DNA of 51,132 nt, taken from the IMG/VR virus record IMGVR_UViG_3300047548_000794, positions 1-51,132 of that record, one strand, 5' to 3'. Numbering within the stretch: the first letter of the stretch is position 1; every line of letters starts with the position of its first letter. The notes under the pieces are model-generated. The model ran no database searches. It was not told the DNA's origin and saw only the letters and a list, made by a program, of their open reading frames with translations. The translations under genes were made by a program, and so were the position numbers. Shown here piece by piece: positions 1 to 51,132 of the stretch. The DNA is from a virus.

Positions 1-1
1 A

Positions 2-79
2 GCAGTGTCAACTCGTCAAGGTAAAGTTTATCGAGTTATACAAAAAATGACGGAGCTCGAAGAGCAACTGATGAGTTAA
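2..79 (+). CDS. 3' end of a truncated gene, unknown
   Basis: An open frame runs from the window edge to a TAA whose last base is the first base of the next ATG (TAATG overlap). Only 25 codons are visible, ending in the acidic, helical stretch MTELEEQLMS. The tight coupling to the following gene suggests the same operon. The function cannot be judged from this fragment. Confidence 0.6.
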   Translation, partial: AVSTRQGKVYRVIQKMTELEEQLMS

Positions 80-285
80 TGAAGAAGAAAAAGAAACTAC
101 CTACATCTAAGCCAGCACCTAAAAAGAAAGTGTTCGCCATGCCTCCTGGTAATATATTAGAAGGTTTAGGCCTTACAATAGAGCAATTACATGGGTTGCT
201 AATGCGAGCTGGACCTTCTAAGGGTTACAGATTGTTTTATAAAGGTGAATATTTAGGTGAAATAGAATTAGAAGGTTTAAAATGA
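79..285 (+). CDS. small basic protein, unknown
   Basis: A 68-residue protein with a lysine-rich N-terminus (MKKKKKLP...PKKK) and a C-terminal half that looks folded, ending in YRLFYKGEYLGEIELEGL. That ending resembles the C-terminal part of the frame-disrupted gene at 2748-2970 (CLFFKNEYIGTIP), so the two may be distant paralogs. The start overlaps the previous stop and the end overlaps the next ATG, so it is translationally coupled on both sides. Function unknown; the basic tail could bind nucleic acid, which is inference. Confidence 0.7.
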   Translation: MKKKKKLPTSKPAPKKKVFAMPPGNILEGLGLTIEQLHGLLMRAGPSKGYRLFYKGEYLGEIELEGLK

Positions 286-596
286 AGAACATGGTAGTAA
301 CGATTGAAGTTCCTATTGAATTCACTGCGAAAACAGCTATGCACACAACTAATATGCATGGTAACTATGAAAATAGATATGTAGGAGTTTCACTTAGACA
401 TGGATCGTGTGTTGTTTATAATCTAGATAAATATCCAGATGGAACAACTGTTGAAATTATTCAAACAAACTATGCCATCAGGTCTACAGATGATGGATTG
501 CAGTACTATGATAGTTATATGTGGAAGTTTTTTGATGAGAGTGTACAAGAAGCATTCTCTAACTATTTAGCTGAAAAAGAGTTATTGGAGAAATAA
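282..596 (+). CDS. small conserved-looking phage protein, unknown
   Basis: A 104-residue soluble protein with mixed beta-strand character and a helical C-terminus (FDESVQEAFSNYLAEKELLEK, split here only for description). That end resembles those of the next two genes, which also finish with an aromatic-rich strand, a helix and LL. It starts with ATGA overlapping the previous stop and ends one base into the next ATG. It is probably one member of a local family produced by duplication. No catalytic motif is visible. Confidence 0.7.
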   Translation: MKNMVVTIEVPIEFTAKTAMHTTNMHGNYENRYVGVSLRHGSCVVYNLDKYPDGTTVEIIQTNYAIRSTDDGLQYYDSYMWKFFDESVQEAFSNYLAEKELLEK

Positions 597-892
597 TGGA
601 GACATTTGTACCATTAATAACAGAGCCAAGCAATAAATACGACTTTTTTAATGAAGAGAAAACAGGCGAAAAGACTAAATACATTTCTTGGTTTTACATT
701 AAGAAAGGAATTTATATAAGTCATAATTTTGAAGTAGATAAAACTGTTTATAATGCTATTAGAGAAGATGAAATGTATGGCATTTTATATTGGGACTCTA
801 CTAAGAACTCTTGGAGACTATTCAATGAAAAAGTCCAAAACTTATATAAAAACTGGAAAGCAGACAAAATCTTACTCAGCGACGGAGATTAA
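596..892 (+). CDS. small protein of a local paralog family
   Basis: A 98-residue protein. Its C-terminal half (GILYWDSTKNSWRLFNEKV, then LYKNWKADKILL) aligns by eye with the same region of the next gene (GIMSWTQHEKCWTPFTEEI, then LYQGWKAEQALL). Shared features are two tryptophans, a short amphipathic helix and a terminal LL. It is directly coupled to the gene before it by a one-base overlap. The tandem arrangement suggests duplication and divergence. Function unknown. Confidence 0.7.
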   Translation: METFVPLITEPSNKYDFFNEEKTGEKTKYISWFYIKKGIYISHNFEVDKTVYNAIREDEMYGILYWDSTKNSWRLFNEKVQNLYKNWKADKILLSDGD

Positions 893-895
893 AAA

Positions 896-1156
896 GTGCC
901 GATTATTAGAGAATATCATGAGCAAGGGGATTTTAGGTTTGAAGAAGGTAATGTTCGATATGACTTCTTTATAGCTAAAGCTATTATGGTTGTCTATGAT
1001 GAAGATGAATGTCAAACAGAGTTTCTTGCTTTAAGAGAACATGATACACACGGAATAATGAGTTGGACTCAACATGAAAAATGTTGGACTCCATTTACTG
1101 AAGAAATTCAACTACTATATCAAGGCTGGAAAGCCGAGCAGGCGTTATTGAGATAG
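896..1156 (+). CDS. small protein, paralog of the preceding gene, GTG start
   Basis: An 86-residue protein that starts at GTG three bases after the previous stop. The second half matches the preceding gene in the pattern GI-x2-W...W-x-x-F-x-E-x(3)-LY-x-x-WKA-x(3)-LL. The first half carries an acidic stretch (VYDEDECQTEF). Its 3' end overlaps a reading frame at 1147-1296 that lacks a normal start codon. Function unknown. Confidence 0.65.
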   Translation: MPIIREYHEQGDFRFEEGNVRYDFFIAKAIMVVYDEDECQTEFLALREHDTHGIMSWTQHEKCWTPFTEEIQLLYQGWKAEQALLR

Positions 1157-1296
1157 ATGAACAGGCACTTATTAATGCAGCAAAATATGATGCCTTATTT
1201 TGGTTCGCCAGAACTATTGTGCACTTTGGTTTAGCAGATGATGATTGGTGCGACGATATAACAAGTAAATACTATGCAAAACTCAACGTCTACTAA
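1147..1296 (+). CDS. RFG-motif small protein without a normal start codon
   Basis: The frame encodes about 49 residues, including FARTIVHFGLADDDW. This matches the next gene (YTLYAFGLGDKDW) and the motif family found elsewhere in the window. The frame is closed upstream by TGA near 1095 and contains no ATG, GTG or TTG before the conserved part. The start shown is ATT at 1147, chosen only because it gives a plausible length just before the upstream stop at 1154-1156. Alternatives are a -1 frameshift from the upstream gene or a decayed start. Confidence 0.4.
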   Translation: MEIDEQALINAAKYDALFWFARTIVHFGLADDDWCDDITSKYYAKLNVY

Positions 1297-1300
1297 AACA

Positions 1301-1420
1301 ATGTCTTATAAAGATAGAGAATGTATAAAGAATTTTTGCTATACATTATATGCATTTGGTCTTGGTGATAAAGATTGGTACATAGAGGTTTTACAATATT
1401 TAAACAACCCTTACAACTAG
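1301..1420 (+). CDS. 39-residue RFG-motif protein
   Basis: A very short gene with an ATG start: MSYKDRECIKNFCYTLYAFG, then LGDKDWYIEVLQYL. The core T-L-x-x-F-G-L-x-D-x-D-W matches the frame just upstream (TIVHFGLADDDW), so the two look like tandem duplicates. Related cores occur in many small proteins across the window. Length and composition suggest a single helical hairpin that acts by binding a partner; that is inference. No ribosome binding site better than a purine-poor AAAACA is seen. Confidence 0.5.
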   Translation: MSYKDRECIKNFCYTLYAFGLGDKDWYIEVLQYLNNPYN

Positions 1421-1427
1421 AGAAAAT

Positions 1428-1736
1428 ATGGCAATTTTAATTATAATCTTCGTTTTGTTTCTGATGTTTAGTGGATCTAGTAAGCCAGCTAAAGGTGGAT
1501 TTGGGAATGCGATAGTTGGAACTGGTCGTTCTCCAATGTATTATGACATAATGGATGAAGCTACTGCAGAACAAGAAGCAGAACTAAGGCAAGCCGTTGT
1601 GGATGGTAAGACTTTTACTAGAACTTCTTTTAATTGGGAAGATAGAAATGATAAGACTAAACACGTAACAACAACCATGACGGCTCAAGAGCGCTTAGAT
1701 GAGTTCTTAAAGTGGAAAGCTAACGGTTACATGTAG
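1428..1736 (+). CDS. small membrane-anchored protein
   Basis: A 102-residue protein with an N-terminal hydrophobic segment at residues 2-15 (AILIIIFVLFLMF), followed by a glycine-rich linker and a charged, soluble domain ending in ERLDEFLKWKANGYM. There is no lipobox cysteine. The topology suggests a signal anchor with the soluble part on either side of the inner membrane. It is the last gene before a -10-like element and an HNH gene. Function unknown. Confidence 0.65.
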   Translation: MAILIIIFVLFLMFSGSSKPAKGGFGNAIVGTGRSPMYYDIMDEATAEQEAELRQAVVDGKTFTRTSFNWEDRNDKTKHVTTTMTAQERLDEFLKWKANGYM

Positions 1737-1742
1737 TATAAT
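1737..1742 (+). promoter_or_regulatory. -10 element (GTATAAT) before the HNH gene, possible leaderless start
   Basis: TATAAT lies between the stop at 1736 and the ATG at 1749, with only six bases between the hexamer and the ATG. A transcript initiated at the usual distance would start at or next to the ATG, and no Shine-Dalgarno sequence is present. No clear -35 box is seen. The same GTATAAT string marks intergenic spaces elsewhere in this window. Confidence 0.4.
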
Positions 1743-1748
1743 TATGAA

Positions 1749-2252
1749 ATGAAGACATGTTCGAAATGTAAAATAGAAAAACATAAAAGTGAGTTTCAAA
1801 AGCAAAAATGTAAAGCAGATGGACTTAGATATCATTGTAAAAGTTGCAGAGCAATTAAAGCTCATAAACACTATGAGCAAAATAAAGAAAAAATATTAGC
1901 TAAAAATTATGAATACTCTAAAAATAGACTAAAAGAAGATATTTGTTTTAAATTAACTAGAGATTTACGCTGTAGATTAAACAGTGCTTTAAAGAACAGC
2001 CAGAAAACTGGATCAGCAGTGAAAGATTTAGGCTGTTCAATAGAAGCATTTAAAGCTTATATAGAATCGCTATGGAAGCCTGGTATGAATTGGGATAATC
2101 ATGCTCACACTGGGTGGCACATAGATCACATTAAACCGTTAAGTAAATTCACCTTAACAAATGAAAATGAATTAAAAGAAGCCTGTCATTATACTAACTT
2201 ACAACCACTATGGTATAATGAGAACATGAGTAAAGGTGGTAAATATGAGTGA
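1749..2252 (+). CDS. HNH endonuclease (homing type)
   Basis: A 167-residue protein. The N-terminal zinc ribbon has CSKC (residues 4-7) and CKSC (about 30-33). The C-terminal HNH-like core has WHIDHIKPLSKF, ELKEACHYTNLQPL and a terminal N-x-x-K segment. The middle segment SAVKDLGCSIEAFKAYIES is nearly repeated in the HNH gene at 23509-24042 (SAVEDLGCSIEEFKKYIES), so these are copies of one family in one genome. Such genes usually spread as free-standing homing endonucleases. It overlaps the next gene by eight bases. Confidence 0.9.
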   Translation: MKTCSKCKIEKHKSEFQKQKCKADGLRYHCKSCRAIKAHKHYEQNKEKILAKNYEYSKNRLKEDICFKLTRDLRCRLNSALKNSQKTGSAVKDLGCSIEAFKAYIESLWKPGMNWDNHAHTGWHIDHIKPLSKFTLTNENELKEACHYTNLQPLWYNENMSKGGKYE

Positions 2253-2739
2253 ATTTAAGCTATTGAAATCGTTGAGTGATTTGTATATAGATCTTTTAGA
2301 ATTGGATGCGGAGCTAGAAAAAGATAGCACAGAACTTGCGAAAGGTGCTAATTATTGGAAAGATAAAAATCCAGCTAAGTATAAGAAAATGCTAGCAAAA
2401 CTTGCTAGAGACCGTAAAACAGTAGGCCATAAAGAAAGAGCTACTCAACAAGTGTTACAAGCTAAGCGTAGAGAAAAAGGTGGTTCTGGAACTACTGCTG
2501 GACAGAAAGGTCATAAAGGTCATAAGTCTGGACACATGAAAACTAAGACTGGAAGCGCAGCTAAGAGATATGCAGCAGCTGAGAAGAAAGCTGGCCAGAA
2601 GATGTCTATTGACCGTAAGAACAATGATAAAGGTTACGAGAGTAGCAACACTAGGCTTGCTCCTCAAAGCTTGAATCGCGGTGATGAGAACAATAAGAAA
2701 AAGAAAGAATGGTACAAGAAGAAAGGCAAGAAAAAATAG
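2245..2739 (+). CDS. very basic protein with HNH-like DR-N-GY-N motif
   Basis: A 164-residue protein starting at ATG 2245, behind GGTGG at good spacing inside the end of the HNH gene. The N-terminus is an acidic helix, the middle is lysine-rich, and the end is poly-lysine. Residues near 125-150 read SIDRKNNDKGYESSNTR and then N..N, which resembles the DR-x-D-x-x-x-GY-x-x-x-N core of HNH nucleases (compare SLDRLDSKGGYTTDN at 10433-10885). The upstream catalytic histidine is not obvious. It may be a nucleic-acid-binding relative of HNH proteins. Confidence 0.7.
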   Translation: MSEFKLLKSLSDLYIDLLELDAELEKDSTELAKGANYWKDKNPAKYKKMLAKLARDRKTVGHKERATQQVLQAKRREKGGSGTTAGQKGHKGHKSGHMKTKTGSAAKRYAAAEKKAGQKMSIDRKNNDKGYESSNTRLAPQSLNRGDENNKKKKEWYKKKGKKK

Positions 2740-2747
2740 GAGAGTTT

Positions 2748-2970
2748 ATGCAGGTGAACTTTTAACAATATTAAGTCTAAAAAACTTAAGGTCTCAAGTA
2801 AGTATACGGTTGTTTACTCAAATTTCAAATCAGTAATATTATATAAAGACGATGAACTACTATATAGACCTAGCAAGGTCTTAGAAGATTGGATTTGTCT
2901 TTTCTTTAAAAATGAATATATAGGTACAATACCTAATGATTTTATAAGGTTTGACTTCTCAAAAGAATAA
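2748..2970 (+). CDS. small gene readable only with a +1 frameshift
   Basis: An ATG at 2748 has a clear ribosome binding site (AGGAG four bases upstream) but reaches TAA at 2763 after five codons (ATG CAG GTG AAC TTT TAA). In the +1 frame, reading resumes as AAC AAT ATT and stays open for 68 codons with protein-like composition, including LEDWICLFFKNEYIGTIP. A shift at TTT-TAA-C resembles the +1 site of the RF2 gene (CTT-TGA-C), but one extra T in a TTTT run would look the same. With the shift the product is 73 residues. Function unknown. Confidence 0.5.
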
Positions 2971-2971
2971 T

Positions 2972-3424
2972 ATGAAGAAATACAATCTAAAAAGATTTAA
3001 ACTTGAAAACAGTATAGATTGGAATGCTCCAACTAAACTTCGCAAGTATTTCAATTCATCTGAGAGACAAGAAGCTAAAAAAGAAATTCATGAAGTTCAA
3101 GAGCTTCTAATAGAAGATAAAGAAATTAAGATAAGAGATAGAGAAGATCTTCATAGAGCTTTAGATAGGAAGTTTAATCAAGTTAGATTTGATTTTGCAA
3201 GAACTCTGCATAAATTTGGAGTAGCGCTAACTCCTGGTGGAGAAAAAACTAACTTTAGAAACACCTATAGCTGGGGAACATTCCACGAAGAGTGGGATTG
3301 GGATGACATGACTGAAGATGAAATGTTAGAAATGTTAACCCTAACAACTAAAACCGACTACGTTATAGACATCAATATGTCAATTAAGCACGCACAATAT
3401 AGCTGGTGGGATGACGACTACTAA
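2972..3424 (+). CDS. unknown protein with RFG-like motif
   Basis: A 150-residue charged protein; start at ATG 2972, just after the previous stop. A lysine/arginine-rich N-terminal half is followed by DFARTLHKFGVALTPGGE, which carries the T-L-x-x-F-G-V-A core of the small-protein family in this window. After it comes an acidic, tryptophan-rich tail (EEWDWDDMTEDEMLEML). This is the longest protein with the motif, suggesting the motif can act as a module. Function unknown. Confidence 0.65.
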   Translation: MKKYNLKRFKLENSIDWNAPTKLRKYFNSSERQEAKKEIHEVQELLIEDKEIKIRDREDLHRALDRKFNQVRFDFARTLHKFGVALTPGGEKTNFRNTYSWGTFHEEWDWDDMTEDEMLEMLTLTTKTDYVIDINMSIKHAQYSWWDDDY

Positions 3425-3425
3425 A

Positions 3426-3436
3426 ACCGATCCGAT
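3426..3436 (+). promoter_or_regulatory. ACCGAtcCGAT palindromic element, copy 1
   Basis: ACCGATCCGAT follows the TAA at 3422-3424 by one base and precedes the ATG at 3445. It is one of five copies in the left arm of an imperfect dyad (ACCGA-N-TCGAT). Four of the five sit immediately after a stop codon. Likely a protein-binding or RNA signal; the role is unknown. Confidence 0.45.
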
Positions 3437-3444
3437 GAGGCAAT

Positions 3445-3978
3445 ATGAATATATTTGCAAGCGATCCATGTCCAGTAATTTCAGCTCAATATCTAGATAA
3501 TAAGAGAGTTATCAAGATGGTGCTAGAAAGTGCCCAGATGCTCTGTACAGCTCTTAGAGAACACGGCGCATCACATCTAGCAAGATACAAAGCAACCCAT
3601 CAAAACCATCCTAGCAACGTCTGGGCACGAGAAACTAGAAGTAACTATCAATGGCTATTAGAGCATTTTAATGCTCTTCTTATTGAATACTCTAAAAGAT
3701 CTGGAAAGATTCATTTGTGTGAAAGTATGTTACATGATTTAACATTAGGTGCAGCTCATATTCCAGCAGGACCTTTAACTCCTATTGCTAATTGTGCAGC
3801 TAGAAAAGATATGAATATATCCTTTAAGCATATATCAGATGTTCATTTAGCTTATAAACTATATCTAACCAGACGATGGCAAGCCGACATTCGTACTCCC
3901 AAATGGTTTCCAGTTGCTATACCAAATTGGTATAAATCTCATTTAGCTTTAGTTAGCACTTTTAATAAAATACTATAA
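3445..3978 (+). CDS. conserved phage protein of unknown function (DKRVIKM type)
   Basis: A 177-residue protein. The N-terminus, SAQYLDNKRVIKMVLESAQM, resembles a phage family with the pattern A-x-x-x-x-D-K-H-V-V-K-M-x-x-E-T-x-Q that is usually annotated hypothetical; this comparison is from memory. Histidines and arginines recur through the middle (NHPSNVWARETRSNYQWL), and the end is tryptophan-rich (PKWFPVAIPNWY). An ACCGA-type element precedes it and another abuts its stop. The conserved charged residues suggest an enzyme or nucleic-acid-binding protein, but the function is not established. Confidence 0.65.
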   Translation: MNIFASDPCPVISAQYLDNKRVIKMVLESAQMLCTALREHGASHLARYKATHQNHPSNVWARETRSNYQWLLEHFNALLIEYSKRSGKIHLCESMLHDLTLGAAHIPAGPLTPIANCAARKDMNISFKHISDVHLAYKLYLTRRWQADIRTPKWFPVAIPNWYKSHLALVSTFNKIL

Positions 3979-3988
3979 CCGAATCGAT
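3978..3988 (+). promoter_or_regulatory. ACCGAATCGAT palindromic element, copy 2
   Basis: ACCGAATCGAT shares its first A with the TAA at 3976-3978 and lies ten bases before the ATG at 3998. This copy fits the dyad ACCGA-N-TCGAT with one mismatched pair between arms. Confidence 0.45.
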
Positions 3989-3997
3989 AAATCCTAG

Positions 3998-4192
3998 ATG
4001 GGATTTATAATAGTTATATACATTATTCCACTTATAGTAAGTTTGGTAATGTTCTTTTCAAGACATTGTCCAAATGTAAAATCTGGCTTTATGAGTCAAG
4101 ATGACTACATGACATCACTTTTTATAAGTTTTGTTCCTTTACTTAATTTAATAGGTCTTTTAAATCTTTTATTTGATAGGTTTTATGAGTAA
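3998..4192 (+). CDS. small two-segment membrane protein
   Basis: A 64-residue protein with two hydrophobic segments: residues 2-20 (GFIIVIYIIPLIVSLVMFF) and about 41-59 (LFISFVPLLNLIGLLNLLF). A short polar loop contains CPNVKSGFMSQDDY. It is probably an inner-membrane hairpin. It overlaps the metallophosphoesterase gene by eight bases. No family was recognised with confidence; superinfection or lysis roles are possible but unsupported. Confidence 0.65.
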   Translation: MGFIIVIYIIPLIVSLVMFFSRHCPNVKSGFMSQDDYMTSLFISFVPLLNLIGLLNLLFDRFYE

Positions 4193-4847
4193 CATTTTAA
4201 AATGCATGCACATGAGTGATACTCATGATACATACCAAGACATAAGCATGTTGGTTCCAGAAGGAACTGATATTGTTTTTATTACCGGTGATGTAACATA
4301 CCACGGTAAACCAGAAGAGCTAAATAGACTTAAAGCCCAACTTAAAAAGATGCTTAATAAGACCATACATGTGGTGATGACAGTTGGAAACCACGAGAAA
4401 GGATGCGAAGCTAATCCCCAGTTATGGATCGATTCAATGAAAGAAATCGGTGTCAAACTTCTTATGCATGAAGCAATTGAAGTTGAAGGATATAAAGTCT
4501 TCGGTAGTCCTTGGACTCCGTGGTTTGGCGGTTGGGCTTATAATTATCATAGAAGTATTGGACATGATATGTGGGAAGCTATTCCATTAGACACAGAGTT
4601 GTTATTAACCCATGGACCACCTTATGGAATACTAGATTATGTCCATGGTGAGAAGGTAGGTTGTATTAATTTATTTAACAAGATTAACAGTGAATTGCCA
4701 GACCTTAAGTATCACATGTTTGGACATATTCATGAAACTCATGGCGAAGCTAAATATAAAGGGGTTCAATTCTTAAATTCTAGTATTATGAATGGTAACT
4801 ATAAGTTTGTAAATAAACCACACCATTTTTGGTTGGATAAGAAATGA
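4185..4847 (+). CDS. calcineurin-like metallophosphoesterase
   Basis: A 220-residue protein starting at ATG 4185 with AGG upstream. All motifs of the family are present in order: HMSDTHD near the N-terminus, TGDVTYHG, TVGNHEKG, LTHGPPYG and FGHIHETHG. They provide the Asp, His and Asn ligands of a two-metal site. The size fits a compact phosphodiesterase; substrates in this superfamily range from DNA ends to cyclic nucleotides and cannot be read from sequence. It is distinct from the SbcD-like nuclease at 44088-45083. A role in removing host or defence nucleotides is possible but inferred. Confidence 0.9.
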   Translation: MSNILKCMHMSDTHDTYQDISMLVPEGTDIVFITGDVTYHGKPEELNRLKAQLKKMLNKTIHVVMTVGNHEKGCEANPQLWIDSMKEIGVKLLMHEAIEVEGYKVFGSPWTPWFGGWAYNYHRSIGHDMWEAIPLDTELLLTHGPPYGILDYVHGEKVGCINLFNKINSELPDLKYHMFGHIHETHGEAKYKGVQFLNSSIMNGNYKFVNKPHHFWLDKK

Positions 4848-5083
4848 TAGCAACAATTGGAAGTTTATTATTAGCATTTTGTGGAGTACCTGAAGTATAT
4901 AGGTCTTACAAAGAAAAGAAGTGTTCAATTGGTTGGGCAATGTTATTAATGTGGCTTTTAGGTGAAATATTACTTATTATATTTGCCTTACAGACTTCTC
5001 AATATTCTTTGCTTATAAACTATTTAGCTAATTGTGGCTTGATAGCAGTGTTACTAAGGTACAAAATATGGCCATCACATTAA
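4844..5083 (+). CDS. PQ-loop / SemiSWEET-like three-helix membrane protein
   Basis: A 79-residue protein with three hydrophobic helices (about residues 2-15, 32-50 and 55-72). The first helix is followed by GVPEVYRSYKEKKCSIGWAM, close to the PQ-loop pattern P-Q-x-x-x-x-x-x-x-K-s-x-x-G; here the Gln is replaced by Glu. Bacterial SemiSWEET sugar transporters are three-helix units of about this size that dimerise. It overlaps the metallophosphoesterase stop by four bases. Transport of a small solute is a reasonable guess; no substrate is evident. Confidence 0.6.
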   Translation: MIATIGSLLLAFCGVPEVYRSYKEKKCSIGWAMLLMWLLGEILLIIFALQTSQYSLLINYLANCGLIAVLLRYKIWPSH

Positions 5084-5310
5084 TAACTATCGGGGTTTTA
5101 TTTGCTTTATGTCTTTTATTAAGACCAGAGTTTAAGGTTTGCCCTAGGTGTGACGATATGCAAAGGGCCAATGTTGGAGATGAATGTCGCAAGTGTAAAA
5201 AGATATTAGGTTATATTGATAGAGCTTCAGATGAAACAGTACTTATTAGAAGACTGATTAAAATGGGTATTATTAAGAAGTTGGACATAGATGACAAAGA
5301 TAAAGAATAG
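5068..5310 (+). CDS. single-pass membrane protein with zinc ribbon
   Basis: The start is ATG 5068 inside the end of the preceding gene. The 80-residue product has an N-terminal transmembrane helix (residues 2-20), then CPRCDD and CRKCKK forming a four-cysteine zinc ribbon, and a basic C-terminal tail with LIRRLIKMGIIKKL. Likely a membrane-tethered metal-binding adaptor. Function unknown. Confidence 0.65.
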   Translation: MAITLITIGVLFALCLLLRPEFKVCPRCDDMQRANVGDECRKCKKILGYIDRASDETVLIRRLIKMGIIKKLDIDDKDKE

Positions 5311-5503
5311 ATATATTTTAAAAAAAGTTATGGAAGGTGGACGCGGTGGTGGACCAAAGATTCCAGCTTGGTATGTTTATGATACTGAAACTAAGCAGCC
5401 ATCTTCAAGTTCTTCTATTGTCAAATCATTCGCTCAAGATTTATGTGACAGCAGCAACAAGATGCACTTAGATGCAACATTTGAAAAGGAAGTACTAGAG
5501 TGA
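5291..5503 (+). CDS. small unknown protein
   Basis: A 70-residue protein with a glycine-rich loop (MEGGRGGGPKIPAWYVYD), a serine run and an acidic C-terminal helix ending in VLE. It overlaps the preceding gene by 20 bases, and its TGA overlaps the GTG start of the next gene. No recognisable motif. Confidence 0.6.
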   Translation: MTKIKNRYILKKVMEGGRGGGPKIPAWYVYDTETKQPSSSSSIVKSFAQDLCDSSNKMHLDATFEKEVLE

Positions 5504-5859
5504 ACCATTTAAGATGGGCATTTAAGCCAGAAAACTTTGATAGTATGGATGATCACGATAAACTACAAAACGTCATGCATAGACTTCATCTTATTAATGA
5601 CTGGAATCAACATAAGTTTTGGAGAAGAAGATTCGCTTTAGAACAACAATTTAAAGAAGAATATTCAGATGAAGTCAATACAACTATGGCTGTTGCCTTC
5701 AGGTTTCTAAAGGAAGAGTTGGATATTGGTTATGCTGAAGAAGCTATTAAAAATCCAGAATTACCAGCTGTTTATAAAAAATACACAATAATGATGAAAG
5801 AATTTATAGATCAAGATATTGATGATGCTCTACTTGGAGACGAAGAAGATGAACACTAA
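5500..5859 (+). CDS. acidic helical protein, GTG start
   Basis: A 119-residue protein. The GTG start overlaps the previous TGA as GTGA. Composition is helical and acidic, ending in DQDIDDALLGDEEDEH; the N-terminal part is rich in His, Trp and Arg (HKFWRRRFALEQQF). Its end overlaps the next gene by 11 bases. The acidic end resembles those of DNA mimics, but the charge is too unevenly distributed to claim that. Function unknown. Confidence 0.65.
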   Translation: MNHLRWAFKPENFDSMDDHDKLQNVMHRLHLINDWNQHKFWRRRFALEQQFKEEYSDEVNTTMAVAFRFLKEELDIGYAEEAIKNPELPAVYKKYTIMMKEFIDQDIDDALLGDEEDEH

Positions 5860-6124
5860 TGGAATAATCGAAAAGAAGAGTGGTCTTAAGAAAAAGAAAC
5901 AGGCACATAGTAAGTGGTTATGTTGTCATTGTTTAAAGTCTGGTAAAGGCAATGGGACTTGTGGGCAAAAAGATCACTTAATCATACCGGTAAGTCATAA
6001 GATTCATTTTATCCCAATTACAGCCTCAAAAACAAGATGGAAACAACTACTTAAAAACATAGGTAGCTATGGAAGTATAAGTTCTAACTTAGATGTTCTA
6101 ATGGAAACTATCAATAATAAATAA
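5849..6124 (+). CDS. small basic protein with cysteine cluster
   Basis: A 91-residue protein; start ATG 5849 preceded by GGAGACGAAG. A lysine-rich segment is followed by CCHCLKSGKGNGTCGQKDH, a Cys/His cluster that could bind zinc. The TAA is directly followed by an ACCGA-type element. Function unknown. Confidence 0.6.
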   Translation: MNTNGIIEKKSGLKKKKQAHSKWLCCHCLKSGKGNGTCGQKDHLIIPVSHKIHFIPITASKTRWKQLLKNIGSYGSISSNLDVLMETINNK

Positions 6125-6134
6125 CCGATTCGAT
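6124..6134 (+). promoter_or_regulatory. ACCGATTCGAT palindromic element, copy 3
   Basis: ACCGATTCGAT overlaps the TAA at 6122-6124 and precedes the ATG at 6153, which has its own ribosome binding site (AAGAGG). This copy and copy 2 are the best-formed dyads. Confidence 0.45.
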
Positions 6135-6152
6135 ATTTGCAAGAGGTATTAT

Positions 6153-6452
6153 ATGGAAAAGTTCTTTAGAGTTGGACATATTCTGGTTGATGTTGAGCGT
6201 GGTCTCATTATTGATACGGGTGTTGGAAAACAAATGGAAGTAGATTTAGCTGAATATTGTGTTAAAGACTTTAATAAAAGAGTATCTCATACTCCTATTA
6301 GAATTGCAAACGAAGGTAGTAAAACATTAGTTCTACAATGGGATAAAAGCAGAAACAAATGGATTAACTTCAGAAGCACCCATGGCGATGATATTGGTAC
6401 AGCAATGGAAAAATATGTTAATCTTCAAATAGAGGGAGACTTATTAACATGA
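6153..6452 (+). CDS. small unknown protein
   Basis: A 99-residue protein with alternating beta-strand character (RVGHILVDVERGLIIDTGV) and a C-terminal helix ending in GDLLT. The TLVLQWDKSRNKWINF part resembles the W...W segment of the small genes at 596-1156, so it may be a remote member of that family. An ACCGA element lies upstream and a four-base ATGA overlap lies downstream. Confidence 0.65.
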   Translation: MEKFFRVGHILVDVERGLIIDTGVGKQMEVDLAEYCVKDFNKRVSHTPIRIANEGSKTLVLQWDKSRNKWINFRSTHGDDIGTAMEKYVNLQIEGDLLT

Positions 6453-6748
6453 CTTACCTTTATTATATTTTAAGTATTGTAGGTATCGTACTTATTTGTA
6501 AGTATGTTCCTGGTTTTAAGTGTTTAACATTTTGCAGATACAAAACATATAAGTTTGAAAAAGCAAACAAAAAGATAGAAAAAATGTCTTCTTATGATTT
6601 CAGCAGAATGTCTAAGAAGAGTTTAAATGCTCTTTATAAAGATTCAACCCCTTTTGGATGCAAGTCTTTATATGCAAGTGCAGAGATTGCTAAACAAAGA
6701 GAAATACTTAAAAACATAGTAGCTGAACGTGAACTATTAGAGGATTAA
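6449..6748 (+). CDS. small membrane-anchored basic protein
   Basis: A 99-residue protein with an N-terminal transmembrane segment (YLYYILSIVGIVLICKYV) followed by a lysine-rich soluble domain and a helical end (AERELLED). Topology is probably N-out with the basic part in the cytoplasm. The ends overlap both neighbours. Function unknown. Confidence 0.65.
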   Translation: MTYLYYILSIVGIVLICKYVPGFKCLTFCRYKTYKFEKANKKIEKMSSYDFSRMSKKSLNALYKDSTPFGCKSLYASAEIAKQREILKNIVAERELLED

Positions 6749-7035
6749 TGTTAACAGATGTACAAAAAAGATTCGTAGAGTTAGATAAAAAGAAAGCTGA
6801 ATATAAAGAGTTTGTAGAACTACTTGCTCAAGCAACTAAAGACCTTGTGGCTGAAATGGGTATTGGTGGGCATTTTCAAGATGGTGAAGGTATTGTATAC
6901 CAAACAGCTGACTGTGATGGTAAGTTCGTGTATTTCGATAAGTTTGAAATTAAAAGAACTCGTCGTCCAGGTGAACGTGCTGGCTCTCTATCTATGAAAG
7001 GTGCAAAAGAGCTCGGATATGAGGTTAAAGAATGA
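6748..7035 (+). CDS. small soluble protein, unknown
   Basis: A 95-residue protein with an N-terminal charged helix (QKRFVELDKKKAEYKEFVEL), then a glycine-containing beta region (GIGGHFQDGEGIVYQT) and a basic patch (KRTRRPGERAGS). The pattern resembles small phage proteins with a coiled-coil head and a beta tail. The start overlaps the previous TAA by one base. Confidence 0.65.
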   Translation: MLTDVQKRFVELDKKKAEYKEFVELLAQATKDLVAEMGIGGHFQDGEGIVYQTADCDGKFVYFDKFEIKRTRRPGERAGSLSMKGAKELGYEVKE

Positions 7036-7220
7036 TAATAGCTATATGGCTTATGACTGGATTTTGGATTTGGTGTTATTATTGGGGCCTTAACTGTAAA
7101 AAATATATCAAAGACTTAAACGATGGAAAAACACACGTTTTTCCTAATTTGTTTCTTGGAGCAGTACTTACTTTTATAGCATGGCCAGTTACTATCTATA
7201 CTAATGAGTTTAAAAAATGA
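7032..7220 (+). CDS. small two-helix membrane protein
   Basis: A 62-residue protein with hydrophobic helices at about residues 2-20 (IIAIWLMTGFWIWCYYWGL) and 42-57 (FLGAVLTFIAWPVTIY), separated by a lysine/aspartate-rich loop. Probably an inner-membrane hairpin. Four-base overlaps with both neighbours. Function unknown. Confidence 0.65.
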   Translation: MIIAIWLMTGFWIWCYYWGLNCKKYIKDLNDGKTHVFPNLFLGAVLTFIAWPVTIYTNEFKK

Positions 7221-7960
7221 ATATATTTCAAGATAAAGTTTTTGATGAAATGGATGAAATTACTCAAATGATTGAACCATTTGAATCAAAGATTAATGTA
7301 GAACTAGCTCAATTTCCAGACGAATTCCTATTAGAAGAAGAGTTTTTTGAAACTTTCCTTTCATATAATTCTAGAAGATTAGGTTATAATGGCAAAATCT
7401 ATGAAGACTTAAGAAAGATAGTTGAACGTAAAGCTACTTCTTTAAATCTTAACTTCTTAGCAGAAACAGCTAGACTTAATCGTGACTTCATGGAGCAGTT
7501 CTTTAAGCTGGAAGTCAGCGAAGACACTATCTATGATGCTGAAACAAATAAGCTATACGGTGAAATTAAGATAATTAAAGTAAAAATAGGCTATGAAGAT
7601 AGAGATTTAGAAGCCATTATGGAAAACTATCTATCTACTGAGTTTAGTAGAGTATTTCGTTCTCCTGGTGCCATTAATAATGGCAGAACCAATGAAATCT
7701 TAGAGTTATTCAATGTTAAAGATGGTATGGCAGAAAGAAAGTCAATGTATAAGATTAGATTCTTAAGAAACAAATATATTGACATTATTAAAGATAGAAG
7801 CTTAAATATCAGAGATATAGAGCTATTCAAAAGATTTGTTAAGTGGAATATTCTATATATTGCAAATGGGAGCCTTCCTGCATTAAGTAACATCACCAAA
7901 ATTAAAATTATGATGAGAAGAGGTCAACCAATCTATTCTATTAATGAGGATATTGTATGA
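7217..7960 (+). CDS. 247-residue acidic protein, unknown
   Basis: A soluble, mainly helical protein with many Glu/Asp residues in the first half and a basic second half. No metal-binding or nucleotide-binding motif is visible. It overlaps the next gene by four bases and likely works in the same complex or pathway as the 173-residue product downstream. Function unknown. Confidence 0.7.
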   Translation: MNIFQDKVFDEMDEITQMIEPFESKINVELAQFPDEFLLEEEFFETFLSYNSRRLGYNGKIYEDLRKIVERKATSLNLNFLAETARLNRDFMEQFFKLEVSEDTIYDAETNKLYGEIKIIKVKIGYEDRDLEAIMENYLSTEFSRVFRSPGAINNGRTNEILELFNVKDGMAERKSMYKIRFLRNKYIDIIKDRSLNIRDIELFKRFVKWNILYIANGSLPALSNITKIKIMMRRGQPIYSINEDIV

Positions 7961-8478
7961 ATAGTGTTCAAGAGATTAAAAGCTATTTAGCTACTTTAGA
8001 TGCTGGTAAAGCTAGATTTAAAGTAGCAGAAAGTTATTCTAACTTAGAAATGGAAATAGATGAATGGGCAACTAAGCGTGATTTAGTGAGTACAGGTAAA
8101 ACACCACTAGAATTCTTTATTGCTAATGCCTTAGAGAGACATTTTGATAAAGAAAATAAGAAAATGATAATTTACACAGATAATGTTACAAATGGTTTGT
8201 CGACATTTATCTATGATACTGTACTAGAGATGGCTGAAGAAACCTCACATGTCGCACAGCCAAAGAGAACAAACGCGTATAAAGACATAGTTCTTGTTAC
8301 AAGATTAAACTGCAGAGAAGAATTGTTTATTAACGATATGCTTCCTGTAATCAATTACTATTACAAAGCTAAAACAGACACGAAGAATAATGAAATGGAC
8401 ATGGTAGTTCATAAGAATAACGTACAAGCATTATTTAATGCTTTAAGAAAGAAATATGGCAGCAAGAAAAATATGTGA
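7957..8478 (+). CDS. 173-residue unknown protein
   Basis: A soluble alpha/beta protein. Visible features are an N-terminal helical stretch ([19 protein letters not shown]), a central strand-rich region and a basic C-terminus. The HNH gene that follows begins 23 bases inside its 3' end. No recognised family. Confidence 0.65.
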
Positions 8479-8971
8479 TATTTGTGGAGTTAAGTTTACT
8501 GTTAATAGTAATAAGCAGAAAAGATGTAGCAAAGAGTGTAAAAATAAAGCTGATGCTAAACTTAGAAGTGATTGGAATAAAGCAAATAAAGAGCGAGTTG
8601 TAAAACTAAAGAAAGATTGGAAAGAAGAAAATAAAGACAAAGAAGCTGAAAATTTAAGAAGGTGGCAAGAAAATAACAGAGATCGTGCTAATAATATTTG
8701 TGCAAAAAGACGAGCAAATAAATTAAGTGCCACGTTAAGTGGATTTGATGATGAAATATTAATTATCTATAAAAAAGCTAAAGAGCTGGAACTCCAAGAT
8801 GGAGTTAATAGAGAAGTTCATCACATGATTCCACTTATAGAATATAATGATTTAGTTTGTGGCTTACATGTACCTTGGAATTTAGAAGTATTAACAGAGC
8901 AAGAACACTATAAAGCTCATGAAGAGCTAAAGGAAGTTTATGGAAGAGCAAGTAGCAACCTCAACAGTTGA
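8456..8971 (+). CDS. HNH endonuclease
   Basis: A 171-residue protein. An N-terminal zinc site (CDIC near residue 8, then CSKEC near 24) is followed by a long charged helix and the HNH core [27 protein letters not shown], quoted here only in part. The segment GLHVPWNL is identical in the HNH gene at 45076-45534, so the two are related copies. It overlaps genes on both sides by 23 and 32 bases, as if inserted between the gene at 7957 and the sigma-like gene. Confidence 0.88.
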
Positions 8972-9332
8972 GAAGCGATCTGTTTCTAACGAGATGATCA
9001 AACAGTATGATCAAATGATTGAGTCCTTTCTTAGGAATTCAATTGCAAAGAACTGGAACGAAGCTGATACATCTAGAAACAATGATGAGATTGGCTTAGG
9101 TAATTCCGGTTGGACAATGAGTGATATGAGGCAATATCTCGCCACTGAAGTATTCATTGCATTAAGAAACTATAAAACAGAATTTAAAACAAAAGAAAGC
9201 ACATTTGTATTTGGTCATCTAAATAAGAGAGTTGGTTCTCTTATGAAGAAGCTAACAAAGAAAAGCAAAGGCTATGGCATTTGGTCTTCTAATCTTGAAG
9301 AAGTATTGGGAGAAGTTGACGGAGATGAATAA
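8940..9332 (+). CDS. gp55-like sigma factor (region 2)
   Basis: A 130-residue protein. Residues about 45-110 read NDEIGLGN...[16 protein letters not shown]...[20 protein letters not shown]. This follows the layout of T4 gp55 (NDTIGLA, then a helix with EMIADGIEASIKGLHNF, then AFVQRIKKERKE), which is a reduced sigma-70 region 2. Such proteins direct host RNA polymerase to late promoters. No region 4 follows in the same chain; a region 4-like protein lies at 36044-36442. The match is by eye and moderate. If correct, the TATAAT-type sites on the minus strand could be its promoters. Confidence 0.5.
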
Positions 9333-9487
9333 TGACAAGTGAAGAAATGGAACTTATTGTTGAGCATTTTTTGCACACTTTAGATAAGTTTGGATTAACT
9401 TCTTCAGATTATAGACATCCGTTATATTTAGATGCAGAAGCATTAATGAGTTATTGGTTACGAAATGGGATTGAAGTACATGGATGA
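9332..9487 (+). CDS. 51-residue RFG-motif protein
   Basis: A small acidic protein starting at an ATG that overlaps the previous TAA. The N-terminal helix is followed by HTLDKFGLTSSDY, the T-L-x-x-F-G-L core shared by many small proteins in the window. The end (MSYWLRNGIEVHG) has no parallel elsewhere. It overlaps the next gene by eight bases. Function unknown. Confidence 0.55.
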   Translation: MTSEEMELIVEHFLHTLDKFGLTSSDYRHPLYLDAEALMSYWLRNGIEVHG

Positions 9488-9632
9488 TAGAGATGTGGTT
9501 CTATTTTTATTAGCAGAAAGTAAAACTGCTCATATTGAAAAAACTAAAGGTGGATGTACAGATAAATGCCCTAAGTGTTTATTTTACAAACAAGTAGAGA
9601 CTGATCTTAAAGAAAGAGGAAACGATGACTAA
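9480..9632 (+). CDS. 50-residue protein with cysteine motif
   Basis: A short gene between the RFG protein and the TS-like gene, overlapping both. The product contains GGCTDKCPKCLFYKQ, three cysteines spaced as C-x3-C-x2-C, suitable for metal binding or thiol chemistry. Its stop lies inside the ATG region of the TS-like gene, so translation is probably coupled. Function unknown. Confidence 0.5.
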   Translation: MDDRDVVLFLLAESKTAHIEKTKGGCTDKCPKCLFYKQVETDLKERGNDD

Positions 9633-10446
9633 AATATATGAAAACTTACATGAAGCTTATTTAGGTACACTAGCAGATGTGTATGATAACCCTCAGTTTT
9701 ACTGTGCTCCACGTGGACAAAAGGTTCGTGAAATCTTAGATTATAAGTTTGTAATTACAAACCCAGTAAATGAAGTAATCGTTACAAAAGATCCGGAAAG
9801 AAATCTAACGATTGAGGATTACACACAGAAAGAATGTGAGCTTTATAACTCTGGTTCTAATTTAGCAGAAGATTTTGGTAAAGCATCTAAGTTTTGGCTT
9901 AAATTAGCTAATCCAGATGGAACTATCAATTCAGCTTATGGACACTTGATTAAGTTCAAGAAGTCTCACGGTAATCCAATGTATGAAGTTGGTGCTTGCC
10001 CAAGTATGTTGGGACAAAGTCCAGCACATGTAGTTGATGAACTAATGGAAAGAGCTGGAGACTATATGTATACACCTTGGCAATGGTGTGTTGATAGTCT
10101 AAGAGCAGATAAAGATACTAGGCAAGCAGTATTAAGATTTAGTTTACCAGAACATTTTTATAAAGGTAATAAAGATTTAACTTGTACTTTAGAAGGTAAT
10201 TTTCACATAAGAGAGGACAGATTGTATTTCTCTATTCACATGAGAAGTAATGATATGATGTTAGGCTTAGTGTATGATTTACCTTGGTTTATTAGTCTAA
10301 TGGACGATATGGTTAATGAATTAAAAGACTTATATCCTAACTTAACAAAAGGCTCATATACTCACAAAGTTGATTCTATTCATTGTTATGATAGAGATAA
10401 AGATAAGATTTTTAAAATGTTAGGTAGAGAAGTTGAAAATAAGTAA
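9625..10446 (+). CDS. thymidylate synthase family enzyme, dCMP-type Asp
   Basis: A 273-residue ThyA-fold protein. Visible motifs are APRG with the phosphate-binding Arg (residue 30), DTRQAVLRF (164-172), the catalytic cysteine in LTCTLEG (Cys187) and the MRSNDMMLG loop (206-214). Where classical thymidylate synthases have F-N for uracil recognition, this protein has Y-D (217-218). An Asp at this position is the known hallmark of dCMP hydroxymethylase, so the substrate may be dCMP rather than dUMP. Ordinary thymidylate synthase remains possible. It is flanked by small genes and followed by an HNH endonuclease, a common neighbour of phage TS genes. Confidence 0.8.
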   Translation: MTKIYENLHEAYLGTLADVYDNPQFYCAPRGQKVREILDYKFVITNPVNEVIVTKDPERNLTIEDYTQKECELYNSGSNLAEDFGKASKFWLKLANPDGTINSAYGHLIKFKKSHGNPMYEVGACPSMLGQSPAHVVDELMERAGDYMYTPWQWCVDSLRADKDTRQAVLRFSLPEHFYKGNKDLTCTLEGNFHIREDRLYFSIHMRSNDMMLGLVYDLPWFISLMDDMVNELKDLYPNLTKGSYTHKVDSIHCYDRDKDKIFKMLGREVENK

Positions 10447-10885
10447 AAGTGTTTGTAAAACATGCGGCAAAGATATTCTCTCAAATAGAGCTCATAAAAG
10501 TTATTGTGATAGAAATTGTTACAAGAAGAATAAAGATGTTATTAATAAATATGCCACCAGAACTAAAGCATATTTAAAGAAATATAATTTAACAATTGAA
10601 AGAAAATTTAGTCAATTAAAAGCTAAATGTGAACTAAAGAAATATGAATTGAATATTTCTATCGAAGAGTATCGTATCTTGATAAATAAAGGTTGTGATT
10701 ACTGTGGAACAAAGCTAGATAAAACAGGTGTATCATTAGATAGATTGGACAGCAAAGGTGGTTATACTACAGATAATGTAGTTCCATGTTGTGGAAGCTG
10801 CAATCAAATTAAAAACGTACACTTAACTCACGAAGAAATGAAAGCAGCTATGAAAGTAATATTAGATTTAAGAGGGAGAGCTTAA
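10433..10885 (+). CDS. HNH endonuclease, TTG start
   Basis: A 150-residue protein with a TTG start inside the end of the TS-like gene. The N-terminal zinc site has CKTCGK and CDRNC. The core has CDYCGTKLDKTG, SLDRLDSKGGYTTDNVVPCC and GSCNQIKN, a typical recombination-endonuclease-VII-like or HNH layout. It is likely a free-standing homing nuclease beside the TS-family gene. The TTG start and 14-base overlap suggest weak, coupled expression. Confidence 0.88.
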   Translation: MKISKSVCKTCGKDILSNRAHKSYCDRNCYKKNKDVINKYATRTKAYLKKYNLTIERKFSQLKAKCELKKYELNISIEEYRILINKGCDYCGTKLDKTGVSLDRLDSKGGYTTDNVVPCCGSCNQIKNVHLTHEEMKAAMKVILDLRGRA

Positions 10886-11598
10886 TGGATTTAGATAGCT
10901 TTGATGATTGGACAAGAAATTTAATTCTATTGAAAACAGGTGAGATTATATCATCTGTTAAAGTTGGAGACTATGTAAATCTCTTAGAAGATGTTCATGA
11001 GGAATGGAATGAGAGTACTGGTAGTTCTAAATATTCTATTAGAATGCAAGTTTTTGGAGGCAAAGGTGGAATTACTCATGAAGACAAAAGATACATGATG
11101 ATGTTACCAAACTTTGGTAGAGATCTTAGTATTCCTTCTACTATTGTAATTTATAAAGTAGTTGAAATTAAAGATGGTATTCCCATCTTAGATCGTCAAA
11201 GTCCATATAGTTCAATTAAACCACTTAGAATTAATCTTATGGATTATCTTATTGAAGATGTTTTCTATCAATTAGACGATATTTATCTGGATAATGAAGA
11301 AGAAACTAAAGCATTTAAACTTAAAATATTTGACAGTATCATTGTTCATGATAGAGATTTTGTTGATTCTATTCTTTTAGATAGAGAATTTATTCCATAT
11401 GAGTCTGGTGCTAATGAGTTTTTAGAATTTAAAAAGCAAATTAAAGCTATGGCTTATAATTCTATTAGAGCAGTAGCTGGCAGAAAAGCAGCTGAAACTA
11501 GAAAAACAAATAAGCTTATAGATGAAGAAATGAAAACATTCTTGAAACAATTAGCGCAAACAGATGATGACTTTTATGATGAAAAAAGAGGTAAATAA
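10885..11598 (+). CDS. unknown protein of the DxDFxDxxLL paralog family
   Basis: A 237-residue protein. Near the middle it has IYKVVEIKDGIPILDRQ, then INLMDYLIEDVFYQLDD, then HDRDFVDSILLDREF followed by a basic helix (AVAGRKAAETRKTNK). The D-x-D-F-x-D-x-x-L-L motif and the flanking order (GD, strand KVV, motif, basic tail) recur in the genes at 15148-15984 and 15981-16445. This is an internal family. Function unknown. Confidence 0.7.
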   Translation: MDLDSFDDWTRNLILLKTGEIISSVKVGDYVNLLEDVHEEWNESTGSSKYSIRMQVFGGKGGITHEDKRYMMMLPNFGRDLSIPSTIVIYKVVEIKDGIPILDRQSPYSSIKPLRINLMDYLIEDVFYQLDDIYLDNEEETKAFKLKIFDSIIVHDRDFVDSILLDREFIPYESGANEFLEFKKQIKAMAYNSIRAVAGRKAAETRKTNKLIDEEMKTFLKQLAQTDDDFYDEKRGK

Positions 11599-12053
11599 TG
11601 GGATGTGACATTCATACTTTTTTAGAATATAGAGTTGATGGTGGAGCTTGGCAGAGTCATCCAGATATTAAAGTTGATGAAGAACAAGATGGAGATAATA
11701 CTTATCGCAGTGTTTGGATGAGTACGGGTATTCATAGAGATTATCAACTATTTGCAGCATTAGCTGGAGTAAGAGGAGAAGGACCTGAACCTTCAGGTAT
11801 TCCTACTAATTTAAGTCCCTTAGTAAAAGAAGCAATAGATAATTGGGATTGTGATGGGCATTCACATAGTTACATGTCTCTAGAAGAATTTTATACAGTC
11901 TTAAAACAGCAAGAATATGATATTAAAAAATTACCAATTTATAAATCCTGTAGGAAGATTACGAGAGATTTAGGTAAATTAGATCAGATTTTATTAGACG
12001 CAACTAAACCATCTCTAGTAGAACATAGAGTGGTATTTTTCTTTGATAATTAA
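11598..12053 (+). CDS. conserved phage protein, MGCDIH family
   Basis: A 151-residue protein starting MGCDIHTFLEYRVDGGAW. I recognise this N-terminus, together with a central HRDYQLFAALAGVRG and a DGHSHSYMSLEEF segment, from a widespread phage family of unknown function. Conserved Cys, Asp and His residues at the N-terminus suggest a metal site or an enzyme. It overlaps the previous stop by one base and is followed by a nine-base gap with an AAGGA ribosome binding site. Confidence 0.75.
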   Translation: MGCDIHTFLEYRVDGGAWQSHPDIKVDEEQDGDNTYRSVWMSTGIHRDYQLFAALAGVRGEGPEPSGIPTNLSPLVKEAIDNWDCDGHSHSYMSLEEFYTVLKQQEYDIKKLPIYKSCRKITRDLGKLDQILLDATKPSLVEHRVVFFFDN

Positions 12054-12061
12054 GGAAGATT

Positions 12062-12808
12062 ATGGGATTATTAGATAAGTTTAGAAAAGAAATTAAAACG
12101 GAGGTTTCCAATGATGGCGTTTGTAGTAATAATTATGCTTTACCTTTTACTAAAGTAGGCGATGAACATAGTGGTAGTGATTTTCATGCTATATGCTTAG
12201 GTCCAGACTCATATAAGTTATATGTTGGACCACATGCTAATTTAACAGCAAAGCACTATACATTAACTAGAAGTATGGGAACTTTAGGGACTAAGCTTTC
12301 TTTGCCAACAAGTTTGGGTGGTCGAGAATACACAGTAGATGCAAGTACTATAATTCAAGTTATTAATGGAGCATCATTACCTCAATTTGGATTATCAAGA
12401 ATGACAAAAGAACAAAAAGAAAAGCTTTCAGAATTAAGAGTTGAACTTGAAAATTATAAAAAGCATCAAAGAGTTGTAGAGTTTAAAAAGCTGCCTCCAC
12501 ATATTAGACAAGAAATTATAGACGAATGTCTAATTAAGAAGATGTTAAATGCAGTTCAAGAAATAGATATAACAAAATGTCCTGACTATGTTGAATTTAA
12601 AAAACTAAAAGACTTAGAAGATGCTTCTAATCAAAATCTATATGGAACTTTAGCGACAGCTGGATACATGACTGGAACTACCTTTGCTGGCTATAATCAA
12701 ACTGTATATACCATGTCTAAATATGGAACCATATTAGACCTTATAAATCACGATGAGCTAATGAAAGCTCATGCAGAAGCCTCACTAGAAGATGAACTTA
12801 GAGACTAA
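12062..12808 (+). CDS. 248-residue unknown protein
   Basis: A soluble protein preceded by AAGGAAGATT. The first half is glycine- and threonine-rich and beta-like (FHAICLGPDSYKLYVGPHA). The middle is a charged helix (MTKEQKEKLSELRVELENYK). The C-terminal part has LATAGYMTGTTFAGYNQTVY. No catalytic motif. Its TAA is followed after one base by an ACCGA-type element. Confidence 0.65.
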   Translation: MGLLDKFRKEIKTEVSNDGVCSNNYALPFTKVGDEHSGSDFHAICLGPDSYKLYVGPHANLTAKHYTLTRSMGTLGTKLSLPTSLGGREYTVDASTIIQVINGASLPQFGLSRMTKEQKEKLSELRVELENYKKHQRVVEFKKLPPHIRQEIIDECLIKKMLNAVQEIDITKCPDYVEFKKLKDLEDASNQNLYGTLATAGYMTGTTFAGYNQTVYTMSKYGTILDLINHDELMKAHAEASLEDELRD

Positions 12809-12809
12809 A

Positions 12810-12820
12810 ACCGATTCGAA
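12810..12820 (+). promoter_or_regulatory. ACCGATTCGAA palindromic element, copy 4
   Basis: ACCGATTCGAA begins two bases after the TAA at 12806-12808. The next gene starts at 12843 behind a strong ribosome binding site (GGAGG at 12829-12833), so the element lies upstream of the translation signals and not within them. Confidence 0.45.
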
Positions 12821-12842
12821 TGATCTATGGAGGAAATCTAAT

Positions 12843-13391
12843 ATGAGTAAAAATTCCGTTACAATTAAAGGCATTACAGTTAAAAAAGGTGATGTTGTTG
12901 AAATCAAGTTCAAGAAACTTGAAGAAATTTTAGATTTCTATAAAGAACATAACTACAGAAGAGCTGATGTATTTTCTTCTATTGGTTTGGGAGATCACCT
13001 TACAACAGTTATTAATGGTGGACTTTTTCATGTAGAAGACACGAATGAAGAAAATCTTCGTCTTCCAGAGATTAGTAGAAATACAAAGCCAAGAATTCAA
13101 AGACCACATGAAATCGTTATTAATGATCATAATAGCGTAGATTTTGATGAGTTTACAATCAATGAGCATATTATTGATAGTATTGTAGTAAGAGAAGACA
13201 TTGGTGATCGTTACTTCTCTAATAAGTTCCAGTTGTCTCTAGTTAAGATCGACGGTCTTCTAGTTATCAATGGGGTTGCAGTAACATCAGAAGATACTGA
13301 TTTAATTGATATTCTAGAGAAAACTATTGCAGATATGTCTATTAGACAAATGTTAGAGTCGAACGAAGAAGATAAAGAAGCTAATTTTTAA
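12843..13391 (+). CDS. 182-residue unknown protein
   Basis: The start is ATG 12843 behind GGAGG; earlier in-frame starts lie in the previous gene. The N-terminus reads MSKNSVTIKGITVKKGDVVE, a beta-like region with a G-D turn. Near the middle, TINEHIIDSIVVREDIGDRY resembles the D-x-D-F-x-D-x-x-L-L motif of the local family, so it may be a remote relative. Function unknown. Confidence 0.68.
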   Translation: MSKNSVTIKGITVKKGDVVEIKFKKLEEILDFYKEHNYRRADVFSSIGLGDHLTTVINGGLFHVEDTNEENLRLPEISRNTKPRIQRPHEIVINDHNSVDFDEFTINEHIIDSIVVREDIGDRYFSNKFQLSLVKIDGLLVINGVAVTSEDTDLIDILEKTIADMSIRQMLESNEEDKEANF

Positions 13392-13400
13392 GGAGTAGTT

Positions 13401-13883
13401 ATGAGTTTTGTTCCAAGTGCCGAAGTAAAAGCGCAAGAGAAGAAAGAAAAGAAACCAGACACTTCTGCTGCACCAGCTTCTATAGTGACTCAAGAAGAAG
13501 ACTATTGTGCTGAACTAGATGGTCGTAAGATTGACTTTAGTAAGTATTTAGATAGAACTTTCTTAGTTGCAGTAAGCACAGGTAAAAGAAATTTACCAAA
13601 ACTACTAGCATCTACAATGCGTGGACCATTTGATTTTTATGAAATGGTTGAAGCAGTTGGAAGTATGTATAGAAGAGAACAACACCATGCTAAGGTTTAT
13701 ATTCTTGAAAAATCATTTGAGAAAGGTATTACTTTCTTTGATGAAGGAACAGTTGACTATTTAGAAGCTAATTGGGAAGATATTGTTATGACTGGAATCT
13801 TAGAACAAGAATTCCTTTCTGATGAAGAAGTTATTCCAGCTGGTGGAATTGACCTAGAATATAATCAAGAAAATGCTGAGTAA
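13401..13883 (+). CDS. 160-residue unknown protein
   Basis: The ATG is preceded by AAGGAG at ideal spacing. A charged, disordered N-terminus (AQEKKEKKPDTSAAPAS) leads into a folded domain with LVAVSTGKRNLPKLLASTMR and an acidic C-terminal tail. The length and strong ribosome binding site suggest a well-expressed cytoplasmic protein. No family recognised. Confidence 0.68.
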   Translation: MSFVPSAEVKAQEKKEKKPDTSAAPASIVTQEEDYCAELDGRKIDFSKYLDRTFLVAVSTGKRNLPKLLASTMRGPFDFYEMVEAVGSMYRREQHHAKVYILEKSFEKGITFFDEGTVDYLEANWEDIVMTGILEQEFLSDEEVIPAGGIDLEYNQENAE

Positions 13884-14103
13884 AGACGAATTTCAAGCAT
13901 ATTTAGATGTAAGAATGACAAAAATGTTAATGATAACCTTATATAGGTTGGGAGTAATAGATGACAAAATTATCAAAGGCACTTGGGCTACTCTTAGTAC
14001 TCACTCTTTTAAGTACAGTGGCATGCAGCACACAAACGTACAAACAAAATTCAAAGACATCACAGAGCTCACAAGAGTTATTACAAAAAAGAATGGATGC
14101 TAG
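13873..14103 (+). CDS. small RFG-like gene with nested lipoprotein frame
   Basis: A 76-residue frame beginning 11 bases inside the previous gene. The N-terminal part has MLMITLYRLGVIDDKIIKG, a variant of the T-L-x-x-(F/L)-G-V motif. From 13961 the region is also coding in another frame for a lipoprotein, and that other frame has the clearer signals. Either both frames are used, or this frame's second half is incidental. It resembles the Rz/Rz1 nested layout, although this outer frame has no transmembrane segment. Confidence 0.4.
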   Translation: MLSKDEFQAYLDVRMTKMLMITLYRLGVIDDKIIKGTWATLSTHSFKYSGMQHTNVQTKFKDITELTRVITKKNGC

Positions 14104-14116
14104 ATCGAGAAACTAA
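13961..14116 (+). CDS. small lipoprotein, candidate outer spanin (Rz1-like)
   Basis: A 51-residue frame starting at ATG 13961 with a strong ribosome binding site (GGGAG, six bases of spacing). The product has a textbook lipoprotein signal: MTKLSK, a hydrophobic core, and the lipobox LSTVAC, giving Cys22 as the lipidated residue. The mature part is only 30 residues, rich in Ser, Gln, Lys and Arg. The size fits outer-membrane spanins of phages of Gram-negative hosts. It lies mostly inside another frame and its TAA overlaps the next ATG. No inner spanin partner was recognised nearby. Confidence 0.65.
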   Translation: MTKLSKALGLLLVLTLLSTVACSTQTYKQNSKTSQSSQELLQKRMDARSRN

Positions 14117-14676
14117 TGTTATTAAATAAACTAAACGTTAGCGAGAAAGGTTTTGTAGCCTTATTAGAATGCTCCGGTAACGGTAAGCTTCTACAAGAGC
14201 TACAAGACGAATACTTCAGAACCAGAGTGAATATAAAACTCCTGGATTTGTCGTCTGCAACCTTGGTCCTCAAGTGTCCGCTCTTCGTGCAGATGAATCT
14301 CTCTCAACATGGCTTAAGGATTATATCTACTCCGGCGAAAGAAGTAGAAGCTTACGTACCTGATCTATCTGAGATAAATGGTAATTCAGTAGAAGATAAG
14401 CAAGCAATACATGAATATTTAAAGATAACTACAGAGGCTTTATTATTAAACCAACAAGGTCTTCCAATGGATGGAGCTGATAATTTTACAGCTCAAATAC
14501 TAACTCCTATAAGTGTTTATAGTGAGATTATAGTAAGTGGAAACATTAGACAATGGGTGAGCTTTGTTTCTCAGAAAAACCTCCCATCTCAAGTAGAAAA
14601 CTACAGAATAGAAGTAAATAATATACTGGTTAATGAATGGAAAAACCTGGATTCTCTGAAGAAGATATTGTCGTAA
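14116..14676 (+). CDS. possible degenerate ThyX-like protein
   Basis: A 186-residue protein. The C-terminal half (LLLNQQGLPMDGADNFTAQI, then SGNIRQWVSFVSQKN, then QVENYRIEVNNILVNEW) follows the ThyX pattern of LP...T.y..t.N.R.w.hF...R...aQ.EIR..a. In the central region, where ThyX has RHRxxS, this protein has PLFVQMNLSQHGLRIISTP, so the flavin/dUMP signature is missing. It could be an inactive relative or an unrelated helical protein. Its start overlaps the lipoprotein stop. Confidence 0.35.
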   Translation: MLLNKLNVSEKGFVALLECSGNGKLLQELQDEYFRTRVNIKLLDLSSATLVLKCPLFVQMNLSQHGLRIISTPAKEVEAYVPDLSEINGNSVEDKQAIHEYLKITTEALLLNQQGLPMDGADNFTAQILTPISVYSEIIVSGNIRQWVSFVSQKNLPSQVENYRIEVNNILVNEWKNLDSLKKILS

Positions 14677-14825
14677 CTTGGCGTCTATTTAAGACGTTTG
14701 TTAGGCTTAATCTGGCTAGAGTTGATATACATTCATCAGAATGGTTAGCAAATAAAACAATGGACCCTATATGGACGAAACCGAAAAAGACGAAACCAAA
14801 AAGAAAAGAAAAGACCCCAGAATAG
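14637..14825 (+). CDS. 62-residue RFG-like protein with basic tail
   Basis: A small gene starting 40 bases inside the previous one. The core TWRLFKTFVRLNLARVDIHS closely parallels TFVRFGLAKP in the right-arm cluster (35248-36054). The tail is lysine/proline-rich (KPKKTKPKRKEK). It overlaps the next gene by 55 bases in another frame. This is the clearest left-arm relative of the right-arm cluster. Confidence 0.5.
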   Translation: MEKPGFSEEDIVVTWRLFKTFVRLNLARVDIHSSEWLANKTMDPIWTKPKKTKPKRKEKTPE

Positions 14826-15013
14826 AATCGGAAGAATTTGAAGAGATTCCTATAACCGATCCGATAACAGGTAAAGTATCTTTTTATAAAGTTAAAGTTA
14901 CCAAATATAAAAGTGCAGCAGAGAAGCAAATTGGAAACAAGGGTATCTCTGAAGAACTTGAAGGAAGTGAAGACCTCATCTTGAATGCGAGCTTTGACGA
15001 TGACATTGACTAA
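14771..15013 (+). CDS. 80-residue charged protein, unknown
   Basis: A highly charged N-terminus (MDETEKDETKKKRKDPRIES), a short beta-like centre (FYKVKVTKYK) and an acidic end (NASFDDDID). It overlaps neighbours on both sides. An ACCGATCCGAT copy falls inside it in frame (residues I-T-D-P-I). Function unknown. Confidence 0.55.
   Translation: MDETEKDETKKKRKDPRIESEEFEEIPITDPITGKVSFYKVKVTKYKSAAEKQIGNKGISEELEGSEDLILNASFDDDID
14855..14865 (+). promoter_or_regulatory. ACCGATCCGAT element inside a coding region, copy 5
   Basis: Same 11-mer as copy 1 and also preceded by TATA, but located within the gene at 14771-15013. Because it is coding, its presence may be chance or conservation of the codons. 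Confidence 0.3.
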
Positions 15014-15137
15014 AGAAGAATTAGTATATTTACTAGAATGCTACATGGAAAAAGTAGTAGAACTGGAAACTAAAATAGAAGATATGGAGTATGCCAAGTA
15101 TATGGACTCTTACTATGCTTCTATGAATGCAGAATAA
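15000..15137 (+). CDS. 45-residue acidic helical protein
   Basis: A small gene starting 14 bases before the end of its neighbour. The product is a single predicted helix, MTLTKEELVYLLECYMEKVV followed by ELETKIEDMEYAKY, with heptad-like spacing suggesting a coiled coil. It ends just before the ribosome binding site of the next gene. Function unknown. Confidence 0.5.
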   Translation: MTLTKEELVYLLECYMEKVVELETKIEDMEYAKYMDSYYASMNAE

Positions 15138-15147
15138 CGGAGAGTGC

Positions 15148-15984
15148 ATGGAAGCAATCACTATTGCACCAGAAGATCAGAAGAGGATCAACTCTTGTGA
15201 TGACTACTTATCAACAAAAAGAATCATCAAGTCCTGCATTGATTATAAAGATCATGAAGTTGGGACTGCAGTTTATATCAAAGAGAACTTCCCAAACTCA
15301 ACTAGAAAAAGTTATGTTGGTGCAGGTTATCAAGATAAAGAACCACCCCATAAATTCATTATAATTAAGAACGATGAAGGTTTTGTGTTTGCAAAACGAA
15401 TCATTGCATCAGGTAATCCTGGTGTTGAGATAACATGTCTTACAATTAGATATCCTTCTGATTCTTATGAGATTCAAGTTGATAGTGATTACTTAGATAG
15501 TATGTTATTAGACACAACATATGATCCAACTTCATCTGCTAAAGATTTAGCTAGACGTAAGGGTAAAGCTTCTAGAGATAATGCTAAGAATAGAATTTTA
15601 TTTGATAAAGCAGAAGAAGCATATAGCTATTTATCTAACCTTAAAGCAGGTGATGTTTTATGGGGAGCAGAGACTAGCTTTGGTTCAGAAGTAACTAAAT
15701 ATAAAGTTGCTAATGTAACGCATGTTCCACTGGATCCAAAGATTAGTACCTATAAGAGCAGCTGGCAAACGTATGAAAGTCCAAGCATGCACCCTTCTTC
15801 AATCAAAGAAGGGTTACCTGATGGCTTGAGTGTTGAGCTCCATGTTGACCAAGATGGCACAGAGTGTCGATGGTCTAGAGGTAAAACTATGTGGTTTTAC
15901 AATATAACTAGAAAAGAACAATACAAAGACTATTGGTATGCACTATACACTAGAAAACCTTTCAAGCCGGAGGATATCGCATGA
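15148..15984 (+). CDS. 278-residue protein of the DxDFxDxxLL family
   Basis: The start is ATG 15148 behind GGAGAG; an earlier in-frame ATG at 15127 lacks a ribosome binding site. The first half carries HKFIIIKNDEGFVFAKRI and then VDSDYLDSMLLDTTYDP followed by a basic helix (LARRKGKASRDNAKNR). The same order is seen in the genes at 10885 and 15981. The second half has LKAGDVLWGAETSFGSE and tryptophan-rich strands, a possible repeat of the fold. Function unknown. Confidence 0.7.
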   Translation: MEAITIAPEDQKRINSCDDYLSTKRIIKSCIDYKDHEVGTAVYIKENFPNSTRKSYVGAGYQDKEPPHKFIIIKNDEGFVFAKRIIASGNPGVEITCLTIRYPSDSYEIQVDSDYLDSMLLDTTYDPTSSAKDLARRKGKASRDNAKNRILFDKAEEAYSYLSNLKAGDVLWGAETSFGSEVTKYKVANVTHVPLDPKISTYKSSWQTYESPSMHPSSIKEGLPDGLSVELHVDQDGTECRWSRGKTMWFYNITRKEQYKDYWYALYTRKPFKPEDIA

Positions 15985-16445
15985 GTTTATGGCGAGAAGA
16001 GTTTGATGAGAAAGAATTAGAAGAAGTAATGGAAAGTGCTATGAACAAGAAAGCCATGGAAGTTTTCGATGTTCTGAAAAGATTTTCTGATATTAAATTT
16101 GAAGAAGGCGACTTCCTACTAAGATACGACTGCATGTACAATAGAGTTGACGGTGAGTGGAAACAAAATTGGGAAGTCGAGAAGTTCTCTGAAACTAATG
16201 ATAGTCCTAGAAAATACAAAGTAGTTCATGTTGATAAAGCAACTGGACTTCCGTTTGTACAGAAGGTATTATTCAATGGAGAGATGAGTGGAGAAGCTAA
16301 GTGTCTAGCTGGATATGATCTAGATAGCACAAAGTTTTTGCCTGATCCAGATTTTATAGATCATCATTTATTAGCTGAAGAAGAAGATCAATTTGATCCA
16401 CTTCAGGTATACAAGGAAAAACGTGTCAAACGAAAGACCAAGTAA
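15981..16445 (+). CDS. 154-residue protein of the DxDFxDxxLL family
   Basis: ATGA overlaps the previous stop. The order FEEGDFLLRYD, RKYKVVHVDKATGLPFVQKV, PDPDFIDHHLLAEEEDQFDP and a basic tail (KEKRVKRKTK) matches the upstream neighbour and the gene at 10885-11598. Adjacent paralogs like these suggest tandem duplication. Its 3' end overlaps the dCMP deaminase start by 23 bases. Confidence 0.7.
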   Translation: MSLWREEFDEKELEEVMESAMNKKAMEVFDVLKRFSDIKFEEGDFLLRYDCMYNRVDGEWKQNWEVEKFSETNDSPRKYKVVHVDKATGLPFVQKVLFNGEMSGEAKCLAGYDLDSTKFLPDPDFIDHHLLAEEEDQFDPLQVYKEKRVKRKTK

Positions 16446-16878
16446 AGAAAAATACTGGATGGGTATTGCGGAAGCAGTGTCAGCTCGTTCACATGACGAG
16501 GAGACCAAAGTTGGCGCAATATTGGTTAAGAACGATACCGGCATGGTTGTCGCTTCTGGGTTTAATGGCTTTGTTCGCGGTGCTCCTGACGCTTCGTTAC
16601 CTAAGATTCGACCAGACAAGTACAAGTATATGGTCCATGCAGAAGAAAACCTCATGGCTCATTGCGCTAGAAACGGCATAGAGATTGATAATTGTACATT
16701 AGTTATTACTCTTTCTCCATGTCAACGATGTCTAAGGTTAATGTGGCAAGCTGGAATTACACAAGTTATTTGTAGAGATATCTATAGAGATCACTCATTA
16801 GATATGGATGATTTAGATATTGCTCAAGAACAAACAGCAGAAGGGTATTATAGGCTGATATATGATAACAAAGTCTAA
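16423..16878 (+). CDS. dCMP deaminase
   Basis: A 151-residue zinc-dependent deaminase. Start GTG 16423 is preferred because AAGGAAAAAC precedes it; a TTG 30 bases upstream has no such signal. The zinc site is visible as VHAEENLMAH (His and the catalytic Glu) and SPCQRCL (two Cys). The N-terminus has AEAVSARSHDEETKVGAILV, normal for the family. It converts dCMP to dUMP, supplying a TS-family enzyme; together with the TS-like gene at 9625 it forms a pyrimidine branch. Confidence 0.93.
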   Translation: MSNERPSKEKYWMGIAEAVSARSHDEETKVGAILVKNDTGMVVASGFNGFVRGAPDASLPKIRPDKYKYMVHAEENLMAHCARNGIEIDNCTLVITLSPCQRCLRLMWQAGITQVICRDIYRDHSLDMDDLDIAQEQTAEGYYRLIYDNKV

Positions 16879-17026
16879 TATAAATTCACAAGATGTAATG
16901 GATACATTTTTAGATCTGTTTGATACCTTAAATAGACTTGATAAAAGACTACATCCGCCAATATTAAATCGTGGATTGTTTGGATTTGATGTTTATAGAT
17001 TTTGCAAAAAGTGGGGTGTTAAATGA
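16862..17026 (+). CDS. 54-residue small protein, distant RFG-like
   Basis: A short gene overlapping both neighbours (17 bases upstream, ATGA downstream). The product contains TFLDLFDTLNRLDKRLHPP, a possible decayed version of the T-L-x-R-(F/L) motif, followed by LFGFDVYRFCKKWGVK. Assignment to the family is weak. Function unknown. Confidence 0.45.
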   Translation: MITKSNINSQDVMDTFLDLFDTLNRLDKRLHPPILNRGLFGFDVYRFCKKWGVK

Positions 17027-17343
17027 GTGATTTAAAATTGCCAGCAGGTAAGAAAATTAAGCACCCAGTTAGAGAACCAGATATGTATTCTAAGCGTGGT
17101 ATTCCATATTGGTTTGGACCTGAGTGGGTTCGTAGCCAAAATGGATATGTATCTAGGATTAAACCTGTGAAGAAAGATGGTGATGTTAAACTACATACAG
17201 TAAGTAAAGTAGGTGTTGTAACTTATATTCAAGGAAGTATTCAAGAAGAGTTTCAAGCTTGGCACGAAGATAGACAAATTGACTATATCTTATTAGGAAT
17301 CGATGAAGATGAGTTGTGCGCAACAGAGTGGGACTATGAGTAG
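17023..17343 (+). CDS. 106-residue unknown protein
   Basis: A basic N-terminus (LPAGKKIKHPVREP) followed by IPYWFGPEWVRSQNGYVSRI and an acidic end (GIDEDELCATEWDYE). The late segment IQEEFQAWHEDRQIDYILLG resembles the helix-plus-LL ending of the small genes at 282-1156, so a remote relationship is possible. ATGA start overlap with the previous gene. Confidence 0.65.
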   Translation: MSDLKLPAGKKIKHPVREPDMYSKRGIPYWFGPEWVRSQNGYVSRIKPVKKDGDVKLHTVSKVGVVTYIQGSIQEEFQAWHEDRQIDYILLGIDEDELCATEWDYE

Positions 17344-17539
17344 TATAGTAACATTTACTATGGAACCTAACAATTATTTAGAAAGATGTGAAAACAGTAG
17401 ACTTGCGTTTATTGGATTAATGTCTACGTTTTATAGATTTAATGTTATTAAGAAAATGCCAGATGTTTATATGAATGATATTATTAGATTAACTACGTTA
17501 CACGATAGAAATAAAAAGGCGCTCTTGCGAGCGCCCTGA
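17336..17539 (+). CDS. 67-residue RFG-like protein, last gene of the left arm
   Basis: The start is ATG 17336, overlapping the end of the previous gene. The core FIGLMSTFYRFNVIKKMPDV fits T-F-x-x-F-N-V of the small-protein family. The last codons (ALLRAP) are encoded by the terminator hairpin itself, so the gene runs into the convergent boundary. Function unknown. Confidence 0.5.
   Translation: MSSIVTFTMEPNNYLERCENSRLAFIGLMSTFYRFNVIKKMPDVYMNDIIRLTTLHDRNKKALLRAP
17513..17535 (-). terminator. intrinsic terminator at the convergence of the two arms
   Basis: GGCGCTC-TTGC-GAGCGCC forms a perfect 7-bp GC-rich stem with a 4-base loop. On the minus strand it is followed by TTTTTAT, a classical terminator for the right-arm transcripts just after the gene at 17543-17713. 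On the plus strand the downstream tract is poorer (CTGAACTTTATTC), but the hairpin may act in both directions. Confidence 0.85.
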
Positions 17540-17542
17540 ACT

Positions 17543-17713
17543 TTATTCTTCTTTCTTTTTCTTCTTTTTAGGCTCTTTTACTTCTTCGACAACTTCTTCT
17601 ACTTCTGGAGCAGCTTCAACTGGTACGACTACTTCTTTAGCCTTAGGTTCTACTTTTTCTTTATTCTTAAGTTTTTCAACTAGTTCAGACATTTCTTTAA
17701 ATTTCTTACTCAT
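17543..17713 (-). CDS. 56-residue lysine/glutamate low-complexity protein
   Basis: A short gene ending the minus-strand transcription. The product begins MSKKFKEMSELVEKLKNKEK, has a hydrophobic valine/proline centre (VVVPVEAAPEVEEVVEEV) and ends KKKKKKEE. Mixed charge and lack of hydrophobic core suggest disorder or a coiled coil. AAGGAGAAGTT upstream gives a good ribosome binding site. The terminator follows the stop by about eight bases. Function unknown. Confidence 0.65.
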   Translation of the reverse strand: MSKKFKEMSELVEKLKNKEKVEPKAKEVVVPVEAAPEVEEVVEEVKEPKKKKKKEE

Positions 17714-17722
17714 AACTTCTCC

Positions 17723-18220
17723 TTATGAAACTAAAATAGCTTTAATAGCTTCTAGTGCAGCTTCAGTTGGTGCGTCTTCTTTTGCCCCACCTACTCCATA
17801 TTCTACTAAAAGTAAATCAATAGCTTTTTCAACTTTAGAAACCATATCAGCAACCATTAGACCTACGTCTTTTCTTGCCATTTCGTCGATACAGATTTTT
17901 CTAAGACCTTGCTTATTTGTGCTAGGAGATACAATAGTATCTTCAGCAACTACAACGATTGCTTCTGCAGCAATGATTGAGTCGATAGTAGAGATAGCGT
18001 CAGCTAATCTTTTACCGTAAGCTTTGTGACATAGAGCGGCTCTAATTCTACCAACTACTCTTACGTCTGTGTTTTCTACCATTGCAGTTTCATCGATTCC
18101 TGAAACTACTAATGCTTCTACAGCCATGATTGAAGTAGCTACTTCACTTCCGGCTTTCTTGTTTTTAAGAGTAGATTGTAATACTCTTTCTAGTGATGCT
18201 TTGTGTGCTGATGCGGCCAT
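17723..18220 (-). CDS. 165-residue protein, unknown
   Basis: The start is ATG 18220 behind GGAG (six bases of spacing); an in-frame ATG at 18241 has no such signal. Alanine/valine-rich, mainly helical, with two similar halves: SIMAVEALVVSGIDETAMVE and SIIAAEAIVVVAEDTIVS, suggesting an internal duplication. No transmembrane segment or catalytic motif. Good expression signals and a 5' hairpin suggest an abundant product. It may be a virion or lysis-region protein; not established. Confidence 0.7.
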   Translation of the reverse strand: MAASAHKASLERVLQSTLKNKKAGSEVATSIMAVEALVVSGIDETAMVENTDVRVVGRIRAALCHKAYGKRLADAISTIDSIIAAEAIVVVAEDTIVSPSTNKQGLRKICIDEMARKDVGLMVADMVSKVEKAIDLLLVEYGVGGAKEDAPTEAALEAIKAILVS

Positions 18221-18238
18221 GTTGTTCTCCTGTATATG

Positions 18239-18256
18239 CACTGCTCGAAGGCAGTG
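18239..18256 (-). promoter_or_regulatory. 5' UTR hairpin before the gene at 17723-18220
   Basis: CACTGC-CTTCGA-GCAGTG on the minus strand forms a 6-bp perfect stem, about 20 bases before the start codon and downstream of a -10 element at 18271-18276. No T-run follows, so it is more likely an mRNA-stabilising or processing hairpin than a terminator. Confidence 0.5.
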
Positions 18257-18266
18257 TCACGGCTTA

Positions 18267-18596
18267 TTAAATTATACCCATTAACTTTAAGATACCTGCT
18301 AGTGCACCTGCTAGTGCTCCAAGCCCAATGAACCATTTTTTAATAGTTGACATTGTTTTACTAGGTTCTTCTAATTTTTCAATTCTGGTTGCATTATCTC
18401 TGTGTAGTTGTTCTAATATATTAGTTCTACGTATATGCTCTGCAAGTTGTTGATTTTGTACGATATCTTGTTTTTCGATATCTGTAAGGCGTTCTGCTAT
18501 TGTAGCATTATCTTCTTTGACTTCTTTTCTAAATTCACCGACTTCTTTGCGGTTCTCTTTAACAAGGTCGTAGATAAGGTCTAGTTTATCATCCAT
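18267..18596 (-). CDS. coiled-coil protein with C-terminal membrane helix (XhlA/holin-like)
   Basis: A 109-residue protein. Residues 1-80 form a charged coiled coil (ENRKEVGEFRKEVKEDNATI, ending RIEKLEEP). A single glycine/alanine-rich membrane helix follows (KKWFIGLGALAGALAGILKL). This order resembles the XhlA family of lysis-associated proteins and small phage membrane proteins. It lies near a papain-like hydrolase, so a lysis role is plausible. No second helix, so not a classical holin. Confidence 0.6.
   Translation of the reverse strand: MDDKLDLIYDLVKENRKEVGEFRKEVKEDNATIAERLTDIEKQDIVQNQQLAEHIRRTNILEQLHRDNATRIEKLEEPSKTMSTIKKWFIGLGALAGALAGILKLMGII
18271..18276 (-). promoter_or_regulatory. 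-10 element (GTATAAT)
   Basis: TATAAT on the minus strand inside the last codons of the coiled-coil gene, about 50 bases upstream of the ATG at 18220. The transcript would begin before the 18239-18256 hairpin. No good -35 box is seen. Confidence 0.4.
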
Positions 18597-18617
18597 TTAC
18601 ACAATTTCCTACTGTGG

Positions 18618-18631
18618 AACACCGAAGTGTT
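18618..18631 (-). other. small TTCG tetraloop hairpin
   Basis: On the minus strand, AACAC-TTCG-GTGTT forms a 5-bp stem closed by C(TTCG)G, an unusually stable RNA tetraloop, in the untranslated region before the coiled-coil gene. No T-run follows. Possibly an mRNA leader structure. Confidence 0.4.
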
Positions 18632-18669
18632 AGTTGACTTAATTGTACCATATATATCGGCTAAATGAG

Positions 18670-18675
18670 TATAAT
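18670..18675 (+). promoter_or_regulatory. -10 element (GTATAAT), possible leaderless start
   Basis: TATAAT on the plus strand is followed seven bases later by ATG 18683. No Shine-Dalgarno sequence precedes that ATG. This is the only plus-strand gene inside the right arm, so it needs its own promoter. No matching -35 at 16-18 bases. Confidence 0.45.
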
Positions 18676-18682
18676 TACACAC

Positions 18683-18853
18683 ATGAAAGATAAAATATTA
18701 GATAGGTTGAGTAAATTAGGCGAAGAATTGAATGATATGGCTCTTAGAAAACAAGAGCTTATTAAAGAGCTAAAGACCATAGATATGAATATGGAAGTAC
18801 TCTCTGCCATCGCTTATGAGCTTAAAGATCTATTAGAAACAGAAGATGATTAG
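18683..18853 (+). CDS. isolated plus-strand coiled-coil protein
   Basis: 56 residues from ATG 18683; an in-frame ATG at 18665 would add six residues but would place the -10 element inside the gene. The product is one long amphipathic helix (MKDKILDRLSKLGEELNDMA, later KELKTIDMNMEVLSAIAYEL). The gene faces all its neighbours and has its own -10 sequence. Such isolated genes in late regions are often later additions (morons); function unknown. Confidence 0.55.
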   Translation: MKDKILDRLSKLGEELNDMALRKQELIKELKTIDMNMEVLSAIAYELKDLLETEDD

Positions 18854-18867
18854 TACAAATGTAAATA

Positions 18868-19361
18868 TTAGGTAGTCTTTTTGATCAAGATTGAAAAAAT
18901 ATCTTTAGGAGTTAATAGGTTCATGTCTTTATCGATTTTATAACCTTCTAGGCCAAGTATTTCACCAATAGCTTCAGAACAATTTTCCCCATTAGAGAAT
19001 GGATTTTTCTTTAAGCTAAAAATATTACTTATTACAACACCAATATTCTGCCAAAAACCATAATCAATTCCTGAATTATCAACACAATATCTCATAATTT
19101 GATAATAGCTTTCATCAGTTATATCCAACTCAAATGATGCAACTTCTTTAGCGTATTCTTCCCATCGTTTAGAACCAATAAAACGAACGCCCCCACCAAC
19201 AGCTTCATATATTAAGGTTCTATCTAACGTTTCAGCCTTAAATTTAATATAAACATGACTATATGGCGTTTTCATATACCATCTTATTAAAAAACTTCCA
19301 ATGGCAAGTTTCTTAGTGGACTTAGAAAAACCTATAACTACTTTTTTGTATTATTCGACAT
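18868..19361 (-). CDS. permuted papain-like (NlpC/P60 superfamily) hydrolase, frameshifted
   Basis: From ATG 19361 the frame reads MSNNTKK and hits TAG at 19340. A -1 slip on A-AAA-AAG (19347-19341) joins it to an open frame continuing VVIGFSKSTKKLAIGSF, then TPYSHVYIKF (His) and ENCSEAIGEIL (Cys). This order, His first and Cys second, is that of YiiX/YaeF-type permuted papain-fold enzymes, whose members usually begin with just such a VIGFS segment. With the slip the protein is 164 residues. An ATG-only start at 19275 would cut the conserved N-terminus. It may be a peptidoglycan or lipid hydrolase acting in lysis or entry. Confidence 0.65.
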
Positions 19362-19512
19362 TTTTAGCCCAGAAAAATCTATACCAACCTACAATATTGT
19401 CCACCGCTACTAAATACCATCCATCTGAATTTTGTTCATCTAAATGTAATTGTATTACTTCTTCCATTAACAATGTTGCACTATATAATTTTGTTACTTT
19501 ATTTATTATCAT
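19351..19512 (-). CDS. 53-residue small protein
   Basis: A short gene between the virion gene at 19514 and the hydrolase. The product, starting MIINKVTKLYSATLLMEEVI, has a later tryptophan-rich part (SDGWYLVAVDNIVGWYRFFW). Its TAA overlaps the hydrolase start region (ATG 19361 lies inside it), so translation may be coupled. The next stretch after its stop is in frame with the hydrolase, so stop read-through is an alternative way to make that protein. Function unknown. Confidence 0.55.
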   Translation of the reverse strand: MIINKVTKLYSATLLMEEVIQLHLDEQNSDGWYLVAVDNIVGWYRFFWAKNVE

Positions 19513-19513
19513 A

Positions 19514-20344
19514 TTATTGCCTGTACATTTCTACAACAAACATTAAATTTACTTGTAGTCCAGCTGGATGTTTAAAAATGAATCTTATTCTACCCCTGTG
19601 ATCAGTTGCGTTGTATGAAATAAATTTACTTACACGACCGTCTACCTCTAATGGACTATCTGCTGATAAAAACTTAAGATTGATACCACTTGCAAATTCT
19701 TTAGAGCCACCATAAATAGCTGGTATATCTGGAGCAACTACGATCCACAATCTTACATCTTGTGAAGGATTATTATTGATTCTTAAAGAACCACCAATTA
19801 CTTCAAAATCAAAAGTTGGTTCAAAATCTATGACAGTTTTTACACATGTATTCAAATTAGCATTAAGTAATCCAGCGGTAGTAATTTCATCATTTGATTC
19901 ATTATAAATTTTTGCTGTAACCCAAGAGATGTTAGCACCTGTTGAGTCCTGTAAAAACAAACTAGCACCAAGAGTTGATGTTGTAGCTTCAATTGGCACA
20001 GCCCAAAAACTCCAACCTTTTTTTGCTGCTTTAATTCTAACAATTTGAGCAGCGTCTGTGTCTAGTTGTGAAAGCGATTTATTACCTAATGATTTATAAT
20101 TAGCTTCAAAATCAATTAAATCCAAGTCATTCTGGACTTGTGAATAAACTGAAATAACTGACTGAGGTAAGGATGTTTTCCAGATTTGACATAATATGAT
20201 TTCTGGACCATCATATGTCCAAATGGAATAAAGTTCTCCATCATCTTCCCATTGTAATGGTAAGCCCTTAATTGCGTATGCAGCTTTCCATTCTGTCCAT
20301 CTTGTGAATCTTTGTGTATAATTAGATGCAATTGATAATGTCAT
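19514..20344 (-). CDS. virion-associated protein, probably tail or fibre
   Basis: A 276-residue beta-rich protein with no catalytic motif. The N-terminal part contains SNYTQRFTRWTEWKAAYAIK. The C-terminal half has SADSPLEVDGRVSKFISYNA and a hydrophobic end. It is last in a run of five genes with fibre-like composition (19514-23451). Likely a distal fibre component or baseplate-attached protein; no named family seen. Confidence 0.6.
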   Translation of the reverse strand: MTLSIASNYTQRFTRWTEWKAAYAIKGLPLQWEDDGELYSIWTYDGPEIILCQIWKTSLPQSVISVYSQVQNDLDLIDFEANYKSLGNKSLSQLDTDAAQIVRIKAAKKGWSFWAVPIEATTSTLGASLFLQDSTGANISWVTAKIYNESNDEITTAGLLNANLNTCVKTVIDFEPTFDFEVIGGSLRINNNPSQDVRLWIVVAPDIPAIYGGSKEFASGINLKFLSADSPLEVDGRVSKFISYNATDHRGRIRFIFKHPAGLQVNLMFVVEMYRQ

Positions 20345-20352
20345 ATAATACC

Positions 20353-21300
20353 TTAAGGCTCAAAAAAGTCAAAAGCTGACCTATAAATAGTTGATGTTGA
20401 TGTTTCTGGCGTAACATAGGTTCTAATTCTAGCTGGCCCTACAACATTAATTGGAGAAGAATAACTTCTAGAAAATGTTGATGTTTGTCCATATAGTCTA
20501 ACAAAATCTGAAATTTGAATTTCAACAACATCAGCAACTCCAATTTGACGAGAGTTTAAAGTAAACAATGCACCTGAACCAACGGTAGTTCCACTGTGTC
20601 CACAAGAAATACCAGTAATTTTACAAGTTTTTCCAGTAGGAACATAATGATGGGACCAAAAAGTTTGATTATTAGTCGCACCGATTGTTCCTACGACTGC
20701 ACCACCACCACCAGCGGCAGCTCTTAATGTTAAAATTCCAGCATTTGATCCAGTGGATCCTGCTGTTAGTACTTTTATTTCTTCAATAAAGCAAATATTA
20801 GTTGCAACAGTATTTACAAAAGCAGTTCCATTTAAAGTTACTGTTTCATTGAATGGCCCAGCACCAGTTGAATCTAAATAAGTTATTCTTACTGTTCTTG
20901 CACCGGTTCCAGCAGCTGTATCTAAAGCGCTTGCAGATGCAATTGATCTTTGCGCATTTGATGTCTGTTCTGTGTAAGCAGTTCTATTTACTAATACTCT
21001 AGTTGTTGCTGCAGTCGTAATATCACCAAATGCAAAATCAGCTCCAAAACCTGTCAAAGATGATGTTACTAATCTACCTTCGTCATCTGTTAATAATACT
21101 CTTTGAATATCATTTTCATCAGTACCAGCTATCAATGATGATCTAGTAGGAATAGTTGTGTCGTTCAGATTAACTGATTCATCAACTACCTTAAGATTGT
21201 TTCTAGCATCAGATCCAACAGGTGTAGTTTCCACACCTGTTGCATCTTGACCAACTATCTTTACTGTTTGAGCAGCTTGAATATCTGTTAAATCTGCCAT
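20353..21300 (-). CDS. fibre-like virion protein
   Basis: A 315-residue, threonine/glycine/serine-rich, low-charge protein typical of phage fibres. It begins MADLTDIQAAQTVKIVGQDA and shares opening style with the neighbour at 21305 (short linkers followed by VDAVD-like strands). A glycine run (AAAGGGGAVVGTIGATNNQT) lies mid-protein. No enzymatic motif. Probably part of the host-recognition apparatus. Confidence 0.7.
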   Translation of the reverse strand: MADLTDIQAAQTVKIVGQDATGVETTPVGSDARNNLKVVDESVNLNDTTIPTRSSLIAGTDENDIQRVLLTDDEGRLVTSSLTGFGADFAFGDITTAATTRVLVNRTAYTEQTSNAQRSIASASALDTAAGTGARTVRITYLDSTGAGPFNETVTLNGTAFVNTVATNICFIEEIKVLTAGSTGSNAGILTLRAAAGGGGAVVGTIGATNNQTFWSHHYVPTGKTCKITGISCGHSGTTVGSGALFTLNSRQIGVADVVEIQISDFVRLYGQTSTFSRSYSSPINVVGPARIRTYVTPETSTSTIYRSAFDFFEP

Positions 21301-21304
21301 GTAA

Positions 21305-22267
21305 TTATCCTAAGATAGCAACAATCGTACTATACACATCTTGAGTTTGATTATCACGATTTGTTCTAATTACTCTAACTCTAGCTCCAGCAGGAATAGA
21401 AGCATATTTAGATAATGTCATATCACAATCAGGGTCTGCAGTAGAATTGAATCTAACACATATAGTGTTAAACACTCCTGTTGCTGCACCTGTTTCAATT
21501 TGAACTTCTATTTTTAATTTACCTGATGCAGATGCTAAAACTTGATATAACTTAGATGCAGATGCAAATACTAAATCGTGGTTATCTGTAGCTCCACCAG
21601 CGACATTGGCAGTTGTATCGTAATTAACAATTTCAGTACCGACATCTTCTTGGATTACTACGTTTATAGAACCATCTGAATTTACAGCAAGAAAATCTGT
21701 TCCATCACCAATTTTTACACTATCAGAAACATGAGTAAGATCTCTAACATCTAAATCTACAGCATCTACAGTAATTGAATTGCCACCATCTTGAATATTT
21801 ACAGCAGCTCCACCGGCTCCATTTTGAACTGTAATTGATTCTAGAGCAGCAAGTGTAGCAGCATCTAATGCAACAACGGAATCACTAACGTCAACCTTAT
21901 CTGTTGCAAATACTAAATCTCTAATATCTAAATCTACAGCATCTACAGTTAAAGAACCACCAGCATCACTAACTGGAACAGGGTTCCCGTTTGCAACATC
22001 TGCATCACCGACTTGTATGTTAGCATTGACATTTAGATTATCATGAGTTGCCTGTAAAACCTCTACACTATCTGTAGCAGAATCTAAGTCTCTAATATCT
22101 AAGTCTACGGCATCTACAGTTAAAGAACCACCGTTGTCTGTAACGTTTACAGATCCATCTGGGTTAACTGTTAGTTGTTGCGATGGCGTTGTTGCATCCG
22201 CAATTTTGACGACGACGTCGCCATCGTTTTCAGTTCTTACTGGTAATGACGAATTGTAGTCACTCAT
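21305..22267 (-). CDS. fibre-like virion protein with three internal repeats
   Basis: A 320-residue protein with three copies of a unit GGSLTVDAVDLDIRDL-x(2)-(A/V)(T/S)D-x-V (third copy starts GNSITVDAVDLDVRDL). It also carries SVKIGDGTDFLAVNSDGSIN, nearly repeated in the gene at 22498-23451 (SVRIGDGTDELAINSDGSIN). Repeats of this type fit a trimeric beta-structured shaft. The C-terminal part is a more compact domain ending in YSTIVAILG. Likely structural; module sharing suggests recombination among fibre genes. Confidence 0.75.
   Translation of the reverse strand: MSDYNSSLPVRTENDGDVVVKIADATTPSQQLTVNPDGSVNVTDNGGSLTVDAVDLDIRDLDSATDSVEVLQATHDNLNVNANIQVGDADVANGNPVPVSDAGGSLTVDAVDLDIRDLVFATDKVDVSDSVVALDAATLAALESITVQNGAGGAAVNIQDGGNSITVDAVDLDVRDLTHVSDSVKIGDGTDFLAVNSDGSINVVIQEDVGTEIVNYDTTANVAGGATDNHDLVFASASKLYQVLASASGKLKIEVQIETGAATGVFNTICVRFNSTADPDCDMTLSKYASIPAGARVRVIRTNRDNQTQDVYSTIVAILG
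21738..22133 (-). repeat. three imperfect repeats of about 50 bp inside the fibre gene
   Basis: Copies near 21738-21788, 21914-21963 and 22085-22133 encode VDAVDLDIRDL-type units. The DNA is conserved enough to be seen directly (for example CTAAATCTACAGCATCTACA on the plus strand). Spacing of about 175 bp reflects the protein repeat. Confidence 0.75.
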
Positions 22268-22269
22268 AT

Positions 22270-22458
22270 TTATTCCCCTTTATTTGTTAAAGCCTTAATT
22301 TCAGCTTTTAATTCTTCTTCTTTATTCTTTTGAATTTCAATCATAGTTTTGATTCTGGCTATTTCTTCCATTCTTTCTTCTATTTTAAATTCTTGCTCTT
22401 GTCTAGCTAATTCAACACGAGAAAGTTCAAGTTTTTTTCTTTTTAATTCAATGCTCAT
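22270..22458 (-). CDS. 62-residue coiled-coil protein
   Basis: Entirely helical and charged: MSIELKRKKLELSRVELARQ, then EERMEEIARIKTMIEIQKNK, with heptad spacing. It lies between two fibre genes with 2- and 39-base gaps. Could be a fibre assembly chaperone or a trimerising component. Function unknown. Confidence 0.65.
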   Translation of the reverse strand: MSIELKRKKLELSRVELARQEQEFKIEERMEEIARIKTMIEIQKNKEEELKAEIKALTNKGE

Positions 22459-22497
22459 ATTAACTCCACAATTAATTATTATATCACTATTTATTAC

Positions 22498-23451
22498 TTA
22501 ATTTTTCTCAACTACAACCAATCTAGCATTAAAATCACCGCTAAACGGCCTAGCATGCTCAACTGATATCCTAACAATATCACCAGTAATCAACGATATA
22601 GAGTCATTAAAGTCAAAAACACTATTCAAAGAACCACCATGATAAGTTCTTTTTTTATCAACAGTAGCAGAATTTACTTCAACTTGATAAGTTGCTATAT
22701 TTGTACCAGAAACGTCTACAGTATTTATAGTTGCTGTAGGTATACCAATAGGAACAGTGTAGCTTAGTATTGTAGTTGGAGTTGCACTATTTATAGCAGA
22801 TATTTCAGCATATATGCTTTTTTTAACTAAACTATTGTCAGGCGTAAATACTACGTTTATAGAACCATCTGAATTTATAGCTAATTCATCTGTTCCATCA
22901 CCAATTCTAACAGAGTCAGCAACATCTCCTGGATCAGGAGTATTATCTCTATGGGATAATGCAACTTCTAACTCAGCATTAACAGTACCTATATCAATAG
23001 ATCCATTGCTTAATTGAACAGGTAGCGGATTTGACTTATCATAAGGTCTTCCTAACCAATCAACAGAATGACTTCTAAGAGCTACTGTAGGCTCTTCTTC
23101 GTAAACTTGACGTTGTATTTCGTTTAGGTCTATTACGGGTCTTTTGTCTTCTAATAACTCAACTGTGGCAGTGTCGGCTAGTAAAAACATAGAAATATCT
23201 AATTTATTTTTAGTTGTAACTGCTTCATCAATATTAATAACAATCAGCTGTGTTTCTGATATTACTTTTTGAATTTTTACTTTTAAACCAGATTGAGTGT
23301 TGGACTTTAATATAACTAATTGACCAACTTTAAATGAATAAGTATTTAAAATTGTTATAGTACCAGTATTAGTACCATCTGCTGTAAATAATTGAGGTGG
23401 GATAGGTAAATATCTCTTTTCAGTAATACGAGGTACTGTAAAATCAGCCAT
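22498..23451 (-). CDS. fibre-like virion protein
   Basis: A 317-residue protein. The N-terminal part (ITEKRYLPIPPQLFTADGTN) probably attaches to the virion, since it differs from the other fibres. The middle has SVRIGDGTDELAINSDGSIN, shared with the neighbour at 21305. The C-terminal region is beta-rich (FNARLVVVEKN). First gene of the fibre run behind a -10 element at 23495-23500. Confidence 0.7.
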   Translation of the reverse strand: MADFTVPRITEKRYLPIPPQLFTADGTNTGTITILNTYSFKVGQLVILKSNTQSGLKVKIQKVISETQLIVINIDEAVTTKNKLDISMFLLADTATVELLEDKRPVIDLNEIQRQVYEEEPTVALRSHSVDWLGRPYDKSNPLPVQLSNGSIDIGTVNAELEVALSHRDNTPDPGDVADSVRIGDGTDELAINSDGSINVVFTPDNSLVKKSIYAEISAINSATPTTILSYTVPIGIPTATINTVDVSGTNIATYQVEVNSATVDKKRTYHGGSLNSVFDFNDSISLITGDIVRISVEHARPFSGDFNARLVVVEKN

Positions 23452-23494
23452 TTAATCCACCCTAAATCATAACCCATGCTATGAAGTTTGCTAT

Positions 23495-23500
23495 ATTATA
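23495..23500 (-). promoter_or_regulatory. extended -10 element (TGTTATAAT)
   Basis: TGTTATAAT on the minus strand, about 40 bases upstream of the ATG at 23451. An inverted repeat (AACAGGT...ACCTGTT, 23500-23519) abuts it on the upstream side. This is the start of the fibre transcription unit. Confidence 0.55.
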
Positions 23501-23519
23501 ACAGGTTATTAGACCTGTT
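23500..23519 (-). repeat. inverted repeat next to the fibre promoter
   Basis: AACAGGT-CTAATA-ACCTGTT on the minus strand, perfect 7-bp arms. It contains the HNH stop codon TAA in its loop and ends on the -10 element. It may be an operator or a transcript-end hairpin. Confidence 0.45.
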
Positions 23520-24042
23520 TATTACTTTTAAAAACATTATCTTCAGCCCTTAATGGCTGAATATTACTATAATGGCAGGCTTTTAAGAGTTCATCTCTAT
23601 TGCTGAGATTAAAGTCAAATAAAGGAAGTATATGATCTAAGTGCCAAGTAGTTCTATTTTTATCATAAGGTCCATGGTTTTCCCAATTCATCCAAGGTTC
23701 AAACTTAGATTCTATATATTTCTTAAATTCTTCAATTGAACAACCTAGATCTTCAACAGCAGAACCTGATTTATAATTATGTTTAATAGCTACTCTTAAT
23801 CTACATCTAAGAATACTTTTAAGTCTATAATTTACATCAGTTGCATATTTTTTGCGATGAAATATAGTTTCTCTATTTTTTCTTATTTCTAATTGCTCTG
23901 GAGTTCTAGCATCTCGTGAAATTTTAGCATTAGAATTGAAACATATTTTACACTCAAATCTAAGTTTATCTTTATTTCTTTTTTCTTTATTGAATTCACT
24001 TAATTCTTTTTCTTCAAAACACTGCTTACACTTTTTGAGCAT
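23509..24042 (-). CDS. HNH endonuclease
   Basis: A 177-residue protein; start ATG 24042 behind GGAG in the preceding gene's last codons. The zinc ribbon has CKQC and CKIC. The core has TWHLDHILPLFDFNLSN, LLKACHYSNIQPL and a terminal N-x-x-K. It resembles the HNH gene at 1749-2252 throughout, including the SAVEDLGCSIEEF segment. It is inserted between virion genes, as expected of a mobile intron-less homing gene. Confidence 0.9.
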   Translation of the reverse strand: MLKKCKQCFEEKELSEFNKEKRNKDKLRFECKICFNSNAKISRDARTPEQLEIRKNRETIFHRKKYATDVNYRLKSILRCRLRVAIKHNYKSGSAVEDLGCSIEEFKKYIESKFEPWMNWENHGPYDKNRTTWHLDHILPLFDFNLSNRDELLKACHYSNIQPLRAEDNVFKSNKQV

Positions 24043-24043
24043 T

Positions 24044-24463
24044 TTACTCTCCAGTGAACATATTTCTTTTTTCAAGTTCTTCTCTCTTTAAAGTGCTATT
24101 AAAAGACTTACAAGTACCCCAATCTTCCTCTTCTTCGACTGGTATTCCAATCTTTGGATGAGTTAAAGCTTTTTGAAGTTTACTTTCCCATTCTTGTTCT
24201 CTCTTAGCCGCTTCCTCTTCAGAAACAACTCCTCCACCAAATAATTGTTCATCAGTTGGTTGCTTAGGAGCATTATGAAGTACGGCTTTTGCAATCTCTT
24301 CATCTGTTGGTTTACGAGGTATTTCGCCTTTAGCTAATCTCGGAGCTGCTTCACCTTTCGGTGCAATACCCGAAGGGTTATTAATAAATAGGGCAGTAGG
24401 ATTATGCTTGTGGTCATCTGATTTCTTTAATTCACTCCAGTCAAGTTCTCCAGCTTTTGCCAT
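24044..24463 (-). CDS. 139-residue unknown protein
   Basis: A polar protein with an N-terminal WSELKKSDDHKHNPTALFIN, a proline/lysine-rich centre and a glutamate-rich tail containing VEEEEDWGTCKSFNSTL. Overlaps the neighbouring gene at 24463 by one base. Composition suggests disorder, perhaps a virion assembly factor. Function unknown. Confidence 0.65.
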   Translation of the reverse strand: MAKAGELDWSELKKSDDHKHNPTALFINNPSGIAPKGEAAPRLAKGEIPRKPTDEEIAKAVLHNAPKQPTDEQLFGGGVVSEEEAAKREQEWESKLQKALTHPKIGIPVEEEEDWGTCKSFNSTLKREELEKRNMFTGE

Positions 24464-25674
24464 TATTTTACCTTTGGTTTAGAATTCGGATTAGATCCGG
24501 ATTTCGATTCGCTAGCTTTCTCTTTAGCTGATTCTTTTGCCATCATATCTTTTTCTTTCTTGCGAACTTCAGCGTCGATGACCATTTGTTTCATTTTAAG
24601 TTCAGATTGTTGTTTCTTGATTTGAAGATCAAGTTCCATCTCTCTTTTAGCTTTTTCGTACTCAAGATCCATCATACGCTTTTGATGATGTGTATCGTCA
24701 AATTTGTCACCAGGAATGTCTTTTTCATGTTTTCTAGCTTCAATATCTCTAAGTTTTTTCTTATGTTCAACTTCATCATTAGCTTCTGCTTCGCGTTGAG
24801 CTTTCTTATATTCAAGTTCTTTCATTTTCTTAGCATGTTCAACTTCAAGTGCATTCATTTGGGCTTTATAGTCAGCATCTAGAGAATTCAACTTCTCAGC
24901 ATGTCCAGACTTAAGAGCATGTTCGCCTTGTTTTACTTGCATATCAAGTTGTTGAAGAGAAAGTTCTCCTTCCTTCTTAGCTCGTTCAGTATCAGCTTTT
25001 GCAGACTTCAATTCATCAACATCAGGAAAGTGGTGTCCGTGAATTACGTGAGCGATTTCTGTTTCACTGTATCCAAGTTTAGACATTATATCTTCTAACT
25101 CTTCAGCACCTTCTTCTTCGCCTTCTTCTGGAACCGTATCGTCAGATTCTGTATCGTCTCCCATATCAGCATCTTCTGAACTTTCTTCGTCAGATTCGTC
25201 GGAAGATTCCGGATCATCTAACTGAGATAAGATGTCATGCATTTCATCATCACCCATTTCTGGCTGCTCTTCTTGAGGTGCTTCTTGTTCTTCTGCTTCC
25301 TCTTCTTCTGGTTTAACAATAGACATAAATGCTTCGTTTGCTAAAGCTTTCTTGAGTTTTTTCCACTTTCTTCTTAGAGAATGTTCATAGTCTTGTTGTG
25401 CGTCTTGATTAGCAGCAACGCCAGCATGTGAGTCATCTTTATCAAGTTCTTCTTTACCGTAGTCTATTTCTTGTTTACCATCTGCTTCTTTATCGATGCG
25501 CAATTTATCTGCTTTATCAAGTTCTCTTTTAACTTCTTTTCTTTGTTTTTTAGCTTCTTCTTTGTCATCTTTATGTGATTTAGAGTCTAAAACGTTAAGC
25601 AATCTTTTATGCTCTTCTTTAAATTCGCCTTCATCCATTTTAATTTCTTTTTTATTCATATCGACCTTAGCCAC
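24463..25674 (-). CDS. 403-residue charged coiled-coil protein
   Basis: Very high Lys/Glu/Asp content. The first half has an acidic disordered block around residues 125-195 (SDESDEESSEDADMGDD). The second half is a long coiled coil (LEVEHAKKMKELEYKKAQRE). Nearly no aromatic residues. It forms a set with the two following genes, 26517-27827 and 27829-28752, which are also hydrophilic. Possibly a head or internal virion protein or scaffold. Function unknown. Confidence 0.7.
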   Translation of the reverse strand: MAKVDMNKKEIKMDEGEFKEEHKRLLNVLDSKSHKDDKEEAKKQRKEVKRELDKADKLRIDKEADGKQEIDYGKEELDKDDSHAGVAANQDAQQDYEHSLRRKWKKLKKALANEAFMSIVKPEEEEAEEQEAPQEEQPEMGDDEMHDILSQLDDPESSDESDEESSEDADMGDDTESDDTVPEEGEEEGAEELEDIMSKLGYSETEIAHVIHGHHFPDVDELKSAKADTERAKKEGELSLQQLDMQVKQGEHALKSGHAEKLNSLDADYKAQMNALEVEHAKKMKELEYKKAQREAEANDEVEHKKKLRDIEARKHEKDIPGDKFDDTHHQKRMMDLEYEKAKREMELDLQIKKQQSELKMKQMVIDAEVRKKEKDMMAKESAKEKASESKSGSNPNSKPKVK

Positions 25675-25683
25675 AAATACTCC

Positions 25684-26517
25684 TTAGAAACTATCTAACT
25701 GGAATGAACGTTGGTAATAACCTTTAACTGCTGCTTTTTGTTTCTCTATCATATCATTCAAGTCTTTCAACCTTTGAACTAAAAACTGTGGTCCTGGTGA
25801 ACTTACAGATTGTGAAGTTCCATCGATAGAAATACCAATAGAGTTATACGGAAACAGTAGTGGTCCTACAGCTGATAAAAGTTTATATGCAGCCATAAGC
25901 TCAATTAGATCAACTAACGCAGCAGGAATTTTATCTTTCTCAAACCCACAAGTGTATTGAACTCTTACACCACCTGGAAATAAACCAGATCCAAGAGCCA
26001 TTAAGGCTCCATATTGTGCACCAGAGAATGCAGATACTTGAAATCCTGACATAGATGTTCCGAATGCTGGTACTAGTTGGATAACTCCTTCTTGTGGCAT
26101 AACATGAACGAACTCGTTTGGATAAACAATTAATCCCTCTTCTTGATTGTTAGAGAAAGTTAATTCTAACTTCTCAACAGCTATGATATTTGGGTGATTT
26201 AACTTAAGATAATTATAAGTCCAAGAAAAATCTCTTCTATTATAGTCATGTTTCTCATTGAATGTAACTGGTGTAATATATAAATCCAACTCATGTTCAA
26301 CTTGTGAAATGGCTGCATTTAAATAATATGCTAAAGTAGCGTCAGTAACTTCCTGACCTGTCAATTGAGATTTCAATGGGATCCCAAACAAAGATCTTTG
26401 TTTCATTTCATCTGGAGTTGGAAGTGGAACATAACGTTCAAACGTTTGTGTTGTATCTTCTCCATCTAATGCCCAAACTGGAAATATACCTGTTCTAGGT
26501 GTTTTTGATGCTGTCAT
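25684..26517 (-). CDS. head-tail connector or neck-like virion protein
   Basis: A 277-residue folded protein. Segments DATLAYYLNAAISQVEHELD, FVHVMPQEGVIQLVPAFGT, FPGGVRVQYTCGFEKDKIPA and VDLIELMAAYKLL follow the layout I know from phage neck or head-completion proteins: helices, strand pairs, then iP-x-x-l. The end has IDGTSQSVSSPGPQFLVQRL, also typical. No enzymatic motif. It is the best-folded protein in the 24-29 kb block. Confidence 0.6.
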   Translation of the reverse strand: MTASKTPRTGIFPVWALDGEDTTQTFERYVPLPTPDEMKQRSLFGIPLKSQLTGQEVTDATLAYYLNAAISQVEHELDLYITPVTFNEKHDYNRRDFSWTYNYLKLNHPNIIAVEKLELTFSNNQEEGLIVYPNEFVHVMPQEGVIQLVPAFGTSMSGFQVSAFSGAQYGALMALGSGLFPGGVRVQYTCGFEKDKIPAALVDLIELMAAYKLLSAVGPLLFPYNSIGISIDGTSQSVSSPGPQFLVQRLKDLNDMIEKQKAAVKGYYQRSFQLDSF

Positions 26518-27827
26518 TATTTTGTCCCCTTAACTTTTAAACTATCTATTCCACTTAATCTTTGTGCTTGTTGCGGATTAAGTTTACTTTGTAAATGCTT
26601 CACATACTCTGGATTTCTTTCAGCGAATACTGCAGCAGGATCTTTCTTGATGTTTGTAGAAAATCCACCTTCATCATTTTGCTCACTACCAACGCTTTGT
26701 CCAGCAGCTTGTGCAGACATAGGTTCGTCACCGCCGCCAGCAGCATCTTGACTATATTCACCAGTCATTCCAGCGCCAAACGATTTACCAGAATCTAAGA
26801 TTGCTTGTTCACCTTCAGCACGTTTTTGTTTTCTTGCTTCATTCGCTTCGCCAAATGCTTTACCAGAAGCAGCTGCAGCAACAGCTTTTTCTCTGTGCTC
26901 TGGATTCTTCTCTGCCCAATCTTTCTTCCAAGCTTGAACAGCTTGATGTCTTGCTCTACCTGTTAAACCTTTAAGTTCATCAGATCCAAGGAATTCATTG
27001 TGTGCTGTATCAAAATCTTTATGTGCGGCTTCGTGTGCTGCAATAGCTTTACCTGTTGCATATTTCTGTGGGTTGTTCTCTGCTTCCGCTGATTCCATTT
27101 GCTTTCTATCAGCATTTCTTAACCACTCATGTGCATGACTTTTTAATTGCTCAAGCATTTTAGGTGATGGTTCTGATGGTTTGGTTCCCGATCTCAACGC
27201 AGAATAAAAATCACTTGGAGCTTTATGAGCACCAGCTAATCTCTCTGCTTCTCTATGACTATATCCATCTTTCATGTGCTGTTCAATAGCTTTTTGGTGC
27301 TCAGGTTCATATTTATCCTGAGGTTTCCAATCTACATATCTGCTAGAAGATTTTTTTGGTTCTTCTTTCGCTTGTACCTTTGGTTGAACGTCTGCATCTT
27401 CATTAAGGTCAGCAGTAGGTTCGTCGTCTGACTCTCTTCCGGCTTCTGGGTCGTAATCGAATCCTGAGCCTGATTCATCGTCTCCATCTTCTCCGTTTTC
27501 TCTAAGCCATCTTGAAGCTTCGTCTTCGTCGTCTTCTCCGTCTGCGTCAGCATTGCCTCTAATATATTGCTCGTCTTCGTCGTCTGAATCATCAGAAGGT
27601 ACTTTGTCAAATAAGTCATCTCCGTATCCAGATCCATCTTCATCCTCTTCGTCACGCTCACCAGCGCCAATGTTAGCCCAATCATAATCACTATCTTCAT
27701 CTTCGTCGTTAATAGCTTTTAAAAGTCTACTCTCGATAGCGTGAAATAATTCGGGGTTGTTATTTAAGAAGTTTTCATGCTTCTTTAGTAGATTAGATAT
27801 ATTTTTTAATAGTTCTTCTGATTTCAT
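26517..27827 (-). CDS. 437-residue acidic, low-complexity protein
   Basis: Start ATG 27827 with AAGG upstream, one base after the previous stop. An N-terminal helix (KNISNLLKKHENFLNNNPEL) is followed by a long Asp/Glu/Ser/Gly tract (about residues 60-155) and a His/Lys/Ala-rich C-terminal half (AIAAHEAAHKDFDTAHNEFL). Not obviously enzymatic. Its composition and position suggest an abundant internal virion protein. Function unknown. Confidence 0.65.
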   Translation of the reverse strand: MKSEELLKNISNLLKKHENFLNNNPELFHAIESRLLKAINDEDEDSDYDWANIGAGERDEEDEDGSGYGDDLFDKVPSDDSDDEDEQYIRGNADADGEDDEDEASRWLRENGEDGDDESGSGFDYDPEAGRESDDEPTADLNEDADVQPKVQAKEEPKKSSSRYVDWKPQDKYEPEHQKAIEQHMKDGYSHREAERLAGAHKAPSDFYSALRSGTKPSEPSPKMLEQLKSHAHEWLRNADRKQMESAEAENNPQKYATGKAIAAHEAAHKDFDTAHNEFLGSDELKGLTGRARHQAVQAWKKDWAEKNPEHREKAVAAAASGKAFGEANEARKQKRAEGEQAILDSGKSFGAGMTGEYSQDAAGGGDEPMSAQAAGQSVGSEQNDEGGFSTNIKKDPAAVFAERNPEYVKHLQSKLNPQQAQRLSGIDSLKVKGTK

Positions 27828-27828
27828 G

Positions 27829-28752
27829 TTACACCTTCTTCTTGATGTTAGCAAGAGCTGCTAAAGCATCTTCTTTGTTAGCTGGAGCAACTGGTGCTAC
27901 AACTGGAGCATGTACAGGTTCAGACTTGACACTGCCGCGACTAGCTAAAGCCTTAGGATCCATAGCTTCTTGTCTATTAAAATAAGAATCCATGTGTGGA
28001 CTATCTTGGTATAGATCATGAGCTTTTAAATATTGTTCATGTTTTTCTGGCGTATGTTCAGCTGGAGAATTTTTATAGTTCGACATAATTGGATGTGAAT
28101 CGAATTCATGAGGAACAAATCCTTTCACTTCTGCTTCTGGATTGATGTCAAGATATTTGCCATTTACTTTAATTTCTTCTAGTGGATAAGCACCCTTATG
28201 TCCATGGACATCAGTTTCTTTTCCGTATGCTTCATGTGGTGCACCTTGTAACCAACTAGCATAATCACTACCGTTACGAGACCAACCTTTTGTATCTGTA
28301 GAGAATTTACCAGTTTCAGGATTCTTTCCTGAGTAACCACTTCTTTCCCATGGTTTTGGATCAATAGCTTCAACTTTAAGCTTACCACCAGAGTGATCGT
28401 TTAGACCATTTCTAGTAAGTTTTTCAGACATGTGCATCATGTTGAATAATTGTTGTGCATGTTTATTTGCTAAGGCTTTATTACCGCCTTTAAGTGCAGC
28501 TTTATATTGTGAAGCGTGATGAGACATAGCATCATGAATCATAGCTGGATCGTTTTCTGGATCCATGTGAGTTCCATAATGCATAACAGCGTGATTAGGG
28601 TTCTTTTTAGAGTAGGCTTGTGCCATCTTCTCTAAAGATTCTACTGTATGACTTATAAGAAGATCATCTCTCATATACTTAATAAGAAGCTGAAGACTTG
28701 GATCGTCTTTGGCTCTCTTTATAAGTAATTCCTTAAAGTTATCTAACTTCAT
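27829..28752 (-). CDS. 307-residue histidine-rich protein
   Basis: The N-terminal part is helical (FKELLIKRAKDDPSLQLLIK). The centre has many His residues (MIHDAMSHHASQYKAALKGG, PHEAYGKETDVHGHKGAYP). The C-terminus is a short helix after a proline/valine linker (APVVAPVAPANKEDALAALA). It is coupled to the gene at 26517. Likely a virion or assembly protein; the His clusters could bind metal. Function unknown. Confidence 0.65.
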   Translation of the reverse strand: MKLDNFKELLIKRAKDDPSLQLLIKYMRDDLLISHTVESLEKMAQAYSKKNPNHAVMHYGTHMDPENDPAMIHDAMSHHASQYKAALKGGNKALANKHAQQLFNMMHMSEKLTRNGLNDHSGGKLKVEAIDPKPWERSGYSGKNPETGKFSTDTKGWSRNGSDYASWLQGAPHEAYGKETDVHGHKGAYPLEEIKVNGKYLDINPEAEVKGFVPHEFDSHPIMSNYKNSPAEHTPEKHEQYLKAHDLYQDSPHMDSYFNRQEAMDPKALASRGSVKSEPVHAPVVAPVAPANKEDALAALANIKKKV

Positions 28753-28761
28753 AATTACTCC

Positions 28762-29091
28762 TTAAAGTGCTAGTAACTCAACTCTAGATGGAGCAGCAGA
28801 AGCTCTAATCCACTTACCAGTACAAACAACATAATGTTCTCCAGGAATAAGCATTACGGCTGGAGTAGTTGTAGCAGTGACAGTTGCCGATGGAGCATCT
28901 AAGTTTGAAAAAGCTACGTAAGTATTAGCAGTTACAACAAGTCTAACGATGTTTGTTTCACCAACATTAACCCAAGCAGCTGAAATATCATCAGTAACTA
29001 CTTTACCAGCAATATGAAGGGATTGAAGACCTTGACCAGCATCGATGATGCCCATTGTGAAATATTTTTTAAGTGAATTTTCGATAGCCAT
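28762..29091 (-). CDS. small beta-rich virion protein
   Basis: 109 residues from ATG 29091 behind GGGAG. Sequence alternates hydrophobic and polar residues (TANTYVAFSNLDAPSATVTA, then MLIPGEHYVVCTGKWIR), as in small head-decoration or head-surface proteins. First gene after a -10 element at 29123-29128. Decoration role is inference. Confidence 0.65.
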   Translation of the reverse strand: MAIENSLKKYFTMGIIDAGQGLQSLHIAGKVVTDDISAAWVNVGETNIVRLVVTANTYVAFSNLDAPSATVTATTTPAVMLIPGEHYVVCTGKWIRASAAPSRVELLAL

Positions 29092-29122
29092 GAGTACTCC
29101 CATAAGTATTAGTTATGAGAGT

Positions 29123-29128
29123 ATTATA
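29123..29128 (-). promoter_or_regulatory. extended -10 element (TGGTATAAT)
   Basis: Minus-strand TGGTATAAT, identical at its core to those at 44075-44080 and 49001-49006, placed about 30 bases upstream of the ATG at 29091. An 11-bp inverted repeat (29133-29162) sits where the -35 would be. Confidence 0.6.
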
Positions 29129-29132
29129 CCAG

Positions 29133-29162
29133 GTCTAACCGACGTGTGAAGGTCGGTTAGAC
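29133..29162 (-). repeat. 11-bp inverted repeat beside the -10 element
   Basis: GTCTAACCGAC and GTCGGTTAGAC form perfect arms around an 8-base loop. The stop codon TAA of the gene at 29157-29345 is in the first arm. No T-run follows on the minus strand, so a terminator is unlikely; an operator over the -35 region is more likely. Confidence 0.55.
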
Positions 29163-29345
29163 AGGTTGAGCATCATTTTTTGAAGTTTTTTTATGAATTA
29201 CTTGCCATTTTCTTCTGTTTCTGTAAACACCTGAAAGTGGGTAAGAAATTAGGCTTTTCCAACTTATAATGCCGAACCTCGCTAGAGTATCTAGGAAGTC
29301 CGACCTTACATATATCATTTCCATTCTGTCTTCGTATTGTTCCAT
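29157..29345 (-). CDS. 62-residue RFG-motif protein
   Basis: The core DFLDTLARFGIISWKSLISY carries T-L-x-R-F-G-I. The C-terminal half is basic (YRNRRKWQVIHKKTSKND). It follows the exonuclease gene and ends in the 29133-29162 dyad. One of the clearest family members outside the 35-36 kb cluster. Function unknown. Confidence 0.6.
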   Translation of the reverse strand: MEQYEDRMEMIYVRSDFLDTLARFGIISWKSLISYPLSGVYRNRRKWQVIHKKTSKNDAQPV

Positions 29346-30229
29346 TATTCCGCTTTAGAAGGAGTAGAGTTACCTCTTAAAGAAGCTTTCTTTTCCTTAG
29401 ATAAAAGATTTGTACGATCTCTAGATTCACTTCCACAAGATTTACACTTGTATTTTTGGAATTTACTAGTGTTGGTATATGCGAAACCATTTTTAGAGAA
29501 ATCTTTACTTCCACACTTACAAACATTTACAAGACCATCATGATAAACATTAAAGTTAATACGATTGTTATCCCAAACGATAAGTTTATGATATAACTCT
29601 TCTAAAGATAGAACGTCATACTTATTGTAGTGTTCCATTTCTTTCCATGCCTCTAGATTGTCTTTTAAACACTCTGTCCAAAGTTCATGTCCTTGGAACT
29701 TACCATGGTTAATTTGTTTTTTATATGTCACACAAAGTTTATCTGTCATGTATGCAAGTTTATTACTAGTAAAAGCGAAATGTCTCTTTGCAATTTCTTG
29801 TGTATCAATATGTCTGTAACTTGATGGAGGTGGAAAACCACTAAGGATAAATCGTGCATTTAATTTCTTCTGATCAAAACGTTTTCCGTTCTGTGTGATA
29901 ACAACATCTGCCTCATCTAGAAGATCCCAGATGCCTTTAAGAGTCTTAGAATCATCTGCGATATTCTTCACACCACGTTGATCCATATACATAACTTTAT
30001 CTGGTCCATCATCAAGCCATTTTGCACTCCAGCTTAAGATATGCCAATCTGCTTGAATCTGATTAAGACCCACATTGTTTTCCCATAATCCCCATACGTG
30101 AGCGATAATAGGAGCAGTTTCAATGTCGAACACTAACACTTTCGGCGAAGCTTTAGGTGCAGCAACTGCAATTTTTGCTTTCGCTTTTACTGCCTTTTTA
30201 GCAGTTTTCTTAGTTTTCTTAGTAGCCAT
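29345..30229 (-). CDS. DEDD-family 3'-5' exonuclease with zinc ribbon
   Basis: 294 residues from ATG 30229, which overlaps the previous stop as TAATG; GGAGAC lies upstream. A basic Lys/Ala-rich N-terminal extension (about 30 residues) precedes an RNase H-like fold: VFDIETAPI (Asp, Glu), NGKRFDQKKL (Asp) and YNKYDVLSLEEL (Asp with Tyr three residues before). A C-terminal zinc ribbon (CKCGSKDF then CKSCGSES) follows. This is a DnaQ-like, DEDDy-type exonuclease fused to a zinc ribbon, sitting among virion genes. Confidence 0.85.
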   Translation of the reverse strand: MATKKTKKTAKKAVKAKAKIAVAAPKASPKVLVFDIETAPIIAHVWGLWENNVGLNQIQADWHILSWSAKWLDDGPDKVMYMDQRGVKNIADDSKTLKGIWDLLDEADVVITQNGKRFDQKKLNARFILSGFPPPSSYRHIDTQEIAKRHFAFTSNKLAYMTDKLCVTYKKQINHGKFQGHELWTECLKDNLEAWKEMEHYNKYDVLSLEELYHKLIVWDNNRINFNVYHDGLVNVCKCGSKDFSKNGFAYTNTSKFQKYKCKSCGSESRDRTNLLSKEKKASLRGNSTPSKAE

Positions 30230-30552
30230 TATTTTGTCTCCAGTTTTTCTATCTTTCTGTCTAGATACCACCTAGCTTTTTTAAGATCTTCAAGTTCTTT
30301 ACTTGGATCTTTCTTACCTGCTCTAGCGATATATTTAACAACGTTTCCTAAATGGAAACCAAGATTCCATGCTTCAATTGCATCGATTGGCTGAATAGAT
30401 GTAGCGTTGTAATGCTTTGGCCAATTGATAATATCATTTGTTTTCTTAGCTAAACAGATGTTACAGGGACATGATTCATTGTGTTCAGATGACAATTCCA
30501 CCTTAACCAAATTTGCAACAGCATCTGCAACTTCTTTATTATTCAAACCCAT
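30229..30552 (-). CDS. DUF3310 protein
   Basis: A 107-residue protein. The motif WPKHYNATSIQPIDAIEAWN, then FHLGNVVKYIARAGKKD and ELEDLKKARWYLDRKIE, is that of DUF3310, a widespread phage family sometimes annotated as nucleotide kinase without proof. An N-terminal CPCNIC segment may bind metal. Overlaps its neighbours on both sides. Function not established. Confidence 0.85.
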   Translation of the reverse strand: MGLNNKEVADAVANLVKVELSSEHNESCPCNICLAKKTNDIINWPKHYNATSIQPIDAIEAWNLGFHLGNVVKYIARAGKKDPSKELEDLKKARWYLDRKIEKLETK

Positions 30553-31006
30553 CGTTCATCTCCCAGAATTTCTCTATCTTAGTTTTACCAAATGTTTGTT
30601 TTCCGTATGTGAAGATAGGTTCTGTAGAGACGTAGATAACATCTCCAAACACTTCTTCCTCTTGTGACTTATTCTTTTTTGCATTAGCTTGAATACGTTC
30701 AATAAACGCTTGTCTAGCATCGTCACCGTATAGATAACCATATTGTTCATGTATGAAAAAGTCATCATCAAACACAAGACAGGATTCTTGTAGAGCAAGT
30801 TCTTTAGCAAGTCTACCGATTTTGTGTGCTAATAAACCAAGTCTAAATCTAATTACATATAAGGAACTTCCCTTCTCAAACTCAATTAGAGCAATAGGAA
30901 AGAGATCGCCTTTTTGGTAGATTTCAGCCATATTGTCGAGCTTATCGTAGTGATAATCTTCATTCCATTCCATGACTTTATCAAGGAAGTGTTTCATAAC
31001 GTCCAT
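30539..31006 (-). CDS. 155-residue unknown protein
   Basis: A soluble alpha/beta protein. Starts behind GAGG at good spacing, and is first in a unit that has a -10 element at 31027-31032. Notable segments are LYVIRFRLGLLAHKIGRLAK and FFIHEQYGYLYGDDARQAFI. No recognised family. Its end overlaps the DUF3310 gene by 14 bases. Confidence 0.65.
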   Translation of the reverse strand: MDVMKHFLDKVMEWNEDYHYDKLDNMAEIYQKGDLFPIALIEFEKGSSLYVIRFRLGLLAHKIGRLAKELALQESCLVFDDDFFIHEQYGYLYGDDARQAFIERIQANAKKNKSQEEEVFGDVIYVSTEPIFTYGKQTFGKTKIEKFWEMNDGFE

Positions 31007-31026
31007 TTATCTACCTCTTTAGATAG

Positions 31027-31032
31027 ATTATA
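31027..31032 (-). promoter_or_regulatory. -10 element (GTATAAT)
   Basis: TATAAT on the minus strand, 21 bases before the ATG at 31006 and just after the capsid terminator. It can restart transcription for the DUF3310-exonuclease unit. No -35 box recognised. Confidence 0.5.
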
Positions 31033-31072
31033 CGTAGGGGAAAATTTTATGATGTAAAAGGGGAAATAAAAA

Positions 31073-31090
31073 GGGCAGCCGAAGCTGCCC
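31073..31090 (-). terminator. intrinsic terminator after the capsid gene
   Basis: GGGCAGC-TTCG-GCTGCCC on the minus strand, followed by TTTTTATTT: a 7-bp GC stem with a stable TTCG loop. On the plus strand the stem is followed by AGTTTTTT, so it can also work in the other direction. Confidence 0.9.
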
Positions 31091-31115
31091 AGTTTTTTAG
31101 AAATTCAAGTAGAGA

Positions 31116-32579
31116 TTACTTACCCATGTTCTTGAAAACACAGTTAAATCTTGGAGCGTACACGAATAAAGCACCATACAATACGATCGCGAACTCAAGT
31201 GCAGTTGTAACGATAGCAAAGTTGATTTTGCTCAATGGAGCAAGTTGCTTAAATCTCATACATTCAGAAGACATATCTAGTAAGAAAGCTTCTCCCAATC
31301 CCGGTTCTTTAGCACCAGAGTCAACGATAGTTGCATTTGGCTTATAGTTACCGATGAAAGATTCTGTACCAACAGCTCCACCAGCTTGTGAGCGGTAAAC
31401 TTTGATATGCTTAGTAGTAGCAGGGATGTTAGAAAGAGTAAGAGTTACAGCTTGTCCAGCAGTTACACCAGTTACACCACCAGCTTCTTGGATTGCTCCA
31501 GATTCACCGAAATCGTTAACGAAAGTAACTTTGTACTGGTAATCACCAGCGCCAAGACCTTTTGTCCCAGCTGGAGCAGCACCAGCAGCACCAACAACAG
31601 CAGCAGCACCAAGTACTGGAGCGTTTACGATACCAACTGATCTAGTTCTTCCACGTGGACGTAAGAAAAGGTTTGGTTTGAAATCTACTGTACCAGCAGA
31701 AGTAACCATCTTGTTTACATCGTAACCAACAGTTTGTCCAGAAAGACCAGGAGCCGATCTGAATTGTGGATAGAATTGCTTAATGAAACTAGAAAGAGCA
31801 AGAGGCTCAATGTGTAGTTCAGAAGGAGCACCGAAGTTTTCTAGAGCAATAACTGCTAGATCTTCTAGATCGTCCTGAGTAAGAACTGCACCGTCCAAAT
31901 CTTTAACGATTGAACGAACTTCTCCGTATCCTTCGAAGTCTTTTGATTTTTGTTGAGCATCATCGTCACCTTTTACTAATTGTTGTAAAAGACCGTTCAT
32001 AGCGATTGAGTTAGCAGGAAGATCTGAAAGAGCTCCGTTTTGTAACCCAGTAGCTGCGTTAGCGAAGTGAGAGTGACCCCAATACATTTCGCGTTCAACG
32101 TTCTTAAGAAGATCCATAGTTCCTTCTTTAGCTTGTTGAGCAACGATATCACCAACAGTAGTGCGAACTAATGTCATTTGGTGAGATACTTTTCTACGAG
32201 TACCAAAGAATACAATTCTTTGTCCATCGCGGATGTATGTTGAATCAGATTCTTGTGGTGCTCCACCTTCTCCGATATATGGAGAAGCATCTGATCCGTA
32301 ACCGATTAAGCGGTTATATTGTTCGAAAAGGTTGTATGCCTTGTCTACCGAAATAGCAGGCCACATTTTCAAGTTCTTCATATCAAAAGTAACAGACTTT
32401 AAAGTCGATTCTAATGATTCAGCTTGAAGGACACCACCGTAAGTAAGGTCCGTAGGTTTACCAGCTCCACCGTAACCGGCAGTGATGGCTTTGTTTAGTG
32501 CTTCGACTTCCTCAGGAGAAACAATCCCCTGCTCTAGTCCCGAAACGATTTGATTTACAGCATCTTGATTGATTTGCAT
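31116..32579 (-). CDS. major capsid protein with Ig-like insertion
   Basis: 487 residues. After an N-terminal helical segment (about 1-30) comes KAITAGYGGAGKPTDLTYGG and VLQAESLEST, a stretch also found in the prohead protease. The HK97-like core has YIGEGGAPQESDSTYIRDGQ, RRKVSHQMTLV and GHSHFANAATGLQNG. Residues about 345-430 form an Ig/Fn3-like insertion (GDYQYKVTFVNDFGESGAIQ, IPATTKHIKVYRSQ). The gene is preceded by a scaffold-like gene and followed by a strong terminator, as expected of a major capsid gene. Confidence 0.85.
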   Translation of the reverse strand: MQINQDAVNQIVSGLEQGIVSPEEVEALNKAITAGYGGAGKPTDLTYGGVLQAESLESTLKSVTFDMKNLKMWPAISVDKAYNLFEQYNRLIGYGSDASPYIGEGGAPQESDSTYIRDGQRIVFFGTRRKVSHQMTLVRTTVGDIVAQQAKEGTMDLLKNVEREMYWGHSHFANAATGLQNGALSDLPANSIAMNGLLQQLVKGDDDAQQKSKDFEGYGEVRSIVKDLDGAVLTQDDLEDLAVIALENFGAPSELHIEPLALSSFIKQFYPQFRSAPGLSGQTVGYDVNKMVTSAGTVDFKPNLFLRPRGRTRSVGIVNAPVLGAAAVVGAAGAAPAGTKGLGAGDYQYKVTFVNDFGESGAIQEAGGVTGVTAGQAVTLTLSNIPATTKHIKVYRSQAGGAVGTESFIGNYKPNATIVDSGAKEPGLGEAFLLDMSSECMRFKQLAPLSKINFAIVTTALEFAIVLYGALFVYAPRFNCVFKNMGK

Positions 32580-32590
32580 ATTAGTTCTCC

Positions 32591-33295
32591 TTATTTAATA
32601 CCGTATTTATGGGCAATTTGTCTTAATTCGTCTGAATCTTTTGTTGTCTCAACTCTGAAAACATCTGATGAATCAACTTTTGTACCAGACTTCTTAAGAT
32701 CGAATAGCTTGTTAGCTACGTCAGTCTTATTAAGTGGTGCATATTCTTCAACAGATTTTTGTAGAGCAGTTACGCCAGCTGGCACACCTTTTCTTGAAAC
32801 TGGGGCATTAGCCATAGCTTCAAAAGCAGCAGCCATCTTAGAAAGTTTTTCTTCAAAAGATGAAAGTTTAGACTCGTAAGACTTAATTAGATCTTCAGTA
32901 GCTGATAAAGATTTTTTCAAATCTTTCATTTCTTCTTTAGATTCTTCTTTTTTGCTTTCTTTGTCTTCGTGTTCTTTGCTTTCTTTATCTTCGTCTTCTT
33001 TCTTCTTCATTTCTTTCTTTTTCTTTTCTTCTTCAGACTCGTCTTCAGATTTCATGTCCTCTTTTTTGTCCATGTCGTCTTTGTCATTGTCATCTTCTTT
33101 CTCATCTTCGTCTTTATCTTCTTTCTTAGCGTGAAGATCACCATTAACTGGTTTACCGTCGATTCCAGAACCTGGACCTTCGATTTTAATCTCACTAGCA
33201 GCGAATTTAGACTTTTTGATCTCTTCAATTTCTTGTAGAGTGTCATCAATTAACGAAGTAAGAGATTTTACTAATTCTTTATTACTTAAATCCAT
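32591..33295 (-). CDS. highly charged scaffold-like protein
   Basis: 234 residues, with a middle region (about 55-130) almost entirely Lys, Glu and Asp (DKDEDEKEDDNDKDDMDKKE) and a helical C-terminal part (LIKSYESKLSSFEEKLSKMA, then DVANKLFDLKKSG). Position between protease and capsid genes, and the charge, fit a scaffolding or internal core protein. Ends DSDELRQIAHKYGIK. No sequence family recognised. Confidence 0.65.
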   Translation of the reverse strand: MDLSNKELVKSLTSLIDDTLQEIEEIKKSKFAASEIKIEGPGSGIDGKPVNGDLHAKKEDKDEDEKEDDNDKDDMDKKEDMKSEDESEEEKKKKEMKKKEDEDKESKEHEDKESKKEESKEEMKDLKKSLSATEDLIKSYESKLSSFEEKLSKMAAAFEAMANAPVSRKGVPAGVTALQKSVEEYAPLNKTDVANKLFDLKKSGTKVDSSDVFRVETTKDSDELRQIAHKYGIK

Positions 33296-33319
33296 AGTAT
33301 TCTCCTTATAACGTTAAAA

Positions 33320-33658
33320 TTAAGCACCCATGTTCAATAGATCAGCAGATCCTTGAAGTTCACCCAATGGAATGATAATGTTGTTAGCGTGTCCACAAGC
33401 TACTTGAAGTACTTGTAAATGAATCAAAGTTGTAGGGTTGATTGAGAAGTTGATTTTCCCAGGATTAGCGATACCAATTCCTAAGAATGGTGATACTTGG
33501 TCAGAAACTCCACCCATTGGGCTTTGAATTGATGCATCAACGTAAGTAATTGTAATTCCACCAGCGACAAGAGTAGCTGCATCAGATCTTGATGTAACAA
33601 TTCCTAATTGCTTGCAATTACGTTCGATTTTGTCTAAAATTTGTACACGGTTTGCCAT
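33320..33658 (-). CDS. small virion-like protein
   Basis: 112 residues with strong hydrophobic and glycine content (PFLGIGIANPGKINFSINPT) and no charge clusters. Start behind AGGAGATAGAC. It lies between protease and scaffold genes, where head decoration or minor capsid proteins often lie. Role inferred from position only. Confidence 0.6.
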   Translation of the reverse strand: MANRVQILDKIERNCKQLGIVTSRSDAATLVAGGITITYVDASIQSPMGGVSDQVSPFLGIGIANPGKINFSINPTTLIHLQVLQVACGHANNIIIPLGELQGSADLLNMGA

Positions 33659-33765
33659 GTCTATCTCCTTATTTGAGTTTATACTCTATTAATAATAAAA
33701 TCAGTACTCATCATATCATAAGTGCTTGGTTAAACACGGGCCAACCATAATCGCTTATGACATCT

Positions 33766-33771
33766 ATTATA
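33766..33771 (-). promoter_or_regulatory. -10 element (GTATAAT) in the 33659-33801 spacer
   Basis: AAGTATAAT on the minus strand, about 108 bases before the ATG at 33658. The spacer of 143 bases also carries a TGGTT...AACCA pairing. It probably starts the capsid transcription unit; no -35 recognised. Confidence 0.45.
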
Positions 33772-33801
33772 CTTATAGTTTTTTGTGTGTTTTTGTGCTA
33801 G

Positions 33802-35208
33802 TTAGATAAGGTTTTTAAGCTTGTCCAATGGAAAGTTTTGATGACATTTGCGACACTTAACTTGATGTTTCATGTAGACTTGTTCATCTCCACAATTATC
33901 GCAGTTAACATATTCTATTCCATCAGATTTCTTACGACCATCTTCTAAAGATTCAGATTGAAGAACTTGGCCACCAGTTGCAGATGTAGGACTTCCTCCG
34001 CCGTAACCAGCAGTCATTGCTTTAAGGAGATTAAGCTTCGCTTTTGAATATTGCTCAGATTTATTTATTTCCATGTGTGATCTTATTTTATCGATTACTT
34101 GTTGTGCCTTTGCAGGATCAACTCCTCTTCCAATTAGATCAGTGTGTACATTTTTAAGATGTCCAATGTCATTCATTGCTTTGTTTGCGTGAATTTGAAA
34201 CATATTTTTTTGCTTAACTTCTTGAGCACTTTTAATAGGTTCAGCTGGAGGAGCTTTTGCAGTAGTTGGCGTTTCGTTTGGTATTTGATTAACTCTTGGA
34301 CCTGAAGTTGCAGCAATCTTTGCTTGACCAATATTTTGTTGATAAGTATCACTTCTTGTAGCTCTAATGTCTTGTTCTTTAGCTTTTACCGCATCTCTAG
34401 TCTGATTGGGTACAGGTTTGATTGCAAGTCCATTTGGACCTATTGCTTTTACTAAGTTATTGATTTTTTTAACATTATCTTCTACTTTTAAAATAGCAGC
34501 TTGTTTCATAATTTGCTCTGGAGATGACTCTGATACATGTATTTCTACACCAATAGTCTTAGCTAATTCCTTGATTTTACTAATATTATCAAAAATAGCA
34601 TTTGCAGAAGCATGACGCTCTATATGTCTAAAAGATGGAATATTAGTCTCAGCTAAGTGCATAACACTCTTAATAAGACGCATGTCTGCTTCCCAATCTA
34701 CACTAGATTTATCTAGATTTAGAGGTTCAACTAGAGTTGCATTATTAGCAGGAGTAAATGTAAGCGCAACAGAATGTATTTTGGTTTGAGCAAGCCTAGA
34801 AGGATCTGAGATTCCTCTGGCCATAACTCCACCTTCAACAGAAGCTTTCATCTTTAAAGGAATATCTTCTCTGTGGACGTTTTTCATGATGGCAGCTGCA
34901 GCACGAGCATTTGGATGATCTTCATCATTATAAAGTTCACCAGCTACGTAGATATAAGGAGCTTTTATCTTCTCCCAGTAGTACTTATGTCTCTCATTAT
35001 CACAATCTTCAGCTTTGAAGATCTTTTTAGCGGATGTAACTCTACCGATAGAGTTAAAGAAGCCTTTTCCATGGTTATCGTTAAGACGACCATTTCCATT
35101 TTGTAAGTCACTAATATCAGCACCTTCTACACTTAAAGTCTCCCCTTGAGTATCTTTAAGCTCTGAACCTGCACACATATCTATAAGTAAGCGCTTATTT
35201 TTAGCCAT
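33802..35208 (-). CDS. prohead protease with C-terminal zinc ribbon
   Basis: 468 residues. The N-terminal protease domain has LNDNHGKGFFNSIGRVTS (candidate His), KMKASVEGGVMARGI (candidate Ser) and KIHSVALTFTPANNAT, the layout of phage head-maturation serine proteases. A long helical middle may act as a scaffold. Near residue 395, KAMTAGYGGGSPTSATGG and QVLQSESLE match a segment of the capsid N-terminus. The last 45 residues form a zinc ribbon (CDNCGDE then CRKCHQNF). The catalytic assignment is by eye. Confidence 0.75.
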   Translation of the reverse strand: MAKNKRLLIDMCAGSELKDTQGETLSVEGADISDLQNGNGRLNDNHGKGFFNSIGRVTSAKKIFKAEDCDNERHKYYWEKIKAPYIYVAGELYNDEDHPNARAAAAIMKNVHREDIPLKMKASVEGGVMARGISDPSRLAQTKIHSVALTFTPANNATLVEPLNLDKSSVDWEADMRLIKSVMHLAETNIPSFRHIERHASANAIFDNISKIKELAKTIGVEIHVSESSPEQIMKQAAILKVEDNVKKINNLVKAIGPNGLAIKPVPNQTRDAVKAKEQDIRATRSDTYQQNIGQAKIAATSGPRVNQIPNETPTTAKAPPAEPIKSAQEVKQKNMFQIHANKAMNDIGHLKNVHTDLIGRGVDPAKAQQVIDKIRSHMEINKSEQYSKAKLNLLKAMTAGYGGGSPTSATGGQVLQSESLEDGRKKSDGIEYVNCDNCGDEQVYMKHQVKCRKCHQNFPLDKLKNLI

Positions 35209-35228
35209 TTGACAAGTCTCCTAGATAC

Positions 35229-35234
35229 ATTATA
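35229..35234 (-). promoter_or_regulatory. -10 element (GTATAAT)
   Basis: TAGTATAAT on the minus strand between the RFG cluster and the protease gene, 20 bases before the ATG at 35208. Likely starts the protease transcript. No TG extension and no clear -35. Confidence 0.45.
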
Positions 35235-35247
35235 CTATGTATTTAGG

Positions 35248-35391
35248 TTACTTATAGCTGGGATAGATCCTATATTCTTCACCTCTTCCGCTATCTGCGT
35301 CGGGGTTCCAAAAGGACATGTAAGGTTTTGCTAAACCGAATCTAACAAAAGTTCTATATAAACTATCTCTAATTATTACATCTTCTTTCAT
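35248..35391 (-). CDS. 47-residue RFG-motif protein (cluster member 4)
   Basis: MKEDVIIRDSLYRTFVRFGL followed by AKPYMSFWNPDADSGRGEEY. The TFVRFGLAKP core is the best match to the family consensus. The start overlaps the end of the previous cluster gene by four bases. The tail after the motif is polar and aromatic, and unrelated to the tails of the other three. Function unknown. Confidence 0.65.
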   Translation of the reverse strand: MKEDVIIRDSLYRTFVRFGLAKPYMSFWNPDADSGRGEEYRIYPSYK

Positions 35392-35657
35392 ATTTTAAAT
35401 TGTATAGTGTGAGTTCCAAAAGGAAGGCCACTTATTGTAATACTATTTGATGTAATTTGGTAATCATTGGGATTTAGACACATTCCATCTATAAATATTC
35501 TAGTTGATGAGTTAGGTACCATATTTATTTGAACTCCAGTTCCAACAAATGTAGCTGACGTGCTCATTAATGGTTTAGCAAGCTTAAACCTAACACAAGT
35601 ATCATAAAGTGCGTACTTTATCATATCGTGGGTATATATATTATTAAGTTGATTCAT
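35388..35657 (-). CDS. 89-residue RFG-motif protein (cluster member 3)
   Basis: An N-terminal helix with YALYDTCVRFKLAKPLMSTS, the motif variant T-C-x-R-F-K-L-A-K-P, then a beta-rich domain (GTGVQINMVPNSSTRIFIDG, then ISGLPFGTHTIQFKI) resembling a small beta-sandwich such as those on virion proteins. Coupled to both cluster neighbours. The domain pairing suggests the motif is an adaptor helix. Confidence 0.65.
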   Translation of the reverse strand: MNQLNNIYTHDMIKYALYDTCVRFKLAKPLMSTSATFVGTGVQINMVPNSSTRIFIDGMCLNPNDYQITSNSITISGLPFGTHTIQFKI

Positions 35658-35815
35658 TCAGTTCCTAGATTATTAATAGTTATATTATTACAACTATTAG
35701 TAATGTCTAAGCCAGTTCCATAAAATGTTATTGTAACATATTGAGATTTTGCTACACCAAATCTTACAAAAGTTTCATGTAAGTTGTTTCTAGCTTTTCT
35801 TTGTTCGTTTGTCAT
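35654..35815 (-). CDS. 53-residue RFG-motif protein (cluster member 2)
   Basis: The product is MTNEQRKARNNLHETFVRFG followed by VAKSQYVTITFYGTGLDITN. The motif here is T-F-V-R-F-G-V-A-K. The tail (NNITINNLGTE) is a short beta-like stretch, and GTGLDI parallels GTGVQI in the next protein, so the tails are partly related. Overlaps both neighbours. Confidence 0.65.
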   Translation of the reverse strand: MTNEQRKARNNLHETFVRFGVAKSQYVTITFYGTGLDITNSCNNITINNLGTE

Positions 35816-36054
35816 TATTTACCTAATTGTCCAAGTAAACCAGTAAAGACAGAAGGGCTCACTATTAATTGTGTTGGGTAATGTCCATACATCGAAGCAG
35901 CCATTGCTGCTGCTTGTTCTAAATGTGCTGCACCAGCTTCCATCATTGCTTCAATAGGATCTGGCTTTGCAATTCCAAATCTACGAAATGTCTTAAGAAG
36001 TCTTTTTGTTGCCATTTCTTTTTCTATAGTAGTTGTATATTTATTATTCATCAT
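35815..36054 (-). CDS. 79-residue RFG-motif protein (cluster member 1)
   Basis: Residues about 15-35 read KRLLKTFRRFGIAKPDPIEA, the T-F-x-R-F-G-I-A-K-P core. The rest is an alanine/methionine-rich helix (EAGAAHLEQAAAMAASMYGH) ending in FTGLLGQLGK. First gene of a four-gene tandem array sharing the motif. Starts 11 bases inside the sigma-like gene. Confidence 0.65.
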   Translation of the reverse strand: MMNNKYTTTIEKEMATKRLLKTFRRFGIAKPDPIEAMMEAGAAHLEQAAAMAASMYGHYPTQLIVSPSVFTGLLGQLGK

Positions 36055-36442
36055 TATTCATGTCCTTAATAATGTCCATCTCTTTGATCTTTTCCATGGC
36101 TTTTGATTCTATTTTCTTAACAGTTTCAACAGATACATTATTCATATGAGCAATTTCTTTATCTGAGGGAACTTCTGATAGATAGTCTTTTACATAATTA
36201 AAGAAGCAGTAATTAGAAAGTTGATGAGCAATGGACCACGGACAACCTGGAAGTTTAGCTTCTTGCTCTTCTGTTAATTCATCAGGAGAATTTCTCAAAG
36301 CTTTAAGACGAAGTACAGCAAGAGGACAATACTCGCACGGTAATTCGTCTAACTTTCTAGGGCATCTTGGGTCCATTGGTCTATCTGTCATAAATCCTTT
36401 AAGTGATTCATCATAAAATCTATTCTTTCGGAGTCCGAGCAA
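36044..36442 (-). CDS. sigma-70 region 4-like DNA-binding protein
   Basis: 132 residues. The first half has cysteines (CPRKLDELPCEYCPLAVLRL, then LPGCPWSIAHQLSNYCFF) that may bind metal. The C-terminal part EVPSDKEIAHMNNVSVETVK, then KIESKAMEKIKEM, is a region 4-type helix-turn-helix. A family of this layout is known to me in phages, annotated as sigma region 4. It may work with the gp55-like protein at 8940 as a split sigma factor, or as an independent regulator. Confidence 0.6.
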   Translation of the reverse strand: MLGLRKNRFYDESLKGFMTDRPMDPRCPRKLDELPCEYCPLAVLRLKALRNSPDELTEEQEAKLPGCPWSIAHQLSNYCFFNYVKDYLSEVPSDKEIAHMNNVSVETVKKIESKAMEKIKEMDIIKDMNNDE

Positions 36443-36936
36443 TCAACAATGACATTATCAATACTATGCTCTTGAAGAAATAAAGACACTCGTTTGTCCA
36501 CTTCTTTAGCTTGCTCTTCAGTTTCATATCTTCCTTCTGGGTTGAACTTCTTCTTTCTCTCAAGGAGGAAATTGATATGTTTAATCCCATTTGCTTCTGC
36601 TTTTTGTAAGAACTTAAGAGCAGCAACTTCTACCATTGAATCACCGTTATTATAGAACTTCTCATAAACGGGAGATAGTAGTATAGGTGAATCGGTGATT
36701 ATATAGTCTACCTTTCCATAAAGCATGTATTCAGATCTAGCTTGCTTACCGAAAATGTAAATTTGATCATATTGGCCAACTTTAGTTCCGCTCCAAGCCC
36801 AAGCTTTAACATATTCTCTTACGAGTTCTACATTTAAGCCATCTGATTTCATTCTGTGATAAAGACCAGCAGCGGTGGTAGACTTACCTAATCCGCTGCC
36901 GCCTAACATATTAATTACTTTTGTTTTCTTCTCCAA
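36388..36936 (-). CDS. P-loop kinase/ATPase, NadR-like fold
   Basis: 182 residues. Walker A GGSGLGKSTTAAGLY is at residues 12-26, followed by LNVELVREYVKAWAWSG, YIITDSPILLSPVYE (Walker B-like) and LLERKKKFNPEGRYETEEQA (lid-like Arg/Lys). This is the AAA_28/NadR-type kinase seen in many phages. The likely substrate is a nucleotide or nucleoside; it cannot be specified. Overlaps both neighbours. Confidence 0.75.
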   Translation of the reverse strand: MEKKTKVINMLGGSGLGKSTTAAGLYHRMKSDGLNVELVREYVKAWAWSGTKVGQYDQIYIFGKQARSEYMLYGKVDYIITDSPILLSPVYEKFYNNGDSMVEVAALKFLQKAEANGIKHINFLLERKKKFNPEGRYETEEQAKEVDKRVSLFLQEHSIDNVIVDCSDSERIDFMMNHLKDL

Positions 36937-37489
36937 CTGTTTCCCCTTCTACTGTTTTTCTTAGGCCTAATATTGTAATAGTGTGTTTCTCACCATTAAT
37001 CTCTTCTTCAATTACTGATCCAACTGTGGATCCAAGGAGTTTGTTTCTTAGTGATTCTGTTTGACATTCTTTCATGTTGAACTTACTTCTAAAAATCCCC
37101 TTATCTTCATCACCATCGGTTACTGAAGTGATAATAACAATCGACTGTTCTGTGATTGTTCCCGCATCATCATTTTTGTAACCTTTGATAGCATCTTCTG
37201 AGTCTGATGCTTTAGTGTAGTCAGCAAGTTTATATTTTTCTGCTACTTTATCTACTTCTTTTTTATCTTGACCACTTAGTTCAAGCATAGCAAGAGTTCT
37301 ATATTGGAAGTCATTTAAGATTCCCATTGAGTTATCTACGTCTCTACGTAGACCTTGGAATTGCTCCAATACTTGCTTTAGCATCATCTGAGAGATTCTT
37401 GTTGCCATCTCTGCGTTTTGAACTGCTACGTCCAATTCTCTCATTTTATCTTTACCGCTCTTTTGTGGTTGTAATCTTTGTCCTTTCAT
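36911..37489 (-). CDS. coiled-coil protein with GreA/FKBP-like C-terminal domain
   Basis: 192 residues. The N-terminal half is helical (DVAVQNAEMATRISQMMLKQ). The C-terminal part (SLRNKLLGSTVGSVIEEEIN, then HTITILGLRKT) resembles the GreA C-terminal FKBP-like pattern (l-x-x-x-L-x-G-x-x-v-G-d-x-v). Some phage proteins near the portal have such a domain. Transcription and virion roles are both possible; the evidence is weak. Ends with E-G-E-T-V-G-E-E-N-K. Confidence 0.5.
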   Translation of the reverse strand: MKGQRLQPQKSGKDKMRELDVAVQNAEMATRISQMMLKQVLEQFQGLRRDVDNSMGILNDFQYRTLAMLELSGQDKKEVDKVAEKYKLADYTKASDSEDAIKGYKNDDAGTITEQSIVIITSVTDGDEDKGIFRSKFNMKECQTESLRNKLLGSTVGSVIEEEINGEKHTITILGLRKTVEGETVGEENKSN

Positions 37490-37502
37490 AATTCCTCCTG
37501 AA

Positions 37503-37955
37503 TTAACTCAATAATATGTCTTGTACTGCTTTGGTTGTTATATCGTTTAAATCTTTAATATCTTTGGGTCTGTTATACTTTTCTTTCCATTTAAGGATGT
37601 TGTCTAATGTTTGAACCTTTATGTGTTCACCTTCAAAAATAACAGCTTCTGAAGTAAGTAAGATGTCATCATTAAATACTAATAAATTGATCTTATATCC
37701 ACTAAATAATCCAGAAAATGACCAATTACCATGATAACTTTGATATCTATCGTCTTTTTGCTCAGGGTATACATCTGCTCTTAGGTTGTAAATACCCTGT
37801 AAAGCATCTACATGCCTCTTATTAAGAACGAAATCTAAATCACCAATATCTCTTTTTGGCAAAAGACCAGCATATATTAAAGCAGCAGAACCACACAAAG
37901 CTAATTGTGGGTTCGTTGCTTGTATATCTAATATAGTTTTTAATAATTTTGCCAT
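37503..37955 (-). CDS. nucleotidyltransferase-fold protein
   Basis: 150 residues. The motif LALCGSAALIYAGLLPKRDI followed by GDLDFVLN is the GS-x(n)-D-x-D signature of minimal nucleotidyltransferases. The remainder has strand-rich DVYPEQKDDRYQSYHGNW and a C-terminal helix with IKDLNDITTKAVQDIL. Such enzymes transfer nucleotides to proteins, RNA or antibiotics; some are toxins in type IV systems. No toxin partner is visible here. Confidence 0.65.
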   Translation of the reverse strand: MAKLLKTILDIQATNPQLALCGSAALIYAGLLPKRDIGDLDFVLNKRHVDALQGIYNLRADVYPEQKDDRYQSYHGNWSFSGLFSGYKINLLVFNDDILLTSEAVIFEGEHIKVQTLDNILKWKEKYNRPKDIKDLNDITTKAVQDILLS

Positions 37956-38848
37956 TATTTTTTCATACTCTCTTTAATTCTTGCTACATAAAGTTTTAGA
38001 ATAGTAGTTTCCTCGTCTGAAAACGCTGTATTTCTCTTCGGTCCTTCAAAGAGTTGATCCAACTCAGACTGAAGGAATCCCCGAAGAACCTGCTCAATGT
38101 CATCATAAGCTCCACCTTTCTTTTTAAGGATCGTGCCTTGGAGCAATGTTCTGATAGCGTTGGCTCGTTCAAGCTTGTCCTCGATACTTCCCACATCGCT
38201 ATGATTTGCCTGGACAGCGCGAACTGGAAGTTCTGATTCTTTTCCCATTTTGGAATTTCCGTTATCTTGCCCAGAAGCATTAGTGTCTCCACCATGTTCA
38301 TGTAAGCTGTTCGAAGTTGATTCATCTGAAGATACTCTCTGTCCGTCATTTCTCGTGGATCCTTCTGGAGCAAGTCCTGGAAAATCTGAAAGTTGTTTTT
38401 TAACGAATCCATAGTCTTTTACCAGCCTGTCATAAAAAATATTAGCTCTACCAAACTGTTGTCTAGTTAGTGGTTCATTATTGTCTACACAACGTTTCCA
38501 ATGCATTTCTACATTAGAATCATACATAAGTATGCGCTCTGCACTATTATTACGCTCAATACCTGATAAATAATCAATATCTTCTTCGCTTAACATAGGT
38601 TGACGACCATAAACATTTGGCCAGATTAGCTCACCGTATGTAGTGCGATCAAATAGTACTTTTTTACCTTCAAGCTTAGAATATAAACTTACAAGTTCTT
38701 CAAGATACGACTCACCGTTGTATCCAGGTTTAAAATACTTTTTATCTGGTGCAGACATGTGCACGATTTGATAACCTAATTTTTTATAATGATTGGCGAC
38801 AGAAGATTTTCCGCTTCTATCTAGACCTTCAAGTAATATCCAAGTCAT
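37955..38848 (-). CDS. thymidylate kinase-like protein with long C-terminal extension
   Basis: 297 residues. N-terminal P-loop EGLDRSGKSS at residues 7-16, then VLFDRTTYGELIW (DR motif) and a C-terminal PLTRQQFGRANIFYDRLV lid-like region, consistent with a deoxynucleoside monophosphate kinase of about 150 residues. After residue 148 comes a Ser/Asn/Gly/Asp-rich stretch (SSDESTSNSLHEHGGDTNAS) followed by a folded-looking end (LERANAIRTLLQGTILKKKG). A second protein-like frame lies across this extension (37996-38412). Confidence 0.75.
   Translation of the reverse strand: MTWILLEGLDRSGKSSVANHYKKLGYQIVHMSAPDKKYFKPGYNGESYLEELVSLYSKLEGKKVLFDRTTYGELIWPNVYGRQPMLSEEDIDYLSGIERNNSAERILMYDSNVEMHWKRCVDNNEPLTRQQFGRANIFYDRLVKDYGFVKKQLSDFPGLAPEGSTRNDGQRVSSDESTSNSLHEHGGDTNASGQDNGNSKMGKESELPVRAVQANHSDVGSIEDKLERANAIRTLLQGTILKKKGGAYDDIEQVLRGFLQSELDQLFEGPKRNTAFSDEETTILKLYVARIKESMKK
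37996..38412 (-). CDS. overlapping out-of-frame ORF inside the kinase gene
   Basis: A 138-residue frame starting at ATG 38412, offset by +1 from the kinase frame. Its first part is strongly protein-like: NNFQIFQDLLQKDPREMTDR, then YLQMNQLRTAYMNMVETLML, then KITEIPKWEKNQNFQFALSR. The kinase frame over the same DNA is low-complexity. After about 38200 the situation reverses: the kinase frame looks real and this one does not. Either the region is truly dual coding, or a frameshift joins this frame to the kinase-frame C-terminus. The start lacks a strong ribosome binding site. Confidence 0.5.
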   Translation of the reverse strand: MDSLKNNFQIFQDLLQKDPREMTDREYLQMNQLRTAYMNMVETLMLLGKITEIPKWEKNQNFQFALSRQIIAMWEVSRTSLNEPTLSEHCSKARSLKRKVELMMTLSRFFGDSFSLSWINSLKDRREIQRFQTRKLLF

Positions 38849-38971
38849 TTAACCCTCTTCGTCTTTATCTGATATATTTGTGAATTTGCTTAAGATATAG
38901 CCAAATACGATAAGTACTAAGCCCAAGATGGTGAATTTTAAAACGTGTTTATCAAATTCCTTATCATCCAT
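38849..38971 (-). CDS. 40-residue single-pass membrane protein
   Basis: MDDKEFDKHVLKFTILGLVL then IVFGYILSKFTNISDKDEEG: one membrane helix (about residues 12-28) between two charged ends. It abuts the kinase start without a gap. No Shine-Dalgarno sequence; a TATAAT lies six bases upstream of the ATG, so a leaderless transcript is possible. Function unknown. Confidence 0.55.
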   Translation of the reverse strand: MDDKEFDKHVLKFTILGLVLIVFGYILSKFTNISDKDEEG

Positions 38972-38977
38972 GACGAG

Positions 38978-38983
38978 ATTATA
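38978..38983 (-). promoter_or_regulatory. -10 element (GTATAAT), possible leaderless start
   Basis: CAGTATAAT on the minus strand, with six bases (CTCGTC) between it and the ATG at 38971. It follows the portal terminator (39011-39033) and could restart transcription for the kinase and nucleotidyltransferase genes. Confidence 0.5.
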
Positions 38984-39010
38984 CTGAATGGGTTTTTGAT
39001 ACTAGAAAAA

Positions 39011-39033
39011 GGGCTCTGGTGGTAGCAGAGCCC
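39011..39033 (-). terminator. intrinsic terminator after the portal gene
   Basis: GGGCTCTG-CTACCAC-CAGAGCCC on the minus strand, followed by TTTTTC: a perfect 8-bp stem with a 7-base loop, eight bases after the portal stop. Confidence 0.9.
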
Positions 39034-39040
39034 TTATGAT

Positions 39041-40909
39041 TTATCTTTGTGGAGGTTTGCCAGATAAATCGGCTTTCGGGGGAGTTACATTATCTTTATT
39101 ATGTTGAGTAGCGTTGTAAGCAGCTTGACCTTTAAGTTGAGCCATTTCCATTTCATGCTTCTCTTGTTCACGAGCATGTTGACCTTTATCCATCTCTTGT
39201 TGATGAGATGCTTGACCTTGTTGAGCTTGTGCTTGAGCTTCAGCTTGTTTAGCTTGTTCTTTAGTTTGCTCAATTTGGAAAAGTAAAGTTTGCCATTGTA
39301 GAAACATTGGGTCACCAGGAATATATTGTAATTCTGGTTTACCAGCAGCTTCTTTATCTTTAAAGAAAACTTCTCTGATTTCTCCACGAGTCATATTCTT
39401 TTCTACTACAGCCCACCAAGCTTGGTTCATAGGTAGATCACCTACTGGGTGTTTGATTTTCTCTTTGCGCGCAGCAACAAGAAGATCATTCATAGATTTA
39501 TTAACTGTCATTTCCGCTTGTAGCAGTGCCACTTCAGTTTGTGGAGTTTCGTCAGTATATCCTTCGAATTGGAACCGATATTTCTTTGACAATTCAGGGT
39601 CAATCGCAGGAATGATGTCACGGTTGATTAAGTCTTCTAAGAACATTAGTATCGGATATAGTCCTCTCTCTCTTGAGAATTCAATCTTAGACTCTCCAGA
39701 CTGTTGGTTCATTGCTTTACCACCAGTAACAAGAAGATCAAGACCAAGTTCTAAAGGATCGATTTGGAATTGAGTACAAATAGCACGCATTAAGTGCATG
39801 TTGTAGTTAAGATATTCCATCTCCTTAGAACCACCAGCCATTGGAACCCATTGAACATCATCAAGACCAGCAACGATAGGAGTTCTCCATGCGTTTTGTG
39901 CACCATTGATAAGGTTATAGAATTGTCTACGGAAAGCAGCAAGTTGAGATTGAGTAACAGTACCTTTTAAGTGTAATACACCTTTAGCAGCTTGACCATG
40001 AGTAAAGAAGTTAGAGTTGTATGTTTCAGTATTCATGTGATTAGTAATGTTTAATATAGCAAGCTCAAGTGGTGAGTATGCATATCCATTACTATCCGCG
40101 AAGTTCTGAGGATTAAATAGTTTGAATACTAAATCTTCATCACCGAATACAGCAAGAGGTCTTTGATCGAAAGCTACTTGAATATACTTATAATAATCAA
40201 TTGGATGTTCATAAGTAGTCATAGTATTAAGAGGGTCATTGTTAGATTGTGGCTTCTGTAAGTTTTTTACAGCTTCCATATTTCCTTCAACTTGCTCTTT
40301 GCTCATGTTCTTATTGATAATGTAAAGGTTCTCAGAAGGTAGAGGTCTAAATCTGTGTAAAGCTCCTCGTCTTGTTTTGATCTTTTCAACACCAATATGT
40401 CCAAATGTAAGAGCATCTCTTACTACGAGCTTAATGAACTCACCAAATAACATCTTGTCATCATCTGGAGTGTGATCTAAGCGACCACAATTGTAGATGA
40501 ATGATTCTAAGTTTTGAATCTCTTCTTTGTCAGCTGGTGAATAATCTTCACCTTCTGTTTTCTTAACGATTCTGAAACCCATATCAAATTTCTTTAATTG
40601 AGGTCTAGAAAACCTAATAAGAGTATCAGTTCTGTTTTGAATAATAGCAGATACAAGCCAATCTCTTAAAGATACATCTTTTAGAGTCTTGTTTGAAAGT
40701 CTTGATACTTTATTTCTGTAAAGTGTTTGTGAGCTTTGTTGAGCAAAAAACGGATCAGTGATGATTGCTTTACGACCAATCTCCTCTTCATGTCCATCTC
40801 TAGCTGTATTAACTTCGATTTCAGGTACAGCATCTGGATCACCTTTGGCTAGCAAGCCATCGATTTCTCCTTTTGTGTCACCAAACCATCCGTCCCAAAA
40901 GTTTGCCAT
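39041..40909 (-). CDS. portal protein
   Basis: 622 residues, the expected size for a large phage portal. It has VSRLSNKTLKDVSLRDWLVS, KFDMGFRIVKKTEGEDYSPA and ELAILNITNHMNTETYNSNF, then LDDVQWVPMAGGSKEMEYLN, consistent with portal wing and clip/stem helices. The C-terminal 80 residues are a Gln/Ala/Glu-rich low-complexity coil (QEMDKGQHAREQEKHEMEMA). It forms the DNA entry ring and follows the large terminase gene with a 42-base gap. The terminator lies directly after. Confidence 0.85.
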   Translation of the reverse strand: MANFWDGWFGDTKGEIDGLLAKGDPDAVPEIEVNTARDGHEEEIGRKAIITDPFFAQQSSQTLYRNKVSRLSNKTLKDVSLRDWLVSAIIQNRTDTLIRFSRPQLKKFDMGFRIVKKTEGEDYSPADKEEIQNLESFIYNCGRLDHTPDDDKMLFGEFIKLVVRDALTFGHIGVEKIKTRRGALHRFRPLPSENLYIINKNMSKEQVEGNMEAVKNLQKPQSNNDPLNTMTTYEHPIDYYKYIQVAFDQRPLAVFGDEDLVFKLFNPQNFADSNGYAYSPLELAILNITNHMNTETYNSNFFTHGQAAKGVLHLKGTVTQSQLAAFRRQFYNLINGAQNAWRTPIVAGLDDVQWVPMAGGSKEMEYLNYNMHLMRAICTQFQIDPLELGLDLLVTGGKAMNQQSGESKIEFSRERGLYPILMFLEDLINRDIIPAIDPELSKKYRFQFEGYTDETPQTEVALLQAEMTVNKSMNDLLVAARKEKIKHPVGDLPMNQAWWAVVEKNMTRGEIREVFFKDKEAAGKPELQYIPGDPMFLQWQTLLFQIEQTKEQAKQAEAQAQAQQGQASHQQEMDKGQHAREQEKHEMEMAQLKGQAAYNATQHNKDNVTPPKADLSGKPPQR

Positions 40910-40951
40910 ATTAATTCTCCATTTTCATAGTTATACTTATTCTCTGTTGTC

Positions 40952-42886
40952 TTATAGCGACCAGAGAAAACCACCGCCACCAGACCAACCATCGTCGTCA
41001 TTATTATCTAGGTCAGAAGGTTTCCCAATCTTTCCTACATTTGAGACGTCGACATCAGGATTAAACTGTATGCCATTTGTAGCTGCAAACTCTTCTGGTG
41101 TTGGAGTCTTAAAGAAGCTACCACTATTATCTGTAATCTTTTTCTCCTCGATGTCCATACCGTTACCCATAAGAAGAGTGCTCTTCCCGAGTAACATACA
41201 AAGTGGGTATCTGAGAGCATCTAACCAGTGGTCAAACTCAGTATCTGGAACTTCTGTGATCGTTCCGTCTGCTGCGGTTTTAAAGTGGTAAGTGAGGAAC
41301 TCTTCGATTAACGGCCCATTTGTCTCTTTGGCAATATGCATTTTAGTATCTGTCGTACCTGGAACTCTTAAAAGCTTTTTAATAACTTGTGTTCCGGTAT
41401 TGATTGATTTATCATTTTCAGATGCAGTTGGTAATCCAGCTTTTCTCATCTCAGTTACGGCACCTTGATCGGCGATATCTGGAAAGTAAAGTTGACATCT
41501 ATACATGTTGTGCCATCTTGTTTTTAAATGATGTACCCAATCTGGCTGAGAAATATATGTCATACCATCAGAACGAACTACGAATACATTATCTTTTCTA
41601 TCCATAAAGAAGTAAACAACAGTGTTTGGATTACTCCAACCCCAGTCGACGCCAGCATAGCAGTTAAGTTGCATTGCATGACATTTTTTAACGAACATAT
41701 CATGTGTACATTCTCCAGGAAATTCTGTTCCTGTAAGTTTTTGCCACATCTGATTCCATGTATTAACATGTAGTTTTTCTTCAAATTCTTTATAAATAAC
41801 ACCTTCAAGTGAAGGCTTAAGGTTCATAAGCTGTGCAAGTGCCCAATCTGTACTTTCAGATCTTACCTTCTGAATTAACTCGCCAACTGGCTTTAACATA
41901 GTTGACTTAGATGTTTGTCTCTTAGCATCACCTAAGCAAATAGCTGCAGCTGGACACTTAAGACAGTTTTCACCTGGCATAGTATGGTGAACATATTCTT
42001 TTGCTTTCTTTTGATCTTTTAATTTAAATGTAGCTTCATCAATTACTTCCATATCATCAATAATGTGGTACGAGCTAGTAGGTTTAGTTCCACTTCTTGA
42101 ATCTGGGCATCTAGCCGTAAATTCAAAAGCAGTCCACTTACGGACGTGACGACCAGCTTGTTCAGCTTCTTCAATCATCTTGTTCATTAATCCGTATCGA
42201 GATTTACGTGTCGAAATACCAACTCTCAAGGCAATCTTTCCACCCTTTGAATCGAGCATACCTGCAATCTCTTTAAAGGCCTTTAATCCTTCACCTGTTA
42301 CTGTATCGATCTCATCTGTTACAACTAAAGGAACGTGAGGTCCGTTACATGCTTTAAGCGTACAAGGAAGAACTTCTAGTGTTACTAAGTCTCCGTCAAT
42401 ATTAAATGTAGACTTTTCCATGTTCAACTTTTGAAGAACTCTATCTTCTTGAGCAACAGTTTTGTCTTCAATGATTGAACGAATACGAGATGAGAGCATA
42501 AACTTAGTTTGATACTCATAACAACGTTTAGCCTGTGCAAGAACCGCACCAATATGACAAACATCACGTCCATCATGTAGCATAACTAAAAGTTCTGCGA
42601 TTGCCATACCAAGAGTCTTTCCAGATCCTCGACCAGCAACATATAATAATTCTTCGATGTTTTCTGGGTTGTTCTTATTAACACAGATGTCATAAACCTC
42701 CCAGATGATCTGTAGAGGGTTTGTATCGGCGAACCTTGATACCGTAACGTCCGGAAGATGAAGACCGAAAAACAATTGAATGAACTTAGAAAGTTCTTCT
42801 TTAGTTGTACACTTCTTGAAGAATATTTTCTTTCTTTGCTCAATCGATAGGGCGTCTAAGCCTGTTTTTGGCTTCTTAGTACTCAT
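40952..42886 (-). CDS. terminase large subunit (TerL) with cysteine-rich insertion
   Basis: 644 residues. ATPase domain: Walker A GRGSGKT (residues 85-91) and Walker B LVVTDEID (187-194). The nuclease domain begins at AGVDWGWSNPNTVVYFF (about residue 420) with the first Asp. Between the domains, CLKCPAAAICLGD plus nearby residues forms a C-x-x-C-x(5)-C cluster, uncommon in terminases and possibly binding metal or an iron-sulfur cluster. It packages DNA through the portal. The small subunit gene overlaps its start. Confidence 0.93.
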   Translation of the reverse strand: MSTKKPKTGLDALSIEQRKKIFFKKCTTKEELSKFIQLFFGLHLPDVTVSRFADTNPLQIIWEVYDICVNKNNPENIEELLYVAGRGSGKTLGMAIAELLVMLHDGRDVCHIGAVLAQAKRCYEYQTKFMLSSRIRSIIEDKTVAQEDRVLQKLNMEKSTFNIDGDLVTLEVLPCTLKACNGPHVPLVVTDEIDTVTGEGLKAFKEIAGMLDSKGGKIALRVGISTRKSRYGLMNKMIEEAEQAGRHVRKWTAFEFTARCPDSRSGTKPTSSYHIIDDMEVIDEATFKLKDQKKAKEYVHHTMPGENCLKCPAAAICLGDAKRQTSKSTMLKPVGELIQKVRSESTDWALAQLMNLKPSLEGVIYKEFEEKLHVNTWNQMWQKLTGTEFPGECTHDMFVKKCHAMQLNCYAGVDWGWSNPNTVVYFFMDRKDNVFVVRSDGMTYISQPDWVHHLKTRWHNMYRCQLYFPDIADQGAVTEMRKAGLPTASENDKSINTGTQVIKKLLRVPGTTDTKMHIAKETNGPLIEEFLTYHFKTAADGTITEVPDTEFDHWLDALRYPLCMLLGKSTLLMGNGMDIEEKKITDNSGSFFKTPTPEEFAATNGIQFNPDVDVSNVGKIGKPSDLDNNDDDGWSGGGGFLWSL

Positions 42887-43494
42887 TACTTATCCTCGTT
42901 TAACAACGAATCTAGATCAATATCTTCTTCTTTTGGTGCAGAAGATGTTTTCTTTTCTACTTGTGGAGCTAAAGCATCAAACATTGGAGACATTTTATTA
43001 TCTTTAGCATTTGGAGTAGCACCTTGAACGATCTTAGCAAGAGTTTCTGTAATCTCTTTATAATCTTTAATAGAAGTAATTCTTAAACTTGGTTTAGGAG
43101 AATTTGGATCAAGAATATAGTCTCTCATTTGTTTCATGTGCTCAGCAGAAGCAACAGATAACATAGCAGTTAGAAAGTCTGTTTGTTCAATAACACTCTT
43201 GACTACCTTAGCTTTAACTCTATCTCTAAGAGATGAGTGCATTTTCTCTCTATCATGTGCCCATTTTTGTAAAGCAGCAGTAAGTACAATTTGTCCTAGT
43301 TCATATTGAGGGAATTGGTGGTGGATTTCATTAAATGAACACCCAACCATAAATAACTCATATACTTTAATAGATTCAGCAGTAGGAATTGCTCCTATTG
43401 TTTTGTTTTTTCTTAAATACTTCTCACCAGCTTCTATTTCTTGCTGAGTAAGTCCGAATTTCTCATCTTCGCTAAAGTTTCTTTTTAGTGCCAT
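42886..43494 (-). CDS. terminase small subunit candidate
   Basis: 202 residues directly upstream of TerL, overlapping it by one base. Residues about 40-85 read ESIKVYELFMVGCSFNEIHH then QFPQYELGQIVLTAALQKWA, a helix-turn-helix of the type found in small terminases. The C-terminal part has a coiled-coil-like helix and a disordered acidic tail. It would recognise packaging DNA. Based on position plus the helix-turn-helix. Confidence 0.7.
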   Translation of the reverse strand: MALKRNFSEDEKFGLTQQEIEAGEKYLRKNKTIGAIPTAESIKVYELFMVGCSFNEIHHQFPQYELGQIVLTAALQKWAHDREKMHSSLRDRVKAKVVKSVIEQTDFLTAMLSVASAEHMKQMRDYILDPNSPKPSLRITSIKDYKEITETLAKIVQGATPNAKDNKMSPMFDALAPQVEKKTSSAPKEEDIDLDSLLNEDK

Positions 43495-43669
43495 TTTCTC
43501 GCTCCAGATATGTATTTTGTTTAAAAGAAATTCGCTGGTATTGATCTTTAATGGTGAAAACAGAATTACCCTCTAATAGATAGAGCCATAATTCTTGTCT
43601 AACGTCCTCATCCTTAGTCAGTTCGTTTATTGTTCTCGCCATGTAGCCATAGATCTTTTTTGCCATCAT
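43472..43669 (-). CDS. 65-residue basic protein, faintly sigma-like
   Basis: Segment INELTKDEDVRQELWLYLLE resembles the first helix of sigma region 2 (D-L-x-Q-E-x-x-x-x-L-L-E), but the protein is too short for a sigma domain. The C-terminal half is basic (YQRISFKQNTYLERENGTKK). Overlaps both neighbours. Function unknown. Confidence 0.5.
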   Translation of the reverse strand: MMAKKIYGYMARTINELTKDEDVRQELWLYLLEGNSVFTIKDQYQRISFKQNTYLERENGTKKKL

Positions 43670-44057
43670 AATCTTTTACACTTTTGTAATATACCTTTGT
43701 ATTCCATTCTTTATTAAAATAAGCTTTAATAAACTGATTTCCAATTTCTTCTAATTTATATCCTAAACCACTCTCATCTGTTGCTTTCTTAGCTATTAGA
43801 AACTTCTTAAGTCTTCTAATTTCAAAGAATCCCAGTTTCTCCCCACTTTCATACTTTTCAAGGAGTTTAAGGTTCTTGAATAATTCTTCTCCAATAATTA
43901 GCTTATAAGTCACTAGCTTACCTTCAAAGTCAATGCTCGTTGAAGCATCAATTGTATCTTCTATTAAACAATATGACAACATTGCCACATTATTCTTCAT
44001 TTCTTCAGTTAAAAGATTGCTTTCAACTAGCCATTTGTGATGGTCAATAAAAATCAT
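43614..44057 (-). CDS. 147-residue unknown protein
   Basis: Begins MIFIDHHKWLVESNLLTEEM. Helical, with lysine-rich second half (EIRRLKKFLIAKKATDESGL). No catalytic motif. First gene after the TGGTATAAT element at 44075-44080, so it heads the packaging transcription unit. Confidence 0.65.
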   Translation of the reverse strand: MIFIDHHKWLVESNLLTEEMKNNVAMLSYCLIEDTIDASTSIDFEGKLVTYKLIIGEELFKNLKLLEKYESGEKLGFFEIRRLKKFLIAKKATDESGLGYKLEEIGNQFIKAYFNKEWNTKVYYKSVKDYDGKKDLWLHGENNKRTD

Positions 44058-44074
44058 ACTAATACCTCACCTGT

Positions 44075-44080
44075 ATTATA
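44075..44080 (-). promoter_or_regulatory. extended -10 element (TGGTATAAT)
   Basis: CTGGTATAATAC on the minus strand, identical over twelve bases to the site at 29123-29128. It lies 18 bases before the ATG at 44057. No -35 hexamer is evident, as expected for an extended -10 promoter. Confidence 0.65.
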
Positions 44081-44087
44081 CCAGCTT

Positions 44088-45083
44088 TTACTTTGTATTC
44101 GTTATAATATCTGTAATTTTACGTAAAATCAACTGCTTATCTAAGCTACCATCATATATTTTATCAACATATTCAGACATAATGTCTTCTATTGATGTAG
44201 CTTTGATCTGTACCTTCTGTTTTTGCTTATCTGTAGGTATAGCTTTCGTTACAACTTTCTTATCTTTGATCAGATCAAGGAACTGCTGCGACTTGAAATA
44301 AGCACCTAATTCTATCTTAGGCCCTGTAACTTTAATAATCCACTTATCTTCAGTATTAAGTTCAACTTCTAGTAGAGAATGTAAGTCTTTTAAGCTAGCT
44401 GTAGCATTAACTTCAAACTCTACACTTCTCCATCTTGTGAATGGCGATTCAATGAACGTTTGAGTAAACGTATCGGTGTCAAATAGAAGTATTCCTTTAG
44501 TTTGATCTACGTCTGAGCTACTATGTGCAAATGGTGTACCTGGATAAACAACTTTACCAAAGTTCTGTCTTTTATGAATATGCCCAGAAATGATGATATC
44601 TGCTGTTACTTTGTCGGCATTAACACCGGCATCTTCTCTTTTAAAGCCATAATCAGTACCAATGAATGTATTATGCGTAATGCAGATAGATTGAGTTTGA
44701 AGAGGAAAGTCTTTGAATTCTGCAACATAAGGAACAATTGTTATTCCTTGTAGTTCTGTTACTTTGTCGAACACTGTAAATTTAGGAATAGAAAATGTTT
44801 GTAGAGCGTGGTACTTAGAGTTCTTAGGGGTATAAAAATCATGATTACCCAAAACATACCAATAATCAAAGCCTTTGGTTGTAAGTCTAGTTACGTGATC
44901 TCCAAACTCTTTCAATAATTCAGATCTAAGTACAGCATGACTATCAAAAGTATCTCCAAGATTGCATACCACATCCGGCTTGTATTGTACAGCCATTTCT
45001 TCGGCCCAAAGTAAAAAAGCTTTACTTTGTTCAAAGTTATTTATCTTAAGATGTGGGTCGCCAAGAAATAGAATTTTAGACAT
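44088..45083 (-). CDS. SbcD/Mre11-like nuclease subunit
   Basis: 331 residues of the calcineurin-like fold with all motifs: LFLGDPHLKI, NLGDTFDSH, LGNHDFY, ITHNTFIG and SGHIHKRQN. The rest is a C-terminal capping domain. The layout is that of T4 gp47 or bacterial SbcD, the nuclease partner of an SbcC/gp46 ATPase. No gp46 gene is visible in the window, so it may lie to the right. Role: DNA end processing in recombination. The HNH gene overlaps its start. Confidence 0.85.
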   Translation of the reverse strand: MSKILFLGDPHLKINNFEQSKAFLLWAEEMAVQYKPDVVCNLGDTFDSHAVLRSELLKEFGDHVTRLTTKGFDYWYVLGNHDFYTPKNSKYHALQTFSIPKFTVFDKVTELQGITIVPYVAEFKDFPLQTQSICITHNTFIGTDYGFKREDAGVNADKVTADIIISGHIHKRQNFGKVVYPGTPFAHSSSDVDQTKGILLFDTDTFTQTFIESPFTRWRSVEFEVNATASLKDLHSLLEVELNTEDKWIIKVTGPKIELGAYFKSQQFLDLIKDKKVVTKAIPTDKQKQKVQIKATSIEDIMSEYVDKIYDGSLDKQLILRKITDIITNTK

Positions 45084-45534
45084 ATAATTTGTTTCCTTTA
45101 CTTAAGTTTTCAGTTGATGTTATTATTTGTAAATTCCAAGGCACATGTAAACCGCATACTGTTTTGCCCCTAAGTGGAACCACATGGTCGACATGAAAAC
45201 CTTTGGGACAGTCTTTATAGAATTGTTGTATTTCCAAATCATAATTACCTATTGTAGCTTTAATTTTCTCTGCTCTATGTTTAGCAGATAGAGCATTTAT
45301 CTTATAAACATTTGCTTTTGCATATTTATATCTTTGGTCTCTAGTTGCTTGTCTATTGCTTTCTCTATAAAGTTTTTGATGACTACAATGTTTTTCTTTA
45401 TTAACAGTATTCCACTTCTTTGCTTTAATTACATCACAGAACTTACAAACAGCTCTAAATCCACCTTTAGCATTTTTATCTTTATAGAAATCAGTTAATT
45501 CTCTATTTTCAGAGCATTTACTACAGATTTTCAA
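45076..45534 (-). CDS. HNH endonuclease
   Basis: 152 residues. Zinc site CSKC and CKFC at the N-terminus. Core FHVDHVVPLRGKTVCGLHVP followed by WNLQIITSTENLSKGNKLY, a full HNH motif with GLHVPWNL identical to the gene at 8456-8971. It is placed between an unknown membrane protein and SbcD, overlapping SbcD by eight bases. Probably a homing gene. Confidence 0.9.
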   Translation of the reverse strand: MKICSKCSENRELTDFYKDKNAKGGFRAVCKFCDVIKAKKWNTVNKEKHCSHQKLYRESNRQATRDQRYKYAKANVYKINALSAKHRAEKIKATIGNYDLEIQQFYKDCPKGFHVDHVVPLRGKTVCGLHVPWNLQIITSTENLSKGNKLYV

Positions 45535-45780
45535 TTACTTTCTCCATAAACAAGATTGATACCTTAAAGCTACAGCTGCTTCAGCATGCATCCATAAAGT
45601 ATTAGGTTCTATCTTGTGATTATAAAATGTGTTTAGATTGATGTCTTTAGCTAAGACTTCTTTGATACAAGCTTCTTGCTTATTTACTTGGCTTCGTAGT
45701 TGGTAAGTCCGACCCTGAGTAAAACCCAAAATCAGAACCTGGAATATTATAATCGTCACCAATAATGTTTTCATCTCCAA
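45535..45780 (-). CDS. small membrane-anchored protein, TTG start
   Basis: 81 residues from TTG 45780 (AGAGG upstream). An alternative ATG at 45774 has almost no spacing to GGAG. The N-terminal helix (LLVTIIIFQVLILGF) acts as signal anchor. The rest is a soluble domain with several Cys (EACIKEVLAKDINLN, SCLWRK). It overlaps the end of the previous gene by 101 bases in another frame. The topology fits an inner spanin, but no spanin features beyond topology are visible. Confidence 0.5.
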   Translation of the reverse strand: MEMKTLLVTIIIFQVLILGFTQGRTYQLRSQVNKQEACIKEVLAKDINLNTFYNHKIEPNTLWMHAEAAVALRYQSCLWRK

Positions 45781-46075
45781 GCAGTATATCCTCTATAAAG
45801 AAATCCATTAGAGTTATTCTACCGATTGAAAGATGTTCTGGGTGCAATTTAGGGTTTACCCTAATAGTGACAGCACCACACATTGTGAAGTATTTAGTTA
45901 TATTTAAGTCGTGAGGACGATCTCTGCTTGTTGTCATTCTCATGTTTTCATATGATTCTTTTTGAAATTGTTTATATCTGTCGACCCCAAGCCAACAAAT
46001 AGTAGAGTCGTCTATAACCATAAACGACTCCATCATTCTATAAACTATTTTTTCAATTTCTTCAGAAACTCTCAA
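45680..46075 (-). CDS. 131-residue protein, remote DxDFxDxxLL relative
   Basis: Contains SIGRITLMDFFIEDILLGDE, close to INLMDYLIEDVFYQLDD in the left-arm gene at 10885. This suggests the left-arm family extends to the right arm. The C-terminal 35 residues overlap the small membrane gene in another frame and are Gly/Ser/Pro-rich. Follows the recombinase with no gap. Function unknown. Confidence 0.55.
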   Translation of the reverse strand: MRVSEEIEKIVYRMMESFMVIDDSTICWLGVDRYKQFQKESYENMRMTTSRDRPHDLNITKYFTMCGAVTIRVNPKLHPEHLSIGRITLMDFFIEDILLGDENIIGDDYNIPGSDFGFYSGSDLPTTKPSK

Positions 46076-47191
46076 TTACAGGTCCTCAGCGATATTTTCC
46101 ATATCGATATCAGTAGTAACTACAGTTTGATTTCTAACAGCAACCATTGCATCATCTGCACTCAAACAAGCTTCATACGCTTCATGAAGAATTTTCTGAT
46201 CAGCTGTAATGAATTGCTTCATATTAGCTTCACCTTTAACATGTGGATAATCTTTAAATGCCCACATCATGTTGTTTGGTTTACCAGTTGCAGCTGTGAT
46301 TGGGTGATAGATAATACCCATACTCTTAGCTAGCTCATAAATCTCAGACTCTGTATCTACAATACCTGTATCGTAACGAAGAGAGAATTCAGCTACTCTA
46401 TATGGAGCACCAACTCTATTCTTCTTACCTTTAACACGAACTTTGTGACCAACTTGGTGAGCTCCACCAGCAATTGTTCCACCCTCTTCAATACGTCCTG
46501 CTTTAGAGTCGATTCTCTCTACTTGTAACATATAATCACAGAAGTGCTTTAAGCTTCGTCCATCAGGAATAATCCACGGATTATTCATTTTCTTGTATTG
46601 ATCCATCTCTTCATATACTTGTTGAACTAGAATAGTTGTAATACTATAAGTTCTAATTATAGGAAGAAGTCCTTTAAGTGCAGGTCCAAGATACTTAGCT
46701 CCAGATCCACCCATACTTAAGTCAGTAGATTTAGCCTTGATGTCTCCAGGGTAACGAATAGACTTAACTGAATCGATCATAAGACCATTGATTGGTGCTC
46801 CTTCTTGAAGCATCTCAAGTACGTCTTTTTCTAACCAGTCAAAAATTTGTAGAGGATCGTTAGTTTGTTTTACTAACAGTCTGTTGAGATCACCACCCAA
46901 TTTGCTAAACCAATCAGGGTTAAAGCTGAATTCTGCATCAACTAAAATCTGAATTGATTGTGGATGTTTCTTTTGAATCTCAATTAACGCTAATTGGGAA
47001 AGAAGAGATTTACCAGACGATTCTGGTCCAAAGAAACATACTGCCTTACCTTCTGTAATTCCACCATTACCAACTGCCCAGTTGAAGCTGGGCGATGGTA
47101 GTTGGATTACGTTTTCAGATGGTTTTGGCATAGAAGCTGCGACTTTTGCAAAGTCACCCTCTAATTTAGACATCCATTTACTTACGCTCAT
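46076..47191 (-). CDS. RecA/UvsX-like recombinase
   Basis: 371 residues. Walker A GPESSGKS at residues 55-62, then EFSFNPDWFSKLGG, Walker B GLMIDSVKSI, TILVQQVYEEMDQY and VRVKGKKNRVGAPYRVAEFS. These are the RecA-core motifs; the final part fits UvsX-type phage recombinases. It catalyses strand exchange. Neighbours are the SSB-like gene and a small helical gene resembling UvsY. The gene begins just after the gene at 47194. Confidence 0.92.
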   Translation of the reverse strand: MSVSKWMSKLEGDFAKVAASMPKPSENVIQLPSPSFNWAVGNGGITEGKAVCFFGPESSGKSLLSQLALIEIQKKHPQSIQILVDAEFSFNPDWFSKLGGDLNRLLVKQTNDPLQIFDWLEKDVLEMLQEGAPINGLMIDSVKSIRYPGDIKAKSTDLSMGGSGAKYLGPALKGLLPIIRTYSITTILVQQVYEEMDQYKKMNNPWIIPDGRSLKHFCDYMLQVERIDSKAGRIEEGGTIAGGAHQVGHKVRVKGKKNRVGAPYRVAEFSLRYDTGIVDTESEIYELAKSMGIIYHPITAATGKPNNMMWAFKDYPHVKGEANMKQFITADQKILHEAYEACLSADDAMVAVRNQTVVTTDIDMENIAEDL

Positions 47192-47193
47192 AA

Positions 47194-47475
47194 TTATCCT
47201 TTAATAAATTTAAGACTCTTAACAGTTCTACTAACAGGATTTCCGATCGTAGCTCGCTTAAATCCTTTTGGCAAGTTAGCCGCAGGAATATATAGAGTTT
47301 TAAACTCTCTATTAATATATCCTTCTACACTTGTTTCATTAGTAAAATAAACTCTGTATTTAGCACCTTTGTAAAAATTGTCTACTTCAGTATTATCAAA
47401 TACATTTAGTAATTGAGCTACTGTAACTGTTTGCGCTTTCTCGCCTTCGCTTGCACATGTGAATTTTAATTTCAT
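47194..47475 (-). CDS. 93-residue unknown protein
   Basis: A soluble beta-containing protein: FKTLYIPAANLPKGFKRATI and KGAKYRVYFTNETSVEGYI. It lies between the recombinase and the UvsY-like gene, with short gaps on both sides. No family recognised; position suggests a recombination accessory role. Confidence 0.6.
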   Translation of the reverse strand: MKLKFTCASEGEKAQTVTVAQLLNVFDNTEVDNFYKGAKYRVYFTNETSVEGYINREFKTLYIPAANLPKGFKRATIGNPVSRTVKSLKFIKG

Positions 47476-47487
47476 ACTTTCTCCTTA

Positions 47488-47934
47488 TTAAAAACCTTCG
47501 AATCCGGTTCCTTGTGTGTCGTTAAATGATATCTTCTTAACATCATCATGAGCACATCTAAAAGCCTGGTATTTGTTCTTTAAGAACACGCACATAGCTT
47601 CAGATGCATTAAATTGTTCTTTGGCCTTAATGACATCCTCGTCCAGATCTACGTATGCTTCTCTGATACCGTTAGACATCTTAATTCCTTTCTCTTTACA
47701 ATATTCTTCTGACTTATCTAAATAGGCAATAGCCTTCATTTTTTCTAATGTAGATTTAGCATCTAAATTAGATTTAGTAGCTTTTGAAAGCATACTACTT
47801 GTTAAGTCCATTGCATTGATAAAATCTCGGAGATAAAGAGGAGCCAACATTTTGTTGAGCTCCCCAATTTCTTTAATTTTTTCAGTGTAAAAGACCAATT
47901 TAGTTACGTCCAAAGACTGCAACTCATTAGCCAT
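47488..47934 (-). CDS. possible UvsY-like recombination mediator
   Basis: 148 residues, almost all helical. KMSNGIREAYVDLDEDVIKA followed by KEQFNASEAMCVFLKNKYQA and FRCAHDDVKKI. This helical order resembles UvsY (RYEKSEMKTVLSADKDVLKV then helix and KHIQDM). UvsY loads UvsX on gp32-coated DNA, and this gene lies between SSB-like and recombinase genes. The match is by pattern, not strong identity. It could also be an unrelated helical factor. Confidence 0.45.
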   Translation of the reverse strand: MANELQSLDVTKLVFYTEKIKEIGELNKMLAPLYLRDFINAMDLTSSMLSKATKSNLDAKSTLEKMKAIAYLDKSEEYCKEKGIKMSNGIREAYVDLDEDVIKAKEQFNASEAMCVFLKNKYQAFRCAHDDVKKISFNDTQGTGFEGF

Positions 47935-47945
47935 TTGTTACCTCA

Positions 47946-48935
47946 TTATGATTTGAATAGATTGTCTGCCATTGCTAGTAAGTCTTCATCTTCATCAAGA
48001 TTGACATCAACATCTAGGTTGATCTTTGCACCAGCACCTTTAACGATCGGAGCTGAAGCTGGAATTGATTGAGATGGAGAGCTAGTTGCAAAAACACCTG
48101 CAGATGGAGTAGAAAATTCTACATCATCAAGACCAAAACCAGGAACTGCAAGTTCCGGCATTGTTTCAGCAGCATGAACGATATTAGCAACTAAGATTTC
48201 TTTTAGTTCAGCATACGTAAGCTTCTGATAGATCGTATTAAGATCGTAAGCTAGGTCTGAGTAACTTGCAGAGATATTTTCTGCTAAAGGACTTCTATCA
48301 TCTTGATAAGAAGGAATACCTTGCTCATTCTTTGCCATGATTTGACTCTTAGCAGCAGAATAAGTAGTTTTAAATCCTTCACCATCACGAGTGATGTTAA
48401 TCCAAACACCTGAATCTTGAACTACTGAGCTCAAAGATGTAGGATCTTGGTTGTAATCTTTAATGTATTGGTTCATTACTTTAAGAACATCTTTATGAGC
48501 AGTTGTCTTAAGTTCTAGTACACCTACTGTTCCAGACTTATCTGAAGCATTGTAAGCAAATACAGTCTTAGGTCTGATCGCAGAAATGAAATCGTTTACA
48601 GCTTTAAACTTAGTGTTGATCTCGTCTTCTGTCTTACCTTTAGAAAGCAATTGAATCTTTTCAGCTTCAAGTTTTTGCTTTAGTAACTCTAGGTAATCGA
48701 AAACTGGACATTGACCTTCATAAGTTGAAGATGAAGCGAACGGTCTTACTCTTCCTGAATTAGGATCTGTAAGTCCCCAGATAACATTCCACTTACGGTA
48801 TGGATAACCGTTTGATTCTACTCCATGTGGAGGTAAAAAACGAAACGTATTAAGACCGCCTTTGATCTTATGACGTACTGTCTTTTTGAATGATTTTGGG
48901 TTGAGTGAGTCCATGTTGATGGAAATTTGAGCCAT
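47946..48935 (-). CDS. single-stranded DNA-binding protein, gp32-like
   Basis: 329 residues. RHKIKGGLNTFRFLPPHGVE, YRKWNVIWGLTDPNSGRV and FASSSTYEGQCPVFDYLELL near the N-terminus form an OB-fold-like start typical of phage SSBs. The C-terminal tail (VDVNLDEDEDLLAMADNLF) is acidic, as in gp32 and bacterial SSB, where it binds partners. Strong ribosome binding site (AAGGAGAA). It is first in the unit started at 49001-49006. Confidence 0.8.
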   Translation of the reverse strand: MAQISINMDSLNPKSFKKTVRHKIKGGLNTFRFLPPHGVESNGYPYRKWNVIWGLTDPNSGRVRPFASSSTYEGQCPVFDYLELLKQKLEAEKIQLLSKGKTEDEINTKFKAVNDFISAIRPKTVFAYNASDKSGTVGVLELKTTAHKDVLKVMNQYIKDYNQDPTSLSSVVQDSGVWINITRDGEGFKTTYSAAKSQIMAKNEQGIPSYQDDRSPLAENISASYSDLAYDLNTIYQKLTYAELKEILVANIVHAAETMPELAVPGFGLDDVEFSTPSAGVFATSSPSQSIPASAPIVKGAGAKINLDVDVNLDEDEDLLAMADNLFKS

Positions 48936-49000
48936 GTGAATTCTCCTTAAATAGCAATTAAGCCATAGTATTTATTAACTGTTCATTTGAACATAGGTAT

Positions 49001-49006
49001 ATTATA
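49001..49006 (-). promoter_or_regulatory. extended -10 element (TGGTATAAT) before the SSB gene
   Basis: GTGGTATAATAT on the minus strand, 65 bases before the ATG at 48935. A short palindrome, GTTCA-TT-TGAAC (48981-48992), lies just downstream in the leader and could be an operator. Confidence 0.6.
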
Positions 49007-49016
49007 CCACAATCTT

Positions 49017-49475
49017 TTATTCGACTTTCTCTTTTTCTTTCTTTTTTGAGTCTTTAATCACGGGATTAAAGCCAAATCTAATGAATCCATTCACTCCAGA
49101 AAGGTCATCAGAAACATAGTAAATACTTGTAATTGCAGGGTTTCTAGTCTTTAAAGTATGTTCAATAATCTTTTCATAGACCGGTAAATTATTATCTTCG
49201 ATGATCTTGTTCATAACACCGCGGATTTGGTCATCATTTTCAATAACATGTCCTTCATACTTAGATAGTTTCAAAGCAAAAGGGTTGATGTTGGTGTCGT
49301 AGTTATCATTAAGGGCCATAAATAGGTCTCTAAGACCCGATGAGGTTGTTCTGTTTGATATTCCTCTTTTGCCTCTAGTTGAATCGATTTCTCTTTGAAA
49401 ATCTGGTTTCATAATTACTAGTTCATTCTTCTCTAATTTTGTTGGTGCTGTGTTTACTCTTTCAAATGTAGACAT
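49017..49475 (-). CDS. 152-residue unknown protein
   Basis: Soluble, with an N-terminal region rich in Lys/Glu (PTKLEKNELVIMKPDFQREI), a central acidic segment and a lysine-rich tail (SKKKEKEKVE). A segment GVNGFIRFGFNPVI contains RFG but lacks the T-x-x pattern and is probably coincidental. Lies between a small gene and the SSB promoter. Function unknown. Confidence 0.65.
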   Translation of the reverse strand: MSTFERVNTAPTKLEKNELVIMKPDFQREIDSTRGKRGISNRTTSSGLRDLFMALNDNYDTNINPFALKLSKYEGHVIENDDQIRGVMNKIIEDNNLPVYEKIIEHTLKTRNPAITSIYYVSDDLSGVNGFIRFGFNPVIKDSKKKEKEKVE

Positions 49476-49484
49476 GCCTTCTCC

Positions 49485-49700
49485 TTAATTGTTTAATATT
49501 ACTTGCTTGTTATTATAATGAATTTCTTCTGCATAGAGTTTTCCATATCCACTATCATAAGTGATTTCAAGTTCTGGTGGAAGAGCTTTTAATATCTCAA
49601 TTAATTCACCAACTGTAAGCTCTTGTCTAGTTGGATAAGATTTAAAAATCTCATTACTAAACTGCGGTTTTACATACTCATATTCTGTTTCTTCTATCAT
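49485..49700 (-). CDS. 71-residue unknown protein
   Basis: A small acidic protein. RQELTVGELIEILKALPPEL is a helix with the pattern T-V-G-E-L-I-E-x-L, seen in various small phage proteins (compare TVAQLLNVF in the gene at 47194). The end is beta-like (KLYAEEIHYNNKQVILNN). Its ATG overlaps the polymerase stop by four bases. Function unknown. Confidence 0.65.
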   Translation of the reverse strand: MIEETEYEYVKPQFSNEIFKSYPTRQELTVGELIEILKALPPELEITYDSGYGKLYAEEIHYNNKQVILNN

Positions 49701-51132
49701 AGTTCCTCTATATTTTCTATTTCTCTTAAATTTATACTAATCGATGTTTTATAACCTTTTCTCAAAGTGCCTCTCACACAAACAATACTGTTTTCTTTAT
49801 AGCGAAGAGGTTTAGTTTTCTTCCAGTCTACAGACTCAGCCTCATTATATCCATCTGATAATGCAATATTTAAGAAAGAATATGGTTTACCACTTTTCTT
49901 AGATACACCTTTCTTAATATTAGAAGCGGTATACAACATAATCATCGCAATTTCACCTTCATGTTCTTTGGCCAATAAGCCTTCAGCGATCTTCAAAGAA
50001 GAAATTACTGGTGTCTTATTAATCATGAATGGAATGCCTTTACGTCCAGTTGGCTTCATATCTGGCCATCTTGTAAAGATCATGTTTCTAATCTCTGGTT
50101 CAGAAAGTAAGTTCTTGTTGAATGTCTTGTTAAACTCTTTCTCCATGAAGAAGATTTCCATTGGATCTCTAGTTGTTACATCTAAATTCCACGCAATCTT
50201 ACCACCACGAAGATGGTTATATCTATTCAAGAAGTCTAATTTTCTATCAACATAGGATTTTAGTGTGTTATCAAAGAATGCATCTGCTGCTCTACCTTTA
50301 ACTAACGCTTCAATAACTCCCTTATTTACCTTACTATGATCAACTCTTTTAACATAATCTTCAAGAGAGAGGAATGGACCTTTCTTGACAAGTTCTGTCA
50401 CAGATGATGGACCAACTCTTTTAATTGCTGAGATTGGTGCAATAATATGGTCTTCATCAACCATATAAAGATCAGATGGCTTTCTAAGAGATGGAGGTTG
50501 AATAATATCTCCAAGTAAAGAAATGAATGCTCTAACTTTATCTTCCTTACCTTCATTGTTTAAAACTGCTGCCCACCATTCTAGAGGATGGAAGTGTTTT
50601 AGGTACATTGTAATATATCCAAGTTCAGCATAACAATAACTATGGCTTCTGTTAAATGAATATCTAGAGAAAGCTTGAATTGTTTGACATAAACTATCTT
50701 GTTGCTCTTTAGACCAATTACGTTTAGATGTTGCTTCTCTGATCTTATCAAATGCAGCCATCATAACTTCATGCTTCTTCTTAGCAATTGCATCTCTGAT
50801 ACGATCTGTTTCTTCAAGAGTATATCCACAAATAGATACTAAAATCTCCATAACTTGCTCTTGATAAACAATAATTCCGTATGTTTCATTCAAAATTGGT
50901 TCTAGATCTGGATGAATATACTTGGCTTTACGTTTCCCCATACGAACATCCATGTACCATTGTGTTGCTGAAATATCATCTTCAACAAGAGCATCCATAG
51001 CACCTGGACGAAGAAGAGCTGTCATAATAGATAAGTGCTCTCGTTCTGTTGGCATGAATTGTGGCACTGCCGCCTTAACGGTATAAGTATTAAACTGAAA
51101 TGATGAATCCGTCTTTTGATTATAAAAATCAG
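49697..51132 (-). CDS. dnaE: DNA polymerase III alpha (DnaE-like), 3' part
   Basis: The frame is open to the window edge, so the gene is cut on the right. At least 478 residues are visible. Motifs of the C-family polymerase palm/fingers: LEPILNETYGIIVYQEQVME, ICGYTLEETDRIRDAIAKKK, YSFNRSHSYCYAELGYITMY and LKHFHPLEWWAAVLNNEGKE. Then a helix-hairpin-helix region (AIKRVGPSSVTELVKKGPFL) and an OB-like C-terminus. The catalytic Asp residues should lie further right. A phage carrying its own C-family polymerase is less common than family A or B. Confidence 0.9.
   Translation of the reverse strand, partial: DFYNQKTDSSFQFNTYTVKAAVPQFMPTEREHLSIMTALLRPGAMDALVEDDISATQWYMDVRMGKRKAKYIHPDLEPILNETYGIIVYQEQVMEILVSICGYTLEETDRIRDAIAKKKHEVMMAAFDKIREATSKRNWSKEQQDSLCQTIQAFSRYSFNRSHSYCYAELGYITMYLKHFHPLEWWAAVLNNEGKEDKVRAFISLLGDIIQPPSLRKPSDLYMVDEDHIIAPISAIKRVGPSSVTELVKKGPFLSLEDYVKRVDHSKVNKGVIEALVKGRAADAFFDNTLKSYVDRKLDFLNRYNHLRGGKIAWNLDVTTRDPMEIFFMEKEFNKTFNKNLLSEPEIRNMIFTRWPDMKPTGRKGIPFMINKTPVISSLKIAEGLLAKEHEGEIAMIMLYTASNIKKGVSKKSGKPYSFLNIALSDGYNEAESVDWKKTKPLRYKENSIVCVRGTLRKGYKTSISINLREIENIEEL

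Follow-up and report, generated by a model that had tools for sequence, protein, structure and literature searches.

Why should a prohead protease carry, ahead of its C-terminal domain, a copy of a stretch of its main substrate, the major capsid protein? The question is raised by the head gene region of a 51,132-nucleotide viral DNA (IMG/VR record IMGVR_UViG_3300047548_000794, positions 1 to 51,132), hereafter called the window. The features that bear on the question are collected in Table 1.

Table 1. Features of the head gene region, with positions in the window.
Feature	Position	Strand	Sequence, residues or basis
Major capsid protein, 487 aa, SPO1 type, with Fn3/Ig-like insertion	31116..32579	-	
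Capsid copy of the shared segment, K30-E57	32409..32492	-	KAITAGYGGAGKPTDLTYGGVLQAESLE
Capsid N-terminal propeptide, residues 1-30, removal predicted	32490..32579	-	
Head scaffold protein, 234 aa, acidic, several K-S sites	32591..33295	-	
Prohead (head maturation) protease, 468 aa	33802..35208	-	
Protease C-terminal zinc ribbon, residues 430-468	33805..33921	-	C436, C439, C452, C455
Protease copy of the shared segment, K396-E422	33943..34023	-	KAMTAGYGGGSPTSATGGQVLQSESLE
Protease catalytic domain, residues 1 to ~165	34714..35208	-	Alignment and AlphaFold2 model

The capsid protein of the window matched the major head protein PHROG 752 (E=6.5e-60), SPO1 gp6.1 by tblastn (32% over 95% of the query, E=4e-51) and PDB entry 9vel, SPO1 Gp6.1, by phmmer (E=6e-64); this full-length homology places it among the SPO1-type major capsid proteins, and it is ~33% identical to the capsids of Herelleviridae. 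The protease matched the head maturation protease PHROG 1028 (E=7.4e-10) and, by tblastn, the putative prohead protease of Myxococcus phage Mx1 (37%, E=5e-27). No Pfam family was matched by the protease, and a tblastn search of Herelleviridae records with it returned no match. The nearest relatives of its predicted fold are the herpesvirus assemblins, a weak match (best E=3.9e-3). H46 and S123, which are invariant in the alignment of 46 relatives of this protease, form the candidate catalytic pair, and the equivalent His and Ser are invariant in 10 Herelleviridae proteases. All four cysteines of the zinc ribbon are likewise invariant in 46 protease sequences, and the ribbon was modelled with a pLDDT of ~87. 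The scaffold gene sits between the protease and capsid genes, the order being that of SPO1, with an extra 112-aa ORF between protease and scaffold. The window is an SPO1-like phage; it is not filed as a member of Herelleviridae.

The initial annotation, made from the letters alone, had proposed that capsid and protease share about 27 residues. This was borne out: residues 30-57 of the capsid align with residues 396-422 of the protease, with identity at 21 of 29 aligned positions and a single-residue gap. The local score of the two proteins was 92, compared with a mean of 38 and a maximum of 73 in 2000 shuffles of the capsid (Gumbel p ~2e-6), and when the window's own record was searched with the protease the capsid segment was the sole second match (E=1.4e-5). 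Chance similarity is ruled out, since no shuffle reaches the observed scores. The DNA patches noted in the initial annotation do lie where it had placed them, although their exact bases were wrong by a few. That the DNA matches in patches is also true, but it carries no extra signal, as the same codon is used at 13 of 22 identical residues in the window, where 10.9 are expected.

A search of relatives for co-occurrence of the two copies had also been suggested. The two window proteins and a set of aligned Herelleviridae proteases served as queries to collect related viral contigs, and annotated regions were added from SPO1, Mx1, DAC16 and further phages; scans of viral contigs with a capsid alignment and with the Mx1 protease gave no usable loci. 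In 132 non-redundant genomes carrying both genes, the protease-capsid match was compared with 100 shuffles per genome. It exceeded all of the shuffles in 129 genomes, across eight capsid lineages, and in L140 it fell just under the cut-off, with the segment visible by eye, so that the search found the proposed pairing in relatives. The segment occurs in SPO1 (score 111 versus a shuffle maximum of 44) and in Staphylococcus, Listeria, Enterococcus and Lactobacillus phages of Herelleviridae. No protease copy was detectable in Bacteroides phage DAC16 or Chryseobacterium phage MA9V-3, whose capsids still carry the K|A site described below, and a search of the whole DAC16 record found the segment in the capsid only. 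Each of 17 window-clade records, the longest of 177 kb, and each of 11 Herelleviridae genomes contained the segment exactly twice, once in the capsid and once in the protease; Mx1 also has two copies. Hence, the segment is private to the capsid-protease pair. A general head-targeting tag carried by many proteins is ruled out by the same count of two copies per genome.

The two copies change together. With eight lineages defined on the capsid body, the N-terminus being left out, the similarity of protease and capsid copies averaged 92 within a lineage and 47 between lineages (permutation p=3e-5, in a test that takes as independent eight lineages that are few and unequal in size). In six of the eight, the capsid copy that the protease copies ranked first was that of the same lineage. 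In the window clade both proteins read KAxTAGYGGAGxPTxxTGGxVLQxESLE, in Kayvirus both read KSFxTGxGxxPDTQxDAGALRxE, in SPO1 LEAG..V.P...EGG..FR.ESL, and in Mx1 KAMEAGNFNAxPSTL. Covariation is visible between lineages only, the capsid copy being nearly constant inside the window clade. Since the copies match lineage by lineage, independent divergence after one old duplication is disfavoured. DNA recombination or gene conversion could also give joint change, but codon agreement is no higher than codon usage predicts: over the identical residues of 129 genomes the same codon was used in 1046 of 2514 cases, and 1083 were expected. The likeness is therefore maintained by selection on the protein.

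The position at which the capsid is cut could be deduced from a homologue. In PDB entries 9row, 9rox and 9roz, the capsid of a Staphylococcus phage is given as a 439-residue chain, as chosen by the depositors, which opens with SFQTGYG. Its first residue is number 25 in the full gene product of 463 residues (5lii), and Lys24 immediately precedes it. In the alignment this lysine pairs with K30 of the window's capsid, and the residues homologous to the window propeptide are missing from the three entries. A chain that begins before residue 30, named in the initial annotation as the adverse case, is contradicted for this homologous capsid. When a Kayvirus protease was searched against the PDB, it found only the N-terminus of the same Staphylococcus phage capsid. 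Because the homologous chain starts after the aligned lysine, the K30|A31 bond of the window capsid is, by homology, almost certainly cut by the prohead protease. The predicted propeptide is weakly conserved (mean identity 0.66, versus 0.92 for the shared segment), and the removed piece is short, mostly 20-41 residues. The initial annotation had placed the end of a delta-like domain here; the cut site does lie at the start of the segment, but the piece removed is shorter than a delta of HK97 size. In contrast to an HK97-type delta, a long domain that stands in for a separate scaffold, it spans ~30 residues and a scaffold gene is present. In studies of A511 and phage K, N-terminal processing of the capsid has reportedly been observed; these studies are not used as evidence here.

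The same specificity is seen in the sites themselves. P1 is lysine in all 68 distinct sites from capsids and in all 86 from proteases, an invariance that is partly built in because the site-finding pattern itself starts with Lys, but on which independent alignments agree. In both copies P1′ is mostly A or S and P2′ mostly L, I or F. In the scaffold, where the long segment was sought, short K-S sites only were found and scaffold-versus-capsid scores were low. K-S was enriched in scaffolds of the window clade (60 relatives; 440 observed versus 182 expected, with S-K at 156), of the SPO1 clade (283 versus 72) and of the Kayvirus clade (255 versus 90), counts drawn from related sequences, so that z-scores overstate their significance and the consistency across lineages carries more weight. 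In the larger lineages S-K was about at expectation or far less raised than K-S. K-S followed by a hydrophobic residue was also enriched in scaffolds, and not or only weakly in long control ORFs, in which K-S itself was counted 484 times versus 488 expected, 169 versus 119, and 80 versus 82. The window's own scaffold has 7 K-S versus 4.6 expected, which is not significant alone. A cut after Glu, as in T4, which the ..ESLE end of the segment might offer, is disfavoured: it is the Lys end at which the mature chain opens, and scaffolds of the larger lineages contain fewer E-S pairs than expected. The proposal that the segment holds a cleavage site, made in the initial annotation, is supported by the PDB chain start, by the scaffold K-S enrichment and by the K103|S104 site of HK97 considered below.

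Within the protease, K396, A400, G401, P407 and Q417 are invariant in an alignment of 46 sequences, and the linker that precedes the segment is free in length, from nearly none to several hundred residues. A long insertion separates segment and zinc ribbon in L012, which indicates that the two are separable modules. The module is also kept where the protease gene is inverted with respect to the capsid gene (L051, L053, L055, L063, L068 and L080). AlphaFold2 models of the window and Kayvirus-type proteases place the segment as a disordered stretch between an ordered catalytic and an ordered C-terminal domain (pLDDT <50 over residues 402-428 of the window protease), and neither model docked it anywhere, the active site and the catalytic domain included. 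The compact Kayvirus-type model matches herpesvirus assemblins best (E=2.6e-4), and T4 gp21 is also among its matches. Since the same site is present in the enzyme that cuts it, and since gp245 of SPN3US provides a precedent, self-cleavage of the protease at K396|A397 is likely.

We propose that the segment is probably a processing and docking cassette, one copy of which lies in the prohead protease and the other in its main substrate. The protease would cut the capsid at K30|A31, with loss of the short propeptide, as seen for the homologue, and the rest of the capsid segment would become the N-arm of the mature capsid protein. By cutting its own K396|A397 bond, the protease would detach the catalytic part; the C-terminal tail split off in this way would comprise segment and zinc ribbon (in Herelleviridae, segment and helical domain). 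The ~27 residues after this bond may mimic the capsid N-arm, such that the tail occupies an N-arm place on the procapsid lattice and tethers the enzyme to the inner shell up to the moment at which autocleavage releases the catalytic domain. We infer, as the simplest view, docking of the protease on the shell through a copy that passes for the N-arm. Joint evolution of the two copies would follow from their need to fit one common partner within each phage. The targeting signal suggested in the initial annotation is accordingly plausible, as the ~27 conserved residues past the bond exceed what a cut site needs; scaffold K-S sites do without this stretch, so cutting should not need it, provided that those sites are cut. 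Prohead protease has been found in purified virions of fRuSau02 (PMC5618024), CKA15 (PMC12282133) and Bc431v3 (PMC3601020), and it is among the listed virion proteins of JS1 (PMC12977511). Its presence in purified Herelleviridae virions fits with retention on the shell; some of the authors of these studies regard it as residual or undissociated enzyme. Perhaps the tail, with its capsid-like neo-N-terminus, is even built into the lattice after autocleavage, at the site of an N-arm, as a minor, unnoticed capsid component of the virion, an idea that we put forward tentatively and consider doubtful.

The cassette joins two functions, and either might be thought to suffice. If the protease copy were an uncut targeting tag that mimics the N-arm, its lysine being kept for binding, a common stretch far longer than protease subsites require, and scaffold K-S sites that lack it, would both be accounted for. 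Yet the P1 lysine and the P1′ Ala or Ser are among the best-conserved residues in either copy and match scaffold and HK97 sites, and related enzymes, SPN3US gp245 among them (PMC5694885), are known to cleave themselves behind their catalytic domain, which makes docking without cutting rather unlikely. Conversely, the part beyond the bond might bind an exosite of the catalytic domain, so that the segment would serve recognition for cleavage and the tail would have no role at the shell. Both copies are presumed substrates of one enzyme, and change in concert with that enzyme would give the observed pattern. We consider this reading unlikely, and slightly more so than the uncut tag, as the long part is missing from the scaffold sites, which the same enzyme presumably cuts, and the models show no docking on the catalytic domain.

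The segment could also bind a third protein, for example scaffold or portal, from both of its carriers, and any common partner encoded in the same genome would account for the joint change. This is quite improbable: the segment begins at the mature capsid N-terminus and remains in the finished shell, and no third protein was singled out. That the segment is a relic of an ancestral duplication or fusion of protease and capsid, with no present role for the protease, might be read from the adjoining genes in most genomes. We give it very little credence, because a relic would not follow the capsid copy lineage by lineage, would not hold invariant residues beside a linker of freely varying length, and would not be kept where the protease gene is inverted. 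Patches of DNA identity between the copies are what gene conversion or chance would leave, but with codon agreement at expectation from codon usage and with shuffles that never reach the score, this explanation is refuted. The processing and docking cassette is the reading that we retain.

N-terminal capsid processing and protease self-cleavage are already known. No description of a protease that contains a long copied stretch of its substrate, the two changing in step throughout a phage family, was found in the literature searched, which is weak evidence given that subscription papers were thinly covered; a shared cutting and docking cassette of SPO1-like phages seems undescribed so far. Relatives of SPO1, phage K and A511 serve as model and therapeutic phages. 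A substrate segment inside the enzyme that varies with the capsid from one lineage to the next offers a directly testable answer to how the protease finds the shell and how it is switched off. For hundreds of genomes, it also allows a prediction of where the mature capsid protein begins and of the cleavage specificity, L-x-K|[SA]-hydrophobic. Cuts after Lys can escape notice in tryptic proteomics, because trypsin also cuts after Lys.

Among known systems, the protease, scaffold and capsid genes of SPO1 and other Herelleviridae (gp3.2, gp3.3 and gp6.1) have the order seen in the window and the same kind of shared segment, which is spelled differently. Their proteases are compact (250-280 aa) and end in a helical domain, whereas the window protease has a long linker and a zinc ribbon. 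HK97 resembles the window in having the protease gene upstream of the capsid gene. Its capsid protein gp5 is cut at K103|S104, an established site whose residues we confirmed in the sequence. K|S sites are present in its delta domain, and in gp4 a K|S lies just past the catalytic domain. Unlike the window, HK97 has no such segment common to gp4 and the N-terminus of gp5 (score 47, below the shuffle maximum of 58), its delta domain has 103 residues instead of ~30, and there is no separate scaffold protein. The same kind of test gave no match between T4 gp21 and the gp23 N-terminus. In SPN3US the protease C-terminus is self-cleaved at the same short motif as the substrates (PMC5694885, PMC10052503). 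SPN3US gp245, phiKZ gp175 and T4 gp21 cut after Glu (A-X-E in SPN3US), and the proteases of giant phages and T4 share a three-residue motif with their substrates, whereas here a long segment is shared. In herpesvirus assemblins of the pUL26 type, a C-terminal tail binds the capsid protein and is removed by cleavage; the scaffold, which is their main substrate, has this tail too. That tail arises from nested genes and matches the scaffold, whereas the tail described here contains a separate copy that matches the capsid protein itself.

The proteases of the related viral genomes L051, L053, L055, L063, L068 and L080, in which the capsid and protease genes lie on opposite strands, retain both the segment shared with the capsid and the C-terminal zinc ribbon. 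In two of them, L055 (4573-5865) and L068 (5325-6662), an additional C-terminal extension (..HHWSWDH..NKKWNH..) was observed beyond the zinc ribbon. An insertion of ~550 residues separates the zinc ribbon from the shared segment in the L012 protease (3772-6741).

The scaffolds of L003, L013 and L014 carry a tandem repeat of ~21-26 residues, SKGENEKADxDAGKFAQAPTV, in their acidic middle. Two other features of the window are listed in the table. A CpXC-like zinc motif is possible after the RNase_H_2-type domain, with a score under its cut-off, and searches of Pfam and PHROG with the 112-aa ORF returned no matches.

Other features of the window
Feature	Position	Strand	Basis
RNase_H_2-type exonuclease domain	29345-30271	(-)	Pfam PF13482, E=1.4e-11
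112-aa ORF, between scaffold and protease	33320-33658	(-)	No Pfam or PHROG match

In Mx1 (L086:8965-12684), whose protease ORF is 1239 aa long, the shared segment sits inside the protein at ~240-275, and the protein ends in a long C-terminal region. No clear copy of the segment was found in the 532-aa protein of Chryseobacterium phage MA9V-3 (L100:4195-5793), which appears to combine protease and scaffold in a single polypeptide and contains many K-S sites.

Follow-up and report, generated by a model that had tools for sequence, protein, structure and literature searches.

One short amphipathic helix recurs on otherwise unrelated small proteins in most of a clade of uncultured SPO1/Mx1-like myophages, with 15 to 37 members in most near-complete genomes. 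The pattern of a constant helix with variable tails, which a preliminary description had drawn from four adjacent genes, is thereby extended to a whole family. Several of the small helix proteins also carry pieces of virion proteins, and together they suggest a large, unrecognized toolkit of docking or decoy proteins. The reading we prefer, at roughly even chances, is that the common helix docks to a shared partner, that the variable tails give specificity, and that the tails that mimic virion proteins compete.

Much of the gene content of big phages consists of small hypothetical genes, which as a rule are regarded as orphans with no relation to one another. Up to one-fifth of those in this clade carry one and the same element, and the finding of a single partner could explain dozens of them. 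The case for a new family is made from the sequence-level pattern together with the failure to find a described family, and the mechanism is put forward as a proposal.

The four-gene slot and further copies in the window

The window, i.e., the whole 51-kb stretch (51,132 nucleotides) of uncultured-virus DNA analyzed here, carries on its minus strand a head module like those of SPO1/Herellevirus and Mx1, with genes for terminase, portal, prohead protease, a scaffold-like protein, and the major capsid protein (MCP). The four ORFs previously reported at 35248 to 36054 are all present on that strand, i.e., genes A (35815 to 36054, 79 aa), B (35654 to 35815, 53 aa), C (35388 to 35657, 89 aa), and D (35248 to 35391, 47 aa), the gene calls being mechanical and the start codons of small ORFs uncertain. 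They occupy a slot bordered by a conserved Cys/HTH sigma-like gene (36044 to 36442, minus strand) directly upstream of A and by the prohead protease gene (33802 to 35208, minus strand) directly downstream of D, the product of which matches the head maturation protease phrog_1028 (E = 7e-10). The described coupling of the genes is borne out by overlaps of 1, 4, and 4 nt at A/B, B/C, and C/D (TAATG, ATGA, and ATGA, respectively), and A in turn shares 11 nt with the HTH-like gene upstream of it.

The cores are exactly as first quoted, TFRRFGIAKP in A (starting at residue 22), TFVRFGVAKS in B (residue 15), TCVRFKLAKP in C (residue 19), and TFVRFGLAKP in D (residue 14). They lie within a shared helix that covers residues 15 to 31 of A (35962 to 36012), 8 to 24 of B (35744 to 35794), 13 to 29 of C (35571 to 35621), and 7 to 23 of D (35323 to 35373). 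Identity is 62% over 21 residues between C and D and 67% over 15 between B and D; with the kinship of the B and C tails, this indicates that A to D are one tandem family and not four unrelated genes. The core of C alone reaches 8.1 bits, under the threshold of 10.5, and a tblastn search with C against named phages gave chance matches only.

Six more helix-bearing small ORFs in the window had been overlooked in the preliminary description. Family members are a 76-aa protein with MLMITLYRLGVID (13873 to 14103, plus strand; 23.2 and 18.7 bits in two scorings), a 62-aa protein with WRLFKTFVRLNLA (14637 to 14825, plus strand; 16.3 bits), another of 62 aa with DFLDTLARFGIIS (29157 to 29345, minus strand; 16.4 bits), and a 51-aa protein with HFLHTLDKFGLTS (9332 to 9487, plus strand; 16.4 bits). 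Two more, of 78 aa with GLMSTFYRFNVIK (17303 to 17539, plus strand; 13.2 bits) and of 54 aa with DLFDTLNRLDKRL (16862 to 17026, plus strand; 13.1 bits), are probable members. In addition, a 157-aa protein (2951 to 3424, plus strand) contains an internal copy of the motif, ARTLHKFGV, at 18.5 bits and is among the very few longer proteins that have it.

Two other head-module genes of the window deserve mention. A conserved 112-aa protein (33320 to 33658) has an N-terminal helix, ILDKIERNCKQLGIV, with a weak motif score that may be due to chance. The C-terminal part of the prohead protease, a protein of 468 to about 990 aa in relatives, has the segment LLKAMTAGYGGGSPTSATGGQVLQSESLEDG, followed by a zinc-ribbon-like end; the segment is very like ALNKAITAGYGGAGKPTDLTYGGVLQAESLEST at the N terminus of the MCP (31116 to 32579), and from this resemblance the two probably represent a shared maturation or docking site.

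Among about 100 related loci gathered via MCP and portal, A to D themselves were confined to near-identical contigs. Elsewhere among the relatives, the slot was empty, held a homing endonuclease, or held one to three small ORFs with a diverged helix, the last in L004, L005, L007 (three), L011, L048, L052, L056, L059, L060, L063, L067, and L089 (two). A search with the exact core pattern matched only the window and near-identical contigs because the core diverges, so that a profile was needed. The stretch between the HTH-like and protease genes is also a hotspot of HNH and GIY-YIG-like homing endonucleases (e.g., L008, L016, L025, L034, L068, L071, and L075), and in L007 a gene for an ErpA/IscA-like iron-sulfur carrier protein (4592 to 4975) separates the helix genes from that of the protease.

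Extent of the helix family across the clade

An 18-column profile was grown from the slot cores and iterated on the 971 small ORFs of the fetched records. At a threshold of at least 12 bits it detected 163 of them, where shuffled sequences gave about 2.5 and reversed ones 5, with no excess among proteins longer than 200 aa (2 versus 3 shuffled). In held-out genomes, members accounted for 16 of 144 small ORFs in G005 and 15 of 170 in G006 (no more than 0.2 expected), 7 of 93 in G016 and 5 of 120 in G003 (no more than 0.6 expected), and 0 of 80 in G013. A shorter, 14-column profile, which admits the motif at the extreme C terminus, raised the number of small-ORF members to 232 against about 6.5 expected from shuffles, with 37 of 210 small ORFs in G001, 33 of 193 in G008, and 31 of 144 in G005. 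The helix is thus carried by about 7 to 20% of the small ORFs in most of the related uncultured myophages. Absence of the motif from other genomes would have told against the preliminary description; the profile search gave the opposite result, other phages of the clade having it widely, with dozens per genome. It is essentially absent from Mx1 (0 of 113), SPO1 (1 of 132), T4 (1 of 99), and Bacteroides phage DAC16 (0 of 130).

The view that no described family accounts for the motif also held in our searches, which yielded no Pfam, PHROG, or PDB match. Neither A to D nor further members scored above a curated Pfam cutoff, 60 members giving only single subthreshold matches; PHROG returned nothing significant for A to D or for the 60 members; and the best hit of a profile search of the PDB had an E value of 0.98. 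No known HTH family was among the Pfam results, and the fold predicted for one group (see below) is β-β-α-α-β, not HTH. No description of such a helix family was found in the open-access literature, which was the scope of the survey, subscription papers lying outside it.

The records analyzed are metagenomic. Three GTDB contigs binned as Bacteroidota suggested a host in that phylum, but this was set aside: Shine-Dalgarno-like sites precede about half of the large genes, much as they do in T4 and SPO1, and Bacteroides phage DAC16 is without the helix family.

Members cluster in small-gene regions, where they form arrays of 4 to 16 consecutive and often overlapping genes, the most striking being at L173:8690-11145 in G005. 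It is part of a run of about 25 consecutive tiny genes (L173:5889-11145), nearly all with the helix, which is the densest array seen and in which several proteins end exactly in LLxKLGV(I).

These locations bear on whether the helix might be a virion-targeting signal resembling the T4 capsid-targeting sequence (CTS), by which tagged small proteins would be packaged in the prohead and injected together with the DNA. In its favor are the position of A to D directly upstream of the prohead protease gene, a second orthologous group located after the portal gene, and the hypervariability of the locus. The CTS, for its part, is a short tag able to bring nearly any protein into the head (PMC7697877), and T4 internal proteins that have it likewise combine one short common peptide with unrelated remainders near a head maturation protease (PMC7697877). 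It is the known element nearest in form to the helix. However, the CTS is strictly N-terminal, about 10 aa long, cut off by the protease, and found on a handful of proteins, whereas the helix may be N-terminal, central, or C-terminal and is present on 15 to 37 proteins in the majority of complete genomes, chiefly outside the head module and in small-gene clusters away from it. The N-terminal position of the core, noted at first for A to D and correct for them, does not extend to the family: 101 of the 163 members have the motif at the N terminus, 38 in the middle, and 24 at the C terminus (i.e., 62 of 163 not N-terminal), and the C-terminal copies of the G005 array depart from the N-terminal rule of the CTS. 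Targeting to the virion would also leave the capsid and baseplate copies in the tails unexplained, and overall we regard it as improbable.

Conservation and structure of the helix

The motif has the consensus L[LIF]x[LTV]Lx[KR]L[GND][ILV]. Conservation extends over about 15 residues, with L6, [LIF]7, [LTV]9, L10, [KR]12, L13, [GNDK]14, and [ILV]15 followed often by S/D and A/P, and its borders are sharp: relative entropy reaches 2.9 bits inside the motif and is mostly <0.3 (<0.35) outside columns 2 to 18, the flanks being unconserved. The pattern is that of an amphipathic helix with hydrophobic positions 3, 6, 7, 10, and 13 and a G/N/D-I/V cap. The polar column 12, K/R in about 72% of members, is as conserved as several of the core columns.

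Codon use indicates that the motif is kept by selection on the protein. At the motif residues of paralogs, the same-codon rate was at the expectation from codon usage in seven of the eight genomes with at least 10 sites (e.g., 0.308 observed versus 0.351 expected), showing that no DNA-level repeat is involved and that the copies are old rather than fresh; the exception was G010 (11 sites), with 0.594 versus 0.387 expected. In orthologous pairs, dN/dS was mostly 0.08 to 0.3, a few strongly diverged pairs giving higher values, consistent with the helix genes being real. Derivation of the helix from the capsid protein was discarded, the MCP scoring 0 bits or less at every position.

Structural information comes mainly from a group of portal-adjacent orthologs of about 50 aa (L048:2797-2955, L052:1965-2111, L056:2119-2283, L139:15346 in G002, and others), for which 11 sequences were aligned. 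The group is predicted with high confidence (pLDDT 92) to fold as strand-strand-helix (residues 16 to 31)-helix (37 to 44)-strand, with the motif accounting for the latter half of helix 1 together with the cap. Foldseek searches with the model gave best E values of 0.79 against the PDB and 0.53 against viral predicted structures.

The model is a ground for the strongest rival to shared docking, namely that the helix is only the hydrophobic core of a small β-β-α(-α-β) fold, and the family a set of fast-diverging paralogs with many functions and no common partner, in which the motif is the part that can still be recognized. The C-terminal-type members of the G005 array have a hairpin-like DGxxxLxYD segment before the helix, and a weak hydrophobic periodicity follows the motif, both in keeping with such a fold. 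On the same model, a pure linear-motif reading is not certain, one confidently folding group having the helix inside a compact small domain, and the conservation of the helix in the portal-adjacent orthologs may only reflect folding, which would count against the shared-partner reading. However, the hairpin is missing both in D, which has only about 6 residues before the helix and 24 after it, and in a 38-aa protein of G005 (L173:7401), where a capsid segment replaces it. The helix is therefore not tied to the β-β-α-α-β fold, which is not common to all members. Furthermore, the strong conservation of the polar column 12 is not required by packing alone. A mere fold core is on balance rather unlikely in our estimation, though it is the alternative to be taken most seriously.

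Virion-protein segments in the tails and proposed mode of action

The tails of A to D had been taken to differ from one another and to act on different targets. The first point does not apply to B and C, the tails of which are related, and those of A and D resemble virion-protein segments; as to the second, at least two of the four are not arbitrary, D having a conserved segment of a tail-region protein and A one resembling a capsid segment. The D tail, SFWNPDADSGRGEEY (35272 to 35316), copies residues ~124 to 138 of a ~1,200-aa tail-region protein. In a set of 3,742 ORFs, its pattern, W[ND]P...[SDG]G.G.E, is restricted to members of that tail-region family and to three motif proteins, D among them; the slot proteins L052 and L089_2 also have it. 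In the A tail, a P..L.[IV]SP segment (35818 to 35892) resembles MCP residues 248 to 273; the likeness is weak when taken alone (4 of 17 identities), and the pattern is confined to 12 MCPs and three motif proteins. B has a short, beta-like tail, GTGLDITNSCNNITINNLG, and matches at E = 0.07 a 1,094-aa large protein of G004, presumably a tail fiber. The related tail of C is longer and beta-rich, with strands in an AlphaFold model of low confidence (48.7) and a match to the Pfam E-set TcfC family that lies below the cutoff (E = 0.008).

When the members, with the motif masked, were compared with HMMs of 116 large-protein families, eight tails matched at 8 bits or more, versus 0.4 in shuffled tails, and five at 10 bits or more, versus 0.1. 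Residues 46 to 82 of the MCP (N-arm) are copied in L105:17970 of G007 (27.7 bits) and in the slot proteins of L067 (19.3 bits) and L063 (16.1 bits), and MCP residues 241 to 267 in L007_2 (9.1 bits). Outside the slot, L118:17773 of G008 copies residues 1 to 19 of the tail sheath (13.4 bits), a family identified by phrog_279. L007_1 carries residues 12 to 43, at the N terminus, of a baseplate-J-like protein (10.0 bits), so named from its position and the annotation of the corresponding Mx1 gene as baseplate J-like, and L052 carries residues 122 to 138 of the ~1,200-aa tail-region protein (9.6 bits). Terminase copies had also been considered for slot proteins of L007 and L067; the former was dropped because the baseplate-J-like N terminus matches much better, and the latter because the likeness was unsupported.

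Clear virion-protein mimicry is limited to roughly 10 to 15 of the >230 members, which, like the weak MCP likeness of A, the fiber match of B/C at E = 0.07, and the low core score of C, counts against the preferred reading. The copies are concentrated in the slot that holds A to D, and the same few segments recur across genomes. A screen of 1,163 small ORFs without the motif gave a single clear fragment of a virion protein. This was the 38-aa L173:7401 protein, which consists of a copy of the MCP N-arm and then a C-terminal LLSKLGV; with this ending it belongs to the helix family. L105:17970 and L118:17773 appear to share their second half, one with an MCP piece and the other with a sheath piece, so that the mimic part looks exchangeable.

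The virion-like tails could alternatively be debris, i.e., gene fragments captured beside helix genes via homing-endonuclease repair or template switching and with no mimic function. Homing endonucleases have often inserted into this slot in relatives, and similar fragments are known in T4, where alt.-1 and alt.-2 carry the annotation of an old partial duplication of alt. Codon sharing is also somewhat above expectation for the L052 and sheath-type copies. The MCP-type copies, on the other hand, share codons at identical residues only at the expected rate (8 of 17 versus 8.8, 6 of 12 versus 7.3, and 4 of 13 versus 6.8 expected). For most copies, codon sharing at chance level indicates that the likeness is old and was kept at the protein level after synonymous sites had been randomized. 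With the recurrence of the same few segments in different genomes, this makes capture without function a poor prospect, on a par with virion targeting.

In the preferred reading, that of a helix docking to a shared partner, the proteins would be a fast-diversifying, clade-restricted family built on one short amphipathic helix. The docking idea of the preliminary description is plausible on these sequence data. The helix would be the common working part and bind one family-wide partner, which could be a hub of either host or phage, or else the same helix on sister proteins, while the remainder of each small protein would supply specificity. Capsid-, baseplate-, or sheath-like tails would compete by occupying whatever recognizes the copied segments. 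This could be a host sensor that detects virion proteins or a partner in assembly, and it would then be blocked or else recruited to the shared partner. Should the mimic proteins be decoys, their copied segments would show directly which parts of the capsid, sheath, and baseplate proteins are recognized by host sensors or assembly factors. A more specific version, in which the arrays form a decoy system, with virion-like baits occupying the recognition sites of host defense sensors for virion proteins, the helix recruiting a shared hub that disables these sensors, and other members baiting other host targets, we consider distinctly unlikely.

Large viral multigene families with a common docking module and variable parts are known from poxviruses, in which an F-box-like module of the ankyrin/PRANC proteins docks to a ubiquitin ligase and variable parts bind targets; the likeness is one of organization in a eukaryotic virus, with no sequence relation claimed. 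T4 Srd and Srh are annotated as postulated decoys of host sigma factors and likewise imitate another protein, but unlike the virion-mimic tails they imitate host proteins and are without a common helix. A precedent for the mechanism proposed for these tails is DSAD1, a phage inhibitor of the defense sirtuin DSR2 that occupies the position of the phage tail tube protein on this host sensor (PMC11087589), although it is a single larger protein outside any shared helix family. For the assembly option, the prophage tail assembly blocker Tab is similar in that it, too, is encoded by a phage and affects the assembly of virions, through recognition of a tail protein (PMC10884400); in contrast to the helix family, it is a single prophage gene directed against other phages and not a mimic family.

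Gene presence and absence yielded no hub candidate, GroEL- and ClpP-like genes also occurring in Mx1, which is without the motif. The phages do encode ClpP/head-protease-like serine proteases, a family with about 23 members across the records examined, and a GroEL of their own (in G002, L145:9368-10039 and L140:15033-16724).
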